Shown: piece after piece, positions 1 through 64,000 of the stretch | Layout of the letters: each line of letters begins with the position of its first letter | How positions within the stretch are numbered: the first letter of the stretch is position 1 | Notes under the pieces: model-generated | Told to the model about the DNA's origin: nothing | Database searches by the model: none | What the model saw: only the letters and a program-made list of their open reading frames with translations | From: Verrucomicrobiota bacterium | GTDB lineage: Bacteria; Verrucomicrobiota; Kiritimatiellia; SS1-B-03-39; UBA6053 | DNA: 64,000 nucleotides | Assembly (NCBI GenBank): GCA_020831625.1 | Contig: JAFIGD010000002.1 | Span: forward strand, 62,001 to 126,000 | Reading direction: 5' to 3' | Made by a program: the position numbers and the translations under genes

Positions 1-732
1 GTGATGGTCATGTTCTTCTGGGGCGCCAAGCTTTATTTCGACGCCCGGATTCCGCCGAAAGACGCCATTGAGATTCTGGTGACCGGCAAGCAGTGGATGT
101 GGAAGATGCAGCATCCCAACGGCAAGCGTGAAATCAACGACCTGCATGTTCCGGTCGGGGTTCCCATTAAGCTCACCATGACCTCCGAGGACGTGATCCA
201 CAGTTTTTATCTGCCGGACTTCCGGAAAAAAATGGACGTGTTGCCCGGGAAATACACCCAGATGTGGTTTTTGCCGGAGCAGGAAGGCCGGTATCACCTC
301 TTCTGCGCCGAGTATTGCGGCACCGAGCACGCTCTGATGATCGGAAATCTGCATGTCGTGAGTCAGGCGGAGTATGAGCGCTGGCTGTCCACCGGCGGAA
401 CCGGCGGCATGGCCGCCGCCGCGAACGCGGACGATCCGGTCGCGGCCGGGCAGGCACTCTGGGAAGTGCACTGTATGATGGCCTGTCATACCGGCAGACC
501 CGGCGCCATCGGCCCGAACATCCATCACGCCTTCGGCACCATGCGGGAACTGGAGACCGGCGAGTTTGTTCTGATGGACGAGAATTACGTGCGGAATTCC
601 ATGATCAACCCCAACGACGATATTGCCAAGGGATATCCGGCGGCAATGACCTCTTTCCGCGGCACGCTGAACAACAACCAGATGAATCAAATTATCGCCT
701 ACCTCAAGTCGGTGGCGGAAGACGCGCCTTAA
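1..732 (+). CDS. coxB: Cytochrome c oxidase subunit II with fused cytochrome c domain (5' truncated)
   Basis: This subunit accepts electrons from cytochrome c at the CuA centre and passes them to subunit I of the aa3-type terminal oxidase. The window edge removes the signal peptide and the N-terminal membrane helices; what remains is the end of the last helix and the periplasmic cupredoxin domain. CuA ligands are visible as H67, C102, E104, C106, H110 and M113. A C-terminal monoheme cytochrome c domain follows from about residue 145, making this a caa3-type oxidase, with distal ligand M216. The heme attachment motif is unusual: C158, C162, H163 spell CX3CH rather than CXXCH. Genes for subunits I, III, IV and heme O synthase follow directly. 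Confidence 0.95.
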   Translation: MMVMFFWGAKLYFDARIPPKDAIEILVTGKQWMWKMQHPNGKREINDLHVPVGVPIKLTMTSEDVIHSFYLPDFRKKMDVLPGKYTQMWFLPEQEGRYHLFCAEYCGTEHALMIGNLHVVSQAEYERWLSTGGTGGMAAAANADDPVAAGQALWEVHCMMACHTGRPGAIGPNIHHAFGTMRELETGEFVLMDENYVRNSMINPNDDIAKGYPAAMTSFRGTLNNNQMNQIIAYLKSVAEDAP

Positions 733-756
733 GTTTGAACGTTTCGGACACGATAC

Positions 757-2379
757 ATGAACGACAACAACACAACACCCCCTTTAAACTACCTGACCAA
801 CGGTCACACCGTCAAATCCTGGCTGCTGACCGTGGATCACAAGCGGATCGGCATTCTGTATTTGATTGCCATGACCTGTTTTTTTCTGATCGGCGCCACC
901 GCGGCCACCCTGTTCCGTCTGGAACTGGCCACGCATAACGCCAACGTGCTGGCGAACGACACCTACAACCGTCTGTTCACCATGCACGGGATCATCATGG
1001 TGTTCTTCTTCCTGATTCCCGCCGTGCCCGGCGTGCTGGGGAACTTTTTCGTGCCGCTGATGATCGGGGCGAAGGATGTCGCGTTTCCGCGGCTGAATCT
1101 GGCGTCATGGTACATCTACATGGCCGGCGGTCTGTTCACGCTGGCGGCGATTATCGGCGGCGGCATCGACACCGGCTGGACCTTTTACACGCCGTACAGT
1201 TCGGTGTATGCCGATTCGCACGTGATCCTGGCCGGAACCGGGGTGTTTATCACCGGGTTCAGTTCGATTTTGACCGGTCTGAATTTCATTGTCACGATTC
1301 ACAAAATGCGGGCACCGGGCCTCACCTGGATGCGTCTGCCGCTGTTTATCTGGGCGCAATACTCCACCGCGATCATCAACGTCCTCGGCACCCCCGTGCT
1401 GGCCATCACGCTTCTGCTGGTTCTGGCCGAGCGCGTGCTGGGTTTCGGCATTTTCGATCCGCAAAAGGGCGGGGACCCGGTGCTGTATCAGCACATGTTC
1501 TGGTTCTATTCCCACCCGGCGGTGTACATTATGATTCTACCCGGATTCGGGGTGGTATCCGAAGTACTGGCCTGCTTCTCCCGCAAGCGGATTTACGGAT
1601 ATGAGTTTGTGGCGTTCTCCAGCCTCGCGATCGCCGCGATCGGATTCTTTGTGTGGGGACATCACATGTTCACCAGCAGCCAGTCCCCCTACGCCGGGTT
1701 GATCTTTTCGATTCTGACCTATCTGGTGGGCATCCCCACCGCGATTAAGATCTTCAACTGGACCGCCACCCTTTACAAGGGCTCCGTGCAGTTGTCCGCG
1801 CCCATGCTTTACACCCTCGGGTTTATCGGGCTGTTCCTCGTCGGCGGCCTCACCGGCCTGTTTCTGGCCACCAAAGCGATCAATGTTCACCTGCACGACA
1901 CCTATTTCGTGGTGGCGCATTTCCACTACGTGATGGTGGGCGGGATGATGATGGCCTGGCTGGCCGGCCTGCATTTCTGGTGGCCCAAAATGTTCGGCAA
2001 ACTCTACAACGAATTCTGGGCCCGCGTCGGCGCGGTGATTATTTTCTTCGGCTTCAACTTCACCTTTTTCCCGCAGTTCATCGCCGGATACATGGGCATG
2101 CCGCGCCGCTATCACGTCTACGATATCGAATATCAGCCCTTCCAGATGCTCTCCACTGCGGGCGCGTTCTTCATGGGCATCGGGCTGATTATTTGTCTGG
2201 TGACCCTGGTTTCCTCGCTGATCACCGGGAAAGCCTCCGGCAAAAACCCCTGGAAGGCTACGGGTCTGGAGTGGAACTATGCCTCCAGTCCGCCCGACAC
2301 CCATAACTTTACGGTTCCGATCAAGGTCGATGTAGAAGCCTACGATTACACCGACGAACGCATTTATCAGGACGCCTAA
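757..2379 (+). CDS. ctaD: Cytochrome c oxidase subunit I (A2-type heme-copper oxidase)
   Basis: Catalytic subunit of the oxygen-reducing, proton-pumping oxidase in the inner membrane; it carries heme a and the heme a3-CuB site. The 540-residue length and about twelve hydrophobic helices fit the family. The CuB and cross-linked Tyr region reads [17 protein letters not shown], followed by the GHHMFT His pair and [14 protein letters not shown] with the heme ligands. YSHPAV replaces the GHPEV of A1 oxidases, so the D-channel Glu is missing and the Tyr-Ser pair marks an A2-type enzyme; that subtype assignment uses known family classification. It starts 24 bp after coxB, with no strong ribosome-binding site. 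Confidence 0.97.
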
Positions 2380-2403
2380 TCCGTCAACCCCGGAATTCAC
2401 GTT

Positions 2404-3111
2404 ATGTCTCACGCCGCCGCAAGCACCGATCACGAACACAAGCCGTATCAGCAGCATCATTTTGAGAGCATGGAGCAGCAGACCCAGTCCACGCTGCTGG
2501 GCATCTGGCTGTTCATGGCCCAGGAAATCCTTTTCTTCGGCGGACTCTTCGCCGCGTACACGGTCTACCGCATTCTCTATCCCCAGGCCTGGGCGATGGG
2601 GGCCGGCACCCAGAACGTGTTTCTGGGCATGGTCAACACCATTGTGCTCATCGGCAGTTCTCTGAGCATCGTGCTCGCGGTGCATTCCGCCCGGCACAAC
2701 GACAAAAAAGGCATTCTGAAATGGTTCGCGCTGACCCTGCTGCTCGGGTTGGTTTTCTTCGGGGTGAAAGCCATCGAATACGGCACCAAATGGGACCATC
2801 AACTGGTGCCCGGTCTGAACTGGGATGACGGCCACGCCCTGCACACAATTCAGGAGCATGCCCCGAAAAACGTTGAAATCAACGAACTGCCCAAAGGCAT
2901 TCAGCTCTATTATTCTTTGTATTTTGTCATGACCGGGATGCACGCGCTGCACATGATCATCGGCTTCGGCCTGGCCATCTGGATCATGATCAAAGCCGCC
3001 CGCGGCCGGTTCAACGCCGAGTATTACCCGCATGTCGAGTACTTCGGTCTGTACTGGCACTTTGTGGATATCGTCTGGATTTTTCTCTTTCCCCTTTTGT
3101 ATCTCGTCTAA
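2404..3111 (+). CDS. coxC: Cytochrome c oxidase subunit III
   Basis: Integral membrane subunit that stabilises the oxidase and supports proton uptake; it carries no redox centre. The 235-residue protein has the family pattern: a polar, His-rich N-terminus (HEHKPYQQHHFESMEQQ), then hydrophobic segments including WLFMAQEILFFGGLFAAY, MTGMHALHMIIGFGLAIW, and the C-terminal YWHFVDIVWIFLFPLLYLV typical of subunit III. It lies 24 bp after subunit I and 15 bp before subunit IV, so it is part of the same transcript. Confidence 0.95.
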   Translation: MSHAAASTDHEHKPYQQHHFESMEQQTQSTLLGIWLFMAQEILFFGGLFAAYTVYRILYPQAWAMGAGTQNVFLGMVNTIVLIGSSLSIVLAVHSARHNDKKGILKWFALTLLLGLVFFGVKAIEYGTKWDHQLVPGLNWDDGHALHTIQEHAPKNVEINELPKGIQLYYSLYFVMTGMHALHMIIGFGLAIWIMIKAARGRFNAEYYPHVEYFGLYWHFVDIVWIFLFPLLYLV

Positions 3112-3126
3112 CGAGGAGCGCTCACC

Positions 3127-3471
3127 ATGTCGATCAACACCCGCTTTACTGATGACCACGACCACACCTCCGTTTTCGGATACCTCTGCGTGTTTGGCGC
3201 GCTGATGGTGCTTACGGTGCTCACGGTCCTGCTTTCATTTCTCAATTTTGGACTGCTGGGCGACGCCCTGGTGGCCACCACCATCGCGGTTTGCAAAGCC
3301 TCTCTGGTGATCTATTTCTTCATGCATGTCCGGGAAAGCCCCAAGATCATCGCGCTGATTGTCGTGGGCAGCTTCCTTTGGCTGGCAATTTTGTTCCTGT
3401 TTACCATCGCGGATTTCCGCGCACAGTACGGAACCGGTGCCTCCTCCATGCCGCCTGTGTTGCCCTGGTGA
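3127..3471 (+). CDS. coxD: Cytochrome c oxidase subunit IV (prokaryotic type)
   Basis: Small accessory membrane subunit of the oxidase, 114 residues, with three hydrophobic segments (about 20-42, 48-66 and 76-98). The middle one contains CKASLVIYFFMHVRESPK, the conserved family segment. An AACGAGGAGCG ribosome-binding region precedes the ATG. It follows coxC in the operon. It has no catalytic residues; assignment rests on size, topology, the KASLVIYFFMH motif and position. Confidence 0.9.
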   Translation: MSINTRFTDDHDHTSVFGYLCVFGALMVLTVLTVLLSFLNFGLLGDALVATTIAVCKASLVIYFFMHVRESPKIIALIVVGSFLWLAILFLFTIADFRAQYGTGASSMPPVLPW

Positions 3472-3481
3472 CTTCGGAATT

Positions 3482-3622
3482 GAACCACGGATGGACACGG
3501 ATGGACACGGATATGACACAGATTTAATCGTGAAGAATTGTATTCGTATCCTAAGCTCAAACAACTCTGTAAAGGGTTACATAACCTCTGCTCCGTGTTC
3601 ATCCGTGTTTATCCGTGGTTAA
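3482..3622. repeat. Inverted-repeat element of the CCACGGATGGACACGGAT type
   Basis: The gap between coxD and heme O synthase starts with AACCACGGATGGACACGGA (3483-3501) and a further partial copy. It ends with the reverse complement (3591-3622, CCGTGTTCATCCGTGTTTAT and CCGTGGTT). The two arms enclose about 80 bp of AT-richer sequence that looks non-coding. The same motif recurs upstream of gyrB at 17632-17664. This looks like a dispersed, non-autonomous intergenic repeat. Translated short reading frames through it are not credible genes. Confidence 0.75.
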
Positions 3623-3628
3623 AATATC

Positions 3629-4513
3629 ATGTCTCCCCATTTTCGTCCGTATTTAGAACTCTGTAAACCCGGGATTGTCCGCATGGTCGGCGTGACTGCG
3701 GCCTTCAGCTTTCTGCTCGCCTCTCCCGGCGGGACCTGGAGCGACGGGCTGCGGCTGGTGGCCGCGCTTATCGGGATTATGGCCTCGGCCGCCGGATCAG
3801 CGGCGTTGAACAATGTGATCGAAAAAGATCTCGATTCCCGCATGGACCGCACCCGCAACCGTGCCCTGCCCAGCGGTCAAATTAAAAGCGATCACGCTCT
3901 CGCGCTCGGAATTTGCCTCACCCTGGGCGGAACCATCTGGCTGATGCTGACCGTTAATCTGCTCACCGCCTTTCTGGTGCTGGCCACCGCGTTTCTGTAT
4001 GTCCTGATTTACACGCCGCTGAAAACCCGGACCTGGCTGAACACCACCATCGGCGCGGTGCCCGGCGCCATGCCGACGCTGTGCGGCTGGGCGGCGGCGG
4101 GCGACAGTCTGGACTTCGGCGCCTGGGTGATGTTCGCGATTTTGTTCGCCTGGCAGCATCCGCATTTCTACGCCATCGCCTGGCTGTACCGCGACGACTA
4201 TGAAAAAGCGGGCTACCAAATGCTTAGTGTCATCGACAAAGAGGGCAGCCGTCTGTTTGTGCAGGTGATTCTGTTCTCGCTGATGCTCGCCGCCGTGAGC
4301 CTGATTCCCGCCTTCGCGGACATGGCCGGGCCGGTCTATTTTGTCGGTGCCTTCGGCCTGGCCCTCTACCTCCTGCACGCCTCCTGGATCTTCATTCGGC
4401 GGCACACAAAACTGGAGGCCCGCAAGTTGCTGATGACCACCATCATCTATCTTCCGGCGCTTTTGGTGGTCATTCTTGCGGACTTGGGTGTGGAGCGTTA
4501 TCTCCGCGGATAA
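3629..4513 (+). CDS. ctaB: Protoheme IX farnesyltransferase (heme O synthase)
   Basis: UbiA-superfamily prenyltransferase that adds farnesyl to heme b to give heme O, the precursor of the heme a used by the adjacent oxidase. The 294-residue protein has about nine hydrophobic segments. Its first Asp-rich motif is NNVIEKDLDSRMDRTRNRAL and the second conserved loop is YRDDYEKAGYQMLS; both are diagnostic of CtaB/CyoE. It lies 157 bp after coxD, separated by a repeat element, and very likely belongs to the same functional cluster. No heme A synthase (CtaA) is visible in the window. Confidence 0.96.
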   Translation: MSPHFRPYLELCKPGIVRMVGVTAAFSFLLASPGGTWSDGLRLVAALIGIMASAAGSAALNNVIEKDLDSRMDRTRNRALPSGQIKSDHALALGICLTLGGTIWLMLTVNLLTAFLVLATAFLYVLIYTPLKTRTWLNTTIGAVPGAMPTLCGWAAAGDSLDFGAWVMFAILFAWQHPHFYAIAWLYRDDYEKAGYQMLSVIDKEGSRLFVQVILFSLMLAAVSLIPAFADMAGPVYFVGAFGLALYLLHASWIFIRRHTKLEARKLLMTTIIYLPALLVVILADLGVERYLRG

Positions 4514-4606
4514 TCGAAGCGTCGGTTGGGCTTAGTTTCCGGGTTAAGTAAACAGTAAACTTCGCTCCGGGTTGTGACATTGTGTTTCAGATGGAAAAAT
4601 GATGTC

Positions 4607-6079
4607 ATGATCTTGCCCCCTGAAACAGCGCCTCCCTTTTCCGGAAGTCCGGCCCGCTTTGATCCTCCGGGTGAGGATCTTTCGTTGCCGGAACGCCGTA
4701 TGCCGGATCCGGCGGATCAGCCCCTGTTTTGTAAAGCCCTGTCGGAATTTCGCGGGGTTTGGCACGGTCAGCCGGCTTTTTTTCCGGAGTTCGGGCCCAA
4801 ATACGGCGGCGGTCTGGCGACCTATCCCTATCAAACCCGTCCGATGGCCGTTTACGCGAAGGCGGTGAATAAAACCTTTTTTTGTTGGGGCGGGTCTCTT
4901 CCCGACAGCGATCCCCGGACCCGCTTCTGGGACTTCGGGCCGGGCGGGCTTCTGCAAATGGTGTCCGCGTATGATCATGAAAACGGGCGTCTGCTGGATC
5001 CGGTCTGTGTCTTTGACAAGTGGTGCGCCGACCCGCACGACAATCCCGCGCTGCAGATGGATCCCGAAGGGTACCTCTGGCTTTTTTCGCCCTCGCACGG
5101 GAATTGGACCACCCGGTCGTTTATTCACAAAAGTGTCCGCCCCTATGACCACACGCGGTGGGAAACCGTCAGCGATTCCCCCTTGTTCGCCTATCCGCAA
5201 ATCTGGGTGGACGGACGTTTCGGCTGGATGTTTTTTCATACGCGGTACGCCAAAGGCCGGGGGTTGTGGATTAAGTTCAGTTCCACCGGTCATACCTGGA
5301 GCGAACCCGTACCGCTGGCGGATTTCGGATGCGGACACTATCAGGTGTCCTGTTTTGACGAAGCCTCCGCCCGTCTGGGGCTTGCGTTTGATTATCATCC
5401 GGAGCCCGGCGGATTGGACGCCCGCACCAATCTGTATTTTATGCAGTCCTTTGACGGCGGGAGAACGTTCCGCACCGCCGAAGGCGGTTCTGTGGAGACG
5501 CCGGTGTTGTCCAGGGATCATTCCTGCCGGGTATACGACTATGAGGCGGAGGGGAAGGTGGTGTATCTGCGGGACCTTCGGTACACGGCGGAGGGGGAAC
5601 CGGTTATTCTTTATGTCACCAGCCGGGGGCATGAACCGGGGCCGGAGCGGGGGCCGCACACCTGGCATCTGGCCGGGTGGTCCGCGGACGCGGGCTGGAC
5701 GATTCGGACTCTGTTCAGCAGTGACAACAATTATGATCACGGCGAGTTGTGGATCGGGGAAAAGGACTGGCGGATCCTGGCACCCACCGAAACCGGCCCC
5801 CAGCCGTACAATCCGGGAGGGGAGCTGGCGTTGTGGGTTTCGAAGGATCAGGGACGGACCTGGCGTTGCGAGCGCCGCGTCACGCAGAGCAGCCGATATA
5901 ACCATACCTTTTGCCGGGTGCCGGTGAATGCGCATCCGGAGTTCCACAGTTTCTGGGCCGACGGCCATGCGCGCGAGCCTTCGGAGTCTTCATTATATTT
6001 TTGTGACCGCGAGGGTACCGCCGTCCGGCGAATGAATAGAACGCCTTTGGCATTTACACAAGGCGCTTCCGAGGAGTAG
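4607..6079 (+). CDS. BNR/Asp-box repeat protein, sialidase-like propeller (BNR_4-like)
   Basis: About 490 residues. It contains at least three Asp-box-like motifs of the beta-propeller glycosidase fold: SSTGHTWSE (degenerate), SFDGGRTF and SKDQGRTWR. The early block GGGLATYPYQTRPMAVYAK resembles the BNR_4 family often found in carbohydrate-use loci. No signal peptide is evident, so it may act in the cytoplasm. A GTG at 4574 would add 11 residues; the ATG at 4607 was preferred because the extension looks non-coding. A LacI-type regulator starts 9 bp after the stop, suggesting the pair responds to a glycan-derived ligand. The exact substrate cannot be told from sequence. Confidence 0.75.
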   Translation: MILPPETAPPFSGSPARFDPPGEDLSLPERRMPDPADQPLFCKALSEFRGVWHGQPAFFPEFGPKYGGGLATYPYQTRPMAVYAKAVNKTFFCWGGSLPDSDPRTRFWDFGPGGLLQMVSAYDHENGRLLDPVCVFDKWCADPHDNPALQMDPEGYLWLFSPSHGNWTTRSFIHKSVRPYDHTRWETVSDSPLFAYPQIWVDGRFGWMFFHTRYAKGRGLWIKFSSTGHTWSEPVPLADFGCGHYQVSCFDEASARLGLAFDYHPEPGGLDARTNLYFMQSFDGGRTFRTAEGGSVETPVLSRDHSCRVYDYEAEGKVVYLRDLRYTAEGEPVILYVTSRGHEPGPERGPHTWHLAGWSADAGWTIRTLFSSDNNYDHGELWIGEKDWRILAPTETGPQPYNPGGELALWVSKDQGRTWRCERRVTQSSRYNHTFCRVPVNAHPEFHSFWADGHAREPSESSLYFCDREGTAVRRMNRTPLAFTQGASEE

Positions 6080-6088
6080 GGTATTGTC

Positions 6089-7060
6089 ATGTCCATGCCG
6101 ATCAGTTTAAAACACATTGCACAGGCCGCCGGTGTCAGCCGGACCACGGTCTCCCTCGCCCTCCGGAATCATCCGAGGATTTCGCTGGCGACCCGGAAAA
6201 AAATTCAAAAACTGGCCAAAGACATGGGCTATGTTCCCAATGCGGAGGTCTCCAAAGTGATGGAGTTTATCCGTGAGAACAAGGCGCACCATGACCGCCC
6301 GGTTTTGGGATTGATTACGGATTATCCCGAGCCCATGTCCGGACGGAACGAACCCTCGCAAACCTGGGTGGGTTTCCGGGACCGGGCAGAGGCGCTGGGC
6401 TATCGGCCGGAAGAGTTCTGGATGGGGGATCATGCGATCACCCCGCGCCGCCTTCATGATATCCTGTATGCCCGCGGCATTCGGGGCTTTGTTTTTTCCG
6501 CGTTGAAAGATCCGGGGCTGGTTCGGGAAATGGATTTATCGGACTTTGCCTGCGCGTGTATCGGTCATTCGATTTCCACCCCGGCGCTGCACCGCGCCTC
6601 AAGCGATAAATATGCGAACACCCTGAAATCCTGCGAAAAATTATGGGAAACGGGGTGCAGGCGGATCGGGTTGGCGGTGCCGCTGGGTCAGGAAACCCGT
6701 GTCGAACATATCTTTTTGTCCGCATATCTGGTTTTTCATCATTTGCACCAACATGCCGGATGGCGGACCCCGCTTGTGGAGGAGGGCGAATGGGATCCGG
6801 ACCGCATTGCGGCCTGGGCGGAGGAAACGAAGGTGGACGGCTTGATTGTCGCGTATAAAGGTTTGGAGGATCTGCTGCCGAACATCCCGCTGGCCCGGGT
6901 GAATATTATCGACGGCACAGGGCCGGGAATGATCCAGCGGCATGATTTGATCGCATCCGCTGCGGTCGACCTGGTGGACGCTCAATTGCGCCGGAATGAG
7001 ACCGGGATTCCCGTCCAGCCGAAAACGCTGCTGATCCACGGGGAGTGGATTGCGGATTAA
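6089..7060 (+). CDS. LacI-family transcriptional regulator
   Basis: The N-terminal helix-turn-helix is a textbook LacI headpiece: SLKHIAQAAGVSRTTVSLAL followed by NHPRISLATRKKIQKLAKDMGYVPN, including the hinge helix. The remaining roughly 260 residues form a periplasmic-binding-protein-like effector domain, which in this family binds a sugar or sugar derivative. The 323-residue length is normal. It sits 9 bp downstream of the Asp-box protein on the same strand, so that enzyme is its most likely target; the operator is not clear. An in-frame ATG at 6095 is an alternative start. Confidence 0.92.
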   Translation: MSMPISLKHIAQAAGVSRTTVSLALRNHPRISLATRKKIQKLAKDMGYVPNAEVSKVMEFIRENKAHHDRPVLGLITDYPEPMSGRNEPSQTWVGFRDRAEALGYRPEEFWMGDHAITPRRLHDILYARGIRGFVFSALKDPGLVREMDLSDFACACIGHSISTPALHRASSDKYANTLKSCEKLWETGCRRIGLAVPLGQETRVEHIFLSAYLVFHHLHQHAGWRTPLVEEGEWDPDRIAAWAEETKVDGLIVAYKGLEDLLPNIPLARVNIIDGTGPGMIQRHDLIASAAVDLVDAQLRRNETGIPVQPKTLLIHGEWIAD

Positions 7061-7086
7061 TTTGCGATTGACGTAAGAAATCCAAC

Positions 7087-7099
7087 GGGTAGCCTACCC
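7087..7099. promoter_or_regulatory. Short palindrome GGGTAGCCTACCC upstream of the Cys-repeat gene
   Basis: A 13-base inverted repeat with 6-bp arms and a one-base centre lies in the 94-bp gap between the LacI gene and the Cys-repeat protein, roughly 56 bp before that start codon. It could be an operator. No T-tract follows, so it is not a convincing terminator. Role not established. Confidence 0.35.
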
Positions 7100-7154
7100 A
7101 TAGTTATACGCAATTCAGCGTGTTAAATTTTAACCCTTGTATATGGAGAAAAGA

Positions 7155-7580
7155 ATGAAGAAATTCACCCTGATGATCGCCGCCCTTTCGTTTGCCGGAT
7201 TGACGTACGCCGCTTCCGGCTGTTGCCCCGCTTCCGCCGCGAAGCCCGCGGAAGACGCCGAAGTCAAATCCGCGGAAGTCGTAAACGTTGAAGCGCCCGC
7301 CACTGTGGAAGTGGCCGTCGCGTCTGATGCCGTGGTGAAAGTGGCCGTCGCGGAAACCGCCGCTTGTTCCACGGACAAGACATGCGATGCGAAGACTGAG
7401 TGCTCCGCCGAAGCCAAAGCCGAATGTGGTGAAGCCAAAGCTGAATGTGGTGAGGCCAAAGCTGAATGCGGTGAAGCCAAAAACGAATGCAATGCCAATG
7501 AAAAAGCCGCCTGTGCTGTCGGTGAGGCCGCCTCCGCCGCGACGACCTCCTGCGGCGGCGCCTGCTCCTGCAAGGGCTGA
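7155..7580 (+). CDS. Secreted Ala/Glu/Cys-rich repeat protein
   Basis: About 141 residues starting MKKFTLMIAALSFAGLTYA, a clean signal peptide, so the protein is exported. The mature part begins with a CC pair, runs through an Ala/Val/Glu-rich low-complexity stretch, and then contains a Cys repeat of seven residues (EAKAECG three times in tandem, flanked by diverged units) ending in CGGACSCKG. Cysteines are evenly spaced. I do not recognise the family; metal binding or structural disulfides are possible but unproven. The start follows a GGAGAA ribosome-binding site. A strong terminator follows, so it is probably monocistronic. Confidence 0.75.
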   Translation: MKKFTLMIAALSFAGLTYAASGCCPASAAKPAEDAEVKSAEVVNVEAPATVEVAVASDAVVKVAVAETAACSTDKTCDAKTECSAEAKAECGEAKAECGEAKAECGEAKNECNANEKAACAVGEAASAATTSCGGACSCKG

Positions 7581-7615
7581 ATCCGCTGAAGGCGGACCTT
7601 GCCGCTTGAATCCAA

Positions 7616-7652
7616 AACCTCCCGTCTCGTCCCGAGTCGGGAGGTTTTTTTT
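7616..7652 (+). terminator. Rho-independent terminator after the Cys-repeat gene
   Basis: AACCTCCCG (7616-7624) pairs with CGGGAGGTT (7638-7646); an inner CTCG/CGAG extends the stem around a TCC loop. A run of T follows on the + strand. Confidence 0.92.
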
Positions 7653-7670
7653 GGGGAAGGGTGTGAGAAT

Positions 7671-7684
7671 GCGCTTGCAAGCGC
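7671..7684. promoter_or_regulatory. Perfect 14-bp palindrome upstream of recA
   Basis: GCGCTTGCAAGCGC is perfectly self-complementary and lies 55 bp before the recA start, inside the only available promoter region after the preceding terminator. SOS-type LexA operators commonly sit here, but LexA motifs differ among phyla and this sequence does not match the E. coli or Bacillus boxes. Operator function is inference. Confidence 0.45.
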
Positions 7685-7738
7685 GGATATTCGTTTTAAG
7701 GAGTATACATTCTTATTCATACACACGGAGATTTATTC

Positions 7739-8776
7739 ATGGCCAGTAAAGACAAAAAGCAGGATTCCAAAGGCAACCTCGACAGCGTGATCGCGCAGAT
7801 CACCAAGCAATTCGGTGAAGGGGCGATTATGAAGCTCGGCGAGGAGGAGCAGCTGAACCGGAAAATCCCAAGCATCTCCACCGGCGCATTTACATTGAAT
7901 AACGCGCTTGGGGTCGGCGGGGTTCCCCGGGGACGTGTTGTGGAAATCTACGGACCGGAATCTTCCGGGAAAACCACCCTGATGCTGCACATTGTCGCCA
8001 ACGCCCAGAAAGCCGGGGGTACCTGTGCGTTTATCGACACCGAGCACGCGCTGGACCCGTCTTATGCGGGGCGCATCGGAGTGGATCTGGAAAGTTTGTT
8101 GGTCTCGCAGCCGGATTCCGGGGAAGAAGCCCTGAATATCTGCGAGGCGCTGGTCAAATCCGGCGAACTGGATGTGGTGGTGCTCGACTCTGTGGCCGCG
8201 CTGGCCCCCAAAGCGGAACTGGAGGGCGAAATGGGACAGAGCCACGTGGGTCTCCAGGCCCGGCTGATGTCGCAGGCGCTCCGCAAACTGACCGCGCATA
8301 TCAACAAATCCAAAACCTGTGTGATTTTCACCAACCAGATCCGCGAAAAGGTCGGGGTCATGTTCGGCAGTCCCGAAACCACACCCGGCGGCCGGGCGCT
8401 GAAATTCTACGCCTCGGTCCGCATGGACATCCGCCGCATCTCCACCATTAAAGACTCTTCCGGTGCCGCGATCGGCAGCCGGGCCAAAGTGAAAGTGGTG
8501 AAAAATAAAGTCGCGCCGCCGTTTACCGAAGCCGAGTTCGATATCATGTATGCCCAGGGAATCAGTTGGGAGGGATCGATTCTGGACGCGGCCATTGATC
8601 ACAATTTGATCGAAAAACGCGGCTCCTGGTTGTCGATGGACGGCAAACAGTTGGGGCAGGGCCGGGATGCCGCCATTGGCGTGCTGCAGGAAAATCAGGA
8701 AATGCAGGATGAGCTTGTGGCTAAAATCCAGGCCAAGCTCGATGAGAAACGGACCGCCTCCCACAAGAAGAAATAA
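7739..8776 (+). CDS. recA: Recombinase RecA
   Basis: ATP-dependent strand-exchange protein that also drives LexA-type autocleavage during the SOS response. The 345-residue sequence has the Walker A motif GPESSGKTT, the Walker B region [11 protein letters not shown], and the family signature [15 protein letters not shown]. The C-terminal tail is short and Lys-rich (TASHKKK) rather than acidic as in E. coli. An ACGGAGATTTATTC ribosome-binding region precedes ATG. The flavoprotein gene follows after 2 bp, so the two may be co-transcribed. Confidence 0.99.
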
Positions 8777-8778
8777 GC

Positions 8779-10038
8779 TTGAGCACGGTCGCCCAGGTTG
8801 ATGTGGCGGTGGCCGGCGGCGGGGCCGCCGGCTTTTTTTCCGCCCTGCATGTGAAACGCGTGGCACCGGATGCCCGCGTGGTGATTTTGGAAAAATCGCG
8901 GGAGTTTCTGGCCAAAGTCGCGATTTCCGGCGGCGGACGCTGCAATGTCACCCATGCCTGCTTTGATCCGTCCCGGCTGATTCAGTTTTATCCCCGGGGG
9001 GGGCGGGAACTGCGCGGTCCGTTCCACCGCTTTCAGCCCCGCGACACCGTGGAATGGTTCACCTCGCGCGGGGTGAACCTCAAAACCGAGGCGGACGGCC
9101 GCATGTTTCCGGTCAGCGATGACTCCGCGGATATTGTCAACACCCTGCTGGAGGAGGCACGGGCACTGGACGTGCGTCTCAACCCGCTTCAGGGCCTGGC
9201 CTCCGCCCGGAAAAACGGGGAGGGAGGCTTTGATCTGGAACTGACTGACGGAACCCGCATGAAGTGCCGTGTTTTAATTCTTGCCACCGGCGGCAACCGC
9301 GGCAGCGGGGGCCTGGCGGTGGCGGAAGCCCTGGGGCATTCCGTGCAGCCGCCGGTCCCGTCCCTGTTCAGTTTTCATGTGCGAAGTCCCATGCTGGAGG
9401 GGCTGGCCGGCATCGCGGTGGATCCGGTCCGGGTTCGGATTCCGGAACTCAAGGCGGAGGAGTCTGGACCGCTTCTCATCACCCACAAGGGGCTGAGCGG
9501 ACCCGCCATTCTCAAGCTGTCCGCCTGGCAGGCCCGGGCGCTGGCCGAGCGGAACGACGCGGTGGAGTTGCGGATTCAGTGGCTGGGTTCCATGACCCGC
9601 GATGCGGTTCAGGAGGAATTTAATGCATGTCGCCATAAACAGGGCGGACGCGCGGTGATCAAAAGTGTATTGGGCGGTTTGCCGAGACGCCTGTGGGAGC
9701 GGCTTGTTCATTTGGCCGGCATGAATGAATCCACCACCTGGGCGCGGATGACCGCCGCTGAGCGGGAGGCGCTGCTCGGCGGACTCACCGACGCCGCCTG
9801 CACCATGCGGGGCAAGACCTTGAACAAGGAGGAGTTTGTCACCTGCGGCGGCGTGAATCTGAAAGAGGTGGATATGAAAACCTTTCAGAGCCGTCTGGTG
9901 CCCGGCCTGTTTTTCGCCGGAGAGGTGCTGGACATCGACGGCGTCACCGGTGGTTTCAATTTCCAAGCCGCATGGACCGGGGGATATCTGTCAGGCACCG
10001 CAGCTGGAGAACGTTGTCATTCAGACAAGACGCCATAG
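8779..10038 (+). CDS. HI0933/YhiN-like FAD-dependent oxidoreductase
   Basis: 419 residues. The N-terminal dinucleotide-binding motif is VAVAGGGAAGFFSAL, followed by the family hallmark LAKVAISGGGRCNVTHA. The C-terminus has the second FAD contact GVTGGFNFQAAWTGGYLSG. This is the BaiN/YhiN family of flavoproteins, whose physiological substrates are mostly unknown. The start is a TTG two bases after the recA stop, suggesting translational coupling. The Rossmann-like ATGGNRGSGG segment is intact. Confidence 0.9.
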   Translation: MSTVAQVDVAVAGGGAAGFFSALHVKRVAPDARVVILEKSREFLAKVAISGGGRCNVTHACFDPSRLIQFYPRGGRELRGPFHRFQPRDTVEWFTSRGVNLKTEADGRMFPVSDDSADIVNTLLEEARALDVRLNPLQGLASARKNGEGGFDLELTDGTRMKCRVLILATGGNRGSGGLAVAEALGHSVQPPVPSLFSFHVRSPMLEGLAGIAVDPVRVRIPELKAEESGPLLITHKGLSGPAILKLSAWQARALAERNDAVELRIQWLGSMTRDAVQEEFNACRHKQGGRAVIKSVLGGLPRRLWERLVHLAGMNESTTWARMTAAEREALLGGLTDAACTMRGKTLNKEEFVTCGGVNLKEVDMKTFQSRLVPGLFFAGEVLDIDGVTGGFNFQAAWTGGYLSGTAAGERCHSDKTP

Positions 10039-10098
10039 GATTTTCATCACATGTTAGTCGTTAAACAGGTCCCGGTTAGTGAGGTTTCGGTGATTCTG

Positions 10099-11280
10099 TC
10101 AGAGAAGTTCAATGTGGACCAAATCATCGTTAATCGCCGGAGTCCCGGAAGCGGCGGGTCGCATGGGCAATCCGAAAAACGGGACATTATTCAGTTCCAA
10201 CTCAAAAGAAGATGTGGAAAAGCGATCCACGTCGTTTCGGCGAAAAGGGTGCAATGTGAAAAGCGGCAGAATTGGACGTCCGTTGGCGGCTTCACGGTAT
10301 TGCCCCTTTTCATTTTGAACCAGCAGGAGTCCGCCGACATGGCCGCCCGGATTTTCGCCAATAATTAAATCAATTCTGTGCGGGCGGTTGTCGATCTGAA
10401 TCCAGTCGCCGTACACCAAATTGCGGCCAAGCAGTCCGGGATGTCGGAACGTTTGTTGCGGACGCCAGTCGGTTGCGGGTGCCCCCCAATTGGATTCGAG
10501 GACAACCTGTCCGTTGATCATCACAATGATCACATCATCAAAATCGCCCACAAAGCGGAAGGAACCCGGAACTGAAGGCTGAATATATCCCTGATAATGA
10601 ACGACCCAACCGCGGGGCTCCATATAGTCCGCGACGCCAAAGGCTTCCGGTGCGCCATCGGCCGGGGTGCGGGGAATAAAGAGGTGTGAGAGCCTGAGTT
10701 GTTTGGGGACACGATAAAAGTCCCTCATTGTTGGACCGGAAAAACCGGCATCGATCATGCGCCGAAGGTCCGGGGAAAACGAGAAGCGACGGGCCTCACC
10801 GTCCCGATTGCGCTTTAAATCATACAGTGTGCCCACAAGATCATTTCCCGAGCCGCCCTCGTCTCCGAATCCGCGAATTCCGCCGCCGGCAGGCACGCCA
10901 TGCCCGGCTCCAAGCATCGTAATCGGGCTGACGATGTCTGTCAGTAATCCCGCCAGTATATCCAGATTGGCTGCGGACGCGGTATCGACAACCTCCGGGG
11001 GCATCTCGAAATCAATTTCGACGTGATCGAAATGGTTCCAATGATTTGTTTCATCGGTCGCATGGCTTAATTCGCTGAGATCGTCAATGATTTCAATTTC
11101 CATCTCCGTAATTTCCTCCGGGACCGAGGCCTCAATGACCATCGTTTTGGACGGTGGCGTATCCCGGGAGGGTTCAAAGCTGATGTAGAAAATCATAGCC
11201 GTGAAAAGAGCCGCATTGACGAGCACGGAAACCAGGACACTCAGCCAATGGTCTAGACGCATTCTTTTTTCAGTATTCAT
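10099..11280 (-). CDS. Membrane-anchored PA14-like protein of unknown role
   Basis: 393 residues. The N-terminus is short and positively charged, with one membrane segment (about residues 14-33), then a Pro- and acid-rich linker (EASVPEEITEMEIEIIDD) reminiscent of TonB-type periplasmic spacers, and a Gly-rich patch (GHGVPAGGGIRGFGDEGGSG). The C-terminal half contains a PA14-like beta-sandwich signature, GYIQPSVPGSFRFVGDFDD, then VIIVMINGQVV. In other proteins PA14 domains bind carbohydrate. The family is not recognised in full; location is probably periplasmic and anchored in the inner membrane. It is transcribed away from the convergent flavoprotein gene. Confidence 0.65.
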   Translation of the reverse strand: MNTEKRMRLDHWLSVLVSVLVNAALFTAMIFYISFEPSRDTPPSKTMVIEASVPEEITEMEIEIIDDLSELSHATDETNHWNHFDHVEIDFEMPPEVVDTASAANLDILAGLLTDIVSPITMLGAGHGVPAGGGIRGFGDEGGSGNDLVGTLYDLKRNRDGEARRFSFSPDLRRMIDAGFSGPTMRDFYRVPKQLRLSHLFIPRTPADGAPEAFGVADYMEPRGWVVHYQGYIQPSVPGSFRFVGDFDDVIIVMINGQVVLESNWGAPATDWRPQQTFRHPGLLGRNLVYGDWIQIDNRPHRIDLIIGENPGGHVGGLLLVQNEKGQYREAANGRPILPLFTLHPFRRNDVDRFSTSSFELELNNVPFFGLPMRPAASGTPAINDDLVHIELL

Positions 11281-11408
11281 TTTAAAGCTCCTTTCAGTGA
11301 AGTGACTGAAGAAACATACAAATCCCGGCGCAAATTGTTTAGGGATAGTTTCAAATCATTTCTGAAATGCTTTGACCCAAGCTTATTACCATGTGTTCAA
11401 CCCCCTGG

Positions 11409-11831
11409 TTAAGGGGTTTCAGTCAATGCCCATTCAGTTTCCGGGTCTTCGGGCGATGTGAAGGCGGGGAATTCCTCGCCGGGAAAGCGCGGGGTGACCC
11501 AGAGGGCGACACGCAGGAATTGTCCCGGACGGGGGGAGGAGGCGGCCTCTTGTACCCGAAGGGTGAAGCGGGTCCGGTCACGGAGGAGGTGTTCCATTTG
11601 TGCATGGAACCGGGCCGGGATGTAGCCGATCTTCCGGTCCCCGCTGTGAACAGCCCAGTGAGTGATCTCGGCGCGGGTGGATTCCGGTTCCAGCCTGAGG
11701 ATGGAACCGGACGGCGGCGGACTGTCGATCGGCATGCCGGCCAGATCGAATTCGCCGAGCATAACTTCGCCGGCGCAGACAGTGATACAGAGGGTGAAAA
11801 CGAAGCTGATCAGAATGAGGCGGGTTTTCAT
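11409..11831 (-). CDS. Secreted HIRAN-like domain protein
   Basis: About 140 residues starting at MKTRLILISFVFTLCITVCAG, a signal peptide, preceded by AAAGGAA; an upstream in-frame start would lack both features. The mature sequence follows the HIRAN-domain pattern: an AGMPIDSPPPSGSILRLEPE strand, then HWAVHSGDRKIGYIPARF, then a final LRDRTRFTLRVQEA strand. HIRAN domains are usually intracellular DNA-binding modules attached to helicases, so a secreted stand-alone copy is odd. Similarity is by eye and moderate. Confidence 0.6.
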   Translation of the reverse strand: MKTRLILISFVFTLCITVCAGEVMLGEFDLAGMPIDSPPPSGSILRLEPESTRAEITHWAVHSGDRKIGYIPARFHAQMEHLLRDRTRFTLRVQEAASSPRPGQFLRVALWVTPRFPGEEFPAFTSPEDPETEWALTETP

Positions 11832-11911
11832 GAGGATTCCTTTCGATGGAGGTGAGTTGTTTGAACGACAATTCCCCACACCCCGGAACCCGGCCGCCTT
11901 CCACGGAAATT

Positions 11912-11965
11912 TTATTTTTTTTCCAGTTTTTCGATAACCTCATCCGGAAGACCTGTTTGCGTCAT
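11912..11965 (-). pseudogene. Truncated N-terminus of a minimal nucleotidyltransferase (MNT/HI0073 type)
   Basis: Immediately downstream of the HI0074-like pseudogene, an ATG opens MTQTGLPDEVIEKLEKK and then hits TAA. The pattern G-L-P-x-x-V-I-E-K-L matches the first helix of MNT nucleotidyltransferases, which normally continue to a GSRA(K/R)G catalytic motif. Here everything after the first helix is missing; sequence below 11912 reads into the promoter region of the HIRAN-like gene. The gene order (HI0074-like then MNT) is as in known MNT-HEPN pairs. Confidence 0.6.
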
Positions 11966-11987
11966 GGGGCTACTCGAATTCAGACAA

Positions 11988-12383
11988 TCAGTATTGGAGC
12001 TTTAGAAATTCAGGATAGTAGTGTGTGACCGCAGCGTGATACACTCGTTCGGCGGTTTGCGGGTCATAGGTGTGTGAACTGCGATTCCGATCCAGAATCA
12101 TGTCCATCCAGGTTTCGCCTTCTTCAATCAGTCCGGCGGAAAAGGCCAGACGGCTCGCGTCCCGGCTGCCGTAAACCGGCTCCGTGTTTCCCCGTGAGAG
12201 CAGAAAATCTTTCAGGGTGTTCCACGCTAATTCATGAGTGAACTAAAAGGCCTGAATCACGCCCTGCTTCTCCAAGTCGGACAACTCCCGGGTTTGGCTC
12301 AGGGTCACTGCGTCGGACAATCGCGCCAAGGCTTTTCCGTAGTTGGCAAAGCGTTGTTTCCAGCGAATGTCCTCGGCGGCCAT
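11988..12383 (-). pseudogene. HI0074-family nucleotidyltransferase-associated protein with in-frame amber codon
   Basis: Reading from ATG at 12383 gives 46 residues (RWKQRFANYGKALARLSDA, ending GVIQAF), then TAG at 12243-12245. The same frame then continues without interruption as FTHELAWNTLKDFLLSRG through WMDMILDRNRSSHTYDP to YYPEFLKLQY and a final TGA. The family consensus at the stop is FEFTxELAW, so the TAG sits exactly where Glu (GAG) is expected; one G-to-T change explains it. Total length would be 131 residues, normal for the family. The partner nucleotidyltransferase is also destroyed, supporting true decay rather than a sequencing error. Confidence 0.85.
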
Positions 12384-12386
12384 GGT

Positions 12387-14987
12387 TTATTCCTCAGGGT
12401 CGGACTCGTCGGACTCATCCGATTCGTCGGTGTCGTCGTCGAGTTCGTCCTCGGACAGATCCTCTTCGGGAAGATCCTCTTCGGGAATTTCCTGATCGTC
12501 GCCGGGGGCTTCCTCGGGTTTGACGGTTTCGATTTCGTCCTCGTCCTCGCTGCGCTCGACGGGGATGGCGGCGACAAGGCGGTCGCTTTCGTCCAGACGG
12601 ACCAGTCGGACGCCCTGGGTGTTCCGGCCCATGCAGCGGATGTCCTCGACTTTCATGCGGATGACCACACCGCGCTCGGTGATGAGCATGATCGCGTCGG
12701 TTTCCTGCACGGTGAAGGCGGTGACCACGGGACCGTTCCGCTCACTCATGAGAATGGTGCGCACCCCGAGTCCGCCGCGCTTGGTTTCGCGGTATTCACT
12801 GATGGGGGAGCGCTTGCCGAATCCGTTTTCGCAGACGACCATGAGGGTGGCCTCGGGATCGACCACGGTGCAACTGACGAGTTGCTGGCCGTTGCGCAGG
12901 CGGATGCCGCGCACGCCGCGGGACACCCGTCCCATTTCGCGGAGCTGGCTTTCCTTGAAGCGGACGGTCATGCCGCCGGAGGTGGTCAGCATCAGTTCGT
13001 CGTTCTCGCCGGTGAGTCTGACGTTGATGAGCAGATCGCCTTCATCGATATTGATCGCTTTGATGCCGTTGGAGCGGACGTTCTTGTAGGCCGAGAGGTT
13101 GGTTTTCTTGGCGGTGCCGTTTCGGGTGGTGAAGACGAGGCACTGGTCCCCGCTGAATTCACGGATGCGGATAAAGGTGGCGATTTTCTCGTCGGGCAGC
13201 AGGTCCAGCAGGTTGATGATGGCCTTGCCTTTGGAGCCGCGCGGGGATTCGGGGATTTCGTAGACTTTCTTCCAGAACACGCGTCCTTTTTCGGTGAAGC
13301 ACAGCAGAATATCATGCGTGGAGGCGAAGAAGATGTTCTCGACGAAATCCTCCTCCTTGGTGCTCATGGCGCGGATCCCGCGACCGCCGCGCCGCTGCTC
13401 TTTATAGGTGTCGGCCGGCACACGCTTGATGTAGCCCTGGTGGCTGATGGTGATCACGGAGTCGCGGTCCTCGATGAGGTCCTCGAAGTTGATTTCGGAG
13501 TCATCGGAGGTGATTTCGGTGCGGCGGGGATTGCCGTAGATGCGTTTCATCTCGAGCAGATCGTCTTTGATCACGCCGTAAATGAGCTTGGGATCGGCCA
13601 GCAGCGATTTGAGGTAGGCGATGCGCTTCTGGATCTCGTCGTATTCGGCCTGCACTTTGTCGCGTTCGAGGCCGGTGAGCTGATACAGCCGCATTTCGAG
13701 AATGGCGTTGGCCTGGATTTCGCTGAAGGCGAAGCGGGCGATGAGGTTGGTTCGGGCCTCGTCGCGGGCGGAGGCGGCGCGGATGATGCGCACGACCTCG
13801 TCCATGTTGTCCATGGCGATGAGCAGGCCTTCGAGAATGTGGGCGCGGGCCTCGGCCTTGGCCAGTTCGAACTGGGTGCGGCGGGTGATGACATCAAAGC
13901 GGTGGTCGAGGAAGGCCTTGAGCATTTCCTTGAGGTTCATGACCTTGGGCTGGCCGTGGTCAATCGCCAGCATGGTCGCCCCGAAGGTCGTCTGCAGGAA
14001 GGTCTGCTTGTAGAGATTGTTGAGCACGATGCTGGCCATGGCGTTGCGCTTGATCTCAATCACCACCCGGATGCCGTCCTTGTCGGATTCGTCGCGGACA
14101 TCGGAAATGCCCTCGATTTTCTTTTCCCGCACCAGTTCGGCGACTTTGATCACCAGGTTGGCTTTGTTGACGGTGTAGGGCAGCTCGGTGATGATAATGG
14201 TTTCTTTGCCGCGGGCGTCCTCCTCGATCTCGGCGATGCCGCGGATGCGGATGAGTCCGCGCCCGGTTTCGTACATCTTGATGATTTCATTGACGCCGCG
14301 GATTTTCGCGCCGGTGGGAAAGTCCGGGCCTTTAATGAACTGCATCAGGTCGCGGATGGAGCAGTCGGGGGTCTCGATGAGATGGACCAGGCCCTCGATC
14401 AGTTCGTCGAGGTTGTGCGGGGGAATGTTGGTGGCCATGCCGACCGCGATACCGGTGGAGCCGTTGGCGAGCAGGTGGGGGATGCGGCAGGGCAGAACGG
14501 TGGGCTCTTCGAGTTTTTCGTCGAAGTTGAGCCGCATGTCCACGGTTTCCTTGTCGATGTCGGCGAGGAGATCCTCGGCGAGGCGGTTCAGGCGGCACTC
14601 GGTGTACCGGTAGGCCGCGGGCGGATCGCCGTCGATGGAGCCGAAGTTCCCCTGGCTGTCGATGGTCGGGTACCGCATGGAGAAGGTCTGCGCCTGGCGC
14701 ACCAGGGCGTCGTATACGGCGGAGTCGCCGTGCGGGTGGAATTTACCCATCACTTCCCCGACGACACGGGCGCACTTGACGAAGGGACGGCTGTGGAGCC
14801 ATCCGCCCTCTTTCATGGCGTAGAGAATACGGCGGTTTACCGGTTTGAGACCGTCGCGGGCATCGGGAAGGGCGCGGCCGATGATCACCGACATGGAGTA
14901 GTCGATGTAGTCGCGCTGCATCTCCTCTTCGATGTTGATGAGGTCGATGTGGTCGGCGGGGGCGGTGGGGGGAATCAAGGGGTCCAT
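12387..14987 (-). CDS. gyrA: DNA gyrase subunit A
   Basis: Breakage-reunion subunit of the type IIA topoisomerase that introduces negative supercoils. 866 residues. The N-terminal winged helix contains [20 protein letters not shown]. The quinolone-determining region reads [17 protein letters not shown], with Ser and Asp at the two classic resistance positions (a wild-type-like configuration). The C-terminal domain carries the GyrA box QRRGGRG, which identifies gyrase rather than topoisomerase IV. The last 60 residues or so are strongly acidic (EDEDEIET, then Asp/Glu-rich to the end). It starts 22 bp after gyrB, so gyrBA is an operon. Confidence 0.98.
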
Positions 14988-15009
14988 ATAAAAAAGATCC
15001 TAAAAGGGG

Positions 15010-17529
<2,520 letters not shown>

Positions 17530-17553
17530 TTAATGGGGGGAATCCTGGCCCGG

Positions 17554-17605
17554 ATTTTCCGAGGATCGGAAAATGACACCGCCGCTTTTCCGATGTTCGG
17601 AAAAG
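17554..17605. repeat. Two tandem palindromes TTTTCCGA-N3-TCGGAAAA upstream of gyrB
   Basis: 17554-17574 and 17585-17605 are perfect inverted repeats with 9-bp arms and 3-base centres (GGA and TGT), 31 bp apart centre to centre. They sit in the 250-bp gap between gyrB and the upstream gene. No T-tract follows in either direction, so a simple terminator is unlikely. They could be a paired operator sensing supercoiling or growth, or a dispersed hairpin repeat. Confidence 0.75.
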
Positions 17606-17631
17606 GGGGCGGGCGGCGGGGCGGAGAGACG

Positions 17632-17664
17632 TTAAACCACGGATGGACACGGATAAACACGGAT
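17632..17664. repeat. Second copy of the ACACGGAT-type intergenic repeat
   Basis: AACCACGGATGGACACGGAT followed by AAACACGGATC matches the arms of the element at 3482-3622. Here only one arm is present. Confidence 0.8.
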
Positions 17665-17684
17665 CTTTGAGGCAGTGAGGGAAC

Positions 17685-18467
17685 TCAGTACCCGAGGGAG
17701 AAGCCGCTGAGGGGTTCGGCGGTGGAGATGCCGATGCTGGAGGAAAAGGCGTCGGAGTTGGGTTGGACGCGGACGCGGGTTCCCGGTTGCGGCGTCTGCG
17801 GCTGGGGACGGGGGTGGTGCACGAACGGGGGATGCCGATAGGGCTGGCGCTGGCGGTGTGCGTGGTGAATGACCGGCCAGGGGGTGACGTATTGCACCCG
17901 GGTCGGGGTGTTGAGGGTGCGGGCGGTGTTCTCGGCCTGTTGCGCCCGGAATTCGGCATCGGCGACACGCCGTTCCACGTTGGCGAGGCGGTCGGCGGTC
18001 CGCTGGCGCTCGGCATCCGCCTCGGCGGCGGCTTTGGCGTCGGTGTATTGCACAAACACATCGACCTCGGGGAATTCCCGGCGGAAATCCCGCCAGAACG
18101 CGTAGCGCTCGGCGGCGGGGCGGGTGCGGAAATCGGAATCGGCCAGGCGTTCGGCTTTGACGGCCTCGCCGCGCTCGCGCCGGGATTCCGATTCGCGGGC
18201 CTGCCGCTCGCGCCGGGCTTCGGCGGCGGCTTCGGAAATCAATTCGATGCGGATGACGAGTCCTTCGCGGAGTTGAACTTCTCCCCGTTCATAGAACAGG
18301 CGTTCGAATTCGCCCATTTCAATGCGGCCTTGAGGCTGTCCCAGCGCCTCAAGAACGGTCAGCCGGTCGTCGCCAATCCGGAGGTCGGCGAACAGGGGGA
18401 GCGTGAGCAAACCGCAGAGAGCGGCTCCAACTATTCGGGCGGTACAGGAAGTGAATCTGACGTTCAT
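17685..18467 (-). CDS. Secreted coiled-coil protein with His/Pro-rich C-terminal segment
   Basis: About 260 residues from MNVRFTSCTARIVGAALCG, a signal peptide preceded by AAAGGA; an upstream extension reads through tandem repeats and is not real. After cleavage (LPLFADLRIG) comes a short domain (IGDDRLTVLEALGQPQGRIE) typical of SmpA/OmlA-like outer-membrane small proteins, then a long, charged, Arg/Ala/Glu-rich coiled coil (residues about 75-190). The C-terminus is His/Pro/Gln-rich (HHAHRQRQPYRHPPFVHHPR). I do not recognise the whole protein; an envelope structural role is a guess. Confidence 0.65.
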   Translation of the reverse strand: MNVRFTSCTARIVGAALCGLLTLPLFADLRIGDDRLTVLEALGQPQGRIEMGEFERLFYERGEVQLREGLVIRIELISEAAAEARRERQARESESRRERGEAVKAERLADSDFRTRPAAERYAFWRDFRREFPEVDVFVQYTDAKAAAEADAERQRTADRLANVERRVADAEFRAQQAENTARTLNTPTRVQYVTPWPVIHHAHRQRQPYRHPPFVHHPRPQPQTPQPGTRVRVQPNSDAFSSSIGISTAEPLSGFSLGY

Positions 18468-18531
18468 GATAGGGTCCTTTGGTATAAGGTACACCTTGAC
18501 CGGGAAAAGATCAAGGGAATGGCGAATGTGG

Positions 18532-18606
18532 AGTGACGAGTGACGAGTGACGAGTGTGGGGAGTGACGAATGACGAATGACGAATGTGGAGTGACGAGTG
18601 AGCGGA
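18532..18606. repeat. Short tandem repeats of GTGACGA[A/G]T with GTGTGGGGA spacers
   Basis: About seven imperfect units of GAGTGACGAGTGACGA or GAATGACGAATGACGA separated by TGTGG(G)GA. The same repeat family recurs after carA at 32522-32585. Translation across it gives repetitive RHSSLVTRHSS-type peptides, a known sign of junk reading frames. Confidence 0.85.
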
Positions 18607-18647
18607 ATGGATTGCAAAGGGAGGTGGTTTTTGATTGAAGCCGGGGC

Positions 18648-19502
18648 ATGATGCACATTGAACGAGCTGTTATCACCGCCGCGGGCCCCGGGCAGCGCGG
18701 CATTCCTTTGCAAACGCTGGTGGACCGGGACGGAGTGACCCGTTCGGCACTGGCGGTTTTATTGCGGGAGATTCAGGACGCGGGGATTCGTAAAACCGCG
18801 GTGGTGATCCGTCCCGGCGATGAGGAGGCCTACACCGAGGCGGCGGGCGTTTTGGCGGAGGGGCTGACGTTTCTGCCGCAGGTGGAGGCGCGGGGATATG
18901 GCCACGCGCTGTCGCTGGCAAAGACGTTCACGCAGGGGGAGTCGTTTTTGCATTTGGTGGGCGATCACCTTTGTGTGAGCGATGAGGCGGCGGGCTGTGC
19001 GCGTCAGTTGGTGGATGTGGCGCGGTCGGAGGCCTGCGCGGTGTCGGCGGTGCAGGCGACGCGGGAGACGACGTTGTCGCTCTACGGCGCGGTGGGCGGG
19101 CTGAAGGTTCCGGGATCGGAGCGGCTCTACCGGGTGGAGTGTGTGCGGGAAAAACCGACGCCGACGGTGGCGGAGCGGGAACTGGTGGTGCCGGGGCTGC
19201 GGGCGGCGCATTATCTTTGCTTTTTCGGGATGCATGTGCTGACGCCGGGGGTGATGGAGGCTCTGGAGGCGCGTTTGGCGGCGGCGGAGGGTTCGGGTGT
19301 GAATTTGTCGTCGGCCCTGGATGATCTCTCGCGGCGGGAGAAGTATCTGGCCTTGGAGATTAAAGGCCACCGGCATAATCTGGGGGTTCCATACGGATTG
19401 TTTCACGCGCAACTGGCGCTGGCGCTGCGGGGCGTGGACCGGGATCAGGTGCTGGCGGACATGGTGACGCTGCTGGCGCAACGCGGCGGGGGCGTCGCGT
19501 GA
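18648..19502 (+). CDS. GalU-like sugar-phosphate nucleotidyltransferase
   Basis: 284 residues. The N-terminal motif AVITAAGPGQRGIPLQTLVD corresponds to the NTP-binding loop of GalU-type enzymes, with a Pro in place of the usual Gly or Leu. VEARGYGHALSLA and FLHLVGDHL match the uridine-binding and metal-binding blocks, and YRVECVREKPTPTVA and HYLCFFGMHVLTPGVMEAL match later ones. The expected reaction is sugar-1-phosphate plus UTP giving UDP-sugar. It overlaps the downstream kinase-pyrophosphorylase gene by four bases (GTGA), so the two are translationally coupled and probably act in one pathway. Confidence 0.8.
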   Translation: MMHIERAVITAAGPGQRGIPLQTLVDRDGVTRSALAVLLREIQDAGIRKTAVVIRPGDEEAYTEAAGVLAEGLTFLPQVEARGYGHALSLAKTFTQGESFLHLVGDHLCVSDEAAGCARQLVDVARSEACAVSAVQATRETTLSLYGAVGGLKVPGSERLYRVECVREKPTPTVAERELVVPGLRAAHYLCFFGMHVLTPGVMEALEARLAAAEGSGVNLSSALDDLSRREKYLALEIKGHRHNLGVPYGLFHAQLALALRGVDRDQVLADMVTLLAQRGGGVA

Positions 19503-22500
19503 GCACAGTGCTGCAATTGATTCAGGCGGAGGGGGCGGAGCGGGACCGGGCGCTGGAGGCGGTGCTGGCGGGTCAGCCGGTGGAGGCGCTTTGGGCGGTG
19601 TGTCAGGAGCTGGACGCGTTTCAGAAGGAAAGCGACAATTTGTACGAGCGGGTGCGGGCGCTGTTTTTTCTGCATGCGGTTTTCCGGTATCATTTGACCG
19701 GGGAACAGGGCCTGCCCGCGGAGGGGCGGATTCCGTATGACGGGGTTCGGCTGCTGCACAAGCGCCGGTTTGAGGAGGCGTTGGAGCTGTTCATGGCGGC
19801 GGCGCGTCGGGAGGGGCTTTCGGATCCGCTGGGGAGCGCAATCGCGGAGGCGTCGCATCGGCTGGCGATTCAGCATTTGGCGAATCAGGTGCGGAAATCG
19901 GTGCGGTCGGTGCGGGGAAATCAGTGGATGTTCCGTCTGGGGCACGTGGCGGATCAGACCCTGCGGATTCGGCGGGAGTTGCTGACGCCCGGGGAGAACG
20001 GCCTGTATCCGATTTTGCGGGAACAGACGCCGGTGCGCATGGATTTGACCCACAGCGGCTGGAGCGACATCTTTTTTCTGGGGATGGATTATCCGGAGGG
20101 CGCGCGGGTGATCAATGTGTCCATTGACCTGGCGGTTCACGGCCGGGGTCAGACGCCGGCACCGCCGGTGCAGGCGTATCTGCGGGTGATCGATGAGCCG
20201 GTGCTGCGGCTGGTGTCGGTGGATCTGGGGGTGAAGGCGGATGTGACGGCGCTGGCGGATGTGTATGATTTCGCGAAGGATTATCTGGGGCTGTTGAAGG
20301 CGGCGGTGATTGCATCGGGTCTGGTGCCGCCGGGGATGGAGGGATCCGGTCAGGATCTGGGGGATGTGCTGGAGGGGCTGGCGGGTCCGGGCCGTGGACT
20401 GGAATTGGTGAGCCATGTGAACGGCATTCCCAAGGGCTCGCGGCTGGCGGTGTCGACGAATCTGCTGGCGTCGCTGATCGCGGTGTGCATGCGGGCCACG
20501 GGACAGACAGAGGCGGTGGCGGGCGGACTGACGGAGGCGGAGCGGCGGATTGTGGCGTCTCGGGCGATTCTGGGGGAATGGCTGGGTGGGTCGGGCGGCG
20601 GCTGGCAGGACAGCGGCGGGGTGTGGCCGGGGATCAAGCTGATTGAGGGTTGTGAGGCGGGGCCGGACGATCCGGAGTACGGCATCAGCCGCGGGTGTCT
20701 GCTGCCGAAGCACCGGATTCTGGACGAGACGGATGTGCCGCCGGACTCGCGGCGGAAGCTGGCGGAGAGTCTGATTCTGGTGCACGGGGGCATGGCCCAG
20801 AATGTGGGGCCGATTTTGGAAATGGTGACCGAAAAGTATCTGCTGCGCTCCGGGGCGGAGTGGCAGGCGCGTCAGGAGGCGCTGACGTATCTGGACGCGG
20901 TGCTGGCGGCGCTGAAGGCGGGGGATATCCGGGAACTGGGCGCGATCACCACCCGCAATTTCACCGGACCGCTGCAGGCGATTATTCCCTGGGCGACGAA
21001 TCATTACACGGAGACGCTGATCCGGATGACGCGGGAGCGGTTCGGAGAGGCGTTCTGGGGGTTCTGGATGCTGGGGGGCATGTCGGGTGGCGGCATGGGC
21101 TTTATGGTGGATCCGGCGGTGCGGAGTGAGGCACAGGCCTTCTTGCTGGAGACCATGCGGACGGTGAAACGTCAGTTGCAGCACGCGCTGCCGTTCGCGA
21201 TGGATCCGGTGGTGTATGATTTCGGCATCAATGAGCACGGTACCCGCGCGGTGTGTCTGCGGGAGGAGGCGGCGCTGATGCCGGTGGCATATTATGGTCA
21301 GGCGCTGCCGGAATGGGTGCGGGCCGATCCGCGGACCCATCCGCCGGCGCGGCGGGCGGAACTGGAGCGTTTGGCGGAGGCGAGCCGGGAGGATCCGGGC
21401 TTCGGTGCGCTGGCGCCGCAGTTGTTTGCGCAGTTGCTGCCGAGTCAGCGGGGGGGCGACGGGGAAAAAGCGGCGTCGCTGCGGACGCTGCTGGAGGAAA
21501 TCGGATTTGACGCGCAGCAGCAGGAGGATGTCCGGCGCCAGTTGGTGGCGGGCAAACTGGGTCTGGCGCGGAACCGCTTGCCGGAGACGACGGTGATTGA
21601 GGATGTGCCGGAGGGCGCGGTGGTGCATGCGGAGTCGCTGGGCGCGGCCGAGGAGGCGCTGGGGCTGGAGGCGCTGCGGCGCGGTGAGGTGGGGGTGATC
21701 ACCCTGGCGGCGGGCACGGGGAGCCGCTGGACCCAGGGGGCGGGAGTGGTGAAGGGGCTGCATCCGTTCTGTCGGCTGGACGGAAAACACCGGAGTTTTC
21801 TGGAGGTGCATCTGGCCAAATCGCGGAAGATCGGCCGCCGGGTGGACATGCCGCCGGCGCATGTGTTCACCACGAGTTATTTGACGCATGGTCCAATCGC
21901 GGCGGCGCTGGCGGAGGCGGACGCATACGGCTATGAAGGGCCGGTGCGTCTGTCGCGCGGGCAGGCGGTGGGGATCCGCATGATTCCCATGGCGCGGGAT
22001 CTGGCCTTCGCCTGGGAGGAAATGCCGCAGCAGTTGTTGGACGCCCAGGCGCAGAAAATGAAGGAGAGTCTGCAGGGCGCGCTCCTGCAGTGGGCGAAAG
22101 GCGCCGGAGAGGGGCGGGACTACACCGACAATGTGCCGATGCAGTGTTTGCATCCAGTGGGGCACTGGTTTGAGGTGCCGGGGCTGTTGCGCAACGGGGT
22201 GCTGGCGGATTTGCTGGACGAGCGGCCGCAGCTTCAGTGGCTGATGCTGCACAACATCGACACCACCGGCGCGGATCTGGATCCCCGCCTGCTGGGGCAT
22301 CATATTCAGAGCGGGAAAACCCTGACCTACGAGGTGATTTCCCGGCGGATTCAGGATATGGGCGGCGGTCTGGCGAATATTCACGGCCGGGTGCAGCTGC
22401 TGGAGGGACTGGCGATGCCCCGGGAGGATCTGGACACGGCGCTGCGGTATTACAATTCCATGACGACCTGGATTCATGTGGACGGCTTGTTGAAGGCCTT

Positions 22501-22825
22501 CGGGTTGACGCGCGGTGATCTGCGGGACGCGCCGAAGGTCGCGGCGGCGATTCGAACGCTGGCCGCGCGGCTGCCGACGTACATTACCCTCAAGGATGTG
22601 AAAAAGCGCTGGGGGCACGGACAGGAGGATGTGTTCCCGGTGTCGCAGTACGAAAAGCTTTGGGGCGATATGACGACCCTGCCGGAGCTGGACTGCGGCT
22701 TTTTGCACGTCTCGCGGGCGCGCGGGCAGCAGCTCAAAGATCCGGGGCAACTGGACGGCTGGGTGCGCGACGGATCGGCGGCCTATGTCGAGGGTCTGTG
22801 TTGTTTTGAAGAGGAACGGGGATAA
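19499..22825 (+). CDS. Sugar kinase (GHMP, Fkp-like) fused to UDPGP-type pyrophosphorylase
   Basis: 1108 residues. A helical N-terminus (about 1-150) leads into a GHMP-kinase-like region resembling the kinase half of bacterial fucokinase/pyrophosphorylase: substrate loop VRMDLTHSGWSD (near 180), phosphate loop PKGSRLAVSTNLLASL (near 312), GGGWQDSGGVWPGIKLIEG (near 367) and C-terminal GGMSGGGMGFMVDP (near 526). A UDPGP-family domain follows from about 730: GVITLAAGTGSRWTQGAG, then HNIDTTGADLDPRLLG and AKGLHPF-like KGLHPFCRLDG. The order is inverted relative to Bacteroides Fkp. The likely role is salvage of a free sugar to a UDP-sugar; the sugar is unknown. The GTG start overlaps the upstream stop. 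Confidence 0.75.
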   Translation: MSTVLQLIQAEGAERDRALEAVLAGQPVEALWAVCQELDAFQKESDNLYERVRALFFLHAVFRYHLTGEQGLPAEGRIPYDGVRLLHKRRFEEALELFMAAARREGLSDPLGSAIAEASHRLAIQHLANQVRKSVRSVRGNQWMFRLGHVADQTLRIRRELLTPGENGLYPILREQTPVRMDLTHSGWSDIFFLGMDYPEGARVINVSIDLAVHGRGQTPAPPVQAYLRVIDEPVLRLVSVDLGVKADVTALADVYDFAKDYLGLLKAAVIASGLVPPGMEGSGQDLGDVLEGLAGPGRGLELVSHVNGIPKGSRLAVSTNLLASLIAVCMRATGQTEAVAGGLTEAERRIVASRAILGEWLGGSGGGWQDSGGVWPGIKLIEGCEAGPDDPEYGISRGCLLPKHRILDETDVPPDSRRKLAESLILVHGGMAQNVGPILEMVTEKYLLRSGAEWQARQEALTYLDAVLAALKAGDIRELGAITTRNFTGPLQAIIPWATNHYTETLIRMTRERFGEAFWGFWMLGGMSGGGMGFMVDPAVRSEAQAFLLETMRTVKRQLQHALPFAMDPVVYDFGINEHGTRAVCLREEAALMPVAYYGQALPEWVRADPRTHPPARRAELERLAEASREDPGFGALAPQLFAQLLPSQRGGDGEKAASLRTLLEEIGFDAQQQEDVRRQLVAGKLGLARNRLPETTVIEDVPEGAVVHAESLGAAEEALGLEALRRGEVGVITLAAGTGSRWTQGAGVVKGLHPFCRLDGKHRSFLEVHLAKSRKIGRRVDMPPAHVFTTSYLTHGPIAAALAEADAYGYEGPVRLSRGQAVGIRMIPMARDLAFAWEEMPQQLLDAQAQKMKESLQGALLQWAKGAGEGRDYTDNVPMQCLHPVGHWFEVPGLLRNGVLADLLDERPQLQWLMLHNIDTTGADLDPRLLGHHIQSGKTLTYEVISRRIQDMGGGLANIHGRVQLLEGLAMPREDLDTALRYYNSMTTWIHVDGLLKAFGLTRGDLRDAPKVAAAIRTLAARLPTYITLKDVKKRWGHGQEDVFPVSQYEKLWGDMTTLPELDCGFLHVSRARGQQLKDPGQLDGWVRDGSAAYVEGLCCFEEERG

Positions 22826-22860
22826 GACTTGTATTTTAACCGATTTAAGGGATAATTTTC

Positions 22861-22889
22861 TGATAACCTTGTATCAATAAACGTTTATT
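22861..22889. promoter_or_regulatory. Candidate operator before the metal-transport operon
   Basis: Two inverted repeats abut: TGATA-N6-TATCA (22861-22876) and the perfect palindrome AATAAACGTTTATT (22876-22889). They end just before an AGGAG ribosome-binding site at 22891 and ATG at 22901. AT-rich palindromes at this position are typical of Fur/Zur-family operators; that identity is inferred from the operon content. Confidence 0.55.
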
Positions 22890-22900
22890 CAGGAGATTCT

Positions 22901-23437
22901 ATGAAAAGTCGCAATATGTTGAGTCTGGTCGCGGGTTTGGTGTTGCTTGGCGCTTGTCGGCAGTCCGTAACCGATACCGTGGAGTGGTCGGAGTTAAAGG
23001 GCATGGATTATCAGGCGGAGCGCGCCGAGGCGCGGGTGGAGGCGGGTGCGGACGCGGAGGAGCTTGAAGCGGTTTCGGAAGCCGTGATCGCGGCGGCCAG
23101 AGCGTTGCTGGATTCGGGGGTTCCCGCGAATGTGGTGTCCCGTTCGGCGGTGGATGCCCGTTTGAAGGATGTGAAGGATTTGCTCGGCGCCCTGGAGGAG
23201 GACCCGGGGGCGGCGGATGTGCTGAAGGCGTTTCATCCGGTTGTCGCGGAGTTGATGCATGCCGCCGGTATGCCGCATGTGCATGATCACGGGCACGGAC
23301 AGGACCATGGGCACGACCACGACCATGGGCACGGACATGGGCACGAACACGATCACGACCATGATCATGAACACGGACACAGCCATGACCATGATCATGA
23401 ACACGGGCATGACCACGATCATGATCATGACCACTGA
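22901..23437 (+). CDS. Lipoprotein with long His/Asp metal-binding tail (ZrgA-like role)
   Basis: 178 residues. The lipobox is LLGAC after a short hydrophobic signal, so the protein is lipid-anchored outside the cytoplasm. The middle is helical and acidic. From about residue 124 the protein is almost entirely His, Asp, Gly and Glu (HDHGHG, HDHDHE and similar) for 55 residues, a typical Zn/Ni-binding tail. The stop lies inside the next gene. The neighbours are an ABC ATPase, a permease and a DUF3299 protein. In Vibrio a His-rich DUF2796 protein (ZrgA) works with an equivalent ABC pair and DUF3299 protein in zinc uptake; here the role is inferred from that order. Confidence 0.8.
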   Translation: MKSRNMLSLVAGLVLLGACRQSVTDTVEWSELKGMDYQAERAEARVEAGADAEELEAVSEAVIAAARALLDSGVPANVVSRSAVDARLKDVKDLLGALEEDPGAADVLKAFHPVVAELMHAAGMPHVHDHGHGQDHGHDHDHGHGHGHEHDHDHDHEHGHSHDHDHEHGHDHDHDHDH

Positions 23438-24107
23438 TCTGGTCGCGTTGACGGATGTTCGGGTTGTCCTGGGGGAGCGGGTGGAGGCCCGCTTCCCGGA
23501 TTTAGTGCTGGCGCGCGGCGAGCGGGTTGCGGTGACGGGGCCGAGCGGGTGCGGGAAGTCGACGCTGCTGAATGTGCTGTGCGGGCTGTTGCGTCCGGAC
23601 GGGGGCGTGGTGCGGGTGGCGGGTCGGTCGCTGGGGGATCTGGGCGCGGGGGAGCTGGATGGGTTCCGGGGGCGGCATATCGGGGTGGTGCATCAGTCGT
23701 TTCACCTGTTGCACGGGTTCTCGGCGTTGGAGAATGTGATGACGGGGCTGCGGTTCGGGCGGCGGGCGTCGGGCCGGCGGGTGCGGGAGGAGGCGATGGA
23801 TTTGCTGGACCGGGTGGGGCTGGCGGATCAGGCGGGAGCGAAAACGAACCGGATGTCGGTGGGGGAGCGGCAGCGGGTGGCGATCGCGCGGGCGCTGGCC
23901 GGAAAACCGGATTTGCTGTTGGCGGATGAGCCGACGGGGGCGCTGGATCCGGAGGCGTCGGAGCGGGCGATGGCGCTGCTGGAGGGCTTGTGCGTGGAGG
24001 TGAACTGCGGGTGGGTGTGTGTGACCCATGACCTGGAGCTTGCGAAGCGCTTTCCGCGTCAGCTTTCGTGCGCGGGGGTTATTCGGCGGACCGGGGAGGC
24101 GGCATGA
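23427..24107 (+). CDS. ABC transporter ATP-binding protein (LolD/MacB-like)
   Basis: 226 residues from MTTDLVALTDVRV; the ATG lies 11 bases inside the end of the His-rich lipoprotein gene. Walker A is GPSGCGKST, the Q-loop is VVHQSF, the signature is MSVGERQRVAIARAL (an altered LSGGQ), and Walker B is DLLLADEPTGALDP. The H-loop CVTHD is intact. This is a single cytoplasmic nucleotide-binding subunit pairing with the FtsX-like permease that follows. A MacB/LolD-type ATPase beside a His-rich lipoprotein points to metal uptake rather than lipoprotein release. Confidence 0.93.
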   Translation: MTTDLVALTDVRVVLGERVEARFPDLVLARGERVAVTGPSGCGKSTLLNVLCGLLRPDGGVVRVAGRSLGDLGAGELDGFRGRHIGVVHQSFHLLHGFSALENVMTGLRFGRRASGRRVREEAMDLLDRVGLADQAGAKTNRMSVGERQRVAIARALAGKPDLLLADEPTGALDPEASERAMALLEGLCVEVNCGWVCVTHDLELAKRFPRQLSCAGVIRRTGEAA

Positions 24108-25348
24108 CGCTTTTGGGGATGGCCTGGCGGTATGTGCGGGCGCGCCGGAGCGTGAGTGTGCTGACGGTTCTGGGGATCGCGCTGGCGACGGCGCTGCCGT
24201 GTTTTGTGCTGCTGTTGCGGGAACAGGCGGAGGGGGCGCTGCTGCGGGAGGGCGAGGGCGTGGATCTGGTGGTGGGCGGGAAGGGAAGTCCATTGCAGCT
24301 GGTGCTGAGTGTGGTGCATCATCTGGATGTGCCGACGGGCAATATTCCGTTGTCGCTGTACGAAACATTCCGCGATGATCCGCGGGTGGTGCGGGCGGTG
24401 CCGTTCTCGCTGGGGGACAATGTGGCGGGCTTTCGGATTGTGGGCACCTCACCGGAATTTTTCGAGTGGCGGCCGCGGAATCACGGGGACGGGCCCTGGG
24501 TCACCCTGCGGGTGGGCCGCATTTTTGAGGAGACCTTTGACGCGGTGCTGGGGGCGGAGGTCGCGGAGCGTCTGGGGCTCCGGATCGGGGACAGCTTTGT
24601 GGGATCGCACGGTTTGCAGGCGGCTCCGGGCACGGAGCACGATGATTTTCCGTATGTGGTGACGGGGATTCTGGAGCGGACGGGGGGAACGGTGGACCGG
24701 CTGGTGCTGTCGACGCTGCAGTCGGTCTGGGATGTGCACGAGGCGGAGGAGGAACTGCACCGGGGCATGTTCGGGGCGGTGCCGCGGGCGGACCGGGTTC
24801 CGGAGGTGACGGCGGTGTGGCTGCGGCTCCGGAGTCCGGGGATGCGGCTTCGGATTCGGGGTGAGATCAACCGGGGCACGGAGGCGATGGCGGCGGTGCC
24901 GGTGGATGAACTGAACCGTCTGTATCAGCGGGTGCTGCGTCCGGTGGAGCGGGGAATGCTCTGGATGGCGGGCGCGGTGGCGGTGGTGTCGGGGTTTTCG
25001 GTGCTGGCGACGCTGTTGCAGTCGACCGACCGTCGGCGGCGGGACTGGGCGGTGCTGCGGACGCTTGGGGCGCACCCGAGGGAAATCGCGGCGCTGGTGT
25101 GGATGGAGGCGTTTTGGCTGAGTTCGATCGGGGTCATCCTGGGGGTGATTCTGGCCCATGGCGGGCTGGCGGCGGGGGTGCGGGTGTTTCAGCCGGAATT
25201 TCTTTCGGGCTTTGATCCCTTTCATTTTGCGGAACTTCAGGGTAGGGTTGTCCTTATGATATGGATGAGCGGAATGTTGTTTGGTCTGGTGCCGGCGCTG
25301 ACGGGATACCGTCGGTCGCCGATCGAGGAGTTGTCGCGTGAAGTCTGA
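24104..25348 (+). CDS. ABC transporter permease, FtsX/MacB-like
   Basis: 414 residues. The ATG overlaps the ATPase stop (ATGA). Topology is typical of the FtsX family: one N-terminal membrane helix (about residues 17-38), a large extracytoplasmic domain (about 40-285) containing a MacB-core-like region, and three C-terminal helices (near 288-310, 334-358 and 380-402). The protein ends PALTGYRRSPIEELSREV. It forms a transporter with the preceding ATPase. The substrate, probably zinc or another divalent metal, is inferred from neighbours only. Confidence 0.9.
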   Translation: MTLLGMAWRYVRARRSVSVLTVLGIALATALPCFVLLLREQAEGALLREGEGVDLVVGGKGSPLQLVLSVVHHLDVPTGNIPLSLYETFRDDPRVVRAVPFSLGDNVAGFRIVGTSPEFFEWRPRNHGDGPWVTLRVGRIFEETFDAVLGAEVAERLGLRIGDSFVGSHGLQAAPGTEHDDFPYVVTGILERTGGTVDRLVLSTLQSVWDVHEAEEELHRGMFGAVPRADRVPEVTAVWLRLRSPGMRLRIRGEINRGTEAMAAVPVDELNRLYQRVLRPVERGMLWMAGAVAVVSGFSVLATLLQSTDRRRRDWAVLRTLGAHPREIAALVWMEAFWLSSIGVILGVILAHGGLAAGVRVFQPEFLSGFDPFHFAELQGRVVLMIWMSGMLFGLVPALTGYRRSPIEELSREV

Positions 25349-25958
25349 GGGGGTAAAACCGAAAAAGAAGGCGGTGGACCGGTGGATTGACACGGGGCTG
25401 GTGCTGGCGACGCTGTTGCTGTTCGCGATGATTCTGCACCGGCTGAATGTGCGGAAAACCGGCGGGGAGGCGGTGGAGCGTCCGGCTGCGGTTATGGAGC
25501 GGGTGGAGACGGAGGGCGGGATTCCGCGGCTGTCTTTCAGTCAGTTGGAGCGGGTGATGCCGGATGAGAACGGGCATCCGGCTTTTCCGCCGGGGATGTT
25601 GGCACTGGACGGGGAGACGGTGAGAATTCAGGGGTTCATGTCGCCGTTTGACAGTTTGCAGAATATGAAAACGTTTATGCTGTTTCCGTTTCCGACGGGG
25701 TGCAATTTCTGTGAGCCGCCGGCGGTGAATCAGGTGGTGCTGGTGCGTCAAAAAGAGGGGCAGAGGCGCTACGGGTTTATCGATGCGCCGATTTTGATCA
25801 CCGGAACGCTGCGGCTGTGGCGCGAGGACAGTGAGGATTCGGCCCATTCGGAAGATTTTTTCCTGTATGTGATGGAGGACACCGAGGTGATTGAGCTGGA
25901 AATGGATCCGATCCAGCGCGAGCGGTTCCATCGGGATCATCAGCAGAGGATGTTTTGA
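25338..25958 (+). CDS. DUF3299 family membrane-anchored protein
   Basis: 206 residues starting with GTG that overlaps the permease gene by 11 bases. A positively charged N-terminus precedes one membrane helix (about 17-34), then a periplasmic domain. The conserved DUF3299 core is visible: RIQGFMSPFDSLQNMKTFML, then FPTGCNFCEPPAVNQVVLV with a Cys pair, and FIDAPILITGTLRL. DUF3299 proteins recur in metal-associated ABC operons (ZrgD in Vibrio). A function such as metal handling or chaperoning is not proven. It is the last gene of the four-gene operon. Confidence 0.85.
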   Translation: MKSEGVKPKKKAVDRWIDTGLVLATLLLFAMILHRLNVRKTGGEAVERPAAVMERVETEGGIPRLSFSQLERVMPDENGHPAFPPGMLALDGETVRIQGFMSPFDSLQNMKTFMLFPFPTGCNFCEPPAVNQVVLVRQKEGQRRYGFIDAPILITGTLRLWREDSEDSAHSEDFFLYVMEDTEVIELEMDPIQRERFHRDHQQRMF

Positions 25959-25971
25959 TCCGGCGGGATGT

Positions 25972-26004
25972 TTGACAATACGTGTCTTTTTGTTATCATA
26001 CGTG
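25972..26004 (+). promoter_or_regulatory. Promoter and direct-repeat operator of the toxin-antitoxin pair
   Basis: TTGACA (25972-25977) and TATCAT (25994-25999) are separated by 16 bases, a near-consensus sigma-70-type promoter. ATACGTG occurs twice, at 25978-25984 and 25998-26004, exactly 20 bp apart (two helical turns), bracketing the spacer and the -10. This suits autoregulation by the ribbon-helix-helix antitoxin. The predicted transcription start coincides with the ATG at 26006, implying a leaderless message. Confidence 0.7.
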
Positions 26005-26005
26005 C

Positions 26006-26263
26006 ATGAAGCAAAAACTCACCTTATCCATTGAGCCGGACATTGTCCGCCGGGTGAAAAAAATCGCCCGGACCCGGAGCACGACCGTTTCCGCGCTGTT
26101 TGAGGACTGGAGTTCGAGGGTTCTTCTGGAGGAGTCCGCATCCGCCGGGGGCGGCGTGGCCGATGATTTGCTTGGGCGTTGGGGTTCAGATGTTGAGGGT
26201 GTCGAACCGTCCGGGGAGTCGGATGCCCGACTTGAATATCTTTTGAAAAAGCACGGATCGTGA
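26006..26263 (+). CDS. Ribbon-helix-helix antitoxin (DUF6364-like)
   Basis: 85 residues from MKQKLTLSIEPDIVRRVKKI. The first ten residues form the DNA-binding strand, followed by two helices (DIVRRVKKIARTRSTTVSALFEDW), the standard RHH arrangement. The C-terminal part is acidic and probably unstructured until it wraps the toxin. It is separated from the PIN-domain gene by a single base, the usual order in VapBC-like pairs. It probably represses its own promoter via the ATACGTG repeats. Confidence 0.8.
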   Translation: MKQKLTLSIEPDIVRRVKKIARTRSTTVSALFEDWSSRVLLEESASAGGGVADDLLGRWGSDVEGVEPSGESDARLEYLLKKHGS

Positions 26264-26264
26264 C

Positions 26265-26681
26265 ATGCGGGTTCTTATTGATACAAATGTCTTTCTGGAT
26301 GTTCTGTTGAACCGCCGGGAATGGGCGGAGGACAGCGCGAGAATTTTGAACCATCTGGAGAAGACACCGGGATCAGGATGGATTGCATGGCACACCTTGT
26401 CGAACTTGTATTACATCGGGCGTAAAATGACAGGGGAGGCCCGGACCCGATCCAGTCTTCAGCGGATTTTGGCCGGGTTTGAACTCTGTCCCGTCCACAG
26501 TCATTTGGCGGTGTCGGCTCTCGACTGGCCGGTGAGGGATTATGAGGATGCCCTGCAAATCGCCGCCGGGATCGGAGCGGAGGTCAATTGGATCGTCACG
26601 CGGAACGGTCCCGATTTCAAAGGCTCGCCGATTCCGATTCTCTCGCCGAAGGCGGCCGTGGTGCGTTTCGGTTTGGAATAG
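26265..26681 (+). CDS. PIN-domain toxin (VapC-like ribonuclease)
   Basis: 138 residues. The N-terminus MRVLIDTNVFLDVLLNR carries the first catalytic Asp (D6). Later acidic residues of the PIN quartet appear in REWAEDSA (Glu/Asp), YEDALQIAAGIGAEVNWIVTRN (Asp) and GPDF (Asp). VapC-type toxins cut specific tRNA or rRNA sites; the target here is unknown. It is paired with the preceding antitoxin. A RelE-like fragment overlaps and follows its 3' end in a different frame, suggesting a rearrangement next to the pair. Confidence 0.88.
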   Translation: MRVLIDTNVFLDVLLNRREWAEDSARILNHLEKTPGSGWIAWHTLSNLYYIGRKMTGEARTRSSLQRILAGFELCPVHSHLAVSALDWPVRDYEDALQIAAGIGAEVNWIVTRNGPDFKGSPIPILSPKAAVVRFGLE

Positions 26682-26701
26682 GTCTGGAAACCGACCGGGG
26701 T

Positions 26702-26908
26702 GACATCAAGTCCCTGGAGGGACGATTGTCCGGCTATTACCGCTTGAGGGTGGGAGCCTACAGGATTCTTTTCAGTATCGGGGTTCTGGAGGGCCGTCGG
26801 GTTGTGAGTTGTCACGATGCGGAACACCGTTCGCTCGTGTATGAAGTGCTGGAGGCCCGTGAAAATCTCAGGGCCTTTTTGGAATCAAACGGTCCCGAAA
26901 ATGAGTAG
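26702..26908 (+). pseudogene. C-terminal remnant of a RelE/ParE-like toxin
   Basis: From about 26702 the frame reads DIKSLEGRLSGYYRLRVGAYRILFS and ends with HRSLVYEVLEARENLRAFLE. The YRLRVGxYRILF block and the final HR-x-x-VY are hallmarks of the RelE/ParE superfamily. The N-terminal third is missing; upstream in that frame the sequence is simply the PIN gene read out of phase. No antitoxin gene adjoins. A start at 26588 inside the PIN gene is formally possible but gives no family-like residues. Confidence 0.65.
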
Positions 26909-26944
26909 CGTTGGGTCCGGAGTTGTTCGAGGGAAACCGTGTTG

Positions 26945-27114
26945 CCGCAGGTGATGCTCACCCGCGTGACAAGCACGCGGGACTCGTGAAAAAAACGTTT
27001 TGGGACGAGCCCCATGCCCTCGCGGCATGGGTGAGGTTCACCTATGGCTAGCCGTATTCTCCCTAACGTTCACGAGTCCCATGCCCTTGCGGCATGGGTG
27101 AGCATCACCTGCGG
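26945..27114. repeat. 170-bp hairpin-rich element with 19-bp terminal inverted repeats
   Basis: CCGCAGGTGATGCTCACCC (26945-26963) is the exact reverse complement of 27096-27114. Inside are three further hairpins: CCCGCGTG/CACGCGGG (26961-26981) and two copies of CCCATGCC/GGCATGGG near 27010-27030 and 27078-27098. Each CATGCC hairpin is followed by GTGAG...CACCT. It ends just after the pyrG stop region. It resembles a REP/BIME-like or MITE-like element; no coding capacity. Confidence 0.85.
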
Positions 27115-27139
27115 CCAAGTTCGACCCTTCAGCGATCGT

Positions 27140-28795
<1,656 letters not shown>

Positions 28796-28848
28796 CTACC
28801 GCCGGAGGCGTGGAAAGGAAAGCCGGAAAAGGGAAAATCTTTCGGGCA

Positions 28849-28874
28849 CAAAAAAACCCGCGGGGCCGCGGGTT
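28849..28874 (-). terminator. Rho-independent terminator downstream of rpsN
   Basis: On the minus strand AACCCGCGG and CCGCGGGTT (28855-28874) form a perfect 9-bp stem followed by a T run (A run at 28851-28856 on the + strand), 22 bp after the rpsN stop. Confidence 0.92.
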
Positions 28875-28896
28875 GATTTGTGCAAAGCGCCGGGGG

Positions 28897-29166
28897 TTAC
28901 CAGCTGGCTTTGGTCACGCCGGGAATTTCGCCCTTGGAGGCGAGTTCGCGGAAGGTGATACGGGAAAGTTTGAAGCGGCGCATGAAAGCGCGGCGGCGTC
29001 CGGTGACCTGACAGCGGTTCACTAGGCGTGTGGGGCTGGCATCGCGGGGGAGCTGGGAAAGGGCGATGTAATCACCTTTTTCTTTCAGTTCCTTGCGCAA
29101 TTCAGCGTACTTCGCAACGGTTTTCTTTTTGCGTTTTTCTTTTTCGATCCAGCCTGTTCTTGCCAT
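28897..29166 (-). CDS. rpsN: 30S ribosomal protein S14, zinc-independent (C-minus) form
   Basis: 89 residues from [15 protein letters not shown]. Conserved [38 protein letters not shown] and the C-terminal end IPGVTKASW identify S14. Only one Cys is present and the CXXC zinc pairs are absent, so this is the zinc-independent type. It stands alone between pyrG and a nuclease gene instead of lying in the ribosomal protein cluster. In several bacteria stand-alone C-minus S14 paralogues are made under zinc limitation, but a sole C-minus copy is also common. Start is preceded by AGAGGAA. Confidence 0.97.
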
Positions 29167-29277
29167 GAAAATGTTCCTCTTTATAAACAAATGATTTGAA
29201 GGGAGGTCGGTCTTTATGCGAAAAGGCGGGGGGAGGTCAATTGAAAAGTGCAGAAAAAGTATGATCGGATGTGTGTC

Positions 29278-31332
29278 ATGAAACGTTTTCCGCGATTCGG
29301 GGCCGGATTTTTGCTGGCCGCGGGTGTTTTGCTGCTTTTGGCGTGCCGTCCCCGGGCGGAGCCGTTTCCGGAGCGGATTCCCATCGGCGCGGTGCAGGGG
29401 CGGGTGCTGCCGGAGGATTCGGGGCTCGCCCACCGCTCGCCGCTGACGGGGGAGACGGTGACGGTGCGGGGTGCGGTGCATCAGGTGCTGCGCTGGCGGG
29501 CGGACGCGGGACACGCCCTGTACGGGATGATGATTCAGGATTTGCCGGGGGAGGCGGACGGGGATCCGCTGACCTCGGACGGCTTGTTTGTGTACCTGGG
29601 CGGGATGCCGGAACGGGTTCGGGAGGATCAGCGGCGGCAGGAAATCCGGCCCGGGGATGTGGTGACCCTGCGCGGAACCGTGCAGGAGCGGTTCGGACAG
29701 ACGGAACTGGCGGACGCGGTGCTGCTGTCGCATGTCGGCGGCGGGGATGTGGACGAGCTGGTGCCGCCGACGGTGCTGCGGTTGTCGGCCAATTTGGAGG
29801 AGACGCGCCGGATTCTGGAGCGGCATGAGGGGATGCGGGTGAAGCTGGCGGCGGGTGCTGCGGCGGTTTCGGGCTCGTTTCCGAATGACCGCAACCGCGA
29901 TTATCGGGTGTGGGTGACCCCGGCGGACAATCCGATTCTGCGGCGCGGCCGGGCGGCGGAGCGGCGGCTGTTCCGCGGGGCGCATCCCTTGAGCGGTGTT
30001 CCGCGCGGGGAAGGACTGGCGGGTCACGGAATGCGGCTGGTGCTGGGGAGCCTGGGCTTATATCTGGAGGACACCGACATGTATTTGCTGCCGGTGACCA
30101 CGGGCGCGGTGTTTCCGGAGGCGCTGGTGGGCGGGCTGCAGTTTGCGTTCGGACAGTATGTGCTGCAGGTGGAGGCGATGCCGGAGGTCCGGGGCGGTCC
30201 GCCGCCGTCGGCCTGGCGGATTCCGGCACCGGAGGGGAGCGAATCCCGGCTGCGGATCGCGACCTATAATATTGAGAATCTGTATGATTTCGTGAACAAT
30301 CCGTTTCATGACTGTGATTTCCCGGGCGATCCCGGCTGTCCCGGTGTCCGTGAGCCGTGGAATTATCTGCCGCCCTCGGACGCGCATTACCGGGAGCAGT
30401 TGCGGATTGTGGCGCGTCACATTGTCGGGGAAATGGCTTCGCCGCATATACTGATGGTTCAGGAGATCGAAAATCAGGACATCGGGGTGATGACCCCGGA
30501 GGGCATGGTGTACGGGACGGCGGATAACGCGGACGGGGAACTGGATGTTTTGCAGGAACTGATCCTGGAGATCGCGGCGCTGGGCGGTCCGGTCTACACA
30601 AGCGCGGCGAACCGGAACAGCGGCGACGCCCGGGGGATTGTGACGGCGTATTTGTATCAGGCGGCGTATTTCACGCCGATTGAGGCGGAGGCGGATCATC
30701 CGCTTCTGGGCGCGAATCCGGTGCTGGACATCCCGGGAGTTCCGTTGCCGATGGTGGGCGAGACGGCCAATCCCAAGGCGTTTAATTACACCTATACCGG
30801 GGAGCCGGACGGGGAGATGGCGGCGGAGATTTTTTCGCGGGCGGTGCAGGTGTTCGGGCTGGAGGACCGGGAGGGGCGGCGGCTGTGGCTGCTGAACAAT
30901 CATTTCAGCTCCGGTCCTTCCCGGCGGGTGGAGCGTCGCCGCTGGCAGGCCCGGGTGAATGCGCGGATCGCGCGGCGGATTCTGGAGCTGTATCCTGATG
31001 ACGGGGTGATTGTGGGCGGGGACTTAAACATGTTTCCGCGGCCGGACGATCCGCTGGATCCGCCGTCGGATCAGTTGGGGCCTTTGTACCGCGCCGGACT
31101 GTTCAATGTGGTGGATTGGGTGATGGAACGGGATCCGGCGAATGCCTACAGCTATGTGTTTCAGGGAGACGCGAATGTGCTGGATCACTTTTTTCTGTCC
31201 CCCGGATTGAGGTCCCGCCTGGTGCTGGCGACGTATTTGCACGTGAATGCCGACGCTCCCGAGTCCTTTCGGGACGACCTGCCGATTCGCGGCAGTGATC
31301 ACGATCCCCTGCTCATCGAACTGGCGTGGTGA
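29278..31332 (+). CDS. Secreted lipoprotein of the endonuclease/exonuclease/phosphatase family
   Basis: About 684 residues from [23 protein letters not shown]; the lipobox is LLAC. An N-terminal OB-like region (about 40-300; [25 protein letters not shown]) precedes the EEP catalytic domain: [34 protein letters not shown] and [10 protein letters not shown] supply the expected Asn, Glu, Asp, Asn and His residues. The arrangement matches extracellular nucleases of the ExeM/NucH type, which digest environmental DNA. It is divergent from rpsN and 89 bp upstream of carA. Confidence 0.85.
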
Positions 31333-31420
31333 GGGAACCCGCGGCGGGATCAGTTTGTCATTGCATCCCGACGGGAGGCGGGTAAGGGAAACGGCATTTC
31401 ACTTTCATCCCCGAACGACT

Positions 31421-32518
31421 ATGACAAGACCCCCTGCGACCATTGCTTTGGAAGACGGAACCCTTTTCACCGGACGCGCGTTTGCCGGACGCGGCGAAGT
31501 GGAGGGCGAACTCGTTTTTAACACCTCCATGACCGGCTATCAGGAAATCCTGACCGATCCGTCCTACCGCGGGCAGATTGTGACGCTTTGCTATCCGCTG
31601 ATCGGCAATTACGGGATCGCGGCGGAGGACATGGAGTCCTACCGGCCGCATGCCGCCGGTCTGGTGGTGGGCGAATGCAGCCGGATTGTCAGCAACTGGC
31701 GGTCGGTGATGTCGCTGCCGGCGTATCTCGAGGAAAACGGCATTCTGGGCATCGAGCGGGTGGACACCCGGGCGATCACCCTGCATATCCGCGACAAAGG
31801 GGCGATGAAGTGCATTATTTCCACCGAAGACAGCGACCGGGACAGTCTGGTGGCCAAGGCTAAAGCGAGCCGGGGGCTGGTGGGACGGGATCTGGCCAGC
31901 GAGGTCAGTGTCAAAGAACCGATGATCTGGCAGCCGGAACTGCAAAAGAAAATTCTCCGCCGGGTGGCGACGATTGACTGCGGCACCAAGTACAACCAGT
32001 TGCGGATTCTGCAGGATCTTGGCTGTGAAGTGCATGTGTTCCCCAACAACACCACCGCCGAGGACATTCTCGCGATCAAACCCGACGGACTGTTCCTGTC
32101 CAACGGCCCCGGCGATCCGGAAGGGGTCTTGCAGACGGTTTCCGAAGTTCGGAAACTGATCCATACCGGTCTTCCGACCTTCGGAATTTGCTTCGGGCAT
32201 CAGTTGACCGCCCTGGCACTGGGCGCGAAGACCTTCAAACTGAAATTCGGGCACCGCGGGGGCAATCAGCCGGTGATGAATCTGGCCAAAGGCACGGTGG
32301 AGATCACCGCGCAGAATCACGGATTCTGCGTGGACAAGGACAGTCTGGACCCGGCGGTGGCGGAAACGACGCACATCAATTTGAACGATCAGACCTCGGA
32401 AGGCCTGCGGCACAAAACCCTGCCGGTCTTCACGGTGCAATACCATCCCGAAGCCGCCCCCGGTCCGCATGACTCCATGTATCTCTTCCATGATTTTATG
32501 AAGAGCATGGGGGAATGA
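31421..32518 (+). CDS. carA: Carbamoyl-phosphate synthase small subunit
   Basis: Glutaminase subunit that delivers ammonia to CarB for carbamoyl phosphate, feeding arginine and pyrimidine synthesis. 365 residues from MTRPPATIALEDGTLFTGR. FNTSMTGYQEILTDPSYRGQ is the conserved N-terminal block. The class I amidotransferase triad is intact: Cys in FGICFGHQLTALALGA and His/Glu in VQYHPEAAPGPHDS. carB is not nearby, so the subunits are unlinked in this genome. A longer reading frame extends upstream into the nuclease gene but lacks homology. Confidence 0.98.
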   Translation: MTRPPATIALEDGTLFTGRAFAGRGEVEGELVFNTSMTGYQEILTDPSYRGQIVTLCYPLIGNYGIAAEDMESYRPHAAGLVVGECSRIVSNWRSVMSLPAYLEENGILGIERVDTRAITLHIRDKGAMKCIISTEDSDRDSLVAKAKASRGLVGRDLASEVSVKEPMIWQPELQKKILRRVATIDCGTKYNQLRILQDLGCEVHVFPNNTTAEDILAIKPDGLFLSNGPGDPEGVLQTVSEVRKLIHTGLPTFGICFGHQLTALALGAKTFKLKFGHRGGNQPVMNLAKGTVEITAQNHGFCVDKDSLDPAVAETTHINLNDQTSEGLRHKTLPVFTVQYHPEAAPGPHDSMYLFHDFMKSMGE

Positions 32519-32521
32519 AAT

Positions 32522-32609
32522 GAGTGACGAATGACGAGTGGGGAGTGACGAGTGGGGAATGACGAATGACGAGTGGGGAATGGCGGGTAGCTCGGCGGAC
32601 CCCGCCGAG
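32522..32609. repeat. GTGACGA tandem repeats plus CTCGGCGG hairpin
   Basis: 32522-32585 repeats GAGTGACGA, GAATGACGA and GAGTGGGGA units, the same family as 18532-18606. It is followed by a perfect stem CTCGGCGG/CCGCCGAG (32591-32609) with an ACC loop. The hairpin lies between the convergent ends of carA and the GIY-YIG-like gene; with no T-tract it is at best a weak bidirectional terminator. Confidence 0.8.
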
Positions 32610-32611
32610 GG

Positions 32612-32875
32612 TTAGGAGTGTGCTTCTCTTGAGGGCCAGAGGTGTTTGGCGCCGAAGGCCTGGCCGGCTTCGCTTTTGAGGTAGTGCGCGAATTCTTTGG
32701 CGCGGGTGCGGCTGGGAAACGCGGTGTAGAAACTCAGGACCCAGGGGCGGTGGGCTGCGGTTTCCGGCACCTCGCCGCTGTTGTGGAGCTTGAACCGGGC
32801 GCGGACGTTGGAACTGGTGTCGATGATCGTTTTCTCGGGATCCTCCGCGCTTTGCAGGCGGTAGACGTAATGCAT
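32612..32875 (-). CDS. Degenerate GIY-YIG-like protein
   Basis: 87 residues from MHYVYRLQSAED, preceded by AGAGG. The layout follows small GIY-YIG domain proteins: first strand YVYRLQS, then DTSSNVRARFKLHNSG (equivalent to the STSDLKKRLKEHN block with the catalytic Arg), then PWVLSFYTAFPSRTRAKEFAHYLKS. The second motif, YIG, is replaced by IID and the first reads YVY, so at least one active-site Tyr is missing. It may be catalytically inactive. An upstream extension (to 33085) is antisense to the neighbouring peptidase and not credible. Confidence 0.75.
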   Translation of the reverse strand: MHYVYRLQSAEDPEKTIIDTSSNVRARFKLHNSGEVPETAAHRPWVLSFYTAFPSRTRAKEFAHYLKSEAGQAFGAKHLWPSREAHS

Positions 32876-32898
32876 TTTGCCTCTGCCCGAGTGCGGGC

Positions 32899-33600
32899 TC
32901 ACCGGCGCCCTCCGATCAGGCCGGAGCGCCAGAGGTAGTAGAGCAGAGTCATCACCGCGGAAACGGCGGCGGCGAGGTAGGTGAGGAAGGCGGCGTTGAG
33001 AACCGCTCCGGCATCGGCGGACTGCTGGGGGCTGACGATGCCGTCTTTCACCAGCACCGCTTTGGCGCGGGCGCTGGCGTCCCATTCCACCGGCAGGGTG
33101 ACCAGGGTGAAGAGAACGGAGACCGCGAACAGGGCGACCCCGGCGAGCAGGAGGGTCTGTCCCAGCGGGGCGGCGCTGAAGATCAGTCCGGCCAGGAGAA
33201 TGGGACCGGCCATGCGGCTGGTGGCGTTGGTCATGGGGACCAGCGCGCTCCGCATCGCCAGCGGAGCGTAACTTTGGGCGTGCTGAAGGGCGTGACCCGC
33301 CTCGTGGCAGGCGACCCCGACGGCCGACAGGCTGCGTCCGTCGTGGACATCCGGACTGAGGCGCAGCACCTTGGCGCGGGGATCGTAGTGATCGCTGAGA
33401 AAGCCCTGCGCCCTTTCAATGCCCACATCGTTCACCCCCTCGCGCCGCATCATCTGATACGCCGCCTGCGCACCGGTCAGACCGCTGCTGGCCATGACCT
33501 TGGAATATTTTTGAAAGCGGGATTTGGTGAGTGCACTGGCATACATCGACAGAATAAGTGCCGGGGCCACAAACAGAAAATACATCGGATCGAAAATCAT
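32899..33600 (-). CDS. YugP-type membrane zinc metallopeptidase
   Basis: 233 residues. The zinc motif is ACHEAGHALQHA (HEXXH, about residue 98). Membrane helices flank it: one at the N-terminus (MYFLFVAPALILSMYASAL) and three after (near 130-150, 152-172 and 205-225). The block LSPDVHDGRSLSAVGVA preceding the motif is typical of PF04298. Substrates in bacteria are unknown. The gene lies 23 bp upstream of the GIY-YIG-like gene on the same strand, probably one transcript, and is divergent from the ECF sigma cluster. Confidence 0.93.
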   Translation of the reverse strand: MIFDPMYFLFVAPALILSMYASALTKSRFQKYSKVMASSGLTGAQAAYQMMRREGVNDVGIERAQGFLSDHYDPRAKVLRLSPDVHDGRSLSAVGVACHEAGHALQHAQSYAPLAMRSALVPMTNATSRMAGPILLAGLIFSAAPLGQTLLLAGVALFAVSVLFTLVTLPVEWDASARAKAVLVKDGIVSPQQSADAGAVLNAAFLTYLAAAVSAVMTLLYYLWRSGLIGGRR

Positions 33601-33726
33601 AGGGTTCCTCCCTGTTGAGAAAAGTTCATTGGAAAAGCTGCAAAATCAGACAGGCTTCATCTTCCGGTGTTCATCGGATTTTTCAATTGTTTTCTATAAA
33701 TATCACCTGCTAAACAACCGGGCGGA

Positions 33727-33840
33727 ATGTTTTGTGACATCATTTTATCAAAGGCCCGCTCTGCTCAAAAAAGCCTGCCGGGACGTATGCGTGAAATTTA
33801 TGATGAAAACGGCAAAGACATTTGGCCGGGCCGCATCTAA
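33727..33840 (+). CDS. Possible 37-residue leader peptide before the ECF sigma gene
   Basis: ATG at 33727 opens a short frame ending MREIYDENGKDIWPGRI at TAA 33838-33840, 17 bp before the sigma factor ATG. The C-terminal half has a balanced, protein-like composition, unlike random frames nearby. No ribosome-binding site or homologue is recognised. It could be a leader, a gene remnant, or chance. Confidence 0.2.
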   Translation: MFCDIILSKARSAQKSLPGRMREIYDENGKDIWPGRI

Positions 33841-33857
33841 AGGGTAACAACTTGATT

Positions 33858-34412
33858 ATGAAAGCGCCTCCAGATGCCCCTTCCGCGGAACAACGATTTC
33901 GAAAACATAAGGATCAGGACAGTTTCGAAGAACTGTACAGGGTTCACGCCTCCCTGGTCTATCGCATTATCGCCAAAATTGTTTTGGATGAGGGCGTTGC
34001 CGAGGATCTTTGTCAGGAGACCTTTGTGAAAGCCTACACGAAAATCGATCAGTTCACCGGAAGTGCCAGCTTCAAAACATGGCTGTGCCGAATCGCGGTT
34101 AACGGCGCCAACGAGCATTTGCGCAAAAAAATCACCGCCCGGACCCGTTTGCAGGTGCTGGCCGCTGATGCCGGAGGTGATTCCGGAGGAACGTGCCCCC
34201 GGCAGAGTCTGTTTTGGAAGGAGTCGTATCAGGGGGTCACGGCGGCGCTGGCCCGGTTGGAGCCTTCGCTGCGCACCGCGATCATTTTGACGGTGATGGA
34301 GGGTATGGATCCGGCGGATGCCGCGCGGGCGCAGGGCTGCAGCCGGGCCACGCTCTACTGGCGGGTTCATCAGGCCCGTAAACAATTAAAACAGGAGCTG
34401 GGTCATGCGTAA
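33858..34412 (+). CDS. ECF-type RNA polymerase sigma factor
   Basis: About 184 residues. Region 2 reads FEELYRVHASLVYRIIAKIV, then EDLCQETFVKAYTKIDQF and SFKTWLCRIAVNGANEHLRKK; region 4 reads ARLEPSLRTAIILTVMEGM and CSRATLYWRVHQARKQLKQEL. The linker (about 105-125) is Gly/Ser-rich. ECF factors redirect polymerase to envelope or stress promoters and are usually held by a membrane anti-sigma factor; the overlapping next gene (8 bases) encodes a single-pass membrane protein that fits the position. ATG at 33858; a TTG two codons earlier is better spaced from AAAGGG. Likely heads the cluster to 44.6 kb. Confidence 0.92.
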   Translation: MKAPPDAPSAEQRFRKHKDQDSFEELYRVHASLVYRIIAKIVLDEGVAEDLCQETFVKAYTKIDQFTGSASFKTWLCRIAVNGANEHLRKKITARTRLQVLAADAGGDSGGTCPRQSLFWKESYQGVTAALARLEPSLRTAIILTVMEGMDPADAARAQGCSRATLYWRVHQARKQLKQELGHA

Positions 34413-35121
34413 ATCCTCTGAGATTGATCCGATGTTGAAGGCGTGGAGTGAAAAGATTGATCAGGAACTCAACGGCAAAGCACCGCCTGTTCCACAGACT
34501 CCGGATGGAGGATCTTTAAGCACCACGCACCGTCGGCTGTTGCTTTTCCCCGCGCTGCTCGCGGCGGCGGCCCTCCTGGCGGTTTATCTTGCCGGGCCCC
34601 GGCGCTCCGCGCCGCCGGAGCCTTCGGAATCCGAAACCGCACAGCTTGAAAACGGTTTTGAGGCGTTGAAACCCTTTTTTCAGGAGCTGGTCCGTCTCTT
34701 TCCCCATCAAACCCTCTGGCTGAGCGGGGAGGGCTCCGGGCTTGAGATGCAAGGTCCGGGTTCCGCTGAAGGGCGGCAAAGGATTGTGCTTCGTGTCGAA
34801 CTGCAGCAGGAAGGGCCGGACGGGAGCTGGAACCCGATCTGGCAACGGGACGTGCTCACGCATGAGGAATCCTGGGTGGATATGCAGGATCAACCGGCCT
34901 CGGAGGAATCCGCCTCCTTTTGGGTGGTCGGTTTGGAAACCGACACCTGGCTGGTGGAGACACATCTGCGAATACCCGGAAATCCGGCCGGTTCGGTGCG
35001 GAAACAGTTGACGCTGCGGCGGTCCGGCTCCCTCGCCGCCGATGCGCAGGTGGAGATTTCTCCCGGTGTGCGGATGGTTCAGCGTCTATTACCCCTTGAT
35101 GAAAGCGGGGAAAGCGCGTGA
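34405..35121 (+). CDS. Single-pass membrane protein, putative anti-sigma factor
   Basis: 238 residues. A cytoplasmic N-terminus of about 44 residues (MRKSSEIDPMLKAWSEKID) is short for an anti-sigma domain but positioned like one, followed by one membrane helix (about 45-63) and a periplasmic domain of 170 residues (FEALKPFFQELVRLFP, VGLETDTWLVETHLRIPG). No zinc-binding HXXXCXXC motif is present. The start overlaps the sigma gene and its stop overlaps the next start (GTGA), so it is translationally coupled both ways. The anti-sigma assignment is from position and topology only. Confidence 0.6.
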   Translation: MRKSSEIDPMLKAWSEKIDQELNGKAPPVPQTPDGGSLSTTHRRLLLFPALLAAAALLAVYLAGPRRSAPPEPSESETAQLENGFEALKPFFQELVRLFPHQTLWLSGEGSGLEMQGPGSAEGRQRIVLRVELQQEGPDGSWNPIWQRDVLTHEESWVDMQDQPASEESASFWVVGLETDTWLVETHLRIPGNPAGSVRKQLTLRRSGSLAADAQVEISPGVRMVQRLLPLDESGESA

Positions 35122-36035
35122 GGGTCTGGCTGCTCCTGCTGTGTCTGCCGCTCTGGGCGGAATCACTGGTCCTTCCACCCCGTTTGCTCACGCACGGGCC
35201 GGAAATGGAATTGACGCTTTCCGCAACGGAATTCCCTCATGAAGCCCTGTATTGGCGTTTTGTGTTTGAGGGGCGGACGTTGTCGCAAGGGACCGTGAAT
35301 CTGGACGAAACAGGGAGGGCTCTTCTTCGTTTTCAAACGCCGCCGCCCCGTGAGGGGCTTCCTCTGGCGCTGGAATTACGACTGTCGCTGTCGCGGAACG
35401 AAGCGCCCTCACAGGGGCATAAGGTCTGGGTGTTTCCGGAGGATCCCTGGTTCGGGGGCAAAGACCGGCTGAAGGCGTTGCCGCTTTGGCTTTATGATCC
35501 GATGGGAGACACCGCGGCCTGGATGGAGCGGCACGCGATTCCGTTTCGGCGCGTCCGCGACTTCGGGGAGGTCTCTTCCGGGGTTTTACTGATCGGCGAG
35601 GGGCTGCCGTTCCGGCGGTATCCTGATTTGATGGGCCGTCTAACCGAAGTGTCCGGCTCCGGTATTTCTGTATTGGTGCTTCCGCCCGCAGACGGTTTGC
35701 TGGACTTGCCTGCCTCCGGTGCTGATTCTCCGCGGCCGGAAATACGTTTTATCGGCATGACGTTTCTTGAGGAACTCGATCCCCGTTTGCAGGGGGGCGG
35801 CTTTTCAGCGCGGTATTACAATTTGGAGGCGGATCGGGGCCGGGTGTGGCTGAAGCCCGGCGCCGGGGAAGGGTGGCCCTGGGTGCGTTTCAGGGAAAAA
35901 GGCGGCGCGCCGGTCTTGTTTTGCGGCGTGTCTCTGACATCTTATGAACATGACTCGCCCGCGCCTCAGCTTTTGTTGCAGGCCCTTTTACATCATGTAC
36001 GGGAGGCTTCGCCCAAAACCACCAAGACACCGTAA
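35118..36035 (+). CDS. Secreted protein of unknown function in the ECF cluster
   Basis: 305 residues from a GTG overlapping the previous stop. MRVWLLLLCLPLWAESLVLP is a signal peptide. Residues about 30-110 look like a beta-rich domain (LYWRFVFEGRTLSQGTVNLD). A second part alternates strands and helices: LPLWLYDPMGDTAAWMERH, GVLLIGEGLPFRRYPDLM, GISVLVLPPADGLLDL and FCGVSLTSYEHD, loosely resembling a class I glutamine-amidotransferase-like fold without an evident catalytic Cys. I do not recognise the family. Overlap with the putative anti-sigma gene ties it to ECF signalling. Confidence 0.65.
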   Translation: MRVWLLLLCLPLWAESLVLPPRLLTHGPEMELTLSATEFPHEALYWRFVFEGRTLSQGTVNLDETGRALLRFQTPPPREGLPLALELRLSLSRNEAPSQGHKVWVFPEDPWFGGKDRLKALPLWLYDPMGDTAAWMERHAIPFRRVRDFGEVSSGVLLIGEGLPFRRYPDLMGRLTEVSGSGISVLVLPPADGLLDLPASGADSPRPEIRFIGMTFLEELDPRLQGGGFSARYYNLEADRGRVWLKPGAGEGWPWVRFREKGGAPVLFCGVSLTSYEHDSPAPQLLLQALLHHVREASPKTTKTP

Positions 36036-36163
36036 TGGCCGAGATTGAAGATGATATGAATATTTCTTTGATGTCCTCATTCTCACCGGATTGAGTGTGT
36101 GCGGTTCGGTGGATTGTGACGTTGCTACAGTTAATTCCCATACCCAAGCGATCGGAAAACCAT

Positions 36164-39100
36164 ATGTACAGGACCCGGATTCGAAAGTGTTCCCTTGTCT
36201 ATAAAGTGCGCGTCTTTTGCTCGCTCTGTTTGGCGGGCGTTTGGTTTCAGACGCACCTGATGGCGGAGGAGCCCGGCGGTACGCCGGGTGTGGCACTGCT
36301 GGCAATGGACGATTCGGCCCGGGTTTGGGTGGAGTTATTTTTGGGCCGTCATGAGCTGGAAGGTTTTGTTCTGCTGGACCGAAGTGCCGGTGAGGCATTG
36401 ATGGAGGAGCGAAACCTTTTATTGAACGCGCGTCGACCGGACGCGGGGGGATTTGATCTTCAGCGGTGGGTTTCGGCGGATATTCTGGTTGTGATTGAAT
36501 CTTTTTTGGATGCTGAAGGGGAGGCGCGCCTGCTTTGGGTCCGGGCCCTGGATGCCGTCACCGGCGTGCGTTTGGCCGATGAGATTCTTGAGGTGCAACC
36601 CGAAAAGCATGAAGAGGTGTTAAAGGCGGTCGACGGCGTTTTACGTGAAAAAATCCAGCCCTCCTGGAGCGTTCTGTGGGGAGAGGGAAAGACGTTCGCC
36701 GGTGTGGCTTTGCTGGATATCCGTCTTGTGGGTGCGGGAGAACAGGACCGATACGTTTTTTCATCGTTATCCATGCTTTTACAGCGCCTGATCGTCCGGA
36801 ATCCTGAGGTGGTGCTTTTGGAGAGAACGCAGTTGGAATCCCTCCTCAACGAAGAGGCGTTGAGTCCCGCGCTTCGCATGAATTTACAGTCAAGCCTGGT
36901 GTTGATTGAGGGGGGGATTCATCAGGAAGCGGAGGGGGCTTTCTTTACGTTGAAAGGTATGACTCCGACAAACAAGCGCATATTTGAGGAGACCTTTTCT
37001 TTACGGGAAGGGGTGATGCCCGTCGATATCGCGACGCGGGCGCTTGAGCTGTTGGCGAAGCATCTCCCGGATATTACACCGGATGTGTCCCGGGATTTAA
37101 GGGGGGAGGCAAGGCGGTTCCATCGCGTGGCCGGATACTATCTGGAGCGAAGGGATTACGAACGGGCCCGGGAAGCCGCCACCGCCGCATATGCCCTGAA
37201 TCCCGGGGACCGCGAAAACATGCTGATGCTCTATGACGCATCCTATATGCGGGCACTTCATGACGTTTCAGAAATGAAGGGTCCGGAATTTCGGGAGCTG
37301 GATGACCTGCTCCGTGATATCCGGAATTTTTTCCAGTATCTTCCCACGATCGACCGGATTTCGGGAAGAAACAGGACAAGCGGACAGGCTTTGGTCAGGA
37401 CTGTGGATGAGCGGTTTGGGAATCTTATTTCAGCGGATGCACGGTTAATGATCCTCTGGAGGGATATCGGGTTGATTCTCAGAAGAAGCCTCGATGGTGT
37501 CAGGCCGGAACAAGGCGTTCCGGTGGACATCTTCACCCCGGAACATCTCGATTTATTCATTCAGACACATCTCAGCATGTATCGCCCATTGTCCGTGCAT
37601 GATTTGAGATTGTTTTTCGGAACAAATCCGGACGGCACTGAATATCGAAAGGATGAACGCTTCCGGCAGCCGATTCTGGATTTAATCCAGTTAATGGAAA
37701 ACAGGCCATATATACGAATAAAAAGAGCAGGATCAGACCGGGCTCAACAGTATAATGCGTTGGATGACCTTTATGCCCGGCACCTTACGCTTTCGGTTTT
37801 GAATTTCCTTGCCAGTCATTTTGATGAGGCTCGAAAAAAACAAACAGTCAATCACTTGCGCCAGTGCGCCTGGTTGCTGGTTGAAGATCCCTTGCGCTGG
37901 TCAGTGGGCACATATGCGGATTTTAGAAGATTTCCAGTCGAGTTTCGGGAAACAATTGTGGAGGTCTATAAAGAAATTCGCGAAGAGATTGAAGGGAAGG
38001 GGTGGCTTGTCCCGGAGTTATACGCCATGGACAGCCATGATCAGTTTCCCCGTTTGGCGGAAAAAGCAAACGATCCGGGAATTCGGTTGGTCAGCAATTC
38101 GGTTGAGCCCGGAGCATATTCTTCTTACAAAGAAAAATTGATTGCCCGTTTTCTACACCTGCCGATTCGTCCCCATTCCAGGCAGGTTTGGATGGAGCGT
38201 ATGCGTGCAAACGGGCCTTCAATAGACGATAAGGAGATCAGGGTTATCCGTCCCAGGGGCCCACGTCCACCCGGAGGATACATCCGTAAGCCCCTGCACA
38301 ATTATGAGCATTTTAAGATCTGGAATGATAATTTTATTGCCCATGTTGATCTTTACCCGGAAGAGACCTACGCCAGAGAGGCACTTGAGGTGTATGAAAA
38401 AAGCGATGAGGAGATCCGACTGGTTAAGACGGTGCGGTTTCCTCATGACGGAGTGGAGAATGACATCGACGTTTTAAACGAAAAATCATTTTATCAGGTC
38501 TTACTGGGCGGCAGGAATCATTTGTATTATTCCCATCGACACAGCCTGTACCAGTTTGATGAGGAAATGAACATGATCCGGAGAATGGATTTGAGAGACT
38601 GGAATTTCCCGGACCATATGGTGGCAAATCTTTTGGAAATCCCCGGAGGAATTCTGGTGGTGCTGACCAAACGTTTTCTGTATCAAACCCGTGATTCCGA
38701 AGGCCGGATTATGAGATGGGAACTTCGAAATAATGGCGGGGTTGTGGTACTTGCCGACGAAAATCTGGAGATACTCGAAGTCCTGGCGAACATTGACCGA
38801 CCCTCTCCAGAGAATGATTTGGACCGCTTCGGCCCCTTCGACGGGCATGCGATGTATGAAGATTCGGAGGGAAACATCATCCTGGGTGTCGCACCCGCAG
38901 ACTCCGATCAGCCTCCCTGGTTTGCACTCTCCTGGTTTGAAATCGGAGAGGATCGGGTACCCCGCCGGAGACAGCCCCCTGAAGAAAAAGAGAGTATCTC
39001 CGTATGGGCAAGCAAACTTGGACTGGATCCGGAGGAGCCGCTTTTCAAACATATTGTGAATTTCTGTGTCGGAAATATCAGAACCGGGGCTATGAGGGTT

Positions 39101-40381
39101 GCTTATCTGCCCGGAAGCCGCCCCAGCCGTTCAAGGGAGTTCAGAAGAATTGTGCCGTTCGGAGAAGGCTTTCTGGTGCTGACGTTCTCTGAAAAACAGG
39201 TCCTGTCTTTATTTTATCTGACGGATCAGCATCGTATTGATGAAGGATATCTTGTTCGTTCGTTCCCGAAAGAACACTTTAATGCCATCTCGCTTTGGGG
39301 AGAAGATGTGGTTTTGAGAGGGTATATTCATCAAAATGATCGATTAATCCGAAAGGAAGCCCTCGAAGCCTTGATACTTGGCGGGAATCGGGATCGACCC
39401 TTTCCAGACGCGGAACACTTGAAAGATCAAACCGCTTTTCAAAAAAGAATTCGGGACAACATTTTTCCGCATATTCCGCCGCCGGTTTCTTTTCCTGACC
39501 CCGAGCCTTTGGATCACTTTGTGCCGGTTACGGGGGCGACCTTTCCTCTGCATCCATTAGGTGGAAATCAGAATGAAAAGACTTCGATCACGCTTTCCGC
39601 CTTTAAGATGTCTGAAACCATGGTCACGCAGGAAGAATTTTTCAGGGTCTATAAGTGGGCGGTCCATAATGGATACCGTTTTTCAATAAATTTTCCAGGG
39701 GCATTGGAGACCCGAAGCTGGTGTGATTCTCAGGTGAATATCCCCGAACGGCCAGTTTTTTGGATTAATCCCTTGAACGCTTTGCTTTATTGCAATGCCA
39801 GAAGCGAATGGGAGGGGTTGAAACCGGCATATTATCTCGATAAAGAACACCGTGAAATCCTTCGCAGAGCCGAAGGGGATTACCTGTGGGGGAAACGGCA
39901 CAGCGAAGCGTATGTGGATTGGAATGCAGGATACCGTTTACCGACTGCGGCAGAGTGGGAATATGTGGCGCGGGGCGCGGACCCGGAACATGATACGAGA
40001 TACCCCTGGGGAGACACGATTTCGCATGATCTCGCGAATTATCTCGCCTCCGATTTTTTCACCTATGACCTCAGTGATGGCGGGCTTCATCCCGTGTATG
40101 CGGGGAATAATCCGCCGATCGCTCCCGTGAAAGCATTTCCTCCACACGGTTTTGAGAACCGTTTTTATGGGCTGGTGGGTAATGTGAGCGAACTCGTCTG
40201 GGAGCGGCGTGAGGACTTCCAGTATAATGCCGAGGGCATCCGGCGTCGGAGAAATCCTGTACAGTCGAGAGGCGGGAACTGGGCCTCGCTCGCTGAAAAT
40301 CTTTGTATCCAGGCCCCACCCTCTTCACGCTGGGATACTTTCATTTATCAAGGCTTCCGTGTGGTTCTGCCGGAGGAGTGA
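36164..40381 (+). CDS. Giant secreted protein: CsgG/FlgO-like, TPR and SUMF1 domains
   Basis: 1405 residues from ATG 36164 (GGAAAA upstream; signal-like CSLCLAGVWFQTHLMAEE). Residues about 40-290 contain two tandem FlgO/CsgG-like units (VALLAMDD, FVLLDRSAGEALMEERNL; VALLDIRL, VVLLERTQLESLLNEEAL). A TPR-like pair follows (YYLERRDYERAREAATAAYA), then a long helical region, a beta-propeller-like stretch (about 760-1080; YYSHRHSLYQFDEEMNMI, GGILVVLTKRFLYQ), and a C-terminal SUMF1 domain (about 1120-1405; YRLPTAAEWEYVARG, LVGNVSELVW, SRGGNWASL). Only one of the two catalytic Cys of true formylglycine-generating enzyme is near the right place, so it is probably not an oxidase. The cluster partner at 41485 shares the front architecture. 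Confidence 0.7.
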   Translation: MYRTRIRKCSLVYKVRVFCSLCLAGVWFQTHLMAEEPGGTPGVALLAMDDSARVWVELFLGRHELEGFVLLDRSAGEALMEERNLLLNARRPDAGGFDLQRWVSADILVVIESFLDAEGEARLLWVRALDAVTGVRLADEILEVQPEKHEEVLKAVDGVLREKIQPSWSVLWGEGKTFAGVALLDIRLVGAGEQDRYVFSSLSMLLQRLIVRNPEVVLLERTQLESLLNEEALSPALRMNLQSSLVLIEGGIHQEAEGAFFTLKGMTPTNKRIFEETFSLREGVMPVDIATRALELLAKHLPDITPDVSRDLRGEARRFHRVAGYYLERRDYERAREAATAAYALNPGDRENMLMLYDASYMRALHDVSEMKGPEFRELDDLLRDIRNFFQYLPTIDRISGRNRTSGQALVRTVDERFGNLISADARLMILWRDIGLILRRSLDGVRPEQGVPVDIFTPEHLDLFIQTHLSMYRPLSVHDLRLFFGTNPDGTEYRKDERFRQPILDLIQLMENRPYIRIKRAGSDRAQQYNALDDLYARHLTLSVLNFLASHFDEARKKQTVNHLRQCAWLLVEDPLRWSVGTYADFRRFPVEFRETIVEVYKEIREEIEGKGWLVPELYAMDSHDQFPRLAEKANDPGIRLVSNSVEPGAYSSYKEKLIARFLHLPIRPHSRQVWMERMRANGPSIDDKEIRVIRPRGPRPPGGYIRKPLHNYEHFKIWNDNFIAHVDLYPEETYAREALEVYEKSDEEIRLVKTVRFPHDGVENDIDVLNEKSFYQVLLGGRNHLYYSHRHSLYQFDEEMNMIRRMDLRDWNFPDHMVANLLEIPGGILVVLTKRFLYQTRDSEGRIMRWELRNNGGVVVLADENLEILEVLANIDRPSPENDLDRFGPFDGHAMYEDSEGNIILGVAPADSDQPPWFALSWFEIGEDRVPRRRQPPEEKESISVWASKLGLDPEEPLFKHIVNFCVGNIRTGAMRVAYLPGSRPSRSREFRRIVPFGEGFLVLTFSEKQVLSLFYLTDQHRIDEGYLVRSFPKEHFNAISLWGEDVVLRGYIHQNDRLIRKEALEALILGGNRDRPFPDAEHLKDQTAFQKRIRDNIFPHIPPPVSFPDPEPLDHFVPVTGATFPLHPLGGNQNEKTSITLSAFKMSETMVTQEEFFRVYKWAVHNGYRFSINFPGALETRSWCDSQVNIPERPVFWINPLNALLYCNARSEWEGLKPAYYLDKEHREILRRAEGDYLWGKRHSEAYVDWNAGYRLPTAAEWEYVARGADPEHDTRYPWGDTISHDLANYLASDFFTYDLSDGGLHPVYAGNNPPIAPVKAFPPHGFENRFYGLVGNVSELVWERREDFQYNAEGIRRRRNPVQSRGGNWASLAENLCIQAPPSSRWDTFIYQGFRVVLPEE

Positions 40382-40495
40382 ACCCTAAAATAAATGAATA
40401 ACACTGCCAAGACAACAACCGCTCACGCATCTATAGGTTAAAGAGAGTTTAATGACCGCTGACACGAAACACGAACACCCTGAATGAGGCCCGCT

Positions 40496-41431
40496 ATGAA
40501 AAAGATGATTCCCTGTATGCACCGCTTGTTTTTACTTTGGTTCTGTCTCGGTTGCGGCCTGGCGGTTCGGGTGGCGGCGGAGCCTGTGATTCCGGCCGCG
40601 ATTCTGCCCTTCAATGAGTTGGGCGACGGCGTCAAGGGTGAAGGCCCCAAAGTGGGTGTGCTCCTGTTTGCCGAGTTGATCGCCCAGCCTCATCTTTATT
40701 TGGTGGAACGCGAGGACCTCAATAAAGCACTGCAGGAGCAGGAACTCAATCTTTCCGGTCTCGTCGGTCCCGGGGAGGCGGTTCGGGTGGGGTATCTGAC
40801 CGGCGCGCGGATTTTGATTACTGGTTCGCTGATCGAAAGCGGGAATGCCCGGTTTCTGGTGGCCAAGGTGATCGGCACCGAGACCAGCCGGGTGCTGGGC
40901 GCCTCCGTGCGCGGCACCCGGGACAGCTCCACCGAAGGGCTCACCACGGAACTGGCGGAAAAGATCGTCACCCTCCTGGAAGAGCGGAGCGGTGAACTGC
41001 TGCCGAAGGTGGTCGATCCCGAAGACCGTATCCGTACGTTGGTAGAGGCGCTTGAAGGGAAAGAACTGCCCGCCCTCAGTATTCAGATCACTGAAGAGCA
41101 CATCGGCCGACAAATCATCGATCCCGCCGCGGAGACGGAAGTGCAGCGCTACGCCCTCGGCGCCGGTTTCACGGTGGTGGAGCCCGGAGAGAAGGCGACC
41201 TACTGGCTGGTCGGGGAGGCCTTCAGCGAGTTCGCGGTGCGCCGGGGGAATCTGATCAGTGTGAAAGCCCGGGTGGAACTGAAAATTCTGGATGAAACAA
41301 ATCAGGTGATCGCGGTGGACCGACAGACCCGCGTGGCCGTGGATTTGGCGGAGCACATAGCCGCCAAAACCGCCCTGCAGGAAGCCGCCGCCGACCTTGC
41401 CGAACGCATGTTGCCGCGCCTGGCCAAGTAA
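40496..41431 (+). CDS. Secreted CsgG/FlgO-like protein
   Basis: About 311 residues from MKKMIPCMHRLFLLWFCLGCG, a signal peptide (GAGG before ATG). The sequence matches CsgG/FlgO-type periplasmic or outer-membrane components: PAAILPFNELG, GVLLFAELIAQPHLYLVEREDLNKALQEQEL, then VGYLTGARILITGSLIESG and ARFLVAKVIGTETSRVLGASV. CsgG proteins form secretion pores for curli and related fibres; FlgO-like ones sit in the outer membrane. No curli subunits are present. A C-terminal domain (about 200-311) repeats a similar alpha/beta pattern. It lies between the two giant proteins. Confidence 0.8.
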   Translation: MKKMIPCMHRLFLLWFCLGCGLAVRVAAEPVIPAAILPFNELGDGVKGEGPKVGVLLFAELIAQPHLYLVEREDLNKALQEQELNLSGLVGPGEAVRVGYLTGARILITGSLIESGNARFLVAKVIGTETSRVLGASVRGTRDSSTEGLTTELAEKIVTLLEERSGELLPKVVDPEDRIRTLVEALEGKELPALSIQITEEHIGRQIIDPAAETEVQRYALGAGFTVVEPGEKATYWLVGEAFSEFAVRRGNLISVKARVELKILDETNQVIAVDRQTRVAVDLAEHIAAKTALQEAAADLAERMLPRLAK

Positions 41432-41484
41432 GCCCGGCGTCAAAAGCGACGGCTGTAAGCACGACCTTTTCAAAAAGGAAAATC

Positions 41485-44400
41485 ATGCGTGATCCGATAA
41501 ACAACCGAATCCCTTTTTATGACAGGGTCGTCTATTCACACATCCTGTTTCTTTCTTTTTTTGCGCTGGGGACCTTTGCGGATACGGGTCTGAGTAACCC
41601 TCCTGTACGCTTGGCGATTGTGGAGAAAGACTCGACAGATCCCGATTTCCTCTTGTTTTCAGATCTGCTCTTTGCAGAAATGTCTCTCCGTCAGGATCTC
41701 GAGCTTGTTGACCGAAAGCACATCAAACTGATCCTGGAAGAGCATGATCTTTCGGCGGAGTTCTCTCCTGAGCCGGATCAGAACAGGTTCTCGTTTGATC
41801 ATCTGTTCGCGGCGGATGCCATTCTGCTCCTCAGTACGGAGATGACCGATGCAGAAGAATCCTTCACACGGGCACGCCTGCTGAATACTCACCTGGGGCT
41901 TAAACTTTTCGATGTGCTTTTTGAAGCCGATCCCGGCTCGGATGCGACAGAGGATATGCTTGAAAAATTCGCCGCGCACGTGGCGCAGCATATCGGGAGG
42001 TTCAATTTACCGATTGAGGACGTGCGGCTTATTGGCGTCTCCACATTCCGCAGTGAGGAGGAATCCTCCCGATGGCAGTGGCTGAGTGATACAATTCCCG
42101 GAGCGCTTGAAAGGTATCTTTCTTTACATCAAGGTGTTGTTTTAATGGAACGTCACGCAGTCGCCCCGCTTCTTGAAGAGCGAAGACTGGTCTCCACTCT
42201 GCCTGAATCCATTCATGCTTCCAGTCTGCTGGTGGACGGTTCGTTTCGGATCAATCATGAAACCGGAGAACTTATCCTCTGGATCCGGGCCCGCCAGGAC
42301 GGCATAATCATCCAGGAATTCAAGGTGGAAGGGCCTCTGGAACGTCTGCACACGCTCTGCGCCGACGTTGCCAGGCGGCTGGTCTCCCTGGGCGATACAA
42401 AGTTTGCGTTCAAAGCCATGAATCCGTCTCTGGAGGCGGAGATGCTTGTGCATGAAGCGGCCATTTATCAGAGGCGGGGGCAACTTGACCGGGCCCTGCC
42501 GGCATTGGATGGCGCATATGCGCTCGCGCCGGACTCGGTTGAAATACAGCGGTTGTTGCTGAGGAACCGGATTGCAAAGAAACTCGGCCATGGTCTCAAG
42601 CAAGACCCCCGGGTGGGAGTGGACTGGGAAACGCTGCACTGGGCTTTCACAATGGCGGAACGTATTCTGCAACATCCGTCCGTTCCGGTTTCCGGCTCTG
42701 CGCGTCAGGACATTGAAATTTTTCAGGCGGTTTCTTCGTTTCTCAGTGCCGTCTCTATCTCTTTGTCGCGAAAGCTGAGCGTTGACGAACCTTCGTCTGA
42801 TTTTCAGGAAACGGTCTCGCGATATTGGGAACTGATGGCCCTCAGCCGTGATGTTTATGCCGGTATATCCCCCGCGAACCATCGGCGCCTGCTTTATCAA
42901 TCGAGCCAGATACTTTATATTACCCCGGATGTGGATGAAAGCCTGCGGATTACAGACTGGATTCTTGCAGATTACGAAGCGATTGACTCTGAACCGATCG
43001 TGATTTCCACTTTGGTGGATGCCGTGAAGACGTTTCATTCCGAAAACCCGGCCGGGCTGGAAAAAATTGAAACCTATCTGCATGATTTGCGGGGTGCCGA
43101 CCGGGTTGACACCCGTTTGACCGCCTTGAAGGGGAGTATTCGGTTCTACGCCCACGTAATGCAGGATTACGGCCCGGCGAGGGAATTCGCGAGGGAATAT
43201 ATTGATCTGGCAGGACGGAACCAGCGAATAAATCCCCGAGCGATTTCGCTTCACCGTTTTGCCGAAGACGACACGGCCAACGATGTTTACCGCGCGGAGT
43301 TTTTGTCCGAAATCCTCCGCATCGCTTTCGATGAGGATTTGCTGAATTTAAGCACAGCGAGCCGTTGGGTCAGTTGCACGCTTCGGCTCGCCGATCATCT
43401 TGAGAACCTGAATCGTCCCGACGAGGCTCTGGAGTGGGTGAGGAGGCTGATGCAGGTGTATGACCGGCACCGATCGACGCAATGGCAGTACCTCCGGGAC
43501 CGCGCTGTGGCCTTGGAAAGCCGCTATTTCCAAGAAGAGGCTGTGCCACTGCCCGGTCCGTCCAGACAGAAAAAACCCGAGTTGATGATTTCACACCATG
43601 ACGCCGTTTTCGCGGACAATGGCCTGCACCGCATCAGGTTTCTGCGGGCGGATCATGTGAACAGTTTTCCGGTCCTGCTTTTCAGCACGGGTCAAGAGAT
43701 CGGGATTGTGCGGTTTGACGGACCGGACGCGGATTCTGTTTCAATTCAGACGCATCCCCGCCCTTTGCCGAACATCGATCGCCGTTTCATTGGCGCATGG
43801 GAGCGGGCAAATGATGCCGTGATGGCGGTTCACGGGAACTCGGTTTTTGTCGGGCTCCCGAATGACGGAATTGTCGGATTTCATCCCGATGGAAATATCG
43901 AGGTTCTGAACGAAGACCATGGGCTTGCCTACAACCGTATTCGTCACATGGCGGTTCTGGGGGATTATCTCTACGCGATTACCGGTGCGGTGGGTGAAGA
44001 CAGCGGCATATTGGAAATCGACCTGCGCACCCGTCAAACCAGAATGCTCGCCTCCAGTGGTTCGGAGCGCCGAAATCCCGTGCTGGACGGCCGCCGGATC
44101 AATGGAATTGCCGCCGATCCGGAGCATGGAGTCTTGTGGATATATTCCTCTCATAATCTTCTGGATAATCGATATGATCCGAAAATTGTTCGCTACACTC
44201 CAAGGGATCAAACATACCGCATTTATGAAGACGAGGCATTGACGGCTTTTCTGCGGGGATCTTATTCAACGGATAATGCGGGTTCTCTTGGGCTGTTCGG
44301 TAATGCCCTGTTGATTCGAAACGGCAGCGGACTTTATCGTCTTGATTTGAAGGACAATTCCGGTGAGGTGCTTGTAAAGAGCTTCGGACGCACAACCTGG

Positions 44401-44649
44401 GACTTCCCCAGACGGTACAGCGGGCATCCTGTGGTTTTGTTTGAGGGCGGAATGGCGAGTATGGTGTTTGATCAACTCGTGTTGTTTAAAGAGGGGCTCC
44501 GGGATCCTGTTTTTGTTCCCACAGAATGGTTTTCTCACGTTGGAGGACGCACTCCCCGCATCATTCGACTGTTCTCCAGCCCTGGAGAGATATTGCTGCT
44601 GGCTTCCAATGCGCTTTACCGAATTCGGGAACCTGAAAAAATGTATTGA
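41485..44649 (+). CDS. Giant secreted protein: CsgG/FlgO-like, TPR and propeller-like domains
   Basis: 1054 residues. AAAAAGGAAAATC precedes ATG; YSHILFLSFFALGTFADTG is the export signal. The N-terminal 300 residues have two FlgO/CsgG-like units (LRQDLELVDRKHIKLILEEH; GVVLMERHAVAPLLEERRL), as in the 1405-residue protein. A TPR-like region (AAIYQRRGQLDRALPALDGAYALAPDSVEIQ) and a helical centre follow. Residues about 690-1040 form a propeller-like region (NSVFVGLPNDGIVGFHPDGN, YLYAITGAVGEDSGILEID). The SUMF1 domain is absent. The likely role is envelope sensing or assembly; this is inferred from context. Confidence 0.7.
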   Translation: MRDPINNRIPFYDRVVYSHILFLSFFALGTFADTGLSNPPVRLAIVEKDSTDPDFLLFSDLLFAEMSLRQDLELVDRKHIKLILEEHDLSAEFSPEPDQNRFSFDHLFAADAILLLSTEMTDAEESFTRARLLNTHLGLKLFDVLFEADPGSDATEDMLEKFAAHVAQHIGRFNLPIEDVRLIGVSTFRSEEESSRWQWLSDTIPGALERYLSLHQGVVLMERHAVAPLLEERRLVSTLPESIHASSLLVDGSFRINHETGELILWIRARQDGIIIQEFKVEGPLERLHTLCADVARRLVSLGDTKFAFKAMNPSLEAEMLVHEAAIYQRRGQLDRALPALDGAYALAPDSVEIQRLLLRNRIAKKLGHGLKQDPRVGVDWETLHWAFTMAERILQHPSVPVSGSARQDIEIFQAVSSFLSAVSISLSRKLSVDEPSSDFQETVSRYWELMALSRDVYAGISPANHRRLLYQSSQILYITPDVDESLRITDWILADYEAIDSEPIVISTLVDAVKTFHSENPAGLEKIETYLHDLRGADRVDTRLTALKGSIRFYAHVMQDYGPAREFAREYIDLAGRNQRINPRAISLHRFAEDDTANDVYRAEFLSEILRIAFDEDLLNLSTASRWVSCTLRLADHLENLNRPDEALEWVRRLMQVYDRHRSTQWQYLRDRAVALESRYFQEEAVPLPGPSRQKKPELMISHHDAVFADNGLHRIRFLRADHVNSFPVLLFSTGQEIGIVRFDGPDADSVSIQTHPRPLPNIDRRFIGAWERANDAVMAVHGNSVFVGLPNDGIVGFHPDGNIEVLNEDHGLAYNRIRHMAVLGDYLYAITGAVGEDSGILEIDLRTRQTRMLASSGSERRNPVLDGRRINGIAADPEHGVLWIYSSHNLLDNRYDPKIVRYTPRDQTYRIYEDEALTAFLRGSYSTDNAGSLGLFGNALLIRNGSGLYRLDLKDNSGEVLVKSFGRTTWDFPRRYSGHPVVLFEGGMASMVFDQLVLFKEGLRDPVFVPTEWFSHVGGRTPRIIRLFSSPGEILLLASNALYRIREPEKMY

Positions 44650-44700
44650 GACCGTTCTGACGGTCGAAGAATCAGGAAAGGGGGCCTTCCGGGGATGGCT

Positions 44701-44790
44701 GCGCGGAACGGGACGAGCCCGTTCCTTGCTTTTTCTTGCGGGCCTGTCGTGGAATAAGATGTTTCGCAGCCCCGGGGCAAGCCGGGGTTT
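44701..44790. repeat. Double-hairpin intergenic repeat, copy A
   Basis: GCGCGGAACGGGACGAGCCC then GTTCCTTGCT forms a stem (GGAACGGG/CCCGTTCC), followed after about 40 bp by GTGGAATAAGATG and a second stem around CCCCGGGGCAAGCCGGGG. Copy C at 58880-58970 has the same two-hairpin layout; copy B at 47050-47080 has only the first hairpin. Confidence 0.85.
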
Positions 44791-44881
44791 CGACGGTGGT
44801 AATGGCTGGAAGGTGTGGAGGTGGCCGGGTGGGTTTGACCGTGGTTCCACCGCCGCGAGGGCCGTGGCGACAAAAGAAACG

Positions 44882-46981
44882 TCAGCCCGCTTTGGGCGGG
44901 GCGGTGTTTTTGGCGCTGAAGATGACCATGGAGCGGGGGTGGGTGCTGATGCTGGTGCCCATGTGGCCGCGGTGGACGCGCTTGGCGGTGGTGTAGAGGC
45001 GCATGGTCCACTTGCAGGTGTCGGTGTCGGGGATGTGGAATTTGACGATCCGGTCGGAGGCGTTGAAGAAGATGAGGACATCCTCCTCATCTTTTTTGAG
45101 CAGCGTGAACCGCCGGGCGCCGCTGAGGCGGAGTCCGATGGCCTGCTCGTGCCCCCAGTCGGGCTCGCGGCCCTCGGGGCCGTACCAGGTGACACTGCCG
45201 GAGGCGATTTCCGCCTCGCCGGTGCTGACGAAGAGGGGCGTTTTGAGAACGGGAAGTTCTTTGCGGAGCTGGATGAGCTGCCGGGTGAATTCCAGCAGTT
45301 CTCGTCCGTCTTTATCATAATTCCAGTTCATCCAACTGATCTCGTTGTCCTGGCAGTAGGCGTTGTTGCTGCCGTTCTGGGTTCGGCCGATCTCGTCGCC
45401 CATGGGGAACATGGGAATGCCGCGGGACACAAAAAGGGTGGCGAGGAAATTTTTCTGCATGCGCAGGCGCAGGGCGAGAATTTCGGGGTCGTCGGTCGGC
45501 CCCTCCACGCCCTGGTTGTTGCTGTAGTTGTGGTTCTCGCCGTCGCGGTTTTCCTCGAGGTTGGCCTGGTTGTGTTTTTCGTTGTAGCTGACGACATCGC
45601 GGAGGGTGAAGCCGTCGTGGCAGGTGACGAAGTTGACGGATTTGAGGGGGCCCATGGGCTGGTTGGCGTAGAGGTCCTCGCTGCCGAGGAGGCGGGTGGC
45701 GAAGGGGGAGAGCATGCCGGGTTCGCCGGACCAGAAGCGGCGGACATCGTCGCGGTAGCGTCCGTTCCATTCCGGCCAGCGGGTGGAGGGAAAGGAGCCG
45801 ACCTGATAGGCGCCGGCGGCGTCCCAGGCCTCGGCGATCATTTTCACGCCGCGGAGGATCGGATCCTCGTCGATGGCTTCGATGAGAGGCGGACGGTCGA
45901 GGAGGGTGCCGTCGGTGTCGCGGGCGAGAATGGGGGCGAGGTCGAAGCGGAAGCCGTCGATATGGTATTCGGTGACCCAGTGGCGGAGGCTGTCGAGAAT
46001 GAATTGACGGGTGACGGGGTGGTTGCAGTTGAAGGTGTTGCCGCAGCCGCTGTAGTTGTGGTAGCCGTGGGTGTCGTCTTTGATGTAGAAGATCTCCTCG
46101 TCGATGATGCGGAAGCTGTAGTCGGGTCCGTCGGGTCCGCCCTCGGCGGTGTGGTTGTAGACCACATCGAGAATCACCTCCATGCCGGCGGCGTGCAGGG
46201 CTTTGACGAGGCGTTTGAATTCGTCGACCTGTTCCCCGCGGTGTCCGGAGGCGGCGAAGCGGCTGTGGGGCGCGAAGAAGGCGAGGGTGCTGTATCCCCA
46301 GTAGTTCCGCAGTTCGGAGCGGGGGTCCTGGGTGTGGAAATATTCCATTTCGTCGTAGTGGAACAAGGGCATGAGTTCCACGGAGGTGACGCCGAGGGAT
46401 TTGAGGTGGGGGATTTTCTCGATCATGCCCGCGTAGGTGCCGGCCTGCTTGACCTTGGAGGAGGCGTGGGCGGTGTAGCCGCGGACGTGCGCCTCATAGA
46501 CGACCATGTCTTTCCAGGCGATCTCCGGACGGCGGTCTTTGCCCCAGTCGAATTCGGAGGCGACGACCACGGCTTTGGGGAATGCGGGGCCTGTGTGGAG
46601 GGGATCCCCGGGTTTGCGGATGAGGGATTCGCCCCAGACCGGCGAGCCGGCCACGGCGGCGGCGTGGGGATCGAGCACGAACTGCTCGGGCGGGAAACCG
46701 GAGTTTTCGCGGTGGATTTTCCACACATAGCACATGCCGGCGCGCACGCCGGGGACTTCGACGCTCCAGGTGTCGCCGAAGCGGTGGTCTTCCGGATTGA
46801 GGTGCACCTCGCGGACGGGACGCAGATCGCGGTTGCTCTCGAACAGCAGCAGGTCGAGGGTGTCGGCGTTCCGGCACCAGAAGGTGAAGCGGCAGGTGTC
46901 GCCCCTCAATTGCGCCCCGAAAGGATGGAGGGGGCGAAGCGCGTCGGCGTACAGATTGAGCGGAAGAGAAGGGTGCGTCAT
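44882..46981 (-). CDS. glgX: Glycogen debranching enzyme (GlgX/isoamylase type, GH13)
   Basis: 699 residues from MTHPSLPLNLYADALRPLHPF. An N-terminal CBM48-like domain (about 20-120) precedes the GH13 catalytic barrel: ILDVVYNHTAEGG (region I), DGFRFDLAPILARD with the nucleophile Asp (II), MIAEAWDAAGAY with the acid Glu (III) and NFVTCHDGFTLRDVVSYNEKHN with the stabilising Asp (IV). It hydrolyses alpha-1,6 branches of glycogen or phosphorylase limit dextrin in the cytoplasm. The catalytic set is complete. A longer upstream frame to 48037 is antisense to the next genes and is not real. Confidence 0.95.
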   Translation of the reverse strand: MTHPSLPLNLYADALRPLHPFGAQLRGDTCRFTFWCRNADTLDLLLFESNRDLRPVREVHLNPEDHRFGDTWSVEVPGVRAGMCYVWKIHRENSGFPPEQFVLDPHAAAVAGSPVWGESLIRKPGDPLHTGPAFPKAVVVASEFDWGKDRRPEIAWKDMVVYEAHVRGYTAHASSKVKQAGTYAGMIEKIPHLKSLGVTSVELMPLFHYDEMEYFHTQDPRSELRNYWGYSTLAFFAPHSRFAASGHRGEQVDEFKRLVKALHAAGMEVILDVVYNHTAEGGPDGPDYSFRIIDEEIFYIKDDTHGYHNYSGCGNTFNCNHPVTRQFILDSLRHWVTEYHIDGFRFDLAPILARDTDGTLLDRPPLIEAIDEDPILRGVKMIAEAWDAAGAYQVGSFPSTRWPEWNGRYRDDVRRFWSGEPGMLSPFATRLLGSEDLYANQPMGPLKSVNFVTCHDGFTLRDVVSYNEKHNQANLEENRDGENHNYSNNQGVEGPTDDPEILALRLRMQKNFLATLFVSRGIPMFPMGDEIGRTQNGSNNAYCQDNEISWMNWNYDKDGRELLEFTRQLIQLRKELPVLKTPLFVSTGEAEIASGSVTWYGPEGREPDWGHEQAIGLRLSGARRFTLLKKDEEDVLIFFNASDRIVKFHIPDTDTCKWTMRLYTTAKRVHRGHMGTSISTHPRSMVIFSAKNTAPPKAG

Positions 46982-47049
46982 AGGGTTACACCCTATTTCA
47001 ATTTCCGGGGTTGTCACGTTTGAAATCCAATGCGTTGCATGGATGGACC

Positions 47050-47080
47050 GCGCGGAACGGGGCAAGCCCGTTCCTTGCTC
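47050..47080. repeat. GGAACGGG hairpin repeat, copy B
   Basis: GCGCGGAACGGGGCAAGCCC and GTTCCTTGCTC repeat the first hairpin of copies A and C. It lies right at the 3' end of the aldo/keto-reductase-like gene and may act as its transcript end. Confidence 0.85.
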
Positions 47081-47082
47081 TT

Positions 47083-47907
47083 TTATGCGCGGCGGATGGC
47101 ATCGATTTGGGCCAGGGCTTCGGGCGCGAGGGGGGCGGCGTGTCGGGCGGCGCTGAGAAAGGCTTCGAAGTGGTCGAGGGAGGCGGTGCCGCCGATGGTG
47201 CCGCGGATTTCGGGAACACTGGCGGCGAGATTGAGGGCGAGGCGCACGGGGTCGGTTTCGGGGAAGGCCCGGGCGATGGCGGCGCGTTTGTCGGCCAGTT
47301 TCGGATCCTGTCCGCCGCCGAGGGTGCGCAGGGCGAGCACGGGAATGTTTTCGGCCTGAATCGCGGCCCAGGCGGTGTCGGTGACTTCGCGCTGCGTGGC
47401 GTTCCAGTAGAAGGTGATGCCGTCGATGAGGGGATGGCTTGCCGCCGCGACGCCGGCATCGGCATTGGCCGGGGTGAGGAACAGCACCGCTTTTTGAATC
47501 AGTCCCCGCGCTTTGAGGGAGGCGAGTTCGTCGAGCAGCGGGCCCCGGTTTTGGTTGAGCTGATCGATGAGGCAGCCGGGTTCGTGGCTCATGGAGGTGA
47601 GCTGGGCGATGGGCAGGGTGTCGAGTCCCAGACGCAGGAGGCTGTCTTCGGTTTCGAAGCGCATGAGGGTGGGGGATCCGTCGCGGATTTTGAGGATCAT
47701 GTCGGGAACGTGCGCGCGGTCGGCGTCGAAGGCCAGCTTGAGGGTCATGAAGCTGAACCCGTTGTTGTAGGTTCGGCTGCCGTGGAACCAGATGCCGGCC
47801 TCCATGGCGCGGCGGAGGAGGGCGAGATCGGTTGCGGGGTCCGCCGGATCTTTGCCAAGGGACATGGTGCCGAAGATGTAGGGGGAGACGTTCATGGCGG
47901 GCCGCAT
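47083..47907 (-). CDS. Aldo/keto-reductase-like protein with altered catalytic residues
   Basis: 274 residues. The TIM-barrel AKR pattern is visible: YIFGTMSLGKDP, RRAMEAGIWF, KIRDGSPTLMRFETEDSLLRLGLDTLPIAQL and IRGTIGGTASLDHFEAFL. Compared with the AKR tetrad, Tyr (in RTYNNG) and Lys (in MILKIRDG) are kept. The Asp position in the FFDTA block reads WFHGS, and the His after the LQL block reads LTS. A normal reductase reaction is therefore doubtful. The ATG shares a base with the stop of the upstream GH42-like gene (TGATG), so the two are coupled and the substrate is likely a sugar. Confidence 0.75.
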   Translation of the reverse strand: MRPAMNVSPYIFGTMSLGKDPADPATDLALLRRAMEAGIWFHGSRTYNNGFSFMTLKLAFDADRAHVPDMILKIRDGSPTLMRFETEDSLLRLGLDTLPIAQLTSMSHEPGCLIDQLNQNRGPLLDELASLKARGLIQKAVLFLTPANADAGVAAASHPLIDGITFYWNATQREVTDTAWAAIQAENIPVLALRTLGGGQDPKLADKRAAIARAFPETDPVRLALNLAASVPEIRGTIGGTASLDHFEAFLSAARHAAPLAPEALAQIDAIRRA

Positions 47908-50114
47908 CAGGCGCGGGGGACGCGGAGCCAGCGGGCACTTTCGGGCGCGAGTTGGATCTCGGAGAGGCTGACCTCCTCGCCGGTGACGGCGTCGATGACG
48001 GGGCCGGCGGGCGGTTCGTTGAGGTCGAGGACCGCATTGAACGGGAGGTTGTATTCGTTGACGAGCATGTAGTGATCGGCGCCGGGGGCGGCGAGGCGGT
48101 AGACGATGGCTTCGTCGCAGCGGTGCGGAATGCGGGCGGGATCCACCACGGCGAGTTCGCGGATGAGCTGTTCCATGGCGGTGTTGCCGGGAAGGCAGCA
48201 GTTTGTGGAGGCCTCCGCGCCCAGAACCACGGCGGTGCCTTCGCCGAGCGTGTTCTCGGTGATGGCGGGCCAGGCGCGGTCGTCGTACTCGGCGAGCACG
48301 CGGGCGGTGGTGGGGGTCATGCAGGCGGTGAAGCCTTCGAGATCGTGTCCGTGGATGGAGAAGGTGGTGTTGACGGGTCGGGAGTAGGCATATTCGTTGA
48401 GTTCGACCCCGAAGAGGGTCTCGAATTTGGAGCCGGCGGCGGTGGAGAGCACGCGTCCGTAGTTGTCGATGTAGGCGGCGGGCATGTCCATGACCACGCG
48501 TCCGCCCTGTTGCACGTAGGCAATAAGGTTGTCCAGCAGGTCTTCGGTGAGGCAGAGGAACGCGGGCAGGTAGATGCAGGCGTAGCGGGGGGCGAGGCCT
48601 TTGCCGATCTGTCGGGCGGTGACGTGTTCCCAGGGGATGTTGCCGTTGATGAGGGCGCGGGAGGCGCCGATGCGGGCGCGGATGGGGTCGGATTTGTATT
48701 TATCGCGTCCGGTGACGGACATGGCGGCCCACATGGCCTCGTTTTCCCAGTCCTGGAGGACACCGACGAGGGGTTCTTTGTCGGCGTTCCAGAGTTCGCG
48801 GCGGTAGGCGCGGGCGGCGTTGCCGATGGCGCCGGCGAGGCGGGCGCGGGGGGTGATCTTGTTGTTGCGGTCGAGGAGCATGAATTCGCCCGCCTCCCAG
48901 CCGGCGGTGCGTCCGTTCCAGGTCCAGAGGCCAAAGCCGCGGTACCCGGCGGCGAGCCAGCTGAGCATAAGAATGGACTGAATGCCCTCGTGGCAGGTGT
49001 GGCCGGGGGTTTTGTCGGCGGCCCAGGGAACGAAGGGGGATTTGCCGCCGGAGAACCAGCTGGGGCCGCCGGAGCTTTCCCAGGTGGCGTTCCAAATGCC
49101 TTTGCCCCAGTCGGTGGTGAGGGCGGCCTGCATGTACACCGGACGGGCGACTTCGAAGTGGACTTCTTCAAAGTGCCAGGTGAGGTGGATGGAGGGATAA
49201 AAACTGCCGCCTTCGGCCATGACGTCGGCGATGCCCTCCATGTCGGTGCCGCGGGAGGCGAAGGGGAGGAAGAGGCCCATTTCGCCGCCGGCGCGGACGG
49301 GGACGCTGGGGTTGCGGGCGTGCTGGCGGTCCACGGCGGCCTGGATGTATTCTTTCAAATAGGTGTCGGACCGGAAGCGCATTTTATCGCGCAGGTTGCG
49401 GTAGTCGCGGCCGTGGACATCGGTTTCCATACCGGCTTCGACATCCTCCCAGGTTTTCCAGTCGAGGAGTTTGCCGTCGAGGCCGACGTGTTCGACGTTC
49501 CAGGCTTTTTTGAGGGTTTCGACATCGCCGTACTGCTCTTTGAGCCAGGCGACAAAGGCGGGAATTGCGTCTGGGTGAATATCGTGTCCGCGCACATCGC
49601 CGACCACGCCGGGGGTGCGTTCGGCGAGGGCTTTGATCTGTTCGCGGGTGAGTTTGGATTTGTCGACCTGCGGTTTGGGCTTTTTAGATTCCGCGAATTC
49701 GCCGATCTGCTTGCGGATGACGCCTTGTTGATAGGCGATCATGTCCGGATGCTCCATGGCGGCGTCGATGTCCATGTCGGGATCGAGACCGAGTTTGGCG
49801 AGCAGTTCGGGGGTGATGTCCTCCCAGCCGCCCTCGGCGTACCAGAAGGGGTAGACGCCTTCGTCGAGGGCGATGTTGAGGATGCGCTCAGTGGGCCAAT
49901 CGGGGAGGAGGGGCATGGTCTGTTTGAGGCATGTGAAGCCGTGTTCGCGCATGCGGCGGAGTTCGGCGCGGCAGGTTTCCTCGGTCATGCCGGGCCAGGG
50001 CAGAAAGACGGCGCCGACGGGCATGGGGGCGAGCTTGCGGAGCTTGCGCTGCATGGGGGTGTCGGTCAGTTCGAGAATGCGGCGGCGAAGAAAGGGGTCG
50101 GAGGATGTGCTCAT
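47907..50114 (-). CDS. GH42-like glycoside hydrolase (putative beta-galactosidase)
   Basis: 735 residues from MSTSSDPFLRRR. The barrel region includes GVYPFWYAEGGWEDITPELL, IPAFVAWLKEQYGDVETLKKAWN (the typical GH42-like WL-x-x-YG-x-x-x-x-x-x-x-AW pattern) and an acidic residue in ATWESSGGPSWFSGG that could be the nucleophile. A beta-galactosidase trimerisation-like domain follows (about 505-650; CIYLPAFLCLTEDLLDNLIAYVQQGGRVVMD) and a beta C-terminal domain. No signal peptide is visible. Substrate not certain; I am surer of the family than of the sugar. Coupled to the AKR-like gene. Confidence 0.75.
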   Translation of the reverse strand: MSTSSDPFLRRRILELTDTPMQRKLRKLAPMPVGAVFLPWPGMTEETCRAELRRMREHGFTCLKQTMPLLPDWPTERILNIALDEGVYPFWYAEGGWEDITPELLAKLGLDPDMDIDAAMEHPDMIAYQQGVIRKQIGEFAESKKPKPQVDKSKLTREQIKALAERTPGVVGDVRGHDIHPDAIPAFVAWLKEQYGDVETLKKAWNVEHVGLDGKLLDWKTWEDVEAGMETDVHGRDYRNLRDKMRFRSDTYLKEYIQAAVDRQHARNPSVPVRAGGEMGLFLPFASRGTDMEGIADVMAEGGSFYPSIHLTWHFEEVHFEVARPVYMQAALTTDWGKGIWNATWESSGGPSWFSGGKSPFVPWAADKTPGHTCHEGIQSILMLSWLAAGYRGFGLWTWNGRTAGWEAGEFMLLDRNNKITPRARLAGAIGNAARAYRRELWNADKEPLVGVLQDWENEAMWAAMSVTGRDKYKSDPIRARIGASRALINGNIPWEHVTARQIGKGLAPRYACIYLPAFLCLTEDLLDNLIAYVQQGGRVVMDMPAAYIDNYGRVLSTAAGSKFETLFGVELNEYAYSRPVNTTFSIHGHDLEGFTACMTPTTARVLAEYDDRAWPAITENTLGEGTAVVLGAEASTNCCLPGNTAMEQLIRELAVVDPARIPHRCDEAIVYRLAAPGADHYMLVNEYNLPFNAVLDLNEPPAGPVIDAVTGEEVSLSEIQLAPESARWLRVPRA

Positions 50115-50554
50115 AAAAAAGATTCCGGATTCAGGGTTCAATAAAAAAATTTCTCAATAGTGCGGGTAGAGGGGATAAAAGCAGGTTGGGGAAAAAATTC
50201 AAGCGGAACCCGAGGTTTTTGGAGAAACAGAGCCGGCCCGTGTCGGCGGCGTGCTGTCTTTTCCGGAGAGTCGCTCAGATTTGTTGGATGATTTCCTGGG
50301 TGACGTGTGATGATTGGGTTGGACGCCACCACGCTGATTGCCTACGAAGTCAAAGAAAACATTTCGTTTGAGATGTGGGCGTTGGGTTCTTCCGAAGGAG
50401 TATGATAAAAGAGCGTTTATCTTTATCGTAATCCTGATCATAATCGGACCCTGAAATAGATTTTCAGTCGATTAGGATTACGAGCACGATTATGAGTACG
50501 GGAAAAAAAGTTTAGTGGGGATGAAATCATTATGGGGGAATAGCCCCATCTGAT
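50115..50554. other. 440-bp gene-free stretch with inverted repeat
   Basis: No gene with coding-like composition is seen. The segment is AT-richer than its neighbours. It holds a near-palindrome: CGTAATCCTGATCATAATCG (50427-50446) against CGATTAGGATTACG (50469-50482) and CGATTATGAG just after. It probably carries the promoter of the GH42-like operon at its left end and the transcript end of nothing obvious at the right, since the heparinase-like gene is read towards it. Confidence 0.55.
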
Positions 50555-52870
50555 CTATTGGGATCTGTCGGGTTCAAACACCGCGCGGGTTTGCGTGTGA
50601 TTGGCGATTTTGAAGGTATAGACCGGGTTGGTTTTCCAGGGCTGACCGGTCATGGGGCGGGGGCTTTCCCAGCGGACAAAACGGAAGCCGGGGGCGGGAA
50701 CGGCGGTGAGTTCAACCCTTTCGCCGGGGGCGTAGGTGCCGGTGCCTCTGACCTGTCCTCCGTGCGCGGGGACGGCTTCCGCCCGCAGGGTGAACCTTTC
50801 GGGCCAGGAGGCTTCCCGCAGTCCGCTCCGCGCGTCCAGGCGGTACTGCCGGGTGCCGACGGTCACTTCTCCGCCCGCGCGGAGAGCGGCGGGCGCGGGC
50901 TCGGCGCCGGGCGGCAGGATCTGCATCGCCACCACGATATTGGTTGGCGTTCCTTCGGGAATCCGGGCTTGAATCCAGTGGTTTTCCCCGCTTCGTTGGT
51001 CATGCATTTCGACAAATCCCGAACGGTCCCATGTGCCCTGTTCCATGTGAACGTTGGCGGGGAAGATCACGTCGCCCCGCAGTTTCGCGCCGTTGGGGGC
51101 GGTGATTTGAAAGGCGTTCCGACCTAAGGCCACGGTGTTCATGCCCGGGGTGTTGATCCGCCAGAGGTTGCCGTCGCGGCTTTGATCGGCGACGATCAGA
51201 TAAGCGCGGGCGGCGTGGTCACCGGTTTCCGTGTCCAGTAGGATCATGCGGACGGCCTCCTCCACGCCGGCGGCGGAGCCGTGGAGGGCCAGGCTGCCGG
51301 AGCCGTTTTCGTTGAGGTGAATGTACGCCAGTCGTCCGGGGTCACGGTTGTCGCCCGCGTCCAGACGGTCTTCGTTGAGGAGGATGGACTGTCCGCCGAG
51401 ACGGGTGGTGCGTCCGCCGCCGGTGAGAAAGAATGCGCCTTCACCGAAGAGGCGGAGGGATCCGATTTCGGGTCCGTGATGAATCTGACGCGACACGCCG
51501 CGTTCGCGGGCGGTGGTCATGAAAACGACATCGGTCTCATCCGCATAGCGGTCGCGCAGAATGACGGTGCCGGTGGGGGCGTCCAGGAGATTCAGACCCC
51601 AGACCTCTTCCGGGTTCCGAGCGGGGACGGCTTCCGGGTAATACAAAAAGGAAAAGACCAGGCCGGCGCGGTTCGGCTGAAAATCGGCGGTGCCGCCGGC
51701 ACCGACAAAGCGGTCAAAATGCCAGCGGTAGGCTCCGCGGTGTTCCTCGGGCACGAGTCCGAGACTGACAGAAAGTTCGCCCTGATTGGCGTAGGCCGGA
51801 TTTTCGTTGGCGAGATCGGGGCGCATACCGGCGGACACGGGGTTGCCGTTGGCGTCGAAGGCGGGGATCGGAACGGCCGACATGGCGGTGAGGACGGGGC
51901 CGAGGGCGGCGGCGGGGAGATCATCGGCCATGCGGACATCGAGCATGTGCTCAAGGGCGAGCATGTAGGGGCCGAGATGGGTTTGGGGATAGAGCATATA
52001 TCCGATGCCTTCGGCGTTCATGCCGCGGGCGGAGGGATCGTCGGTGCGGGCGTGGCGGAGATAGGCGAGAACCTGATCGCAGGCGCTGTCGAACCAGCGC
52101 GGGTCAATGCCCGCGAAGGGCGTTTCGGGGTTCATGGGGTTCCCGCCAAGGGCGGAGATTTCCCGGGGGCTCAGGTGGGGTTCGTCGGTGGCCAGCAGGG
52201 CGATGCCGGCGCCGGCGAAGCGGATGCCGCGCCAGTTGTTCGCGGAGCCGCGGGAGGGGAAGCCGGGGCCGTACTCGTGCAGTTGTCGGCGGGCCTGCTC
52301 CGCCAGGTCGCGGGAGATGTCGCGGCGCGCGTCCTCCGGCCAGGCGTGATAGCAGAAATCGTAGGCCATGGCGACGGACAGGGAGCCTTCGGAGAGGTTG
52401 AGCTGACGGCCTTCGACCCGGTGCCAGACGCCGCGGTGTTCGTCGGAGCGTCCCCGGCGCAATTGTTGCACCATGTCCAGCGTGCGGTCGGCGTCGGCCT
52501 GTTCGCCGCTGATGACGTGAAGCAGGGCCATGACCCGGATGCGCCAGGCCAGTTCGTACCAGGGATTTCCCTCCCCCTCCTGTTCGACGTATTCCCGCAT
52601 GAGACGCACCATAGTCTCGTACGGTTCGCGGGCGGCCCGTTCCCGCAGGGCGGGAATGTCCTCGGCGCGGAAAAACAGCCGGGGATGGACCGGGTTCGCG
52701 GAAAAATCGGGAACCGGCAGGATGCGGGGCTCCGGGTTTCCGCTGGAAATCCAGGTGTCGTTACTGAGCGGGTCCGCAATCCGCGGGGTGCTTTCCCCCG
52801 GCAGGTTGAAGGACAGGCCCAGACAAAATCCGATTAACGTCATGCGCAAAAACCAATGTGAATTCATCAT
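50555..52870 (-). CDS. Secreted heparinase II/III-like polysaccharide lyase with InlB-type repeat
   Basis: 771 residues. The N-terminus MMNSHWFLRMTLIGFCLGLS is a signal peptide. An (alpha/alpha) toroid region follows (HPRLFFRAEDIPALRERA, SEGSLSVAMAYDFCYHAW, ANNWRGIRFAGAGIALLATDE with a likely catalytic Asn) and then a beta-sheet domain (GLVFSFLYYPEAVP, RDRYADETDVVFMTTARERG). The last 60 residues form a divergent InlB B-repeat (GTGTYAPGERVELTAVPAPG then FRFVRWE). It probably acts on acidic polysaccharide outside the cytoplasm; the exact substrate is not evident. Confidence 0.75.
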   Translation of the reverse strand: MMNSHWFLRMTLIGFCLGLSFNLPGESTPRIADPLSNDTWISSGNPEPRILPVPDFSANPVHPRLFFRAEDIPALRERAAREPYETMVRLMREYVEQEGEGNPWYELAWRIRVMALLHVISGEQADADRTLDMVQQLRRGRSDEHRGVWHRVEGRQLNLSEGSLSVAMAYDFCYHAWPEDARRDISRDLAEQARRQLHEYGPGFPSRGSANNWRGIRFAGAGIALLATDEPHLSPREISALGGNPMNPETPFAGIDPRWFDSACDQVLAYLRHARTDDPSARGMNAEGIGYMLYPQTHLGPYMLALEHMLDVRMADDLPAAALGPVLTAMSAVPIPAFDANGNPVSAGMRPDLANENPAYANQGELSVSLGLVPEEHRGAYRWHFDRFVGAGGTADFQPNRAGLVFSFLYYPEAVPARNPEEVWGLNLLDAPTGTVILRDRYADETDVVFMTTARERGVSRQIHHGPEIGSLRLFGEGAFFLTGGGRTTRLGGQSILLNEDRLDAGDNRDPGRLAYIHLNENGSGSLALHGSAAGVEEAVRMILLDTETGDHAARAYLIVADQSRDGNLWRINTPGMNTVALGRNAFQITAPNGAKLRGDVIFPANVHMEQGTWDRSGFVEMHDQRSGENHWIQARIPEGTPTNIVVAMQILPPGAEPAPAALRAGGEVTVGTRQYRLDARSGLREASWPERFTLRAEAVPAHGGQVRGTGTYAPGERVELTAVPAPGFRFVRWESPRPMTGQPWKTNPVYTFKIANHTQTRAVFEPDRSQ

Positions 52871-52876
52871 GAAGTT

Positions 52877-53599
52877 TTACAGCGGGTTCTTTTTCTCGTG
52901 CCGGCGGATGAGAAGGATGCAGATTTCGAAGAGGAAATAGAGGCTGCATGCCATCGCGAGCTGGGAGACGGGTTCGGGCGGGGTGAGAAGCATGGCCATG
53001 ATGAGGAGACCGACGAAGATGTGGCGGCGGTGGCTGCGCAGGCTGACGGAGTCGATGAGGTCAGCGTAGCCAAGAATGAGCAGCAGCAGGGGAAGCTGGA
53101 AGGCGAGTCCGAAGCCGAGGGTGAGTCGGGTGACGAAGCCGATATAGTCGGTGAGAAAAATCCATTCGGCGCTGGTGCCCATCCAGCGGTGAATCCCGAA
53201 GATCAGGGCGTCGAGGGCATGACTGACCGTGCCGAAGTAGCCCAGAGAGGCCCCAGCGAAGAAAAGCAGCACCGCCACGCCGGAGGAGCGCCGGACAAGC
53301 CGTTTCTCGTTTTTATGCAGGCCGGGAAAAATGAACTGGGCCACGAAAAAAACGATGAAAGGCGAGGCCAGCAGCAGACCGGACCAAAAGACCACAGAGA
53401 CCGCCACGCGGAATCCGCCCATGACCTGCGGAGCGATCAGGAAGGTGTGAGGATCGACATCGAGGGCAACAAGGGGTTCGAAGAGAAAGCGAAGGATGAT
53501 GCGGATGAACGGGACGCAGGCGAGCATGCCCAGCAGCAGCGCCAGGGCGCTGCGGAGCAGCATTTTCCGGAAATCCTCGAGATGGTCGAGGATGCTCAT
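52877..53599 (-). CDS. tatC: Sec-independent translocase subunit TatC
   Basis: Six-helix membrane core of the twin-arginine translocase that recognises the RR signal. 240 residues from MSILDHLEDFRKMLL; this ATG has GAGGGGG just upstream, unlike an in-frame ATG 18 bp earlier. Conserved features: the LxHLEDFR motif, FLFEPLVAL, VFFVAQFIFPGLHKNEKR, a GLAFQLPLLLLIL helix and TPPEPVSQLAMACSLYFLFEICIL. The preceding TatB-like gene ends 7 bp before this start. tatA lies divergently nearby, so all Tat components are clustered but split in two transcripts. Confidence 0.96.
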   Translation of the reverse strand: MSILDHLEDFRKMLLRSALALLLGMLACVPFIRIILRFLFEPLVALDVDPHTFLIAPQVMGGFRVAVSVVFWSGLLLASPFIVFFVAQFIFPGLHKNEKRLVRRSSGVAVLLFFAGASLGYFGTVSHALDALIFGIHRWMGTSAEWIFLTDYIGFVTRLTLGFGLAFQLPLLLLILGYADLIDSVSLRSHRRHIFVGLLIMAMLLTPPEPVSQLAMACSLYFLFEICILLIRRHEKKNPL

Positions 53600-53606
53600 G
53601 TCCCCC

Positions 53607-54017
53607 TCACTCCGCATGGGGCTTCTCCTGCGGGGGGGCGGGAGTGGGCTCGGACGGATCCGACGGATCGGACTGATCCGTCTGATCCGACCGATCCGTC
53701 GGCTCGGTCAGCGTCTTAGGCTCGGTCAGCGTCTTCGGCTCGGTTGTGCGTGAGCGGGAGGGGCTGGAGACGGTGAACTCCTGTATTTCCTCCTCCCAGG
53801 CTTTGCGGGCGTTTTGGAAGGGTTCCTCGATTTCGATGAGTTCCCGCTGTATTTCGCGCCAGGCGCGGCTGAATTTGTGCTGCCATTTGCCGAGCGTCCG
53901 CAGGGCGTTGGGCAGGGATTTGGCGCCGAAGAGCATCAGTACCGCGAAGGCCACGACGAGGATTTCCATGGGGGAACCCCAGGCGTTGATGAAGGCGGTT
54001 GGAAACTCTTGGTACAT
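53607..54017 (-). CDS. tatB: TatA/B-like translocase subunit with repeat tail
   Basis: About 136 residues from MYQEFPTAFINAWGSPMEI. One membrane helix (EILVVAFAVLMLFGAKSLP) leads to an amphipathic helix (NALRTLGKWQHKFSRAWRE), the Hcf106 pattern with PN in place of PE. It is placed with TatC and longer than the TatA at 54080, so TatB is more likely. The C-terminus is built of DNA repeats (KTLTEP twice, then short Asp/Ser/Gln units such as SDPSDPSEP) and is probably disordered. Divergent from tatA across 62 bp. Confidence 0.85.
   Translation of the reverse strand: MYQEFPTAFINAWGSPMEILVVAFAVLMLFGAKSLPNALRTLGKWQHKFSRAWREIQRELIEIEEPFQNARKAWEEEIQEFTVSSPSRSRTTEPKTLTEPKTLTEPTDRSDQTDQSDPSDPSEPTPAPPQEKPHAE
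53651..53744. repeat. Minisatellites inside the tatB-like gene
   Basis: 53651-53700 repeats a 10-bp unit related to GGATCCGACC / GATCCGTC; 53701-53736 holds two 18-bp copies of GGCTCGGTCAGCGTCTTA/C followed by a partial third. Both stay in phase only for the 18-bp unit; the 10-bp units shift frame every copy, so changes in number would alter or truncate the C-terminus. Confidence 0.85.
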
Positions 54018-54079
54018 GGTTCTTGAATTTACGCGAAAAAATGGAATGATCCAGCACGAAACCAACCTTAGGAACTCTT

Positions 54080-54301
54080 ATGAACTATTCGCCTGTGTTT
54101 GCCTGGACGCCGAGTCTGCCTGAACTGATTATCATCTGCGTGGTGATCGTGCTGTTGTTCGGCGCGAAAAAACTGCCGGAATTGTCGCGCTCGGTCGGGA
54201 AAAGTATCAGTGAATTTAAAAAAGGCAAGGAGGAGGCGGAGCGGGAGTTGGAGTCCATGAAGGAAGAAAACACCAAATCCGCTGAAGACGCCAAGTCCTG
54301 A
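54080..54301 (+). CDS. tatA: Sec-independent translocase subunit TatA
   Basis: 73 residues. One membrane helix (LIIICVVIVLLF), the FGAKKLPELSRSVGKSISEF hinge and amphipathic helix, and a charged Lys/Glu tail are all typical. TatA oligomers form the translocation path with TatC. Divergent from tatBC and followed by sixA after 7 bp. Confidence 0.96.
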   Translation: MNYSPVFAWTPSLPELIIICVVIVLLFGAKKLPELSRSVGKSISEFKKGKEEAERELESMKEENTKSAEDAKS

Positions 54302-54308
54302 AGATGCC

Positions 54309-54812
54309 ATGAAAACGCTGATTTTGTTACGCCATGCGAAAGCCTCCTGGTCGGACGGCGCTGAGTCTGACATCGAAAGGGGGCTGAAGCCGAAAGGATG
54401 GCGGCAGGCGGAAAAAATGTCCGCGCATCTCGCGGCGGAGGGAATCCGCCCGGAAAAAGTGTTCTGCAGTCCGTCCAGGCGGACCCGGGATACGCTGGGG
54501 TTGTTTCTCAAAAGCTGGGACATGACCGCCGAGTCGGTGGTGTTTGATGACGAACTCTATCTCGCGAATGAAAAGGTCCTCATGGAAAAGATTCAGGCCC
54601 TGCCGGATGATTTGAACCGGGTGCTGTTTCTCGGCCACAATCCGGGGTTCACCGATTTGGCGAACCGGCTGACCCCCTCCGAGGTGTACATTAAAAATGT
54701 CCGTCCATGCGGAGTGGTGATTCTCGAGTTCGAAGCGGAATCCTGGAGGGATATTCAGCCCGGCGAAGGACGGCTGGCGCTGCATTTGCGACCGAAAGAA
54801 CTGGAGGATTGA
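54309..54812 (+). CDS. sixA: SixA-like phosphohistidine phosphatase
   Basis: 167 residues of the histidine phosphatase superfamily. The catalytic RHG motif is TLILLRHAKASW (RHA variant, normal for SixA). PSRRTRDT and LFLGHNPGFTDLANRL supply the second Arg and His. E. coli SixA dephosphorylates phospho-His proteins of the PTS; here the target is unknown. The stop overlaps the panC start (TGATG), so it is translationally coupled and co-transcribed with tatA and panC. Confidence 0.9.
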   Translation: MKTLILLRHAKASWSDGAESDIERGLKPKGWRQAEKMSAHLAAEGIRPEKVFCSPSRRTRDTLGLFLKSWDMTAESVVFDDELYLANEKVLMEKIQALPDDLNRVLFLGHNPGFTDLANRLTPSEVYIKNVRPCGVVILEFEAESWRDIQPGEGRLALHLRPKELED

Positions 54813-55660
54813 TGATGCGGGTGGTGCGGGATCCGCGGGAAATGCAGGACCTGGCGTTGGCGAAACGCCGGAGCGGGGCGCGGATCGGGGTGGTGCCGAC
54901 CATGGGCTTTTTGCATGAAGGCCACCTTTCGCTGGTGCGGATTGCGAAACGGGAGGCGGACTGGGTGGTGTTGACCTTGTTTGTGAATCCGACTCAGTTC
55001 GGCCCCAAAGAGGATTTGGACCGCTATCCCCGCGATTTTGACCGGGACTGCGCCCTGTGTGAGGCGGAGGGGGTGGATGTGGTGTTTGCGCCGGAAACGC
55101 CGGAGGTCTATGCGCCGGATCACACCGTGTATGTGGTGGAGGATGTGCTGACGCGCGGACTCTGCGGCGCGAGCCGTCCGGGACATTTTCGGGGGGTGCT
55201 CACGGTGGTGGCCAAGCTGTTCAATCTGACGTTGCCGGATGTGGCGGTGTTCGGCGAGAAAGACGCGCAGCAGTTGCGGGTCATCCGGCGGATGACGCGG
55301 GATCTGAATTTTCCGGTGGAGATCGTGGGCGGCCCGATTCTGCGCGAGGCGGACGGGGTGGCGATGAGTTCGCGGAACAAAAACCTCGATCCTGCATCGC
55401 GCCGGATCGCGCCCCGGTTGTATCAATCGCTGTGCGCGGCCCGCACGGCCTATGAGGCGGGAGAACGCCGCATGGCGGCATTGCGTGAGCGCGTTCTGGA
55501 AACCCTGGGGGATTTGAGCCCCGGGGCGGTGGATTATTTGGAGGTCGTCGACGATGTAACCCTGGAGTCGTGCGGGGAACGCGCCGACGCGCCGGTGCTG
55601 ATCGCGTTGGCGGTTCAGTTTCCGGGCGTGCGGCTGATCGATAACATCCGCTTGGATTAA
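54812..55660 (+). CDS. panC: Pantothenate synthetase
   Basis: Joins pantoate and beta-alanine using ATP, the last step of pantothenate synthesis. 282 residues. Conserved nucleotide-binding blocks: VVPTMGFLHEGHLSLV (HIGH-like), TLFVNPTQFGPKEDLDRYPR, GHFRGVLTVVAKLFNLTLPD, FGEKDAQQLRVIRRMTRDL and DGVAMSSRNKNL. All key residues are present. It starts with ATG inside the sixA stop; ATG three bases later is an alternative. The convergent deleted methyltransferase overlaps its stop codon. No panB or panD is nearby. Confidence 0.97.
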   Translation: MMRVVRDPREMQDLALAKRRSGARIGVVPTMGFLHEGHLSLVRIAKREADWVVLTLFVNPTQFGPKEDLDRYPRDFDRDCALCEAEGVDVVFAPETPEVYAPDHTVYVVEDVLTRGLCGASRPGHFRGVLTVVAKLFNLTLPDVAVFGEKDAQQLRVIRRMTRDLNFPVEIVGGPILREADGVAMSSRNKNLDPASRRIAPRLYQSLCAARTAYEAGERRMAALRERVLETLGDLSPGAVDYLEVVDDVTLESCGERADAPVLIALAVQFPGVRLIDNIRLD

Positions 55661-56312
55661 ACAGAGGCGTACTGAGCTCGCTGTTCAAAGAGAACCATTT
55701 GATCCATTTCGACAAAATCCGAAAACGGATAAACTTGTTTTTCTTTATCTCCGAGGAAATCCAGAATGGCTCTCCCGACGAATTCGGCCAGTTTGACCGG
55801 AACCGCGTTTCCGATAATTTGCTCGAGATCGGTCTTAACCGTTTACGGGTTTGAGGGACTCCACAAAGGCTCGCGTCCAGTACGCTGGCGGTCAAGGCGT
55901 ATCCCGCTTCTTCGAAAATGGCTTTGGCATCTTGAAATGTCATACTTTTCCGGGCCCGCTCCACATTTTCCATCACAAAATACCGGGGACGGATTTGCCG
56001 GACGATTTCGGCGAATACAATGGTCAGGTTGGCGCGTCCCCCGGACTCGTCGCGTTTTCCCGCCGATGAAAAATCCTGACAGGGAGGCCCGCCAATCACC
56101 ATGTCAGGATTGTATTTCCTGATGGTCTCCACAACTGCCGGGTCAGATAAATCCGCCAGGTGAATCGGATGGTCCTGTATATTTTCCCGGTACAGGTCAA
56201 CAGCGGGTTTCCAGCAATCAAATGCCGCCTTCACCTGGATTCCGGCGTTTTGGAAACCTAATGACAGTCCGCCTCCGCCCGCAAATAAATCGACAGCCTG
56301 CGGTTTAGTCAT
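55657..56312 (-). pseudogene. C5 cytosine DNA methyltransferase with internal deletion
   Basis: From ATG 56312 the product has motif I (AVDLFAGGGGLSLGFQNAG), motif IV with the catalytic Pro-Cys (MVIGGPPCQDFSSAGKRDE), motif VI (RYFVMENVERA) and motif VIII (CGVPQTRKR). The frame then runs into nonsense. In another frame, immediately after the same spot (near 55845), the C-terminal motif X resumes: DLEQIIGNAVPVKLAEFVGRAILDFLGDK to a stop at 55657. The target-recognition region and motif IX, normally well over 100 residues, are absent. The result is a deletion with a frameshift; no active enzyme is expected. A cognate restriction enzyme is not visible. Confidence 0.88.
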
Positions 56313-56320
56313 CGGAAGCT

Positions 56321-56515
56321 TTAAACGTTCCCCCAATAATACGGGTCGGAAAAATTCCTGTTGGAGTGAGTGATCCCATAAAGTCTTGAATTCATGTTCG
56401 TATACATACGATTGCGAATAGTTTGTGTCAATCTTTTGCTTTCGGTCATCATGTTCGCTGTTTTATTACCAATCGTTTGATTGAGGCTAAACCGCTTGGT
56501 GTCCAGAGGATTCAT
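56321..56515 (-). CDS. Possible 64-residue reading frame upstream of the methyltransferase
   Basis: MNPLDTKRFSLNQTIGNKTA to SDPYYWGNV, ending 8 bp before the methyltransferase ATG. It is AT-rich and polar, unlike shadow frames here, and could be a small partner or a remnant of an adjacent restriction gene. No family recognised and no clear ribosome-binding site. Confidence 0.3.
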   Translation of the reverse strand: MNPLDTKRFSLNQTIGNKTANMMTESKRLTQTIRNRMYTNMNSRLYGITHSNRNFSDPYYWGNV

Positions 56516-56629
56516 GGTGAGCTTCAGACATGAAGGTGAATCATTTTTTGCAGAATCTTCCGGATATGGGGCTTGTCTCCCCGGTGGACAGCGACTATGG
56601 CTTCGAAAAATCTTTTCAAAGGCTGAGTC

Positions 56630-58015
56630 ATGCATTGCTTTCTCCATTTTTCCGGTTTTTTCAGGCGTCTGTTTTTCACTTCGCTTTTCTTTGCCTTTGC
56701 GAAGGGTATGGCGGAGTTGCCGAAGGCGGTTGTGACGAATATATTGCAAAGTGTTGTTAAAGTGGATTTTGCCTCCAATTTCGGCACCGGATTTTTTATT
56801 GATGACAGCGGGTTGCTGATCACCAGTGCGCATGTTATCCCCAATCCGCCGGACCAGGCCGCCATCTATTTCGCGAACGGCGGGGAGGCGGCCGCCGAAT
56901 TTGTCTCGTTTGCGCCGGGCGGTGCGGATCTGGCCCTCCTGCGTCTGATCGCTCCGCACAAAAACTCCGCGTTTCTTCAGTTGGCGGAGCCGGAGGATTT
57001 TCGGATTTCCAGACCGGTCTACACCGTTGGCTATCCTTATCCGGTTTATCCCGCCTTGATCGGCTCCGGCATTCTCGGCCATCATCGCGCCTCGCACGGC
57101 ATTATTATTTTTGACGCGGCCGTCAGCAGCGGCAGCTCTGGCGGACCTGTGCTCACGCGGGACGGCAAGGTGCTGGGGGTGATCAGCAGGCAGCTGATGG
57201 ACCGAACCTCCGATGCCGTCTACGGCGGCGGATTCAACTCCGCCGTGGATACTCCGAGTCTCCGCGCGTTTTTGGAGGCGGTTCAACGTGGAGAAACCGA
57301 AGTGGTCCGCAGTGCGCATCTGGACTATTTTCGCATGCCGCTGCCGCGGTTAACCGTCGGTGAGCGCCGCCGGGGGCGTTTGAGTCCGACTTCGGATCAA
57401 TTGCCGGAATTCCTTGAATATGCCAATGGCTATCAGATAGATGTTTCCGCCGATATGACCTACTTTATCACCCTGGAATCCGATGATTTCGACGCCTATC
57501 TGCTGCTGTATGACGGCGGGTCGAACCTGGCGGGCGAAAACGATGACGCCGGCGTTGACACCACAAATTCCGCCATCACCTATCTTGCCGATGAAAATGA
57601 ACGGCTTACGATCGTGGCCACCTCATTCGCCCGCGGTGAAGTCGGTGAATACACCCTCCGGGTTCAGGAGATTCTTTTCACCTCTGAAGAGATCATCGAA
57701 CACGCGCTCACCCCGGAAAGCCCCCGGAACGATGAGAACAAATTTTATCACGACATCCCGATTGAAGGTCAAAACCGTATGCTCTCGGTCATGATGGAGA
57801 GTGACGAACTGGATGCTTATCTTGAGCTGTATGACGCCCGGGGACAAATGGTGGACAGCAATGACGACTGGCGCACGGGCACCACGGATGCCCGTATCCT
57901 GACCCGGACGGAGTCCGGCCAGACATACCGCCTCCGCGCCACGACCTATTCCGCTGACGAAACCGGCGAATTCACGATCACCGTCTCCTGGGGAGACGAG
58001 GCGGAGGCGGAATAA
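56630..58015 (+). CDS. Secreted trypsin-like serine protease with two PPC domains
   Basis: 461 residues. The N-terminus is hydrophobic and Phe-rich (FRRLFFTSLFFAFAKGMAELP), an export signal. A DegP-like protease domain (about 35-225) has His in LLITSAHVIPN, Asp in PGGADLALLRL and Ser in SSGSSGGPVLTRDG. Two C-terminal pre-peptidase (PPC) beta domains follow: SDDFDAYLLLYDGGSNLA to GEYTLRV, and SDELDAYLELYDARGQMV to GEFTITVSW. No PDZ domain is present. Expressed alone or with the alpha/beta hydrolase 2 bp downstream. The role is probably envelope protein quality control or extracellular proteolysis. Confidence 0.9.
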   Translation: MHCFLHFSGFFRRLFFTSLFFAFAKGMAELPKAVVTNILQSVVKVDFASNFGTGFFIDDSGLLITSAHVIPNPPDQAAIYFANGGEAAAEFVSFAPGGADLALLRLIAPHKNSAFLQLAEPEDFRISRPVYTVGYPYPVYPALIGSGILGHHRASHGIIIFDAAVSSGSSGGPVLTRDGKVLGVISRQLMDRTSDAVYGGGFNSAVDTPSLRAFLEAVQRGETEVVRSAHLDYFRMPLPRLTVGERRRGRLSPTSDQLPEFLEYANGYQIDVSADMTYFITLESDDFDAYLLLYDGGSNLAGENDDAGVDTTNSAITYLADENERLTIVATSFARGEVGEYTLRVQEILFTSEEIIEHALTPESPRNDENKFYHDIPIEGQNRMLSVMMESDELDAYLELYDARGQMVDSNDDWRTGTTDARILTRTESGQTYRLRATTYSADETGEFTITVSWGDEAEAE

Positions 58016-58017
58016 GG

Positions 58018-58857
58018 ATGAACGGGGCTAAACGGACTGTATGCAAGGGTTTCGTGCGGATGATCCGGATGGCGGCGCTGGTGTATGCGGGGTTTGCGGG
58101 GCTGTTGTTTGTGTCGCAGCGGGGGATGATTTTTCTGCCGTCGCGGTATTCGGAAGAGCGGGGGCGGGAGATGGCCGCGCGGCGGGGCTTGGAGATCTGG
58201 GAGGCGGACGGGGTGTTTCAGGGGTGGATGGACCGGGGGAACGGGGCCGGAGCGGTGCTGGTGTTTCACGGAAACGCGGGCGGTGCGGTGCATCGGGATT
58301 ATTTGCGGGATCTGTTTCGGGATGAGGAGGCGACGGCGGATTTTTCGGTCTATCTGTTTGAATATCCGGGCTACGGTTTCCGGGAGGGCCGGCCGAGTGA
58401 GCGGGCCTTTCGCGAGGCGGCGGCGAAAGCGCATGCGGCACTGAGCGGCGCTTATGATTCGATGTTGTTGGTCGGGGAGTCGATCGGCAGCGGGACGGCG
58501 ACCTGGCTGGCGGGTGAACTGGGCGCGGACGGGGTGCTGCTGATCACGCCGTTCAACCGGCTGTCGGCCGCGGCGGCGCATCATTATCCCTGGCTGCCGG
58601 TGCGTTTGCTGCTGCGGGACCGGTTTCGGAATGATGAGCATCTGGAGCGCTATGAGGGGCCGGTGGCTTTTGTGGTGGCGGGTCAGGATTCGGTGATTCC
58701 CTCGCGGCTGGCCCGGGTGCTGTATGAAGCCTACGATGGACCGAAACTCTGGCGTTTGCAGGAGGATGCGGATCACAATTCCATTTATTACGGTTCCGGA
58801 AGTGAATTTTGGCGGGAGGTGGCGGGGTTTTTGCTTTCCGGGGCTCGTCAGGAGTGA
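58018..58857 (+). CDS. Alpha/beta hydrolase, membrane-anchored
   Basis: 279 residues. An N-terminal membrane helix (about 17-35) precedes an alpha/beta hydrolase fold: oxyanion VLVFHGNAGG, nucleophile elbow LLVGESIGSGTA (Ser), acid in VVAGQDSVIPS (Asp) and base in EDADHNSIYY (His). The sequence resembles the ABHD13/YpfH-like bacterial hydrolases. Substrate unknown. It begins 2 bp after the protease gene, so it is probably in one transcript with it; a double-hairpin repeat follows the stop. Confidence 0.88.
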   Translation: MNGAKRTVCKGFVRMIRMAALVYAGFAGLLFVSQRGMIFLPSRYSEERGREMAARRGLEIWEADGVFQGWMDRGNGAGAVLVFHGNAGGAVHRDYLRDLFRDEEATADFSVYLFEYPGYGFREGRPSERAFREAAAKAHAALSGAYDSMLLVGESIGSGTATWLAGELGADGVLLITPFNRLSAAAAHHYPWLPVRLLLRDRFRNDEHLERYEGPVAFVVAGQDSVIPSRLARVLYEAYDGPKLWRLQEDADHNSIYYGSGSEFWREVAGFLLSGARQE

Positions 58858-58879
58858 GGGCGAATGGGATGAGATGTCT

Positions 58880-58970
58880 GCGCGGAACGGGGTGAACCCG
58901 TTCCTTGCTCGCGGGAGTTGTGAGCTGTTCGTGGAATGAGAGGATAGCGCTTCCCCGGCAAGCCGGGTTT
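58880..58970. repeat. Double-hairpin intergenic repeat, copy C
   Basis: GCGCGGAACGGGGTGAACCC and GTTCCTTGCTC form hairpin one; after GTGGAATGAGAGG comes CCCCGGCAAGCCGGG as hairpin two. Same layout as copy A (44701-44790). Confidence 0.85.
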
Positions 58971-59020
58971 CTGATCCACGGCGGGTCTTGAATTCCCAGG
59001 GAGAACCGCTATTCTTAGAC

Positions 59021-59519
59021 ATGACGCAAAAATTATGCTGTATTTTATTCACCCTGCTTTCCACAATCGTGTTCGCGGGTGATTTCACCACGGTGGAGGG
59101 GGTGGAGCATGTTCCGACATCGTGGGGGGACGGCGACAGCTTCCGGGTTCGGTTTCCGGACGGGGCGGAACATACGGTCCGCCTGTATGGCGCGGACACG
59201 CTGGAAGACACGATCCGCACGAAAGGGCAAAGGGATCTGGGCGTATACGGATTGGGACGCGCTGTCCGGTGAGCGCAGGGACCAGCGGCTTGAGGAGTTG
59301 GAAATGCGAATCGCCTCAGGACGGTCCGCGCCCACGGAGCGGATCAACCTCAACACCGCCCCGAAGGAGGATCTGGTGCGGATTCCCGGGGTGGGGGAGG
59401 CGACGGCGAACACCATTATTGCTGCGCGTCCCTTTTCCTCTTTGGAAGACCTTACCCGCGTGCGCGGGATTGGCCGGGCCCGGTTTGAACAGTTGCAGGC
59501 GTGGCTGACGTTGGACTGA
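59021..59519 (+). pseudogene. Secreted SNase-like/ComEA-like protein broken by internal deletion
   Basis: ATG 59021 gives a signal peptide (MTQKLCCILFTLLSTIVFAG) and the start of a staphylococcal-nuclease-like domain (WGDGDSFRVRFPDGAEHTVR, LYGADTLED). The frame then stops at 59272. Another frame, entering near 59215, continues the SNase C-terminus (KGIWAYTDWDALSGERR) and a helix-hairpin-helix ComEA-like domain ([37 protein letters not shown]) to a stop at 59519. The middle of the SNase fold, including its catalytic Arg and Glu region, is missing. An internal deletion with frameshift explains both halves. Overlaps the convergent fcl end. Confidence 0.75.
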
Positions 59520-60441
59520 TGTTCACAAAGTCCGCGTAGGTTTGGCGGAGGCCTTCTTCCAGGGAAATCGTGGGGGTCCAGCCGAGGGATCGGATGCGGG
59601 AGATGTCGAGGCACTTGCGGGGCGTGCCGTCGGGCATTTCGGGGTTTTGCAGGATCTCACCTTTGAATCCGACCACGTCGGCGACGATGTCGGCGAGGGC
59701 GCGGATGGTGAGGTCTTTGCCGGAGCCGATGTTGACGATGTCGGGCGGATTTTCGGCCCCGATGAGGGCCAGAATGCCGGCGGCGAGGTCGTCGACATGC
59801 AGAAATTCGCGGCGGACGGTGCCGGTGCCCCACAGGATGACGGTTTCGGCGCCGGCGGTTTTGGCTTCGTGAAAGCGGCGCAGGAGGCCGGGGATCACGT
59901 GGCTGTTTTCGGGATGATAGTTGTCGCCGGGTCCGTACAGATTGGTGGGCATGGCGCTGTGGAAGAGGACCCCGTACTGGTTGCGGAGATACTGGCAGTA
60001 TTTCAGGGCGGTGATTTTGGCGAGGGCGTAGGCCTCGTTGGTGGGTTCGAGCGGGGAGGTCAGCAGAGACGCCTCGCGAAGGGGCTGGGGCGCTTCACGG
60101 GGATAAATGCAGGAACTGCCGAGGTACAGCAGGCGTTGCGTGCCGTGTTTGTGGGCGGCATCGATGACGCTGAAGGAGACCCCGATGTTTTCCCGCATGA
60201 ATTCGACGGGGTAGGTGCGGTTGGCGTGGATGCCGCCGACGCGGGCGGCGCAGTGAATGACGACTTCAGGTTTTTCGGCCGCGAAGAAGGCGTCTACAGC
60301 GGAGGGATCCATGAGGTCCAGTTCCCGCCGGGTGCGGGTGATCAGATTCCGGCAGCCCCGCGCCGCGAGGGCGCGGCACACGGCGGAGCCGACCATCCCG
60401 CGATGACCGGCGACGAAGATGCGGGTTTCGGGGGTGAGCAT
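59452..60441 (-). CDS. fcl: GDP-L-fucose synthase
   Basis: Epimerase/reductase that turns GDP-4-keto-6-deoxymannose into GDP-L-fucose with NADPH. 329 residues from [20 protein letters not shown]. Conserved blocks: the GHRGMVG Rossmann loop, [22 protein letters not shown], and the catalytic Tyr/Lys in [18 protein letters not shown]; the later [20 protein letters not shown] is diagnostic. About 20 residues at the C-terminus ([14 protein letters not shown]) overlap the convergent pseudogene and look like read-through. Follows gmd by 29 bp on the same strand. Confidence 0.97.
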
Positions 60442-60470
60442 GGCGCGGCTCCTTTTGATTGCGGATGGAC

Positions 60471-61499
60471 TCAGGGCCGGGCTTCGAGATCGGCCAGGGT
60501 CTGCTTCATGGCGCTTTCGCGGCGGGCGAGATTCAGGTCGGATTCGACCATGATGCGCACGAGGTCTTTGAAGGTGACACTGGGCTCCCAGCCGAGTTGT
60601 TCCCTGGCCTTGGTGTAATCGCCGATGAGCAGATCGACTTCGGTGGGGCGCTCGTAGCGTTTGTCGTAATCGACGTACTGTTCCCAGTCGAGGTCGAGGA
60701 GGGCGAAGGTTTCCTGAACGAACTCTTTGACGGAGTGGGTTTCGTTGGTGGAGATCACGTAATCGTCGGCGACGTCCTGCTGGAGCATGAGCCACATGGC
60801 GCGGACGTAGTCGGGGGCGTATCCCCAGTCGCGGCGGGCGTCGAGGTTGCCCAGATAGAGTTTGTCCTGCATGCCCATTTTGATGCGGGTGGCGGCGCGG
60901 GTGATCTTGCGGGTCACGAAGGTTTCGCCGCGGCGGGGGGATTCGTGGTTGAAGAGAATGCCGTTGCCGACGTGCATGTTGTAGGACTCGCGGTAGTTGA
61001 CCGTGAGGTGGTAGGCGTAGGCTTTGGCGCAGGCGTAGGGGCTGCGGGGATAGAAGGGGGTGGTTTCGGTCTGGGGCACTTCGAGGACCTTGCCGTACAT
61101 TTCGGAGGAGGATGCCTGGTAGAAGCGGGCGCCCTGGAGGCCGACTTTGCGCATAGACTCGAGAAGCCGCACGGTGCCGAGGCCTGTGACATCGCCGGTG
61201 TATTCGGGGGTGTCGAAGGAAACGCGCACATGGCTCTGGGCGGCAAGGTGATAGATCTCCTCGGGCTGCACGTCGTAAAGGAGACTGCTGATTTGCGAGG
61301 AGTCGGTCACATCGCCGTAATGCAGAAACAGTTTGGTTCCGTTGATGTGGGGATCCTGATAGAGGTGATCGATGCGCTCGGTGTTGAAGCTCGATGCGCG
61401 GCGGATGATGCCGTGAACCTCGTAGCCTTTTTCAAGGAGAAGTTCCGCGAGATACGATCCGTCCTGTCCGGTAATGCCAGTGATGAGTGCTTTTTTCAT
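60471..61499 (-). CDS. gmd: GDP-mannose 4,6-dehydratase
   Basis: Converts GDP-mannose to GDP-4-keto-6-deoxymannose, feeding Fcl for GDP-L-fucose used in surface glycans. 342 residues. NADP loop [31 protein letters not shown], catalytic [20 protein letters not shown] (Tyr/Lys), [19 protein letters not shown] and [17 protein letters not shown] are all conserved. It is the first gene of gmd-fcl; its promoter region is shared with the divergent XylR-like regulator and includes the TACGATATATCGTA palindrome. Confidence 0.98.
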
Positions 61500-61537
61500 A
61501 AGGCCGCCAAGTATACACGATTTTTCTGGCGCGTGAA

Positions 61538-61551
61538 TACGATATATCGTA
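61538..61551. promoter_or_regulatory. Perfect palindrome in the gmd/XylR-like divergent promoter
   Basis: TACGATATATCGTA is fully self-complementary and lies 10 bp before the regulator ATG (61562) and about 40 bp from the gmd start. It is a likely operator, most simply for autoregulation of the adjacent regulator. Confidence 0.6.
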
Positions 61552-61561
61552 AAGTTTTATT

Positions 61562-62656
61562 ATGAAAAAACGGCAAACGAATCAAATTCAGGTGGTCTTC
61601 GGCTTCAGCGGGGGCCTGCAGGAGGATCTGGAGCGGTATCAGGGGGTGATGGCGGTGGCGCAGGCGGAGGGCTGGCATGTGCTGGGGGTGCATGAGCAGT
61701 TTGAGCGGAGTCTGACCCGGCTGGCGGATGCGGGCGCGGTGCAGGGGGTGATCGGGGAGTTCATGTCGGAGGCGTGGCTGGGCGATTTGCCGGCGCGACT
61801 GCCACTGGTGCATGTGGGGCGTTCCGGTTTTTCGGCGGGGGTGGCGGCGGTGACCTTTGACTGGCGGGCGATCGGCCGGGTCGCGGCGGCGCATTTCAGG
61901 GAGATGGGTTACGGGCGGGTGCGTGTGTATGAGCTTCCGGGACAGCCGCTGCCGGATGAGGTGTACGCGGGGCTGGAGGCCTTCGGCGCGGCGTCGGTGT
62001 TGCGGGTGCGGGGCGGCGGAGAGTTGGGGCAGTTGCTGGCGGCGCCGGGCGATAAGCCGGTCGGCATGTTGTGTCCGTCGGATTTCGCGGCGCGTCAGGT
62101 GATCCAGGCGGCGGAGCGGGCGGGAGTCGCGGTGCCGGAGGCGTTGGGGGTGTTGGGGATTGGCGACCGGTTTCTGGACCGGATCGCGGTGGAGCGGGGG
62201 ATCAGTTCCATTCCCCTGCCGCATCAGGCGCTGGGGCGCGGGGCGGGGGAGCTGTTGCGGGAGCTGATGCGGGGCAAGGCTCCCCGGCAGATTCAGGTCG
62301 TGCCCGGCGAGGTGGTGGCCAGAGAGACCACGCTGAGGGACAGTCATCCCCGGGCCCTGGTGGTGCGGGTGGAGGGGGTGTTTCGCCGGAATCTGGCCGA
62401 TCCGCCGGATTTGGACGCGTTGTCGCGGCGGGTGGGCATGTCGCGGCGGGCCTTTGAACGGGCATTCCGGGACCAGTCGGGCACGACGCCGTACCAATTT
62501 TTCCTGGGGATGCGGCTGGAGGAGAGTCAGCGGCTGCTGCGGGAAACCGATTGGACGGTCACGCGGATCGGGGAGCGGGTCGGGTATGCGGAGCCGTCGC
62601 GGTTCAGCGCGTTTTTCAAGCGGATGACCGGCATGAGCCCGACGGAATGGCGCGGC

Positions 62657-62680
<24 letters not shown>
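61562..62680 (+). CDS. XylR-like transcriptional activator (LacI-type sensor, AraC-type HTH)
   Basis: 372 residues. The first 270 form a periplasmic-binding-protein-like sensor (GGLQEDLERYQGVMAVAQ, VGMLCPSDFAARQVIQAAE, EALGVLGIGDRFLDRI, SSIPLPHQALGRGAGELL). The C-terminal 100 residues are an AraC/XylS double HTH (LSRRVGMSRRAFERAFRDQS, ERVGYAEPSRFSAFFKRMTG and MSPTEWR). This arrangement is that of XylR from E. coli, which responds to xylose. The neighbouring GH28-like gene suggests a plant-polysaccharide ligand; direct evidence is absent. Confidence 0.92.

Positions 62681-64000
<1,320 letters not shown>

Follow-up and report, generated by a model that had tools for sequence, protein, structure and literature searches.

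Why do two perfect palindromes lie side by side in the gap upstream of gyrB, and is gyrB the gene that they serve? The pair stands in a 64,000-nucleotide stretch of a genome from the class Kiritimatiellia (the window; the genome is called the host genome below), and a first-pass annotation of its letters saw in it either the sites of a dimeric regulator or a family of hairpin repeats. The explanation that we prefer, and which we believe about as much as we doubt, is that the palindromes are in-phase sites for a putative dimeric protein, spread over the whole chromosome with a probably architectural role, and that they form an element specific to this class.

The palindrome pair upstream of gyrB

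The letters agree exactly with what the first-pass annotation had described, namely two perfect palindromes with the same arms and differing centres, 31 bp apart between gyrB and its upstream neighbour. Palindrome 1 (TTTTCCGAGGATCGGAAAA, positions 17555 to 17573) is built as TTTTCCGA-GGA-TCGGAAAA and palindrome 2 (TTTTCCGATGTTCGGAAAA, positions 17586 to 17604) as TTTTCCGA-TGT-TCGGAAAA; the 31 bp from start to start include a 12-bp spacer (17574 to 17585), a part of the element that is largely unconserved genome-wide. Each palindrome is extended by one further complementary base pair (A-T, C-G), which gives 9-bp arms at 17554 to 17574 and 17585 to 17605 and a span of 17554 to 17605 for the pair. 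When up to three mismatches are allowed, the window holds four matches to the motif; 100 dinucleotide shuffles averaged 0.37 matches and never exceeded 3.

The downstream neighbour of the pair, identified as gyrB by Pfam, occupies positions 15010 to 17433 on the minus strand, so that its start at 17433 places the palindromes ~121 bp upstream of the gene. Judged by GyrB, the closest relatives that carry a name belong to Kiritimatiellota. On the other side, our own hexamer gene finder predicts a gene at 17685 to 18410, also on the minus strand and with an uncertain start codon, and the pair lies ~82 bp past its predicted end. This position is what favours a specific operator controlling gyrB, and conservation upstream of gyrB in relatives had been named in the first-pass annotation as a check on that idea. 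The conservation is absent: no site with two or fewer mismatches was found upstream of gyrB in the relatives G001 (277 bp available), G002, G003 (two loci), and G008 (400 bp each), and the array closest to gyrB in G008 is ~3.8 kb off. Between gyrB and the pair, a block of 33 bp (17499 to 17531, minus strand) is conserved in G002 (L016), despite the absence of the palindrome pair there; a consensus scan called a terminator-like hairpin inside this block (17528 to 17511) and no sigma-70 promoter. The gyrB pair thus appears to be a lineage-specific array that happens to sit upstream of gyrB.

A second dispersed repeat, ACGGATNNACACGGAT, with a period of 10 to 11 bp, is found at window position 17638, ~35 bp from the pair, and also at 3486 and 3616 (minus strand); it has 27 matches in the 1.48 Mb of host genome examined.

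Copy number, array anatomy, and placement in the host genome

Counted over the full genome, as the first-pass annotation had suggested, the 15-bp core TTCCGANNNTCGGAA has 269 copies in 4.886 Mb, where an order-1 Markov model expects 0.97, and the reversed control pattern has none. Array anatomy was read from 80 stretches chosen around listed sites together with the window, 1.48 Mb that hold 197 of the 269 cores; for host contigs beyond C49, an array had to have an A- or T-centred member to enter the sample. The 197 cores form 103 arrays (19 single, 76 double, 6 triple, and 2 quadruple), and successive spacings below 200 bp are 30 bp once, 31 bp 80 times, and 32 bp 13 times, with no other value among the 103 arrays. 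Even the singles mostly have company, as 15 of the 19 have a partner with three or fewer mismatches 30 to 32 bp away (13 of these at one mismatch), and control offsets of 43 to 45 bp around the singles always gave at least six mismatches. Once mismatched partners (one to a few mismatches) are allowed, 99 of the 103 arrays have at least two sites. Outward, the arms continue as TT/AA; little information resides in the spacer or in the 3-bp centre. The element consists of at least two palindromes of 15 to 19 bp whose starts lie 30 to 32 bp apart, about three turns of B-DNA, and at this distance the palindromes face the same side of the helix. With 269 sites that are mostly paired, the host genome would hold ~140 arrays in total.

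Two further features of the arrays were observed. Single or outer palindromes at L096:2750, L109:2292, and L166:2268 are lengthened by a GC-rich stem, which makes a longer inverted repeat of them, as if merged with a terminator hairpin. On host contigs C2 to C48, 10 of 69 arrays lie less than 600 bp from a contig end, against 2.7% expected (P = 2e-5), and 11 of 69 lie within less than 1 kb; strain variation or assembly trouble near arrays may account for this excess.

Placement was judged against our own gene calls, in which starts are approximate, and 18 of the 103 arrays lie beside a stretch end and stay unclassified. The others are located in genes (28), co-directional gaps (31), convergent gaps (18), and divergent gaps (8). 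Arrays in genes are scattered in position and occur in all three frames, and no functional gene class is visibly avoided by the sites. All 13 of the 32-bp pairs in the host lie in genes, compared with 9 of the 31-bp pairs, the remaining 71 of which lie outside genes or at their edges; this split is not strict, as one 32-bp pair in G008 was called intergenic. Among 56 intergenic arrays, 20 lie no more than 16 bp after a stop codon, a count that none of 20,000 simulations of random placement within those gaps reached (8.5 expected) and that includes one array (L153) that reads as a gene start. Four intergenic arrays lie within 30 bp of a start codon, where 8.0 were expected. Arrays are mildly over-represented in convergent gaps (18 of 57, P = 0.029), and the depletion of divergent gaps (8 of 57 arrays, P = 0.15) is not significant.

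An operator of gyrB is hard to reconcile with a motif that occurs genome-wide in 269 copies, has at least 28 of 103 arrays in genes, prefers the stop side of genes, and has no pair at this locus in four relatives. We reject it on copy number, positions in coding sequence, and absence from relatives, and it has the least credence of all the readings weighed here. For annotation, the warning is that a palindrome in front of a gene such as gyrB is not necessarily an operator.

A regulator of transcription that acts globally through hundreds of operators, with every pair as an operator or a roadblock, would agree with tandem palindromes bound by a dimer, which is the operator geometry of NrdR, and with those arrays that do lie upstream of genes, as at gyrB. 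It agrees less well with placement: arrays inside genes are numerous and scattered, stop sides are favoured and start sides are not, convergent gaps are mildly enriched, and the gyrB pair is lost in relatives. NrdR boxes differ from this motif in sequence and form a few operators, at nrd genes, whereas the motif has hundreds of sites, both genic and intergenic. The likeness lies in the arrangement: NrdR dimers bind two palindromic boxes ~31 to 32 bp apart (PMC2892513), a distance that matches the one found here. NrdR was also considered as the binder itself and rejected: the geometry fits, but NrdR, which 94 of 97 genomes encode and almost always in one copy, is present with or without the motif. 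We consider a global regulator unlikely, although it is the strongest of the alternatives.

The clustering after stop codons would also suit an element that works as RNA, with tandem hairpins serving as terminators or as stabilisers of mRNA ends. The RNA fold of the gyrB pair is good (-23.1 kcal/mol, z = -3.46; none of 200 shuffles folded as well), and a few singles have the GC-stem extension; on the other hand, a fixed spacing of 30 to 32 bp has no reason in a flexible RNA, and positions inside genes do not suit such a role. The pair was not called as an intrinsic terminator in a scan, with T-runs before it and A-runs after it, which is the wrong polarity, and no Rfam match was found at the pair (a single sub-threshold match lies elsewhere in the window). 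An RNA-level element is therefore highly unlikely in our judgement.

Conservation of arrays in coding and intergenic DNA

Ten of the 28 coding arrays, chosen because they lie in recognisable conserved proteins, were traced into seven relatives (G001 to G005, G007, and G008). Family models assign their host genes to CarA, AlaS, IleS, PolX, 5-formyltetrahydrofolate cyclo-ligase, TrpC, monomeric isocitrate dehydrogenase, Kdo transferase (Pfam score above the cut-off, NCBIfam score below it), ATP-dependent DNA ligase, and flavin amine oxidase. The ligase gene (L137) matches TIGR04120 of NCBIfam, and this match to another ligase ruled out LigD as its identity.

Across the pair, 49 of the 50 ortholog alignments are ungapped (10 sites). 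At positions where the amino acid is unchanged, the same codon is used in 173 of 199 cases in the arms (0.87), 49 of 96 in the spacers, and 1,921 of 3,804 in the flanks (0.50); arms differ from flanks (Fisher P = 3e-26) and spacers do not (P = 0.92). Amino-acid identity is 0.84 in the arms, 0.41 in the spacers, and 0.76 in the flanks, which places the pairs in protein segments that are otherwise variable. Orthologous site positions number 94: an exact site stands at 49 of them, one with a single mismatch at 12, and one with at least four mismatches at 25, a distribution which indicates that coding sites are mostly kept whole or lost. Both sites are exact in six of seven relatives for flavin amine oxidase, five of seven for Kdo transferase, four of seven for CarA, and two of three for DNA ligase, and the single site in TrpC is kept in none of three.

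The window itself offers an example, as its second pair lies inside carA, the gene for the carbamoyl-phosphate synthase small subunit (31448 to 32518, plus strand). Site 1 (core TTCCGAAGTTCGGAA, 32138 to 32156) has two mismatches to the 19-mer and site 2 (core TTCCGACCTTCGGAA, 32170 to 32188), 32 bp from site 1, has three. Site 1 is exact in G001, G003, G007, and G008, has one mismatch in G005, and is lost in G002 and G004; site 2 is exact in G001, G003, G005, G007, and G008. Taken together, the ungapped ortholog alignments and the exact arm codons show that coding sites arose by substitution in place and not by insertion, and that the arms of coding arrays are under selection or drive as DNA letters.

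For nine stop-adjacent arrays with an ortholog in G002, the pair is kept there in two cases and a single site in one, and none of the nine was kept in G001, G003, or G008, bar one two-mismatch match that we took as chance. In L129 and L159, the arms are exact in G002 and the spacer and at least one centre have changed. No ortholog was found for L173. L153 reads in the host, G001, and G002 as the beginning of the following gene, in frame; it was treated as coding and left out of this intergenic tally, and it is kept in G001 and G002. By these cases, intergenic arrays turn over faster than coding ones.

The same comparisons bear on whether the palindromes are a mobile repeat, of the REP/REPIN type or another palindromic kind, that a Y1 (RAYT-like) transposase would move. 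Like REP, REPIN, and RAYT systems, the motif has closely paired palindromes in many copies, its distribution is patchy, and its two-palindrome units have variable middles. There is also a weak likeness among spacers: for 71 intergenic 31-bp pairs, the mean best identity is 8.03 of 12, against 7.44 (SD 0.12) in column shuffles, and 8 of the 71 reach 10 of 12 where 0.6 are expected, so a few arrays may be copies of others. The Y1_Tnp domain (PF01797) is present in 81 of 97 class genomes, including 24 of the 25 with at least 20 motif copies and 33 of the 46 with none, and its number correlates with motif counts (rho = 0.35, P = 5e-4, genome size uncontrolled). The correlation is mild and the anatomy of the sites contradicts a mobile repeat, and we rejected RAYT/REP as the source of the arrays. 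Coding pairs align to orthologs with no gap and with host codons in the spacer, the same site positions recur across genera, and, in contrast to REP-like elements, only the arms recur while spacers are host sequence that is not shared between arrays, with no insertion at coding sites; in addition, G054 (91% complete) has 105 copies and no Y1_Tnp match. A mobile repeat is thus very unlikely. The first-pass annotation had taken copies in the hundreds at random intergenic positions as the mark of a repeat family; the copies here do run to hundreds, yet they are neither random nor only intergenic.

Chromosome-scale distribution, dialects, and the putative binder

In G008 (B12222; complete chromosome CP120722.1, 4,432,027 bp), the one complete chromosome on which our test of evenness rests, there are 117 sites, and those listed form 67 arrays, on average 66 kb apart. 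The coefficient of variation (CV) of their gaps is 0.60, whereas random placement gives 0.99, and none of 50,000 random sets was as low. Beyond 3.709 Mb only C- or G-centred sites are included; the fully covered part of the chromosome, with 58 arrays, also gives a CV of 0.60 (0 of 20,000 random sets). A comparison of the gaps with an exponential distribution gave a weaker result than the CV test (KS P = 0.015). In the host, 39 gaps on contigs C2 to C48 have a CV of 0.72 against 0.93 (P = 0.024). No origin-terminus bias was seen for the 67 G008 arrays, whether the origin was placed at dnaA (KS P = 0.63) or at 0.55 to 0.70 Mb, where GC skew switches (P of at least 0.94). GC skew read from 20 stretches of G008 changes sign near 0.5 to 0.7 Mb and near 2.7 to 3.0 Mb, and dnaA is at 458; by its GC skew, the replication origin of this chromosome may lie away from dnaA.

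The full 19-mer is present in 35 of 97 genomes of the class and in 5 of 191 genomes of other classes, with one copy in each of the latter. A broader pattern, TTTCCRANNNTYGGAAA, occurs in 51 of the 97, of which 25 have at least 20 copies, with 1,080 in G017 and a maximum of 1,110 in G093; its reversed control matched once each in G085 and G086 among the 97. On this survey, the element appears to be specific to Kiritimatiellia and essentially absent outside the class. Families other than the host's use a CCAA half-site, whereas the host family uses CCGA. For the CCAA form, spacings below 130 bp were collected from 330 kb of 11 genomes with 83 sites: 22 bp (4), 30 bp (2), 31 bp (12), 32 bp (14), and 62, 63, and 93 bp (1 each). 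All are near multiples of 10.5 bp, and some of the long spacings contain a site with one mismatch. G072 has two mirror-symmetric arrays, L233:7082-7263 with seven sites and L234:6842-6992 with six, whose steps of 22-30-31-31-31-22 and 22-31-31-30-22 place 22 bp on the outside and 30 to 31 bp on the inside. Exact matching alone leaves many CCAA arrays single, namely 10 of the 14 from G044, 7 of the 12 from G017, and all 10 from G060 and G086. Of 31 CCAA arrays in the four genomes whose gene calls were usable, 3 lie inside genes.

Dialects raise the question of an uptake signal. Such signals are known in Neisseriaceae and Pasteurellaceae, and to our knowledge none has palindromic pairs at a fixed helical spacing. 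An uptake-signal-like watermark would be a self-recognition sequence, here with the dialects CCGA and CCAA, spread by molecular drive via natural transformation. Sites in coding DNA and just after stops, coding sites in variable protein regions, a change of dialect between families, and an even distribution would all be in keeping with it, as would over-representation in both coding and intergenic DNA, a trait of uptake sequences. DUS and USS are likewise genome-wide, lie in genes and at gene ends, and have dialects (PMC3630211 and PMC1852404), but they are non-palindromic, 9 to 12 nt long, and present ~1,000 or more times per genome, against 117 copies of the motif in G008 and 269 in the host. 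Known uptake signals reach 1,000 or more copies (PMC1852404), and about one array per 66 kb in G008 is far sparser. The analogy seems good in placement and dialects and poor in density, and we regard a watermark of this kind as quite unlikely.

Two other comparisons are instructive. HIP1 of cyanobacteria is also a short palindrome that is far over-represented, with its function described as unresolved (PMC4390886). It is a single 8-mer linked to DNA methyltransferases, whereas the palindromes here are paired 6-3-6 units at helical spacing in far fewer copies. The sites of Noc, SlmA, and MatP are palindromic and dispersed, number in the tens, occur also in genes, and serve nucleoid-linked proteins; they are biased along the origin-terminus axis, unlike the motif arrays, which are unbiased and paired.

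We return to in-phase sites for a dimeric protein. The resemblance to the sites of a dimeric regulator that was noted in the first pass holds in part, as arms are conserved, centres vary, the palindromes lie on one helix face at 30 to 32 bp, and the arms are selected at the nucleotide level in coding sequence; the operator at gyrB is the part that fell away. Fixed helical spacing, unconstrained spacers, selection confined to the arms, and a placement that does not follow promoters agree with a dimeric binder, and a putative dimeric, sequence-specific protein would occupy a pair of adjacent palindromes cooperatively, in the form of a dimer of dimers. With less support, this binder may be a nucleoid-organising or anchoring protein rather than a regulator of adjoining genes. 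Sites located anywhere in genes, no gene class visibly avoided, a preference for gene ends, and even spacing on one chromosome point to such a chromosome-wide role; a copy number of 0 to 1,110 within one class is odd for a basic chromosome function, and the many single sites in other families and the slight likeness among intergenic spacers also count against our explanation. No autoregulated binder was seen among 43 proteins (330 aa or less) flanking arrays and read by eye. LexA (by Pfam) and HU-like, XRE-like, Rrf2-like, and AraC-like proteins (by eye) each occur once near arrays, without a pattern.

We put forward more tentatively, as a possibility that we would not yet bet on, an undescribed chromosome-organising system of Kiritimatiellia, in which a putative dimer-of-dimers protein would use palindromes two or three turns apart at near-regular intervals, with sites kept across genera in housekeeping genes and a drift between CCGA and CCAA accompanied by co-evolution of the protein. 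The motif was not found described in the open-access literature, searched by sequence and for Kiritimatiellia together with palindromes; subscription papers lie mostly outside that search, and its novelty is provisional. Nucleotide-level selection on the motif in coding sequence, together with helical spacing and even intervals along the genome, points to a chromosome-scale DNA-protein system in a poorly studied class. The idea is directly testable, as a complete B12222 genome exists and the sites are predicted to the base, and the CCGA and CCAA dialects offer a natural record of half-site drift between families.

Pairs also occur on contigs of a viral collection, three with CCGA pairs and three with CCAA pairs. 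No binder was recognised in the two CCGA viral-contig stretches inspected. On one of these six contigs (IMGVR_UViG_3300042380_000665), a pair at L312:8129-8175 lies inside a 3,109-aa open reading frame.

Follow-up and report, generated by a model that had tools for sequence, protein, structure and literature searches.

A conserved ECF sigma factor gene module with secreted CsgG/TolB-N-like proteins in Planctomycetes, Verrucomicrobia, Lentisphaerae and Kiritimatiellota

In the window, that is, the whole stretch of 64,000 nt analyzed here, an ECF sigma factor gene is followed by genes of a membrane protein, two smaller secreted proteins and two giant proteins. This raises the question whether the six genes form one regulated unit and what such a unit may do in the cell envelope. 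From the arrangement of the genes, their promoter motifs and the domains of their products, all established computationally, we observe a real, repeatedly conserved gene module of Planctomycetes–Verrucomicrobia–Lentisphaerae–Kiritimatiellota (PVC) bacteria that combines an ECF switch with secreted proteins. No description of it has been found in the papers searched for CsgG, ECF, FGE and PVC combinations.

Gene order and distribution of the module

The sigma factor gene (33858..34412) overlaps by 8 bp the gene of a single-pass membrane protein (34405..35121), a probable anti-sigma factor, and the latter overlaps by 4 bp the gene of a secreted protein (SEC family, 35118..36035). Then follow the genes of giant A of 1405 aa (36164..40381), a CsgG/LpoB/FlgO-like secreted protein of 311 aa (P0005, 40496..41431), and giant B of 1054 aa (41485..44649). 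All six lie on the plus strand, and the open reading frames reproduce the order and overlaps claimed in the earlier note. A terminator-like hairpin is located 3' of giant B (44705..44725, plus strand); it is a consensus match only, and such patterns also arise by chance. The scanned flanks, with genes of the carbamoyl-phosphate synthase small chain and a zinc peptidase upstream and an alpha-amylase family gene on the opposite strand downstream, are unrelated to the module. Also outside the module, the minus strand of the window (47907–50141) encodes a 744-aa protein with a beta-galactosidase trimerisation domain (PF08532). Chance clustering of the six genes was rejected on synteny and promoter evidence.

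Among 346 genomes of the class Kiritimatiellia, 82 encode P0005 relatives, weak domain matches included, and roughly 27 of those 82 encode full-length orthologs, hence the distribution in the class is patchy. The genes around these relatives repeatedly stand in the order sigma–anti-sigma–SEC–CsgG-like–giant(s), with SEC identified by profile search in 29 Kiritimatiellia loci, anti-sigma in 20, and sigma in 19, and giant A is placed between SEC and the CsgG-like gene both in the window and in a same-genus genome (G003). A scan of GTDB species contigs yielded 166 P0005 relatives; among the best 80 of these 166 loci, kept for counts, SEC is found in 76, sigma in 46, and anti-sigma in 42. The record titles of these 80 loci name Planctomycetes, Verrucomicrobia, Lentisphaerae, Kiritimatiellota, Omnitrophota, one Gilvimarinus isolate and one Desulfobacterium MAG, and no relatives were found in the viral contigs searched. 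The distances among the four small proteins correlate (r 0.54–0.63), which fits co-inheritance and is inseparable from plain vertical descent.

The recurrence of the gene order in Kiritimatiellia and in Planctomycetes, Verrucomicrobia and Lentisphaerae records bears out the expectation that the sigma pair and the giants co-occur. Contrary to the opposite possibility raised in the earlier note, that they are unlinked in relatives, linkage recurs, but several loci retain the SEC, CsgG-like and giant genes without the sigma pair. When seven genomes of the class, all with a sigma-less CsgG-like locus, were searched with the sigma factor of the window (P0001, E ≤ 1e-12), no matches were obtained in G181, G078, G075 and G081, and G061, G038 and G018 encode sigma factors elsewhere in the genome, only 29–32% identical to the query. 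Therefore, the SEC/CsgG-like/giant part is the core of the module, and the sigma pair is its frequent, not obligatory, attachment.

Several loci show variant arrangements. G003 carries two sigma–anti-sigma–SEC sets on separate contigs (L055 and L012), and in a Verrucomicrobia subdivision 3 record (L119) six tandem CsgG-like genes follow sigma and SEC. In the Gilvimarinus isolate contig (L135) SEC, CsgG-like and giant genes adjoin a transposase-like gene, possibly indicating lateral acquisition. Lone giants with the module N-terminus occur in L010 and L011, with no sigma, SEC or 311-aa gene called in the examined stretch; the 311-aa genes of G008 and G010 are on contigs other than those of these giants.

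Sigma factor, candidate anti-sigma factor and promoter motifs

The 184-aa sigma factor (Pfam, NCBIfam) consists of region 2 (Sigma70_r2, E 2e-16) and region 4 (Sigma70 r4_2, E 7e-9), and containing only these two domains it falls under the definition of ECF sigma factors used here (PMC8103513). The AAC –35 element, a hallmark of ECF promoters that is no longer considered defining (PMC8103513), is absent from the module consensus, TCAAAGA / GTCTAA. Autoregulation is common among ECF sigma factors (PMC8103513).

A candidate promoter P1 (AAAGA-N17-TCTAA, 33814..33840, plus strand) is located 18 bp upstream of the sigma start codon, and the motif is also found upstream of the sigma genes of relatives: of 50 regions preceding sigma genes, 22 contain AAGA-N17-TCTA (mean 0.13 and maximum 2 in shuffled sequences), the spacing being nearly always 17. 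In 1.41 Mb of loci the strict form of the motif has 31 occurrences, 27 of them before module genes and 23 of those before sigma, compared to nine occurrences, none before module genes, for the reversed pattern in the same loci. The conserved position of this motif suggests that the sigma factor may be autoregulated from its own promoter.

The second candidate promoter, P2 (CAAGA-N14-GCATCTA, 40408..40433, plus strand), precedes the CsgG-like gene, and a matching site is found in the same place in G003 (L012). The family form, AAGA-N14-GCATCTA, has exactly two sites in the 4.9-Mb genome, at window positions 33815 (sigma) and 40409 (CsgG-like gene). In relatives it occurs at sigma and at other places too, and in genomes lacking the module its frequency is about that of chance. 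L060, L072 and L099 also have similar ECF-type sites upstream of giant or CsgG-like genes; on the minus strand of L072 promoter copies are at 140–171 and 3407–3438, one before a divergent giant and another near the contig edge. Thus, computed motifs before both sigma and CsgG-like genes agree with the proposal of the earlier note that the cluster is controlled by its sigma factor. The place it proposed for the promoter, 36036–36163, has no ECF-type site, and this prediction is not supported, because the second site sits at 40408 instead.

The candidate anti-sigma factor (P0002) has a single TM segment (residues 45–63) preceded by ~44 residues, presumably cytoplasmic, and followed by a predicted periplasmic domain of ~170 aa. 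The one-TM topology is retained in 41 of 42 relatives, with two segments in the remaining one, in line with the suggested anti-sigma role, which we infer. Neither the protein nor its relatives match known anti-sigma families in Pfam. The cytoplasmic domains of class I anti-sigma factors (ASDI) are ~100 residues long and often contain a zinc motif, and class II (CnrY-like) factors have a short two-helix N-terminus wrapping sigma. With ~44 residues and no Pfam match, P0002 does not fit the former type. The mean ASDI length is 101, and domains shorter than 50 are possibly of class II (PMC7406223). The N-terminus of P0002 is possibly minimal, of class II type, judging by its length.

Compared to RpoE–RseA, SigW–RsiW and CnrH–CnrY, the module has the same two-domain sigma factor, an overlapping gene of a one-TM partner and, as autoregulated ECF systems do, a promoter motif ahead of the sigma gene. 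It differs from them in the partner, which fits no known anti-sigma family, in the –35 element (CAAAGA/CCAAGA rather than AAC), and in the linked genes, which constitute an undescribed envelope set.

CsgG-like protein, giants and SEC

The 311-aa protein belongs to a strongly conserved family, which is conserved better than any other in the module. It scores 29.9 bits with the CsgG domain (PF03783, cut-off 20.8), the match ending at profile position 99 of 210. All 23 aligned family members match CsgG, 18 match LpoB and six FlgO (the latter two mostly weakly), and one of the 23 matches TolB_N. The single sequence has no match among PDB sequences, and its profile gives only weak CsgG matches there. 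In profile comparison the N-terminal half of the protein aligns with each of the two N-terminal units of giant B, whereas the C-terminal half does not and forms a separate conserved domain, additional to the LpoB/CsgG/FlgO-like part; no internal duplication was detected, leaving one recognisable CsgG-like unit. A second CsgG-domain protein with a far stronger Pfam match (E 1e-20) is encoded outside the cluster in the same genome (L001, G000:C52:22399-22980).

The CsgG secretion channel is a lipoprotein with a lipobox, and its transmembrane beta-hairpins form a barrel. Unlike it, the 311-aa family has no conserved N-terminal cysteine in the alignment. No long insertion is present in the profile alignment of the 311-aa protein to giant B, and in the AlphaFold2 model of giant B short turns join the strands, leaving no room there for CsgG-type hairpins. 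Hence, of the CsgG/FlgO relationship assumed in the earlier note the family assignment stands, given the CsgG, LpoB, FlgO and TolB_N matches, but an export pore of CsgG type is not supported, since membrane hairpins and lipobox are not seen.

The giants share homologous N-terminal regions of ~360 residues (BLASTP 2e-8). Giant B contains two mutually homologous FlgO/TolB-N-like units, CsgG-like in profile comparison, and TPR_14 above the Pfam cut-off; its AlphaFold2 model, of moderate confidence (mean pLDDT 68.6), comprises two alpha/beta units, a helical repeat and a beta-propeller. The architecture previously proposed for both giants agrees with the N-terminal homology and, as to the order of elements in giant B, with this model. 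TolB structures are among the Foldseek matches of the model, the matches being partial with TM-score about 0.35 by target length. Like TolB of the Tol–Pal system, giant B as modelled combines TolB-N-like alpha/beta folding with a propeller; unlike TolB, it has two units and a long inserted helical repeat, is ~2.5 times larger, and has giant relatives with variable tails, and no Tol–Pal genes are seen adjoining the cluster.

The SUMF1 domain reported for one of the giants is indeed present at the C-terminus of giant A (residues 1136–1401, PF03781, E 1e-19), with FGE structures matched in PDB, and has the fold of FGE/SUMF1 proteins, also seen in GldK/PorK. Catalytic FGEs have a cysteine pair in the closing motif, whereas giant A by inspection has a single cysteine, and the domain is therefore probably not catalytic. 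In 41 giants Pfam identifies CsgG in 23 and FGE in five, and WD40-type propellers, ankyrin, EF-hand or FG-GAP in single ones. The giants have N-terminal units in common and variable C-terminal tails (FGE, WD40, ankyrin, EF-hand). With them, the TolB/LpoB/CsgG fold family comes to include giant proteins whose tails are interchangeable.

No other gene accompanies the CsgG-like gene as constantly as that of SEC. The AlphaFold2 model of SEC (pLDDT 91.4) consists of an Ig-like/LacZ_4-type beta-sandwich and an alpha/beta domain; relatives show weak DUF4350 matches for the latter, and PDB structures match only the Ig-like sandwich, mostly partially.

Possible roles of the module

We consider it probable (about 0.6) that the ECF sigma and anti-sigma factors of the module form an autoregulated pair devoted to the adjoining envelope genes, which would encode a periplasmic assembly of TolB/LpoB type. 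The anti-sigma factor would tether sigma at the inner membrane via its short N-terminal segment until an envelope signal at the periplasmic domain causes release; the freed sigma would then use P1 to transcribe its own operon, and P2 to transcribe the CsgG-like gene with giant B. The products would be exported. In the periplasm, the 311-aa protein and the giants may come together through their CsgG/FlgO/TolB-N-like units in a common, probably oligomeric, dock, and the giants would bind envelope partners, as TolB and LpoB do, with their propellers, helical repeats and variable C-terminal domains. The envelope role, in sensing or assembly, is suggested by analogy with the known roles of TolB, LpoB, FlgO and CsgG. 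The loci devoid of the sigma pair count against this explanation, as the envelope part can therefore work without the sigma switch. A broader version, a PVC-wide envelope machine with swappable-tail giants on a CsgG/TolB-N-like dock, assembled with the 311-aa protein and SEC, and with its own ECF sigma switch sensing its state, is more tentative and less likely than not.

Instead of being the output, the secreted proteins could also serve as the sensor. A periplasmic sensing complex of SEC, CsgG-like protein and giants would then act on the anti-sigma factor, as RseB does on RseA, and the regulon would mainly replenish this complex. Confinement of the strict family promoter form to the cluster in this genome, with no wider regulon therefore apparent, and the overlap of the anti-sigma gene with that of SEC, the most constant CsgG-like partner, point in this direction, but the envelope part persists in several loci lacking the sigma pair, and sensing for this sigma is therefore not its sole role; we regard this explanation as rather unlikely. 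Still less probable is a surface, attachment or glycan-related structure in which the tails, of propeller, FGE-like, FG-GAP and lectin-like kinds, would attach to extracellular ligands. Variable tails of ligand-binding type on a common N-terminus and the LacZ_4-type sandwich matches in SEC would fit it, but no adhesin, polysaccharide-synthesis or export gene recurs in the few neighbourhoods inspected gene by gene. A sigma-controlled outer-membrane secretion pore of CsgG type, with giants as cargo or accessory proteins, is the least plausible and quite unlikely: CsgG is matched throughout the aligned 311-aa family, but the P0005 match covers less than half of the profile, long hairpins are seen neither in the profile alignment to giant B nor in the giant B model, and the lipobox cysteine is not conserved.

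The dedicated sigma/anti-sigma system with a periplasmic assembly, as preferred here, is of interest as the module recurs in several bacterial phyla whose cell plans are unusual and whose envelopes are poorly understood. The defined sigma factor, predicted promoter and small closed set of candidate targets make it directly testable in cultured carriers, which include isolate B1221 with the sigma pair, and Rhodopirellula and Aeoliella with the envelope part.
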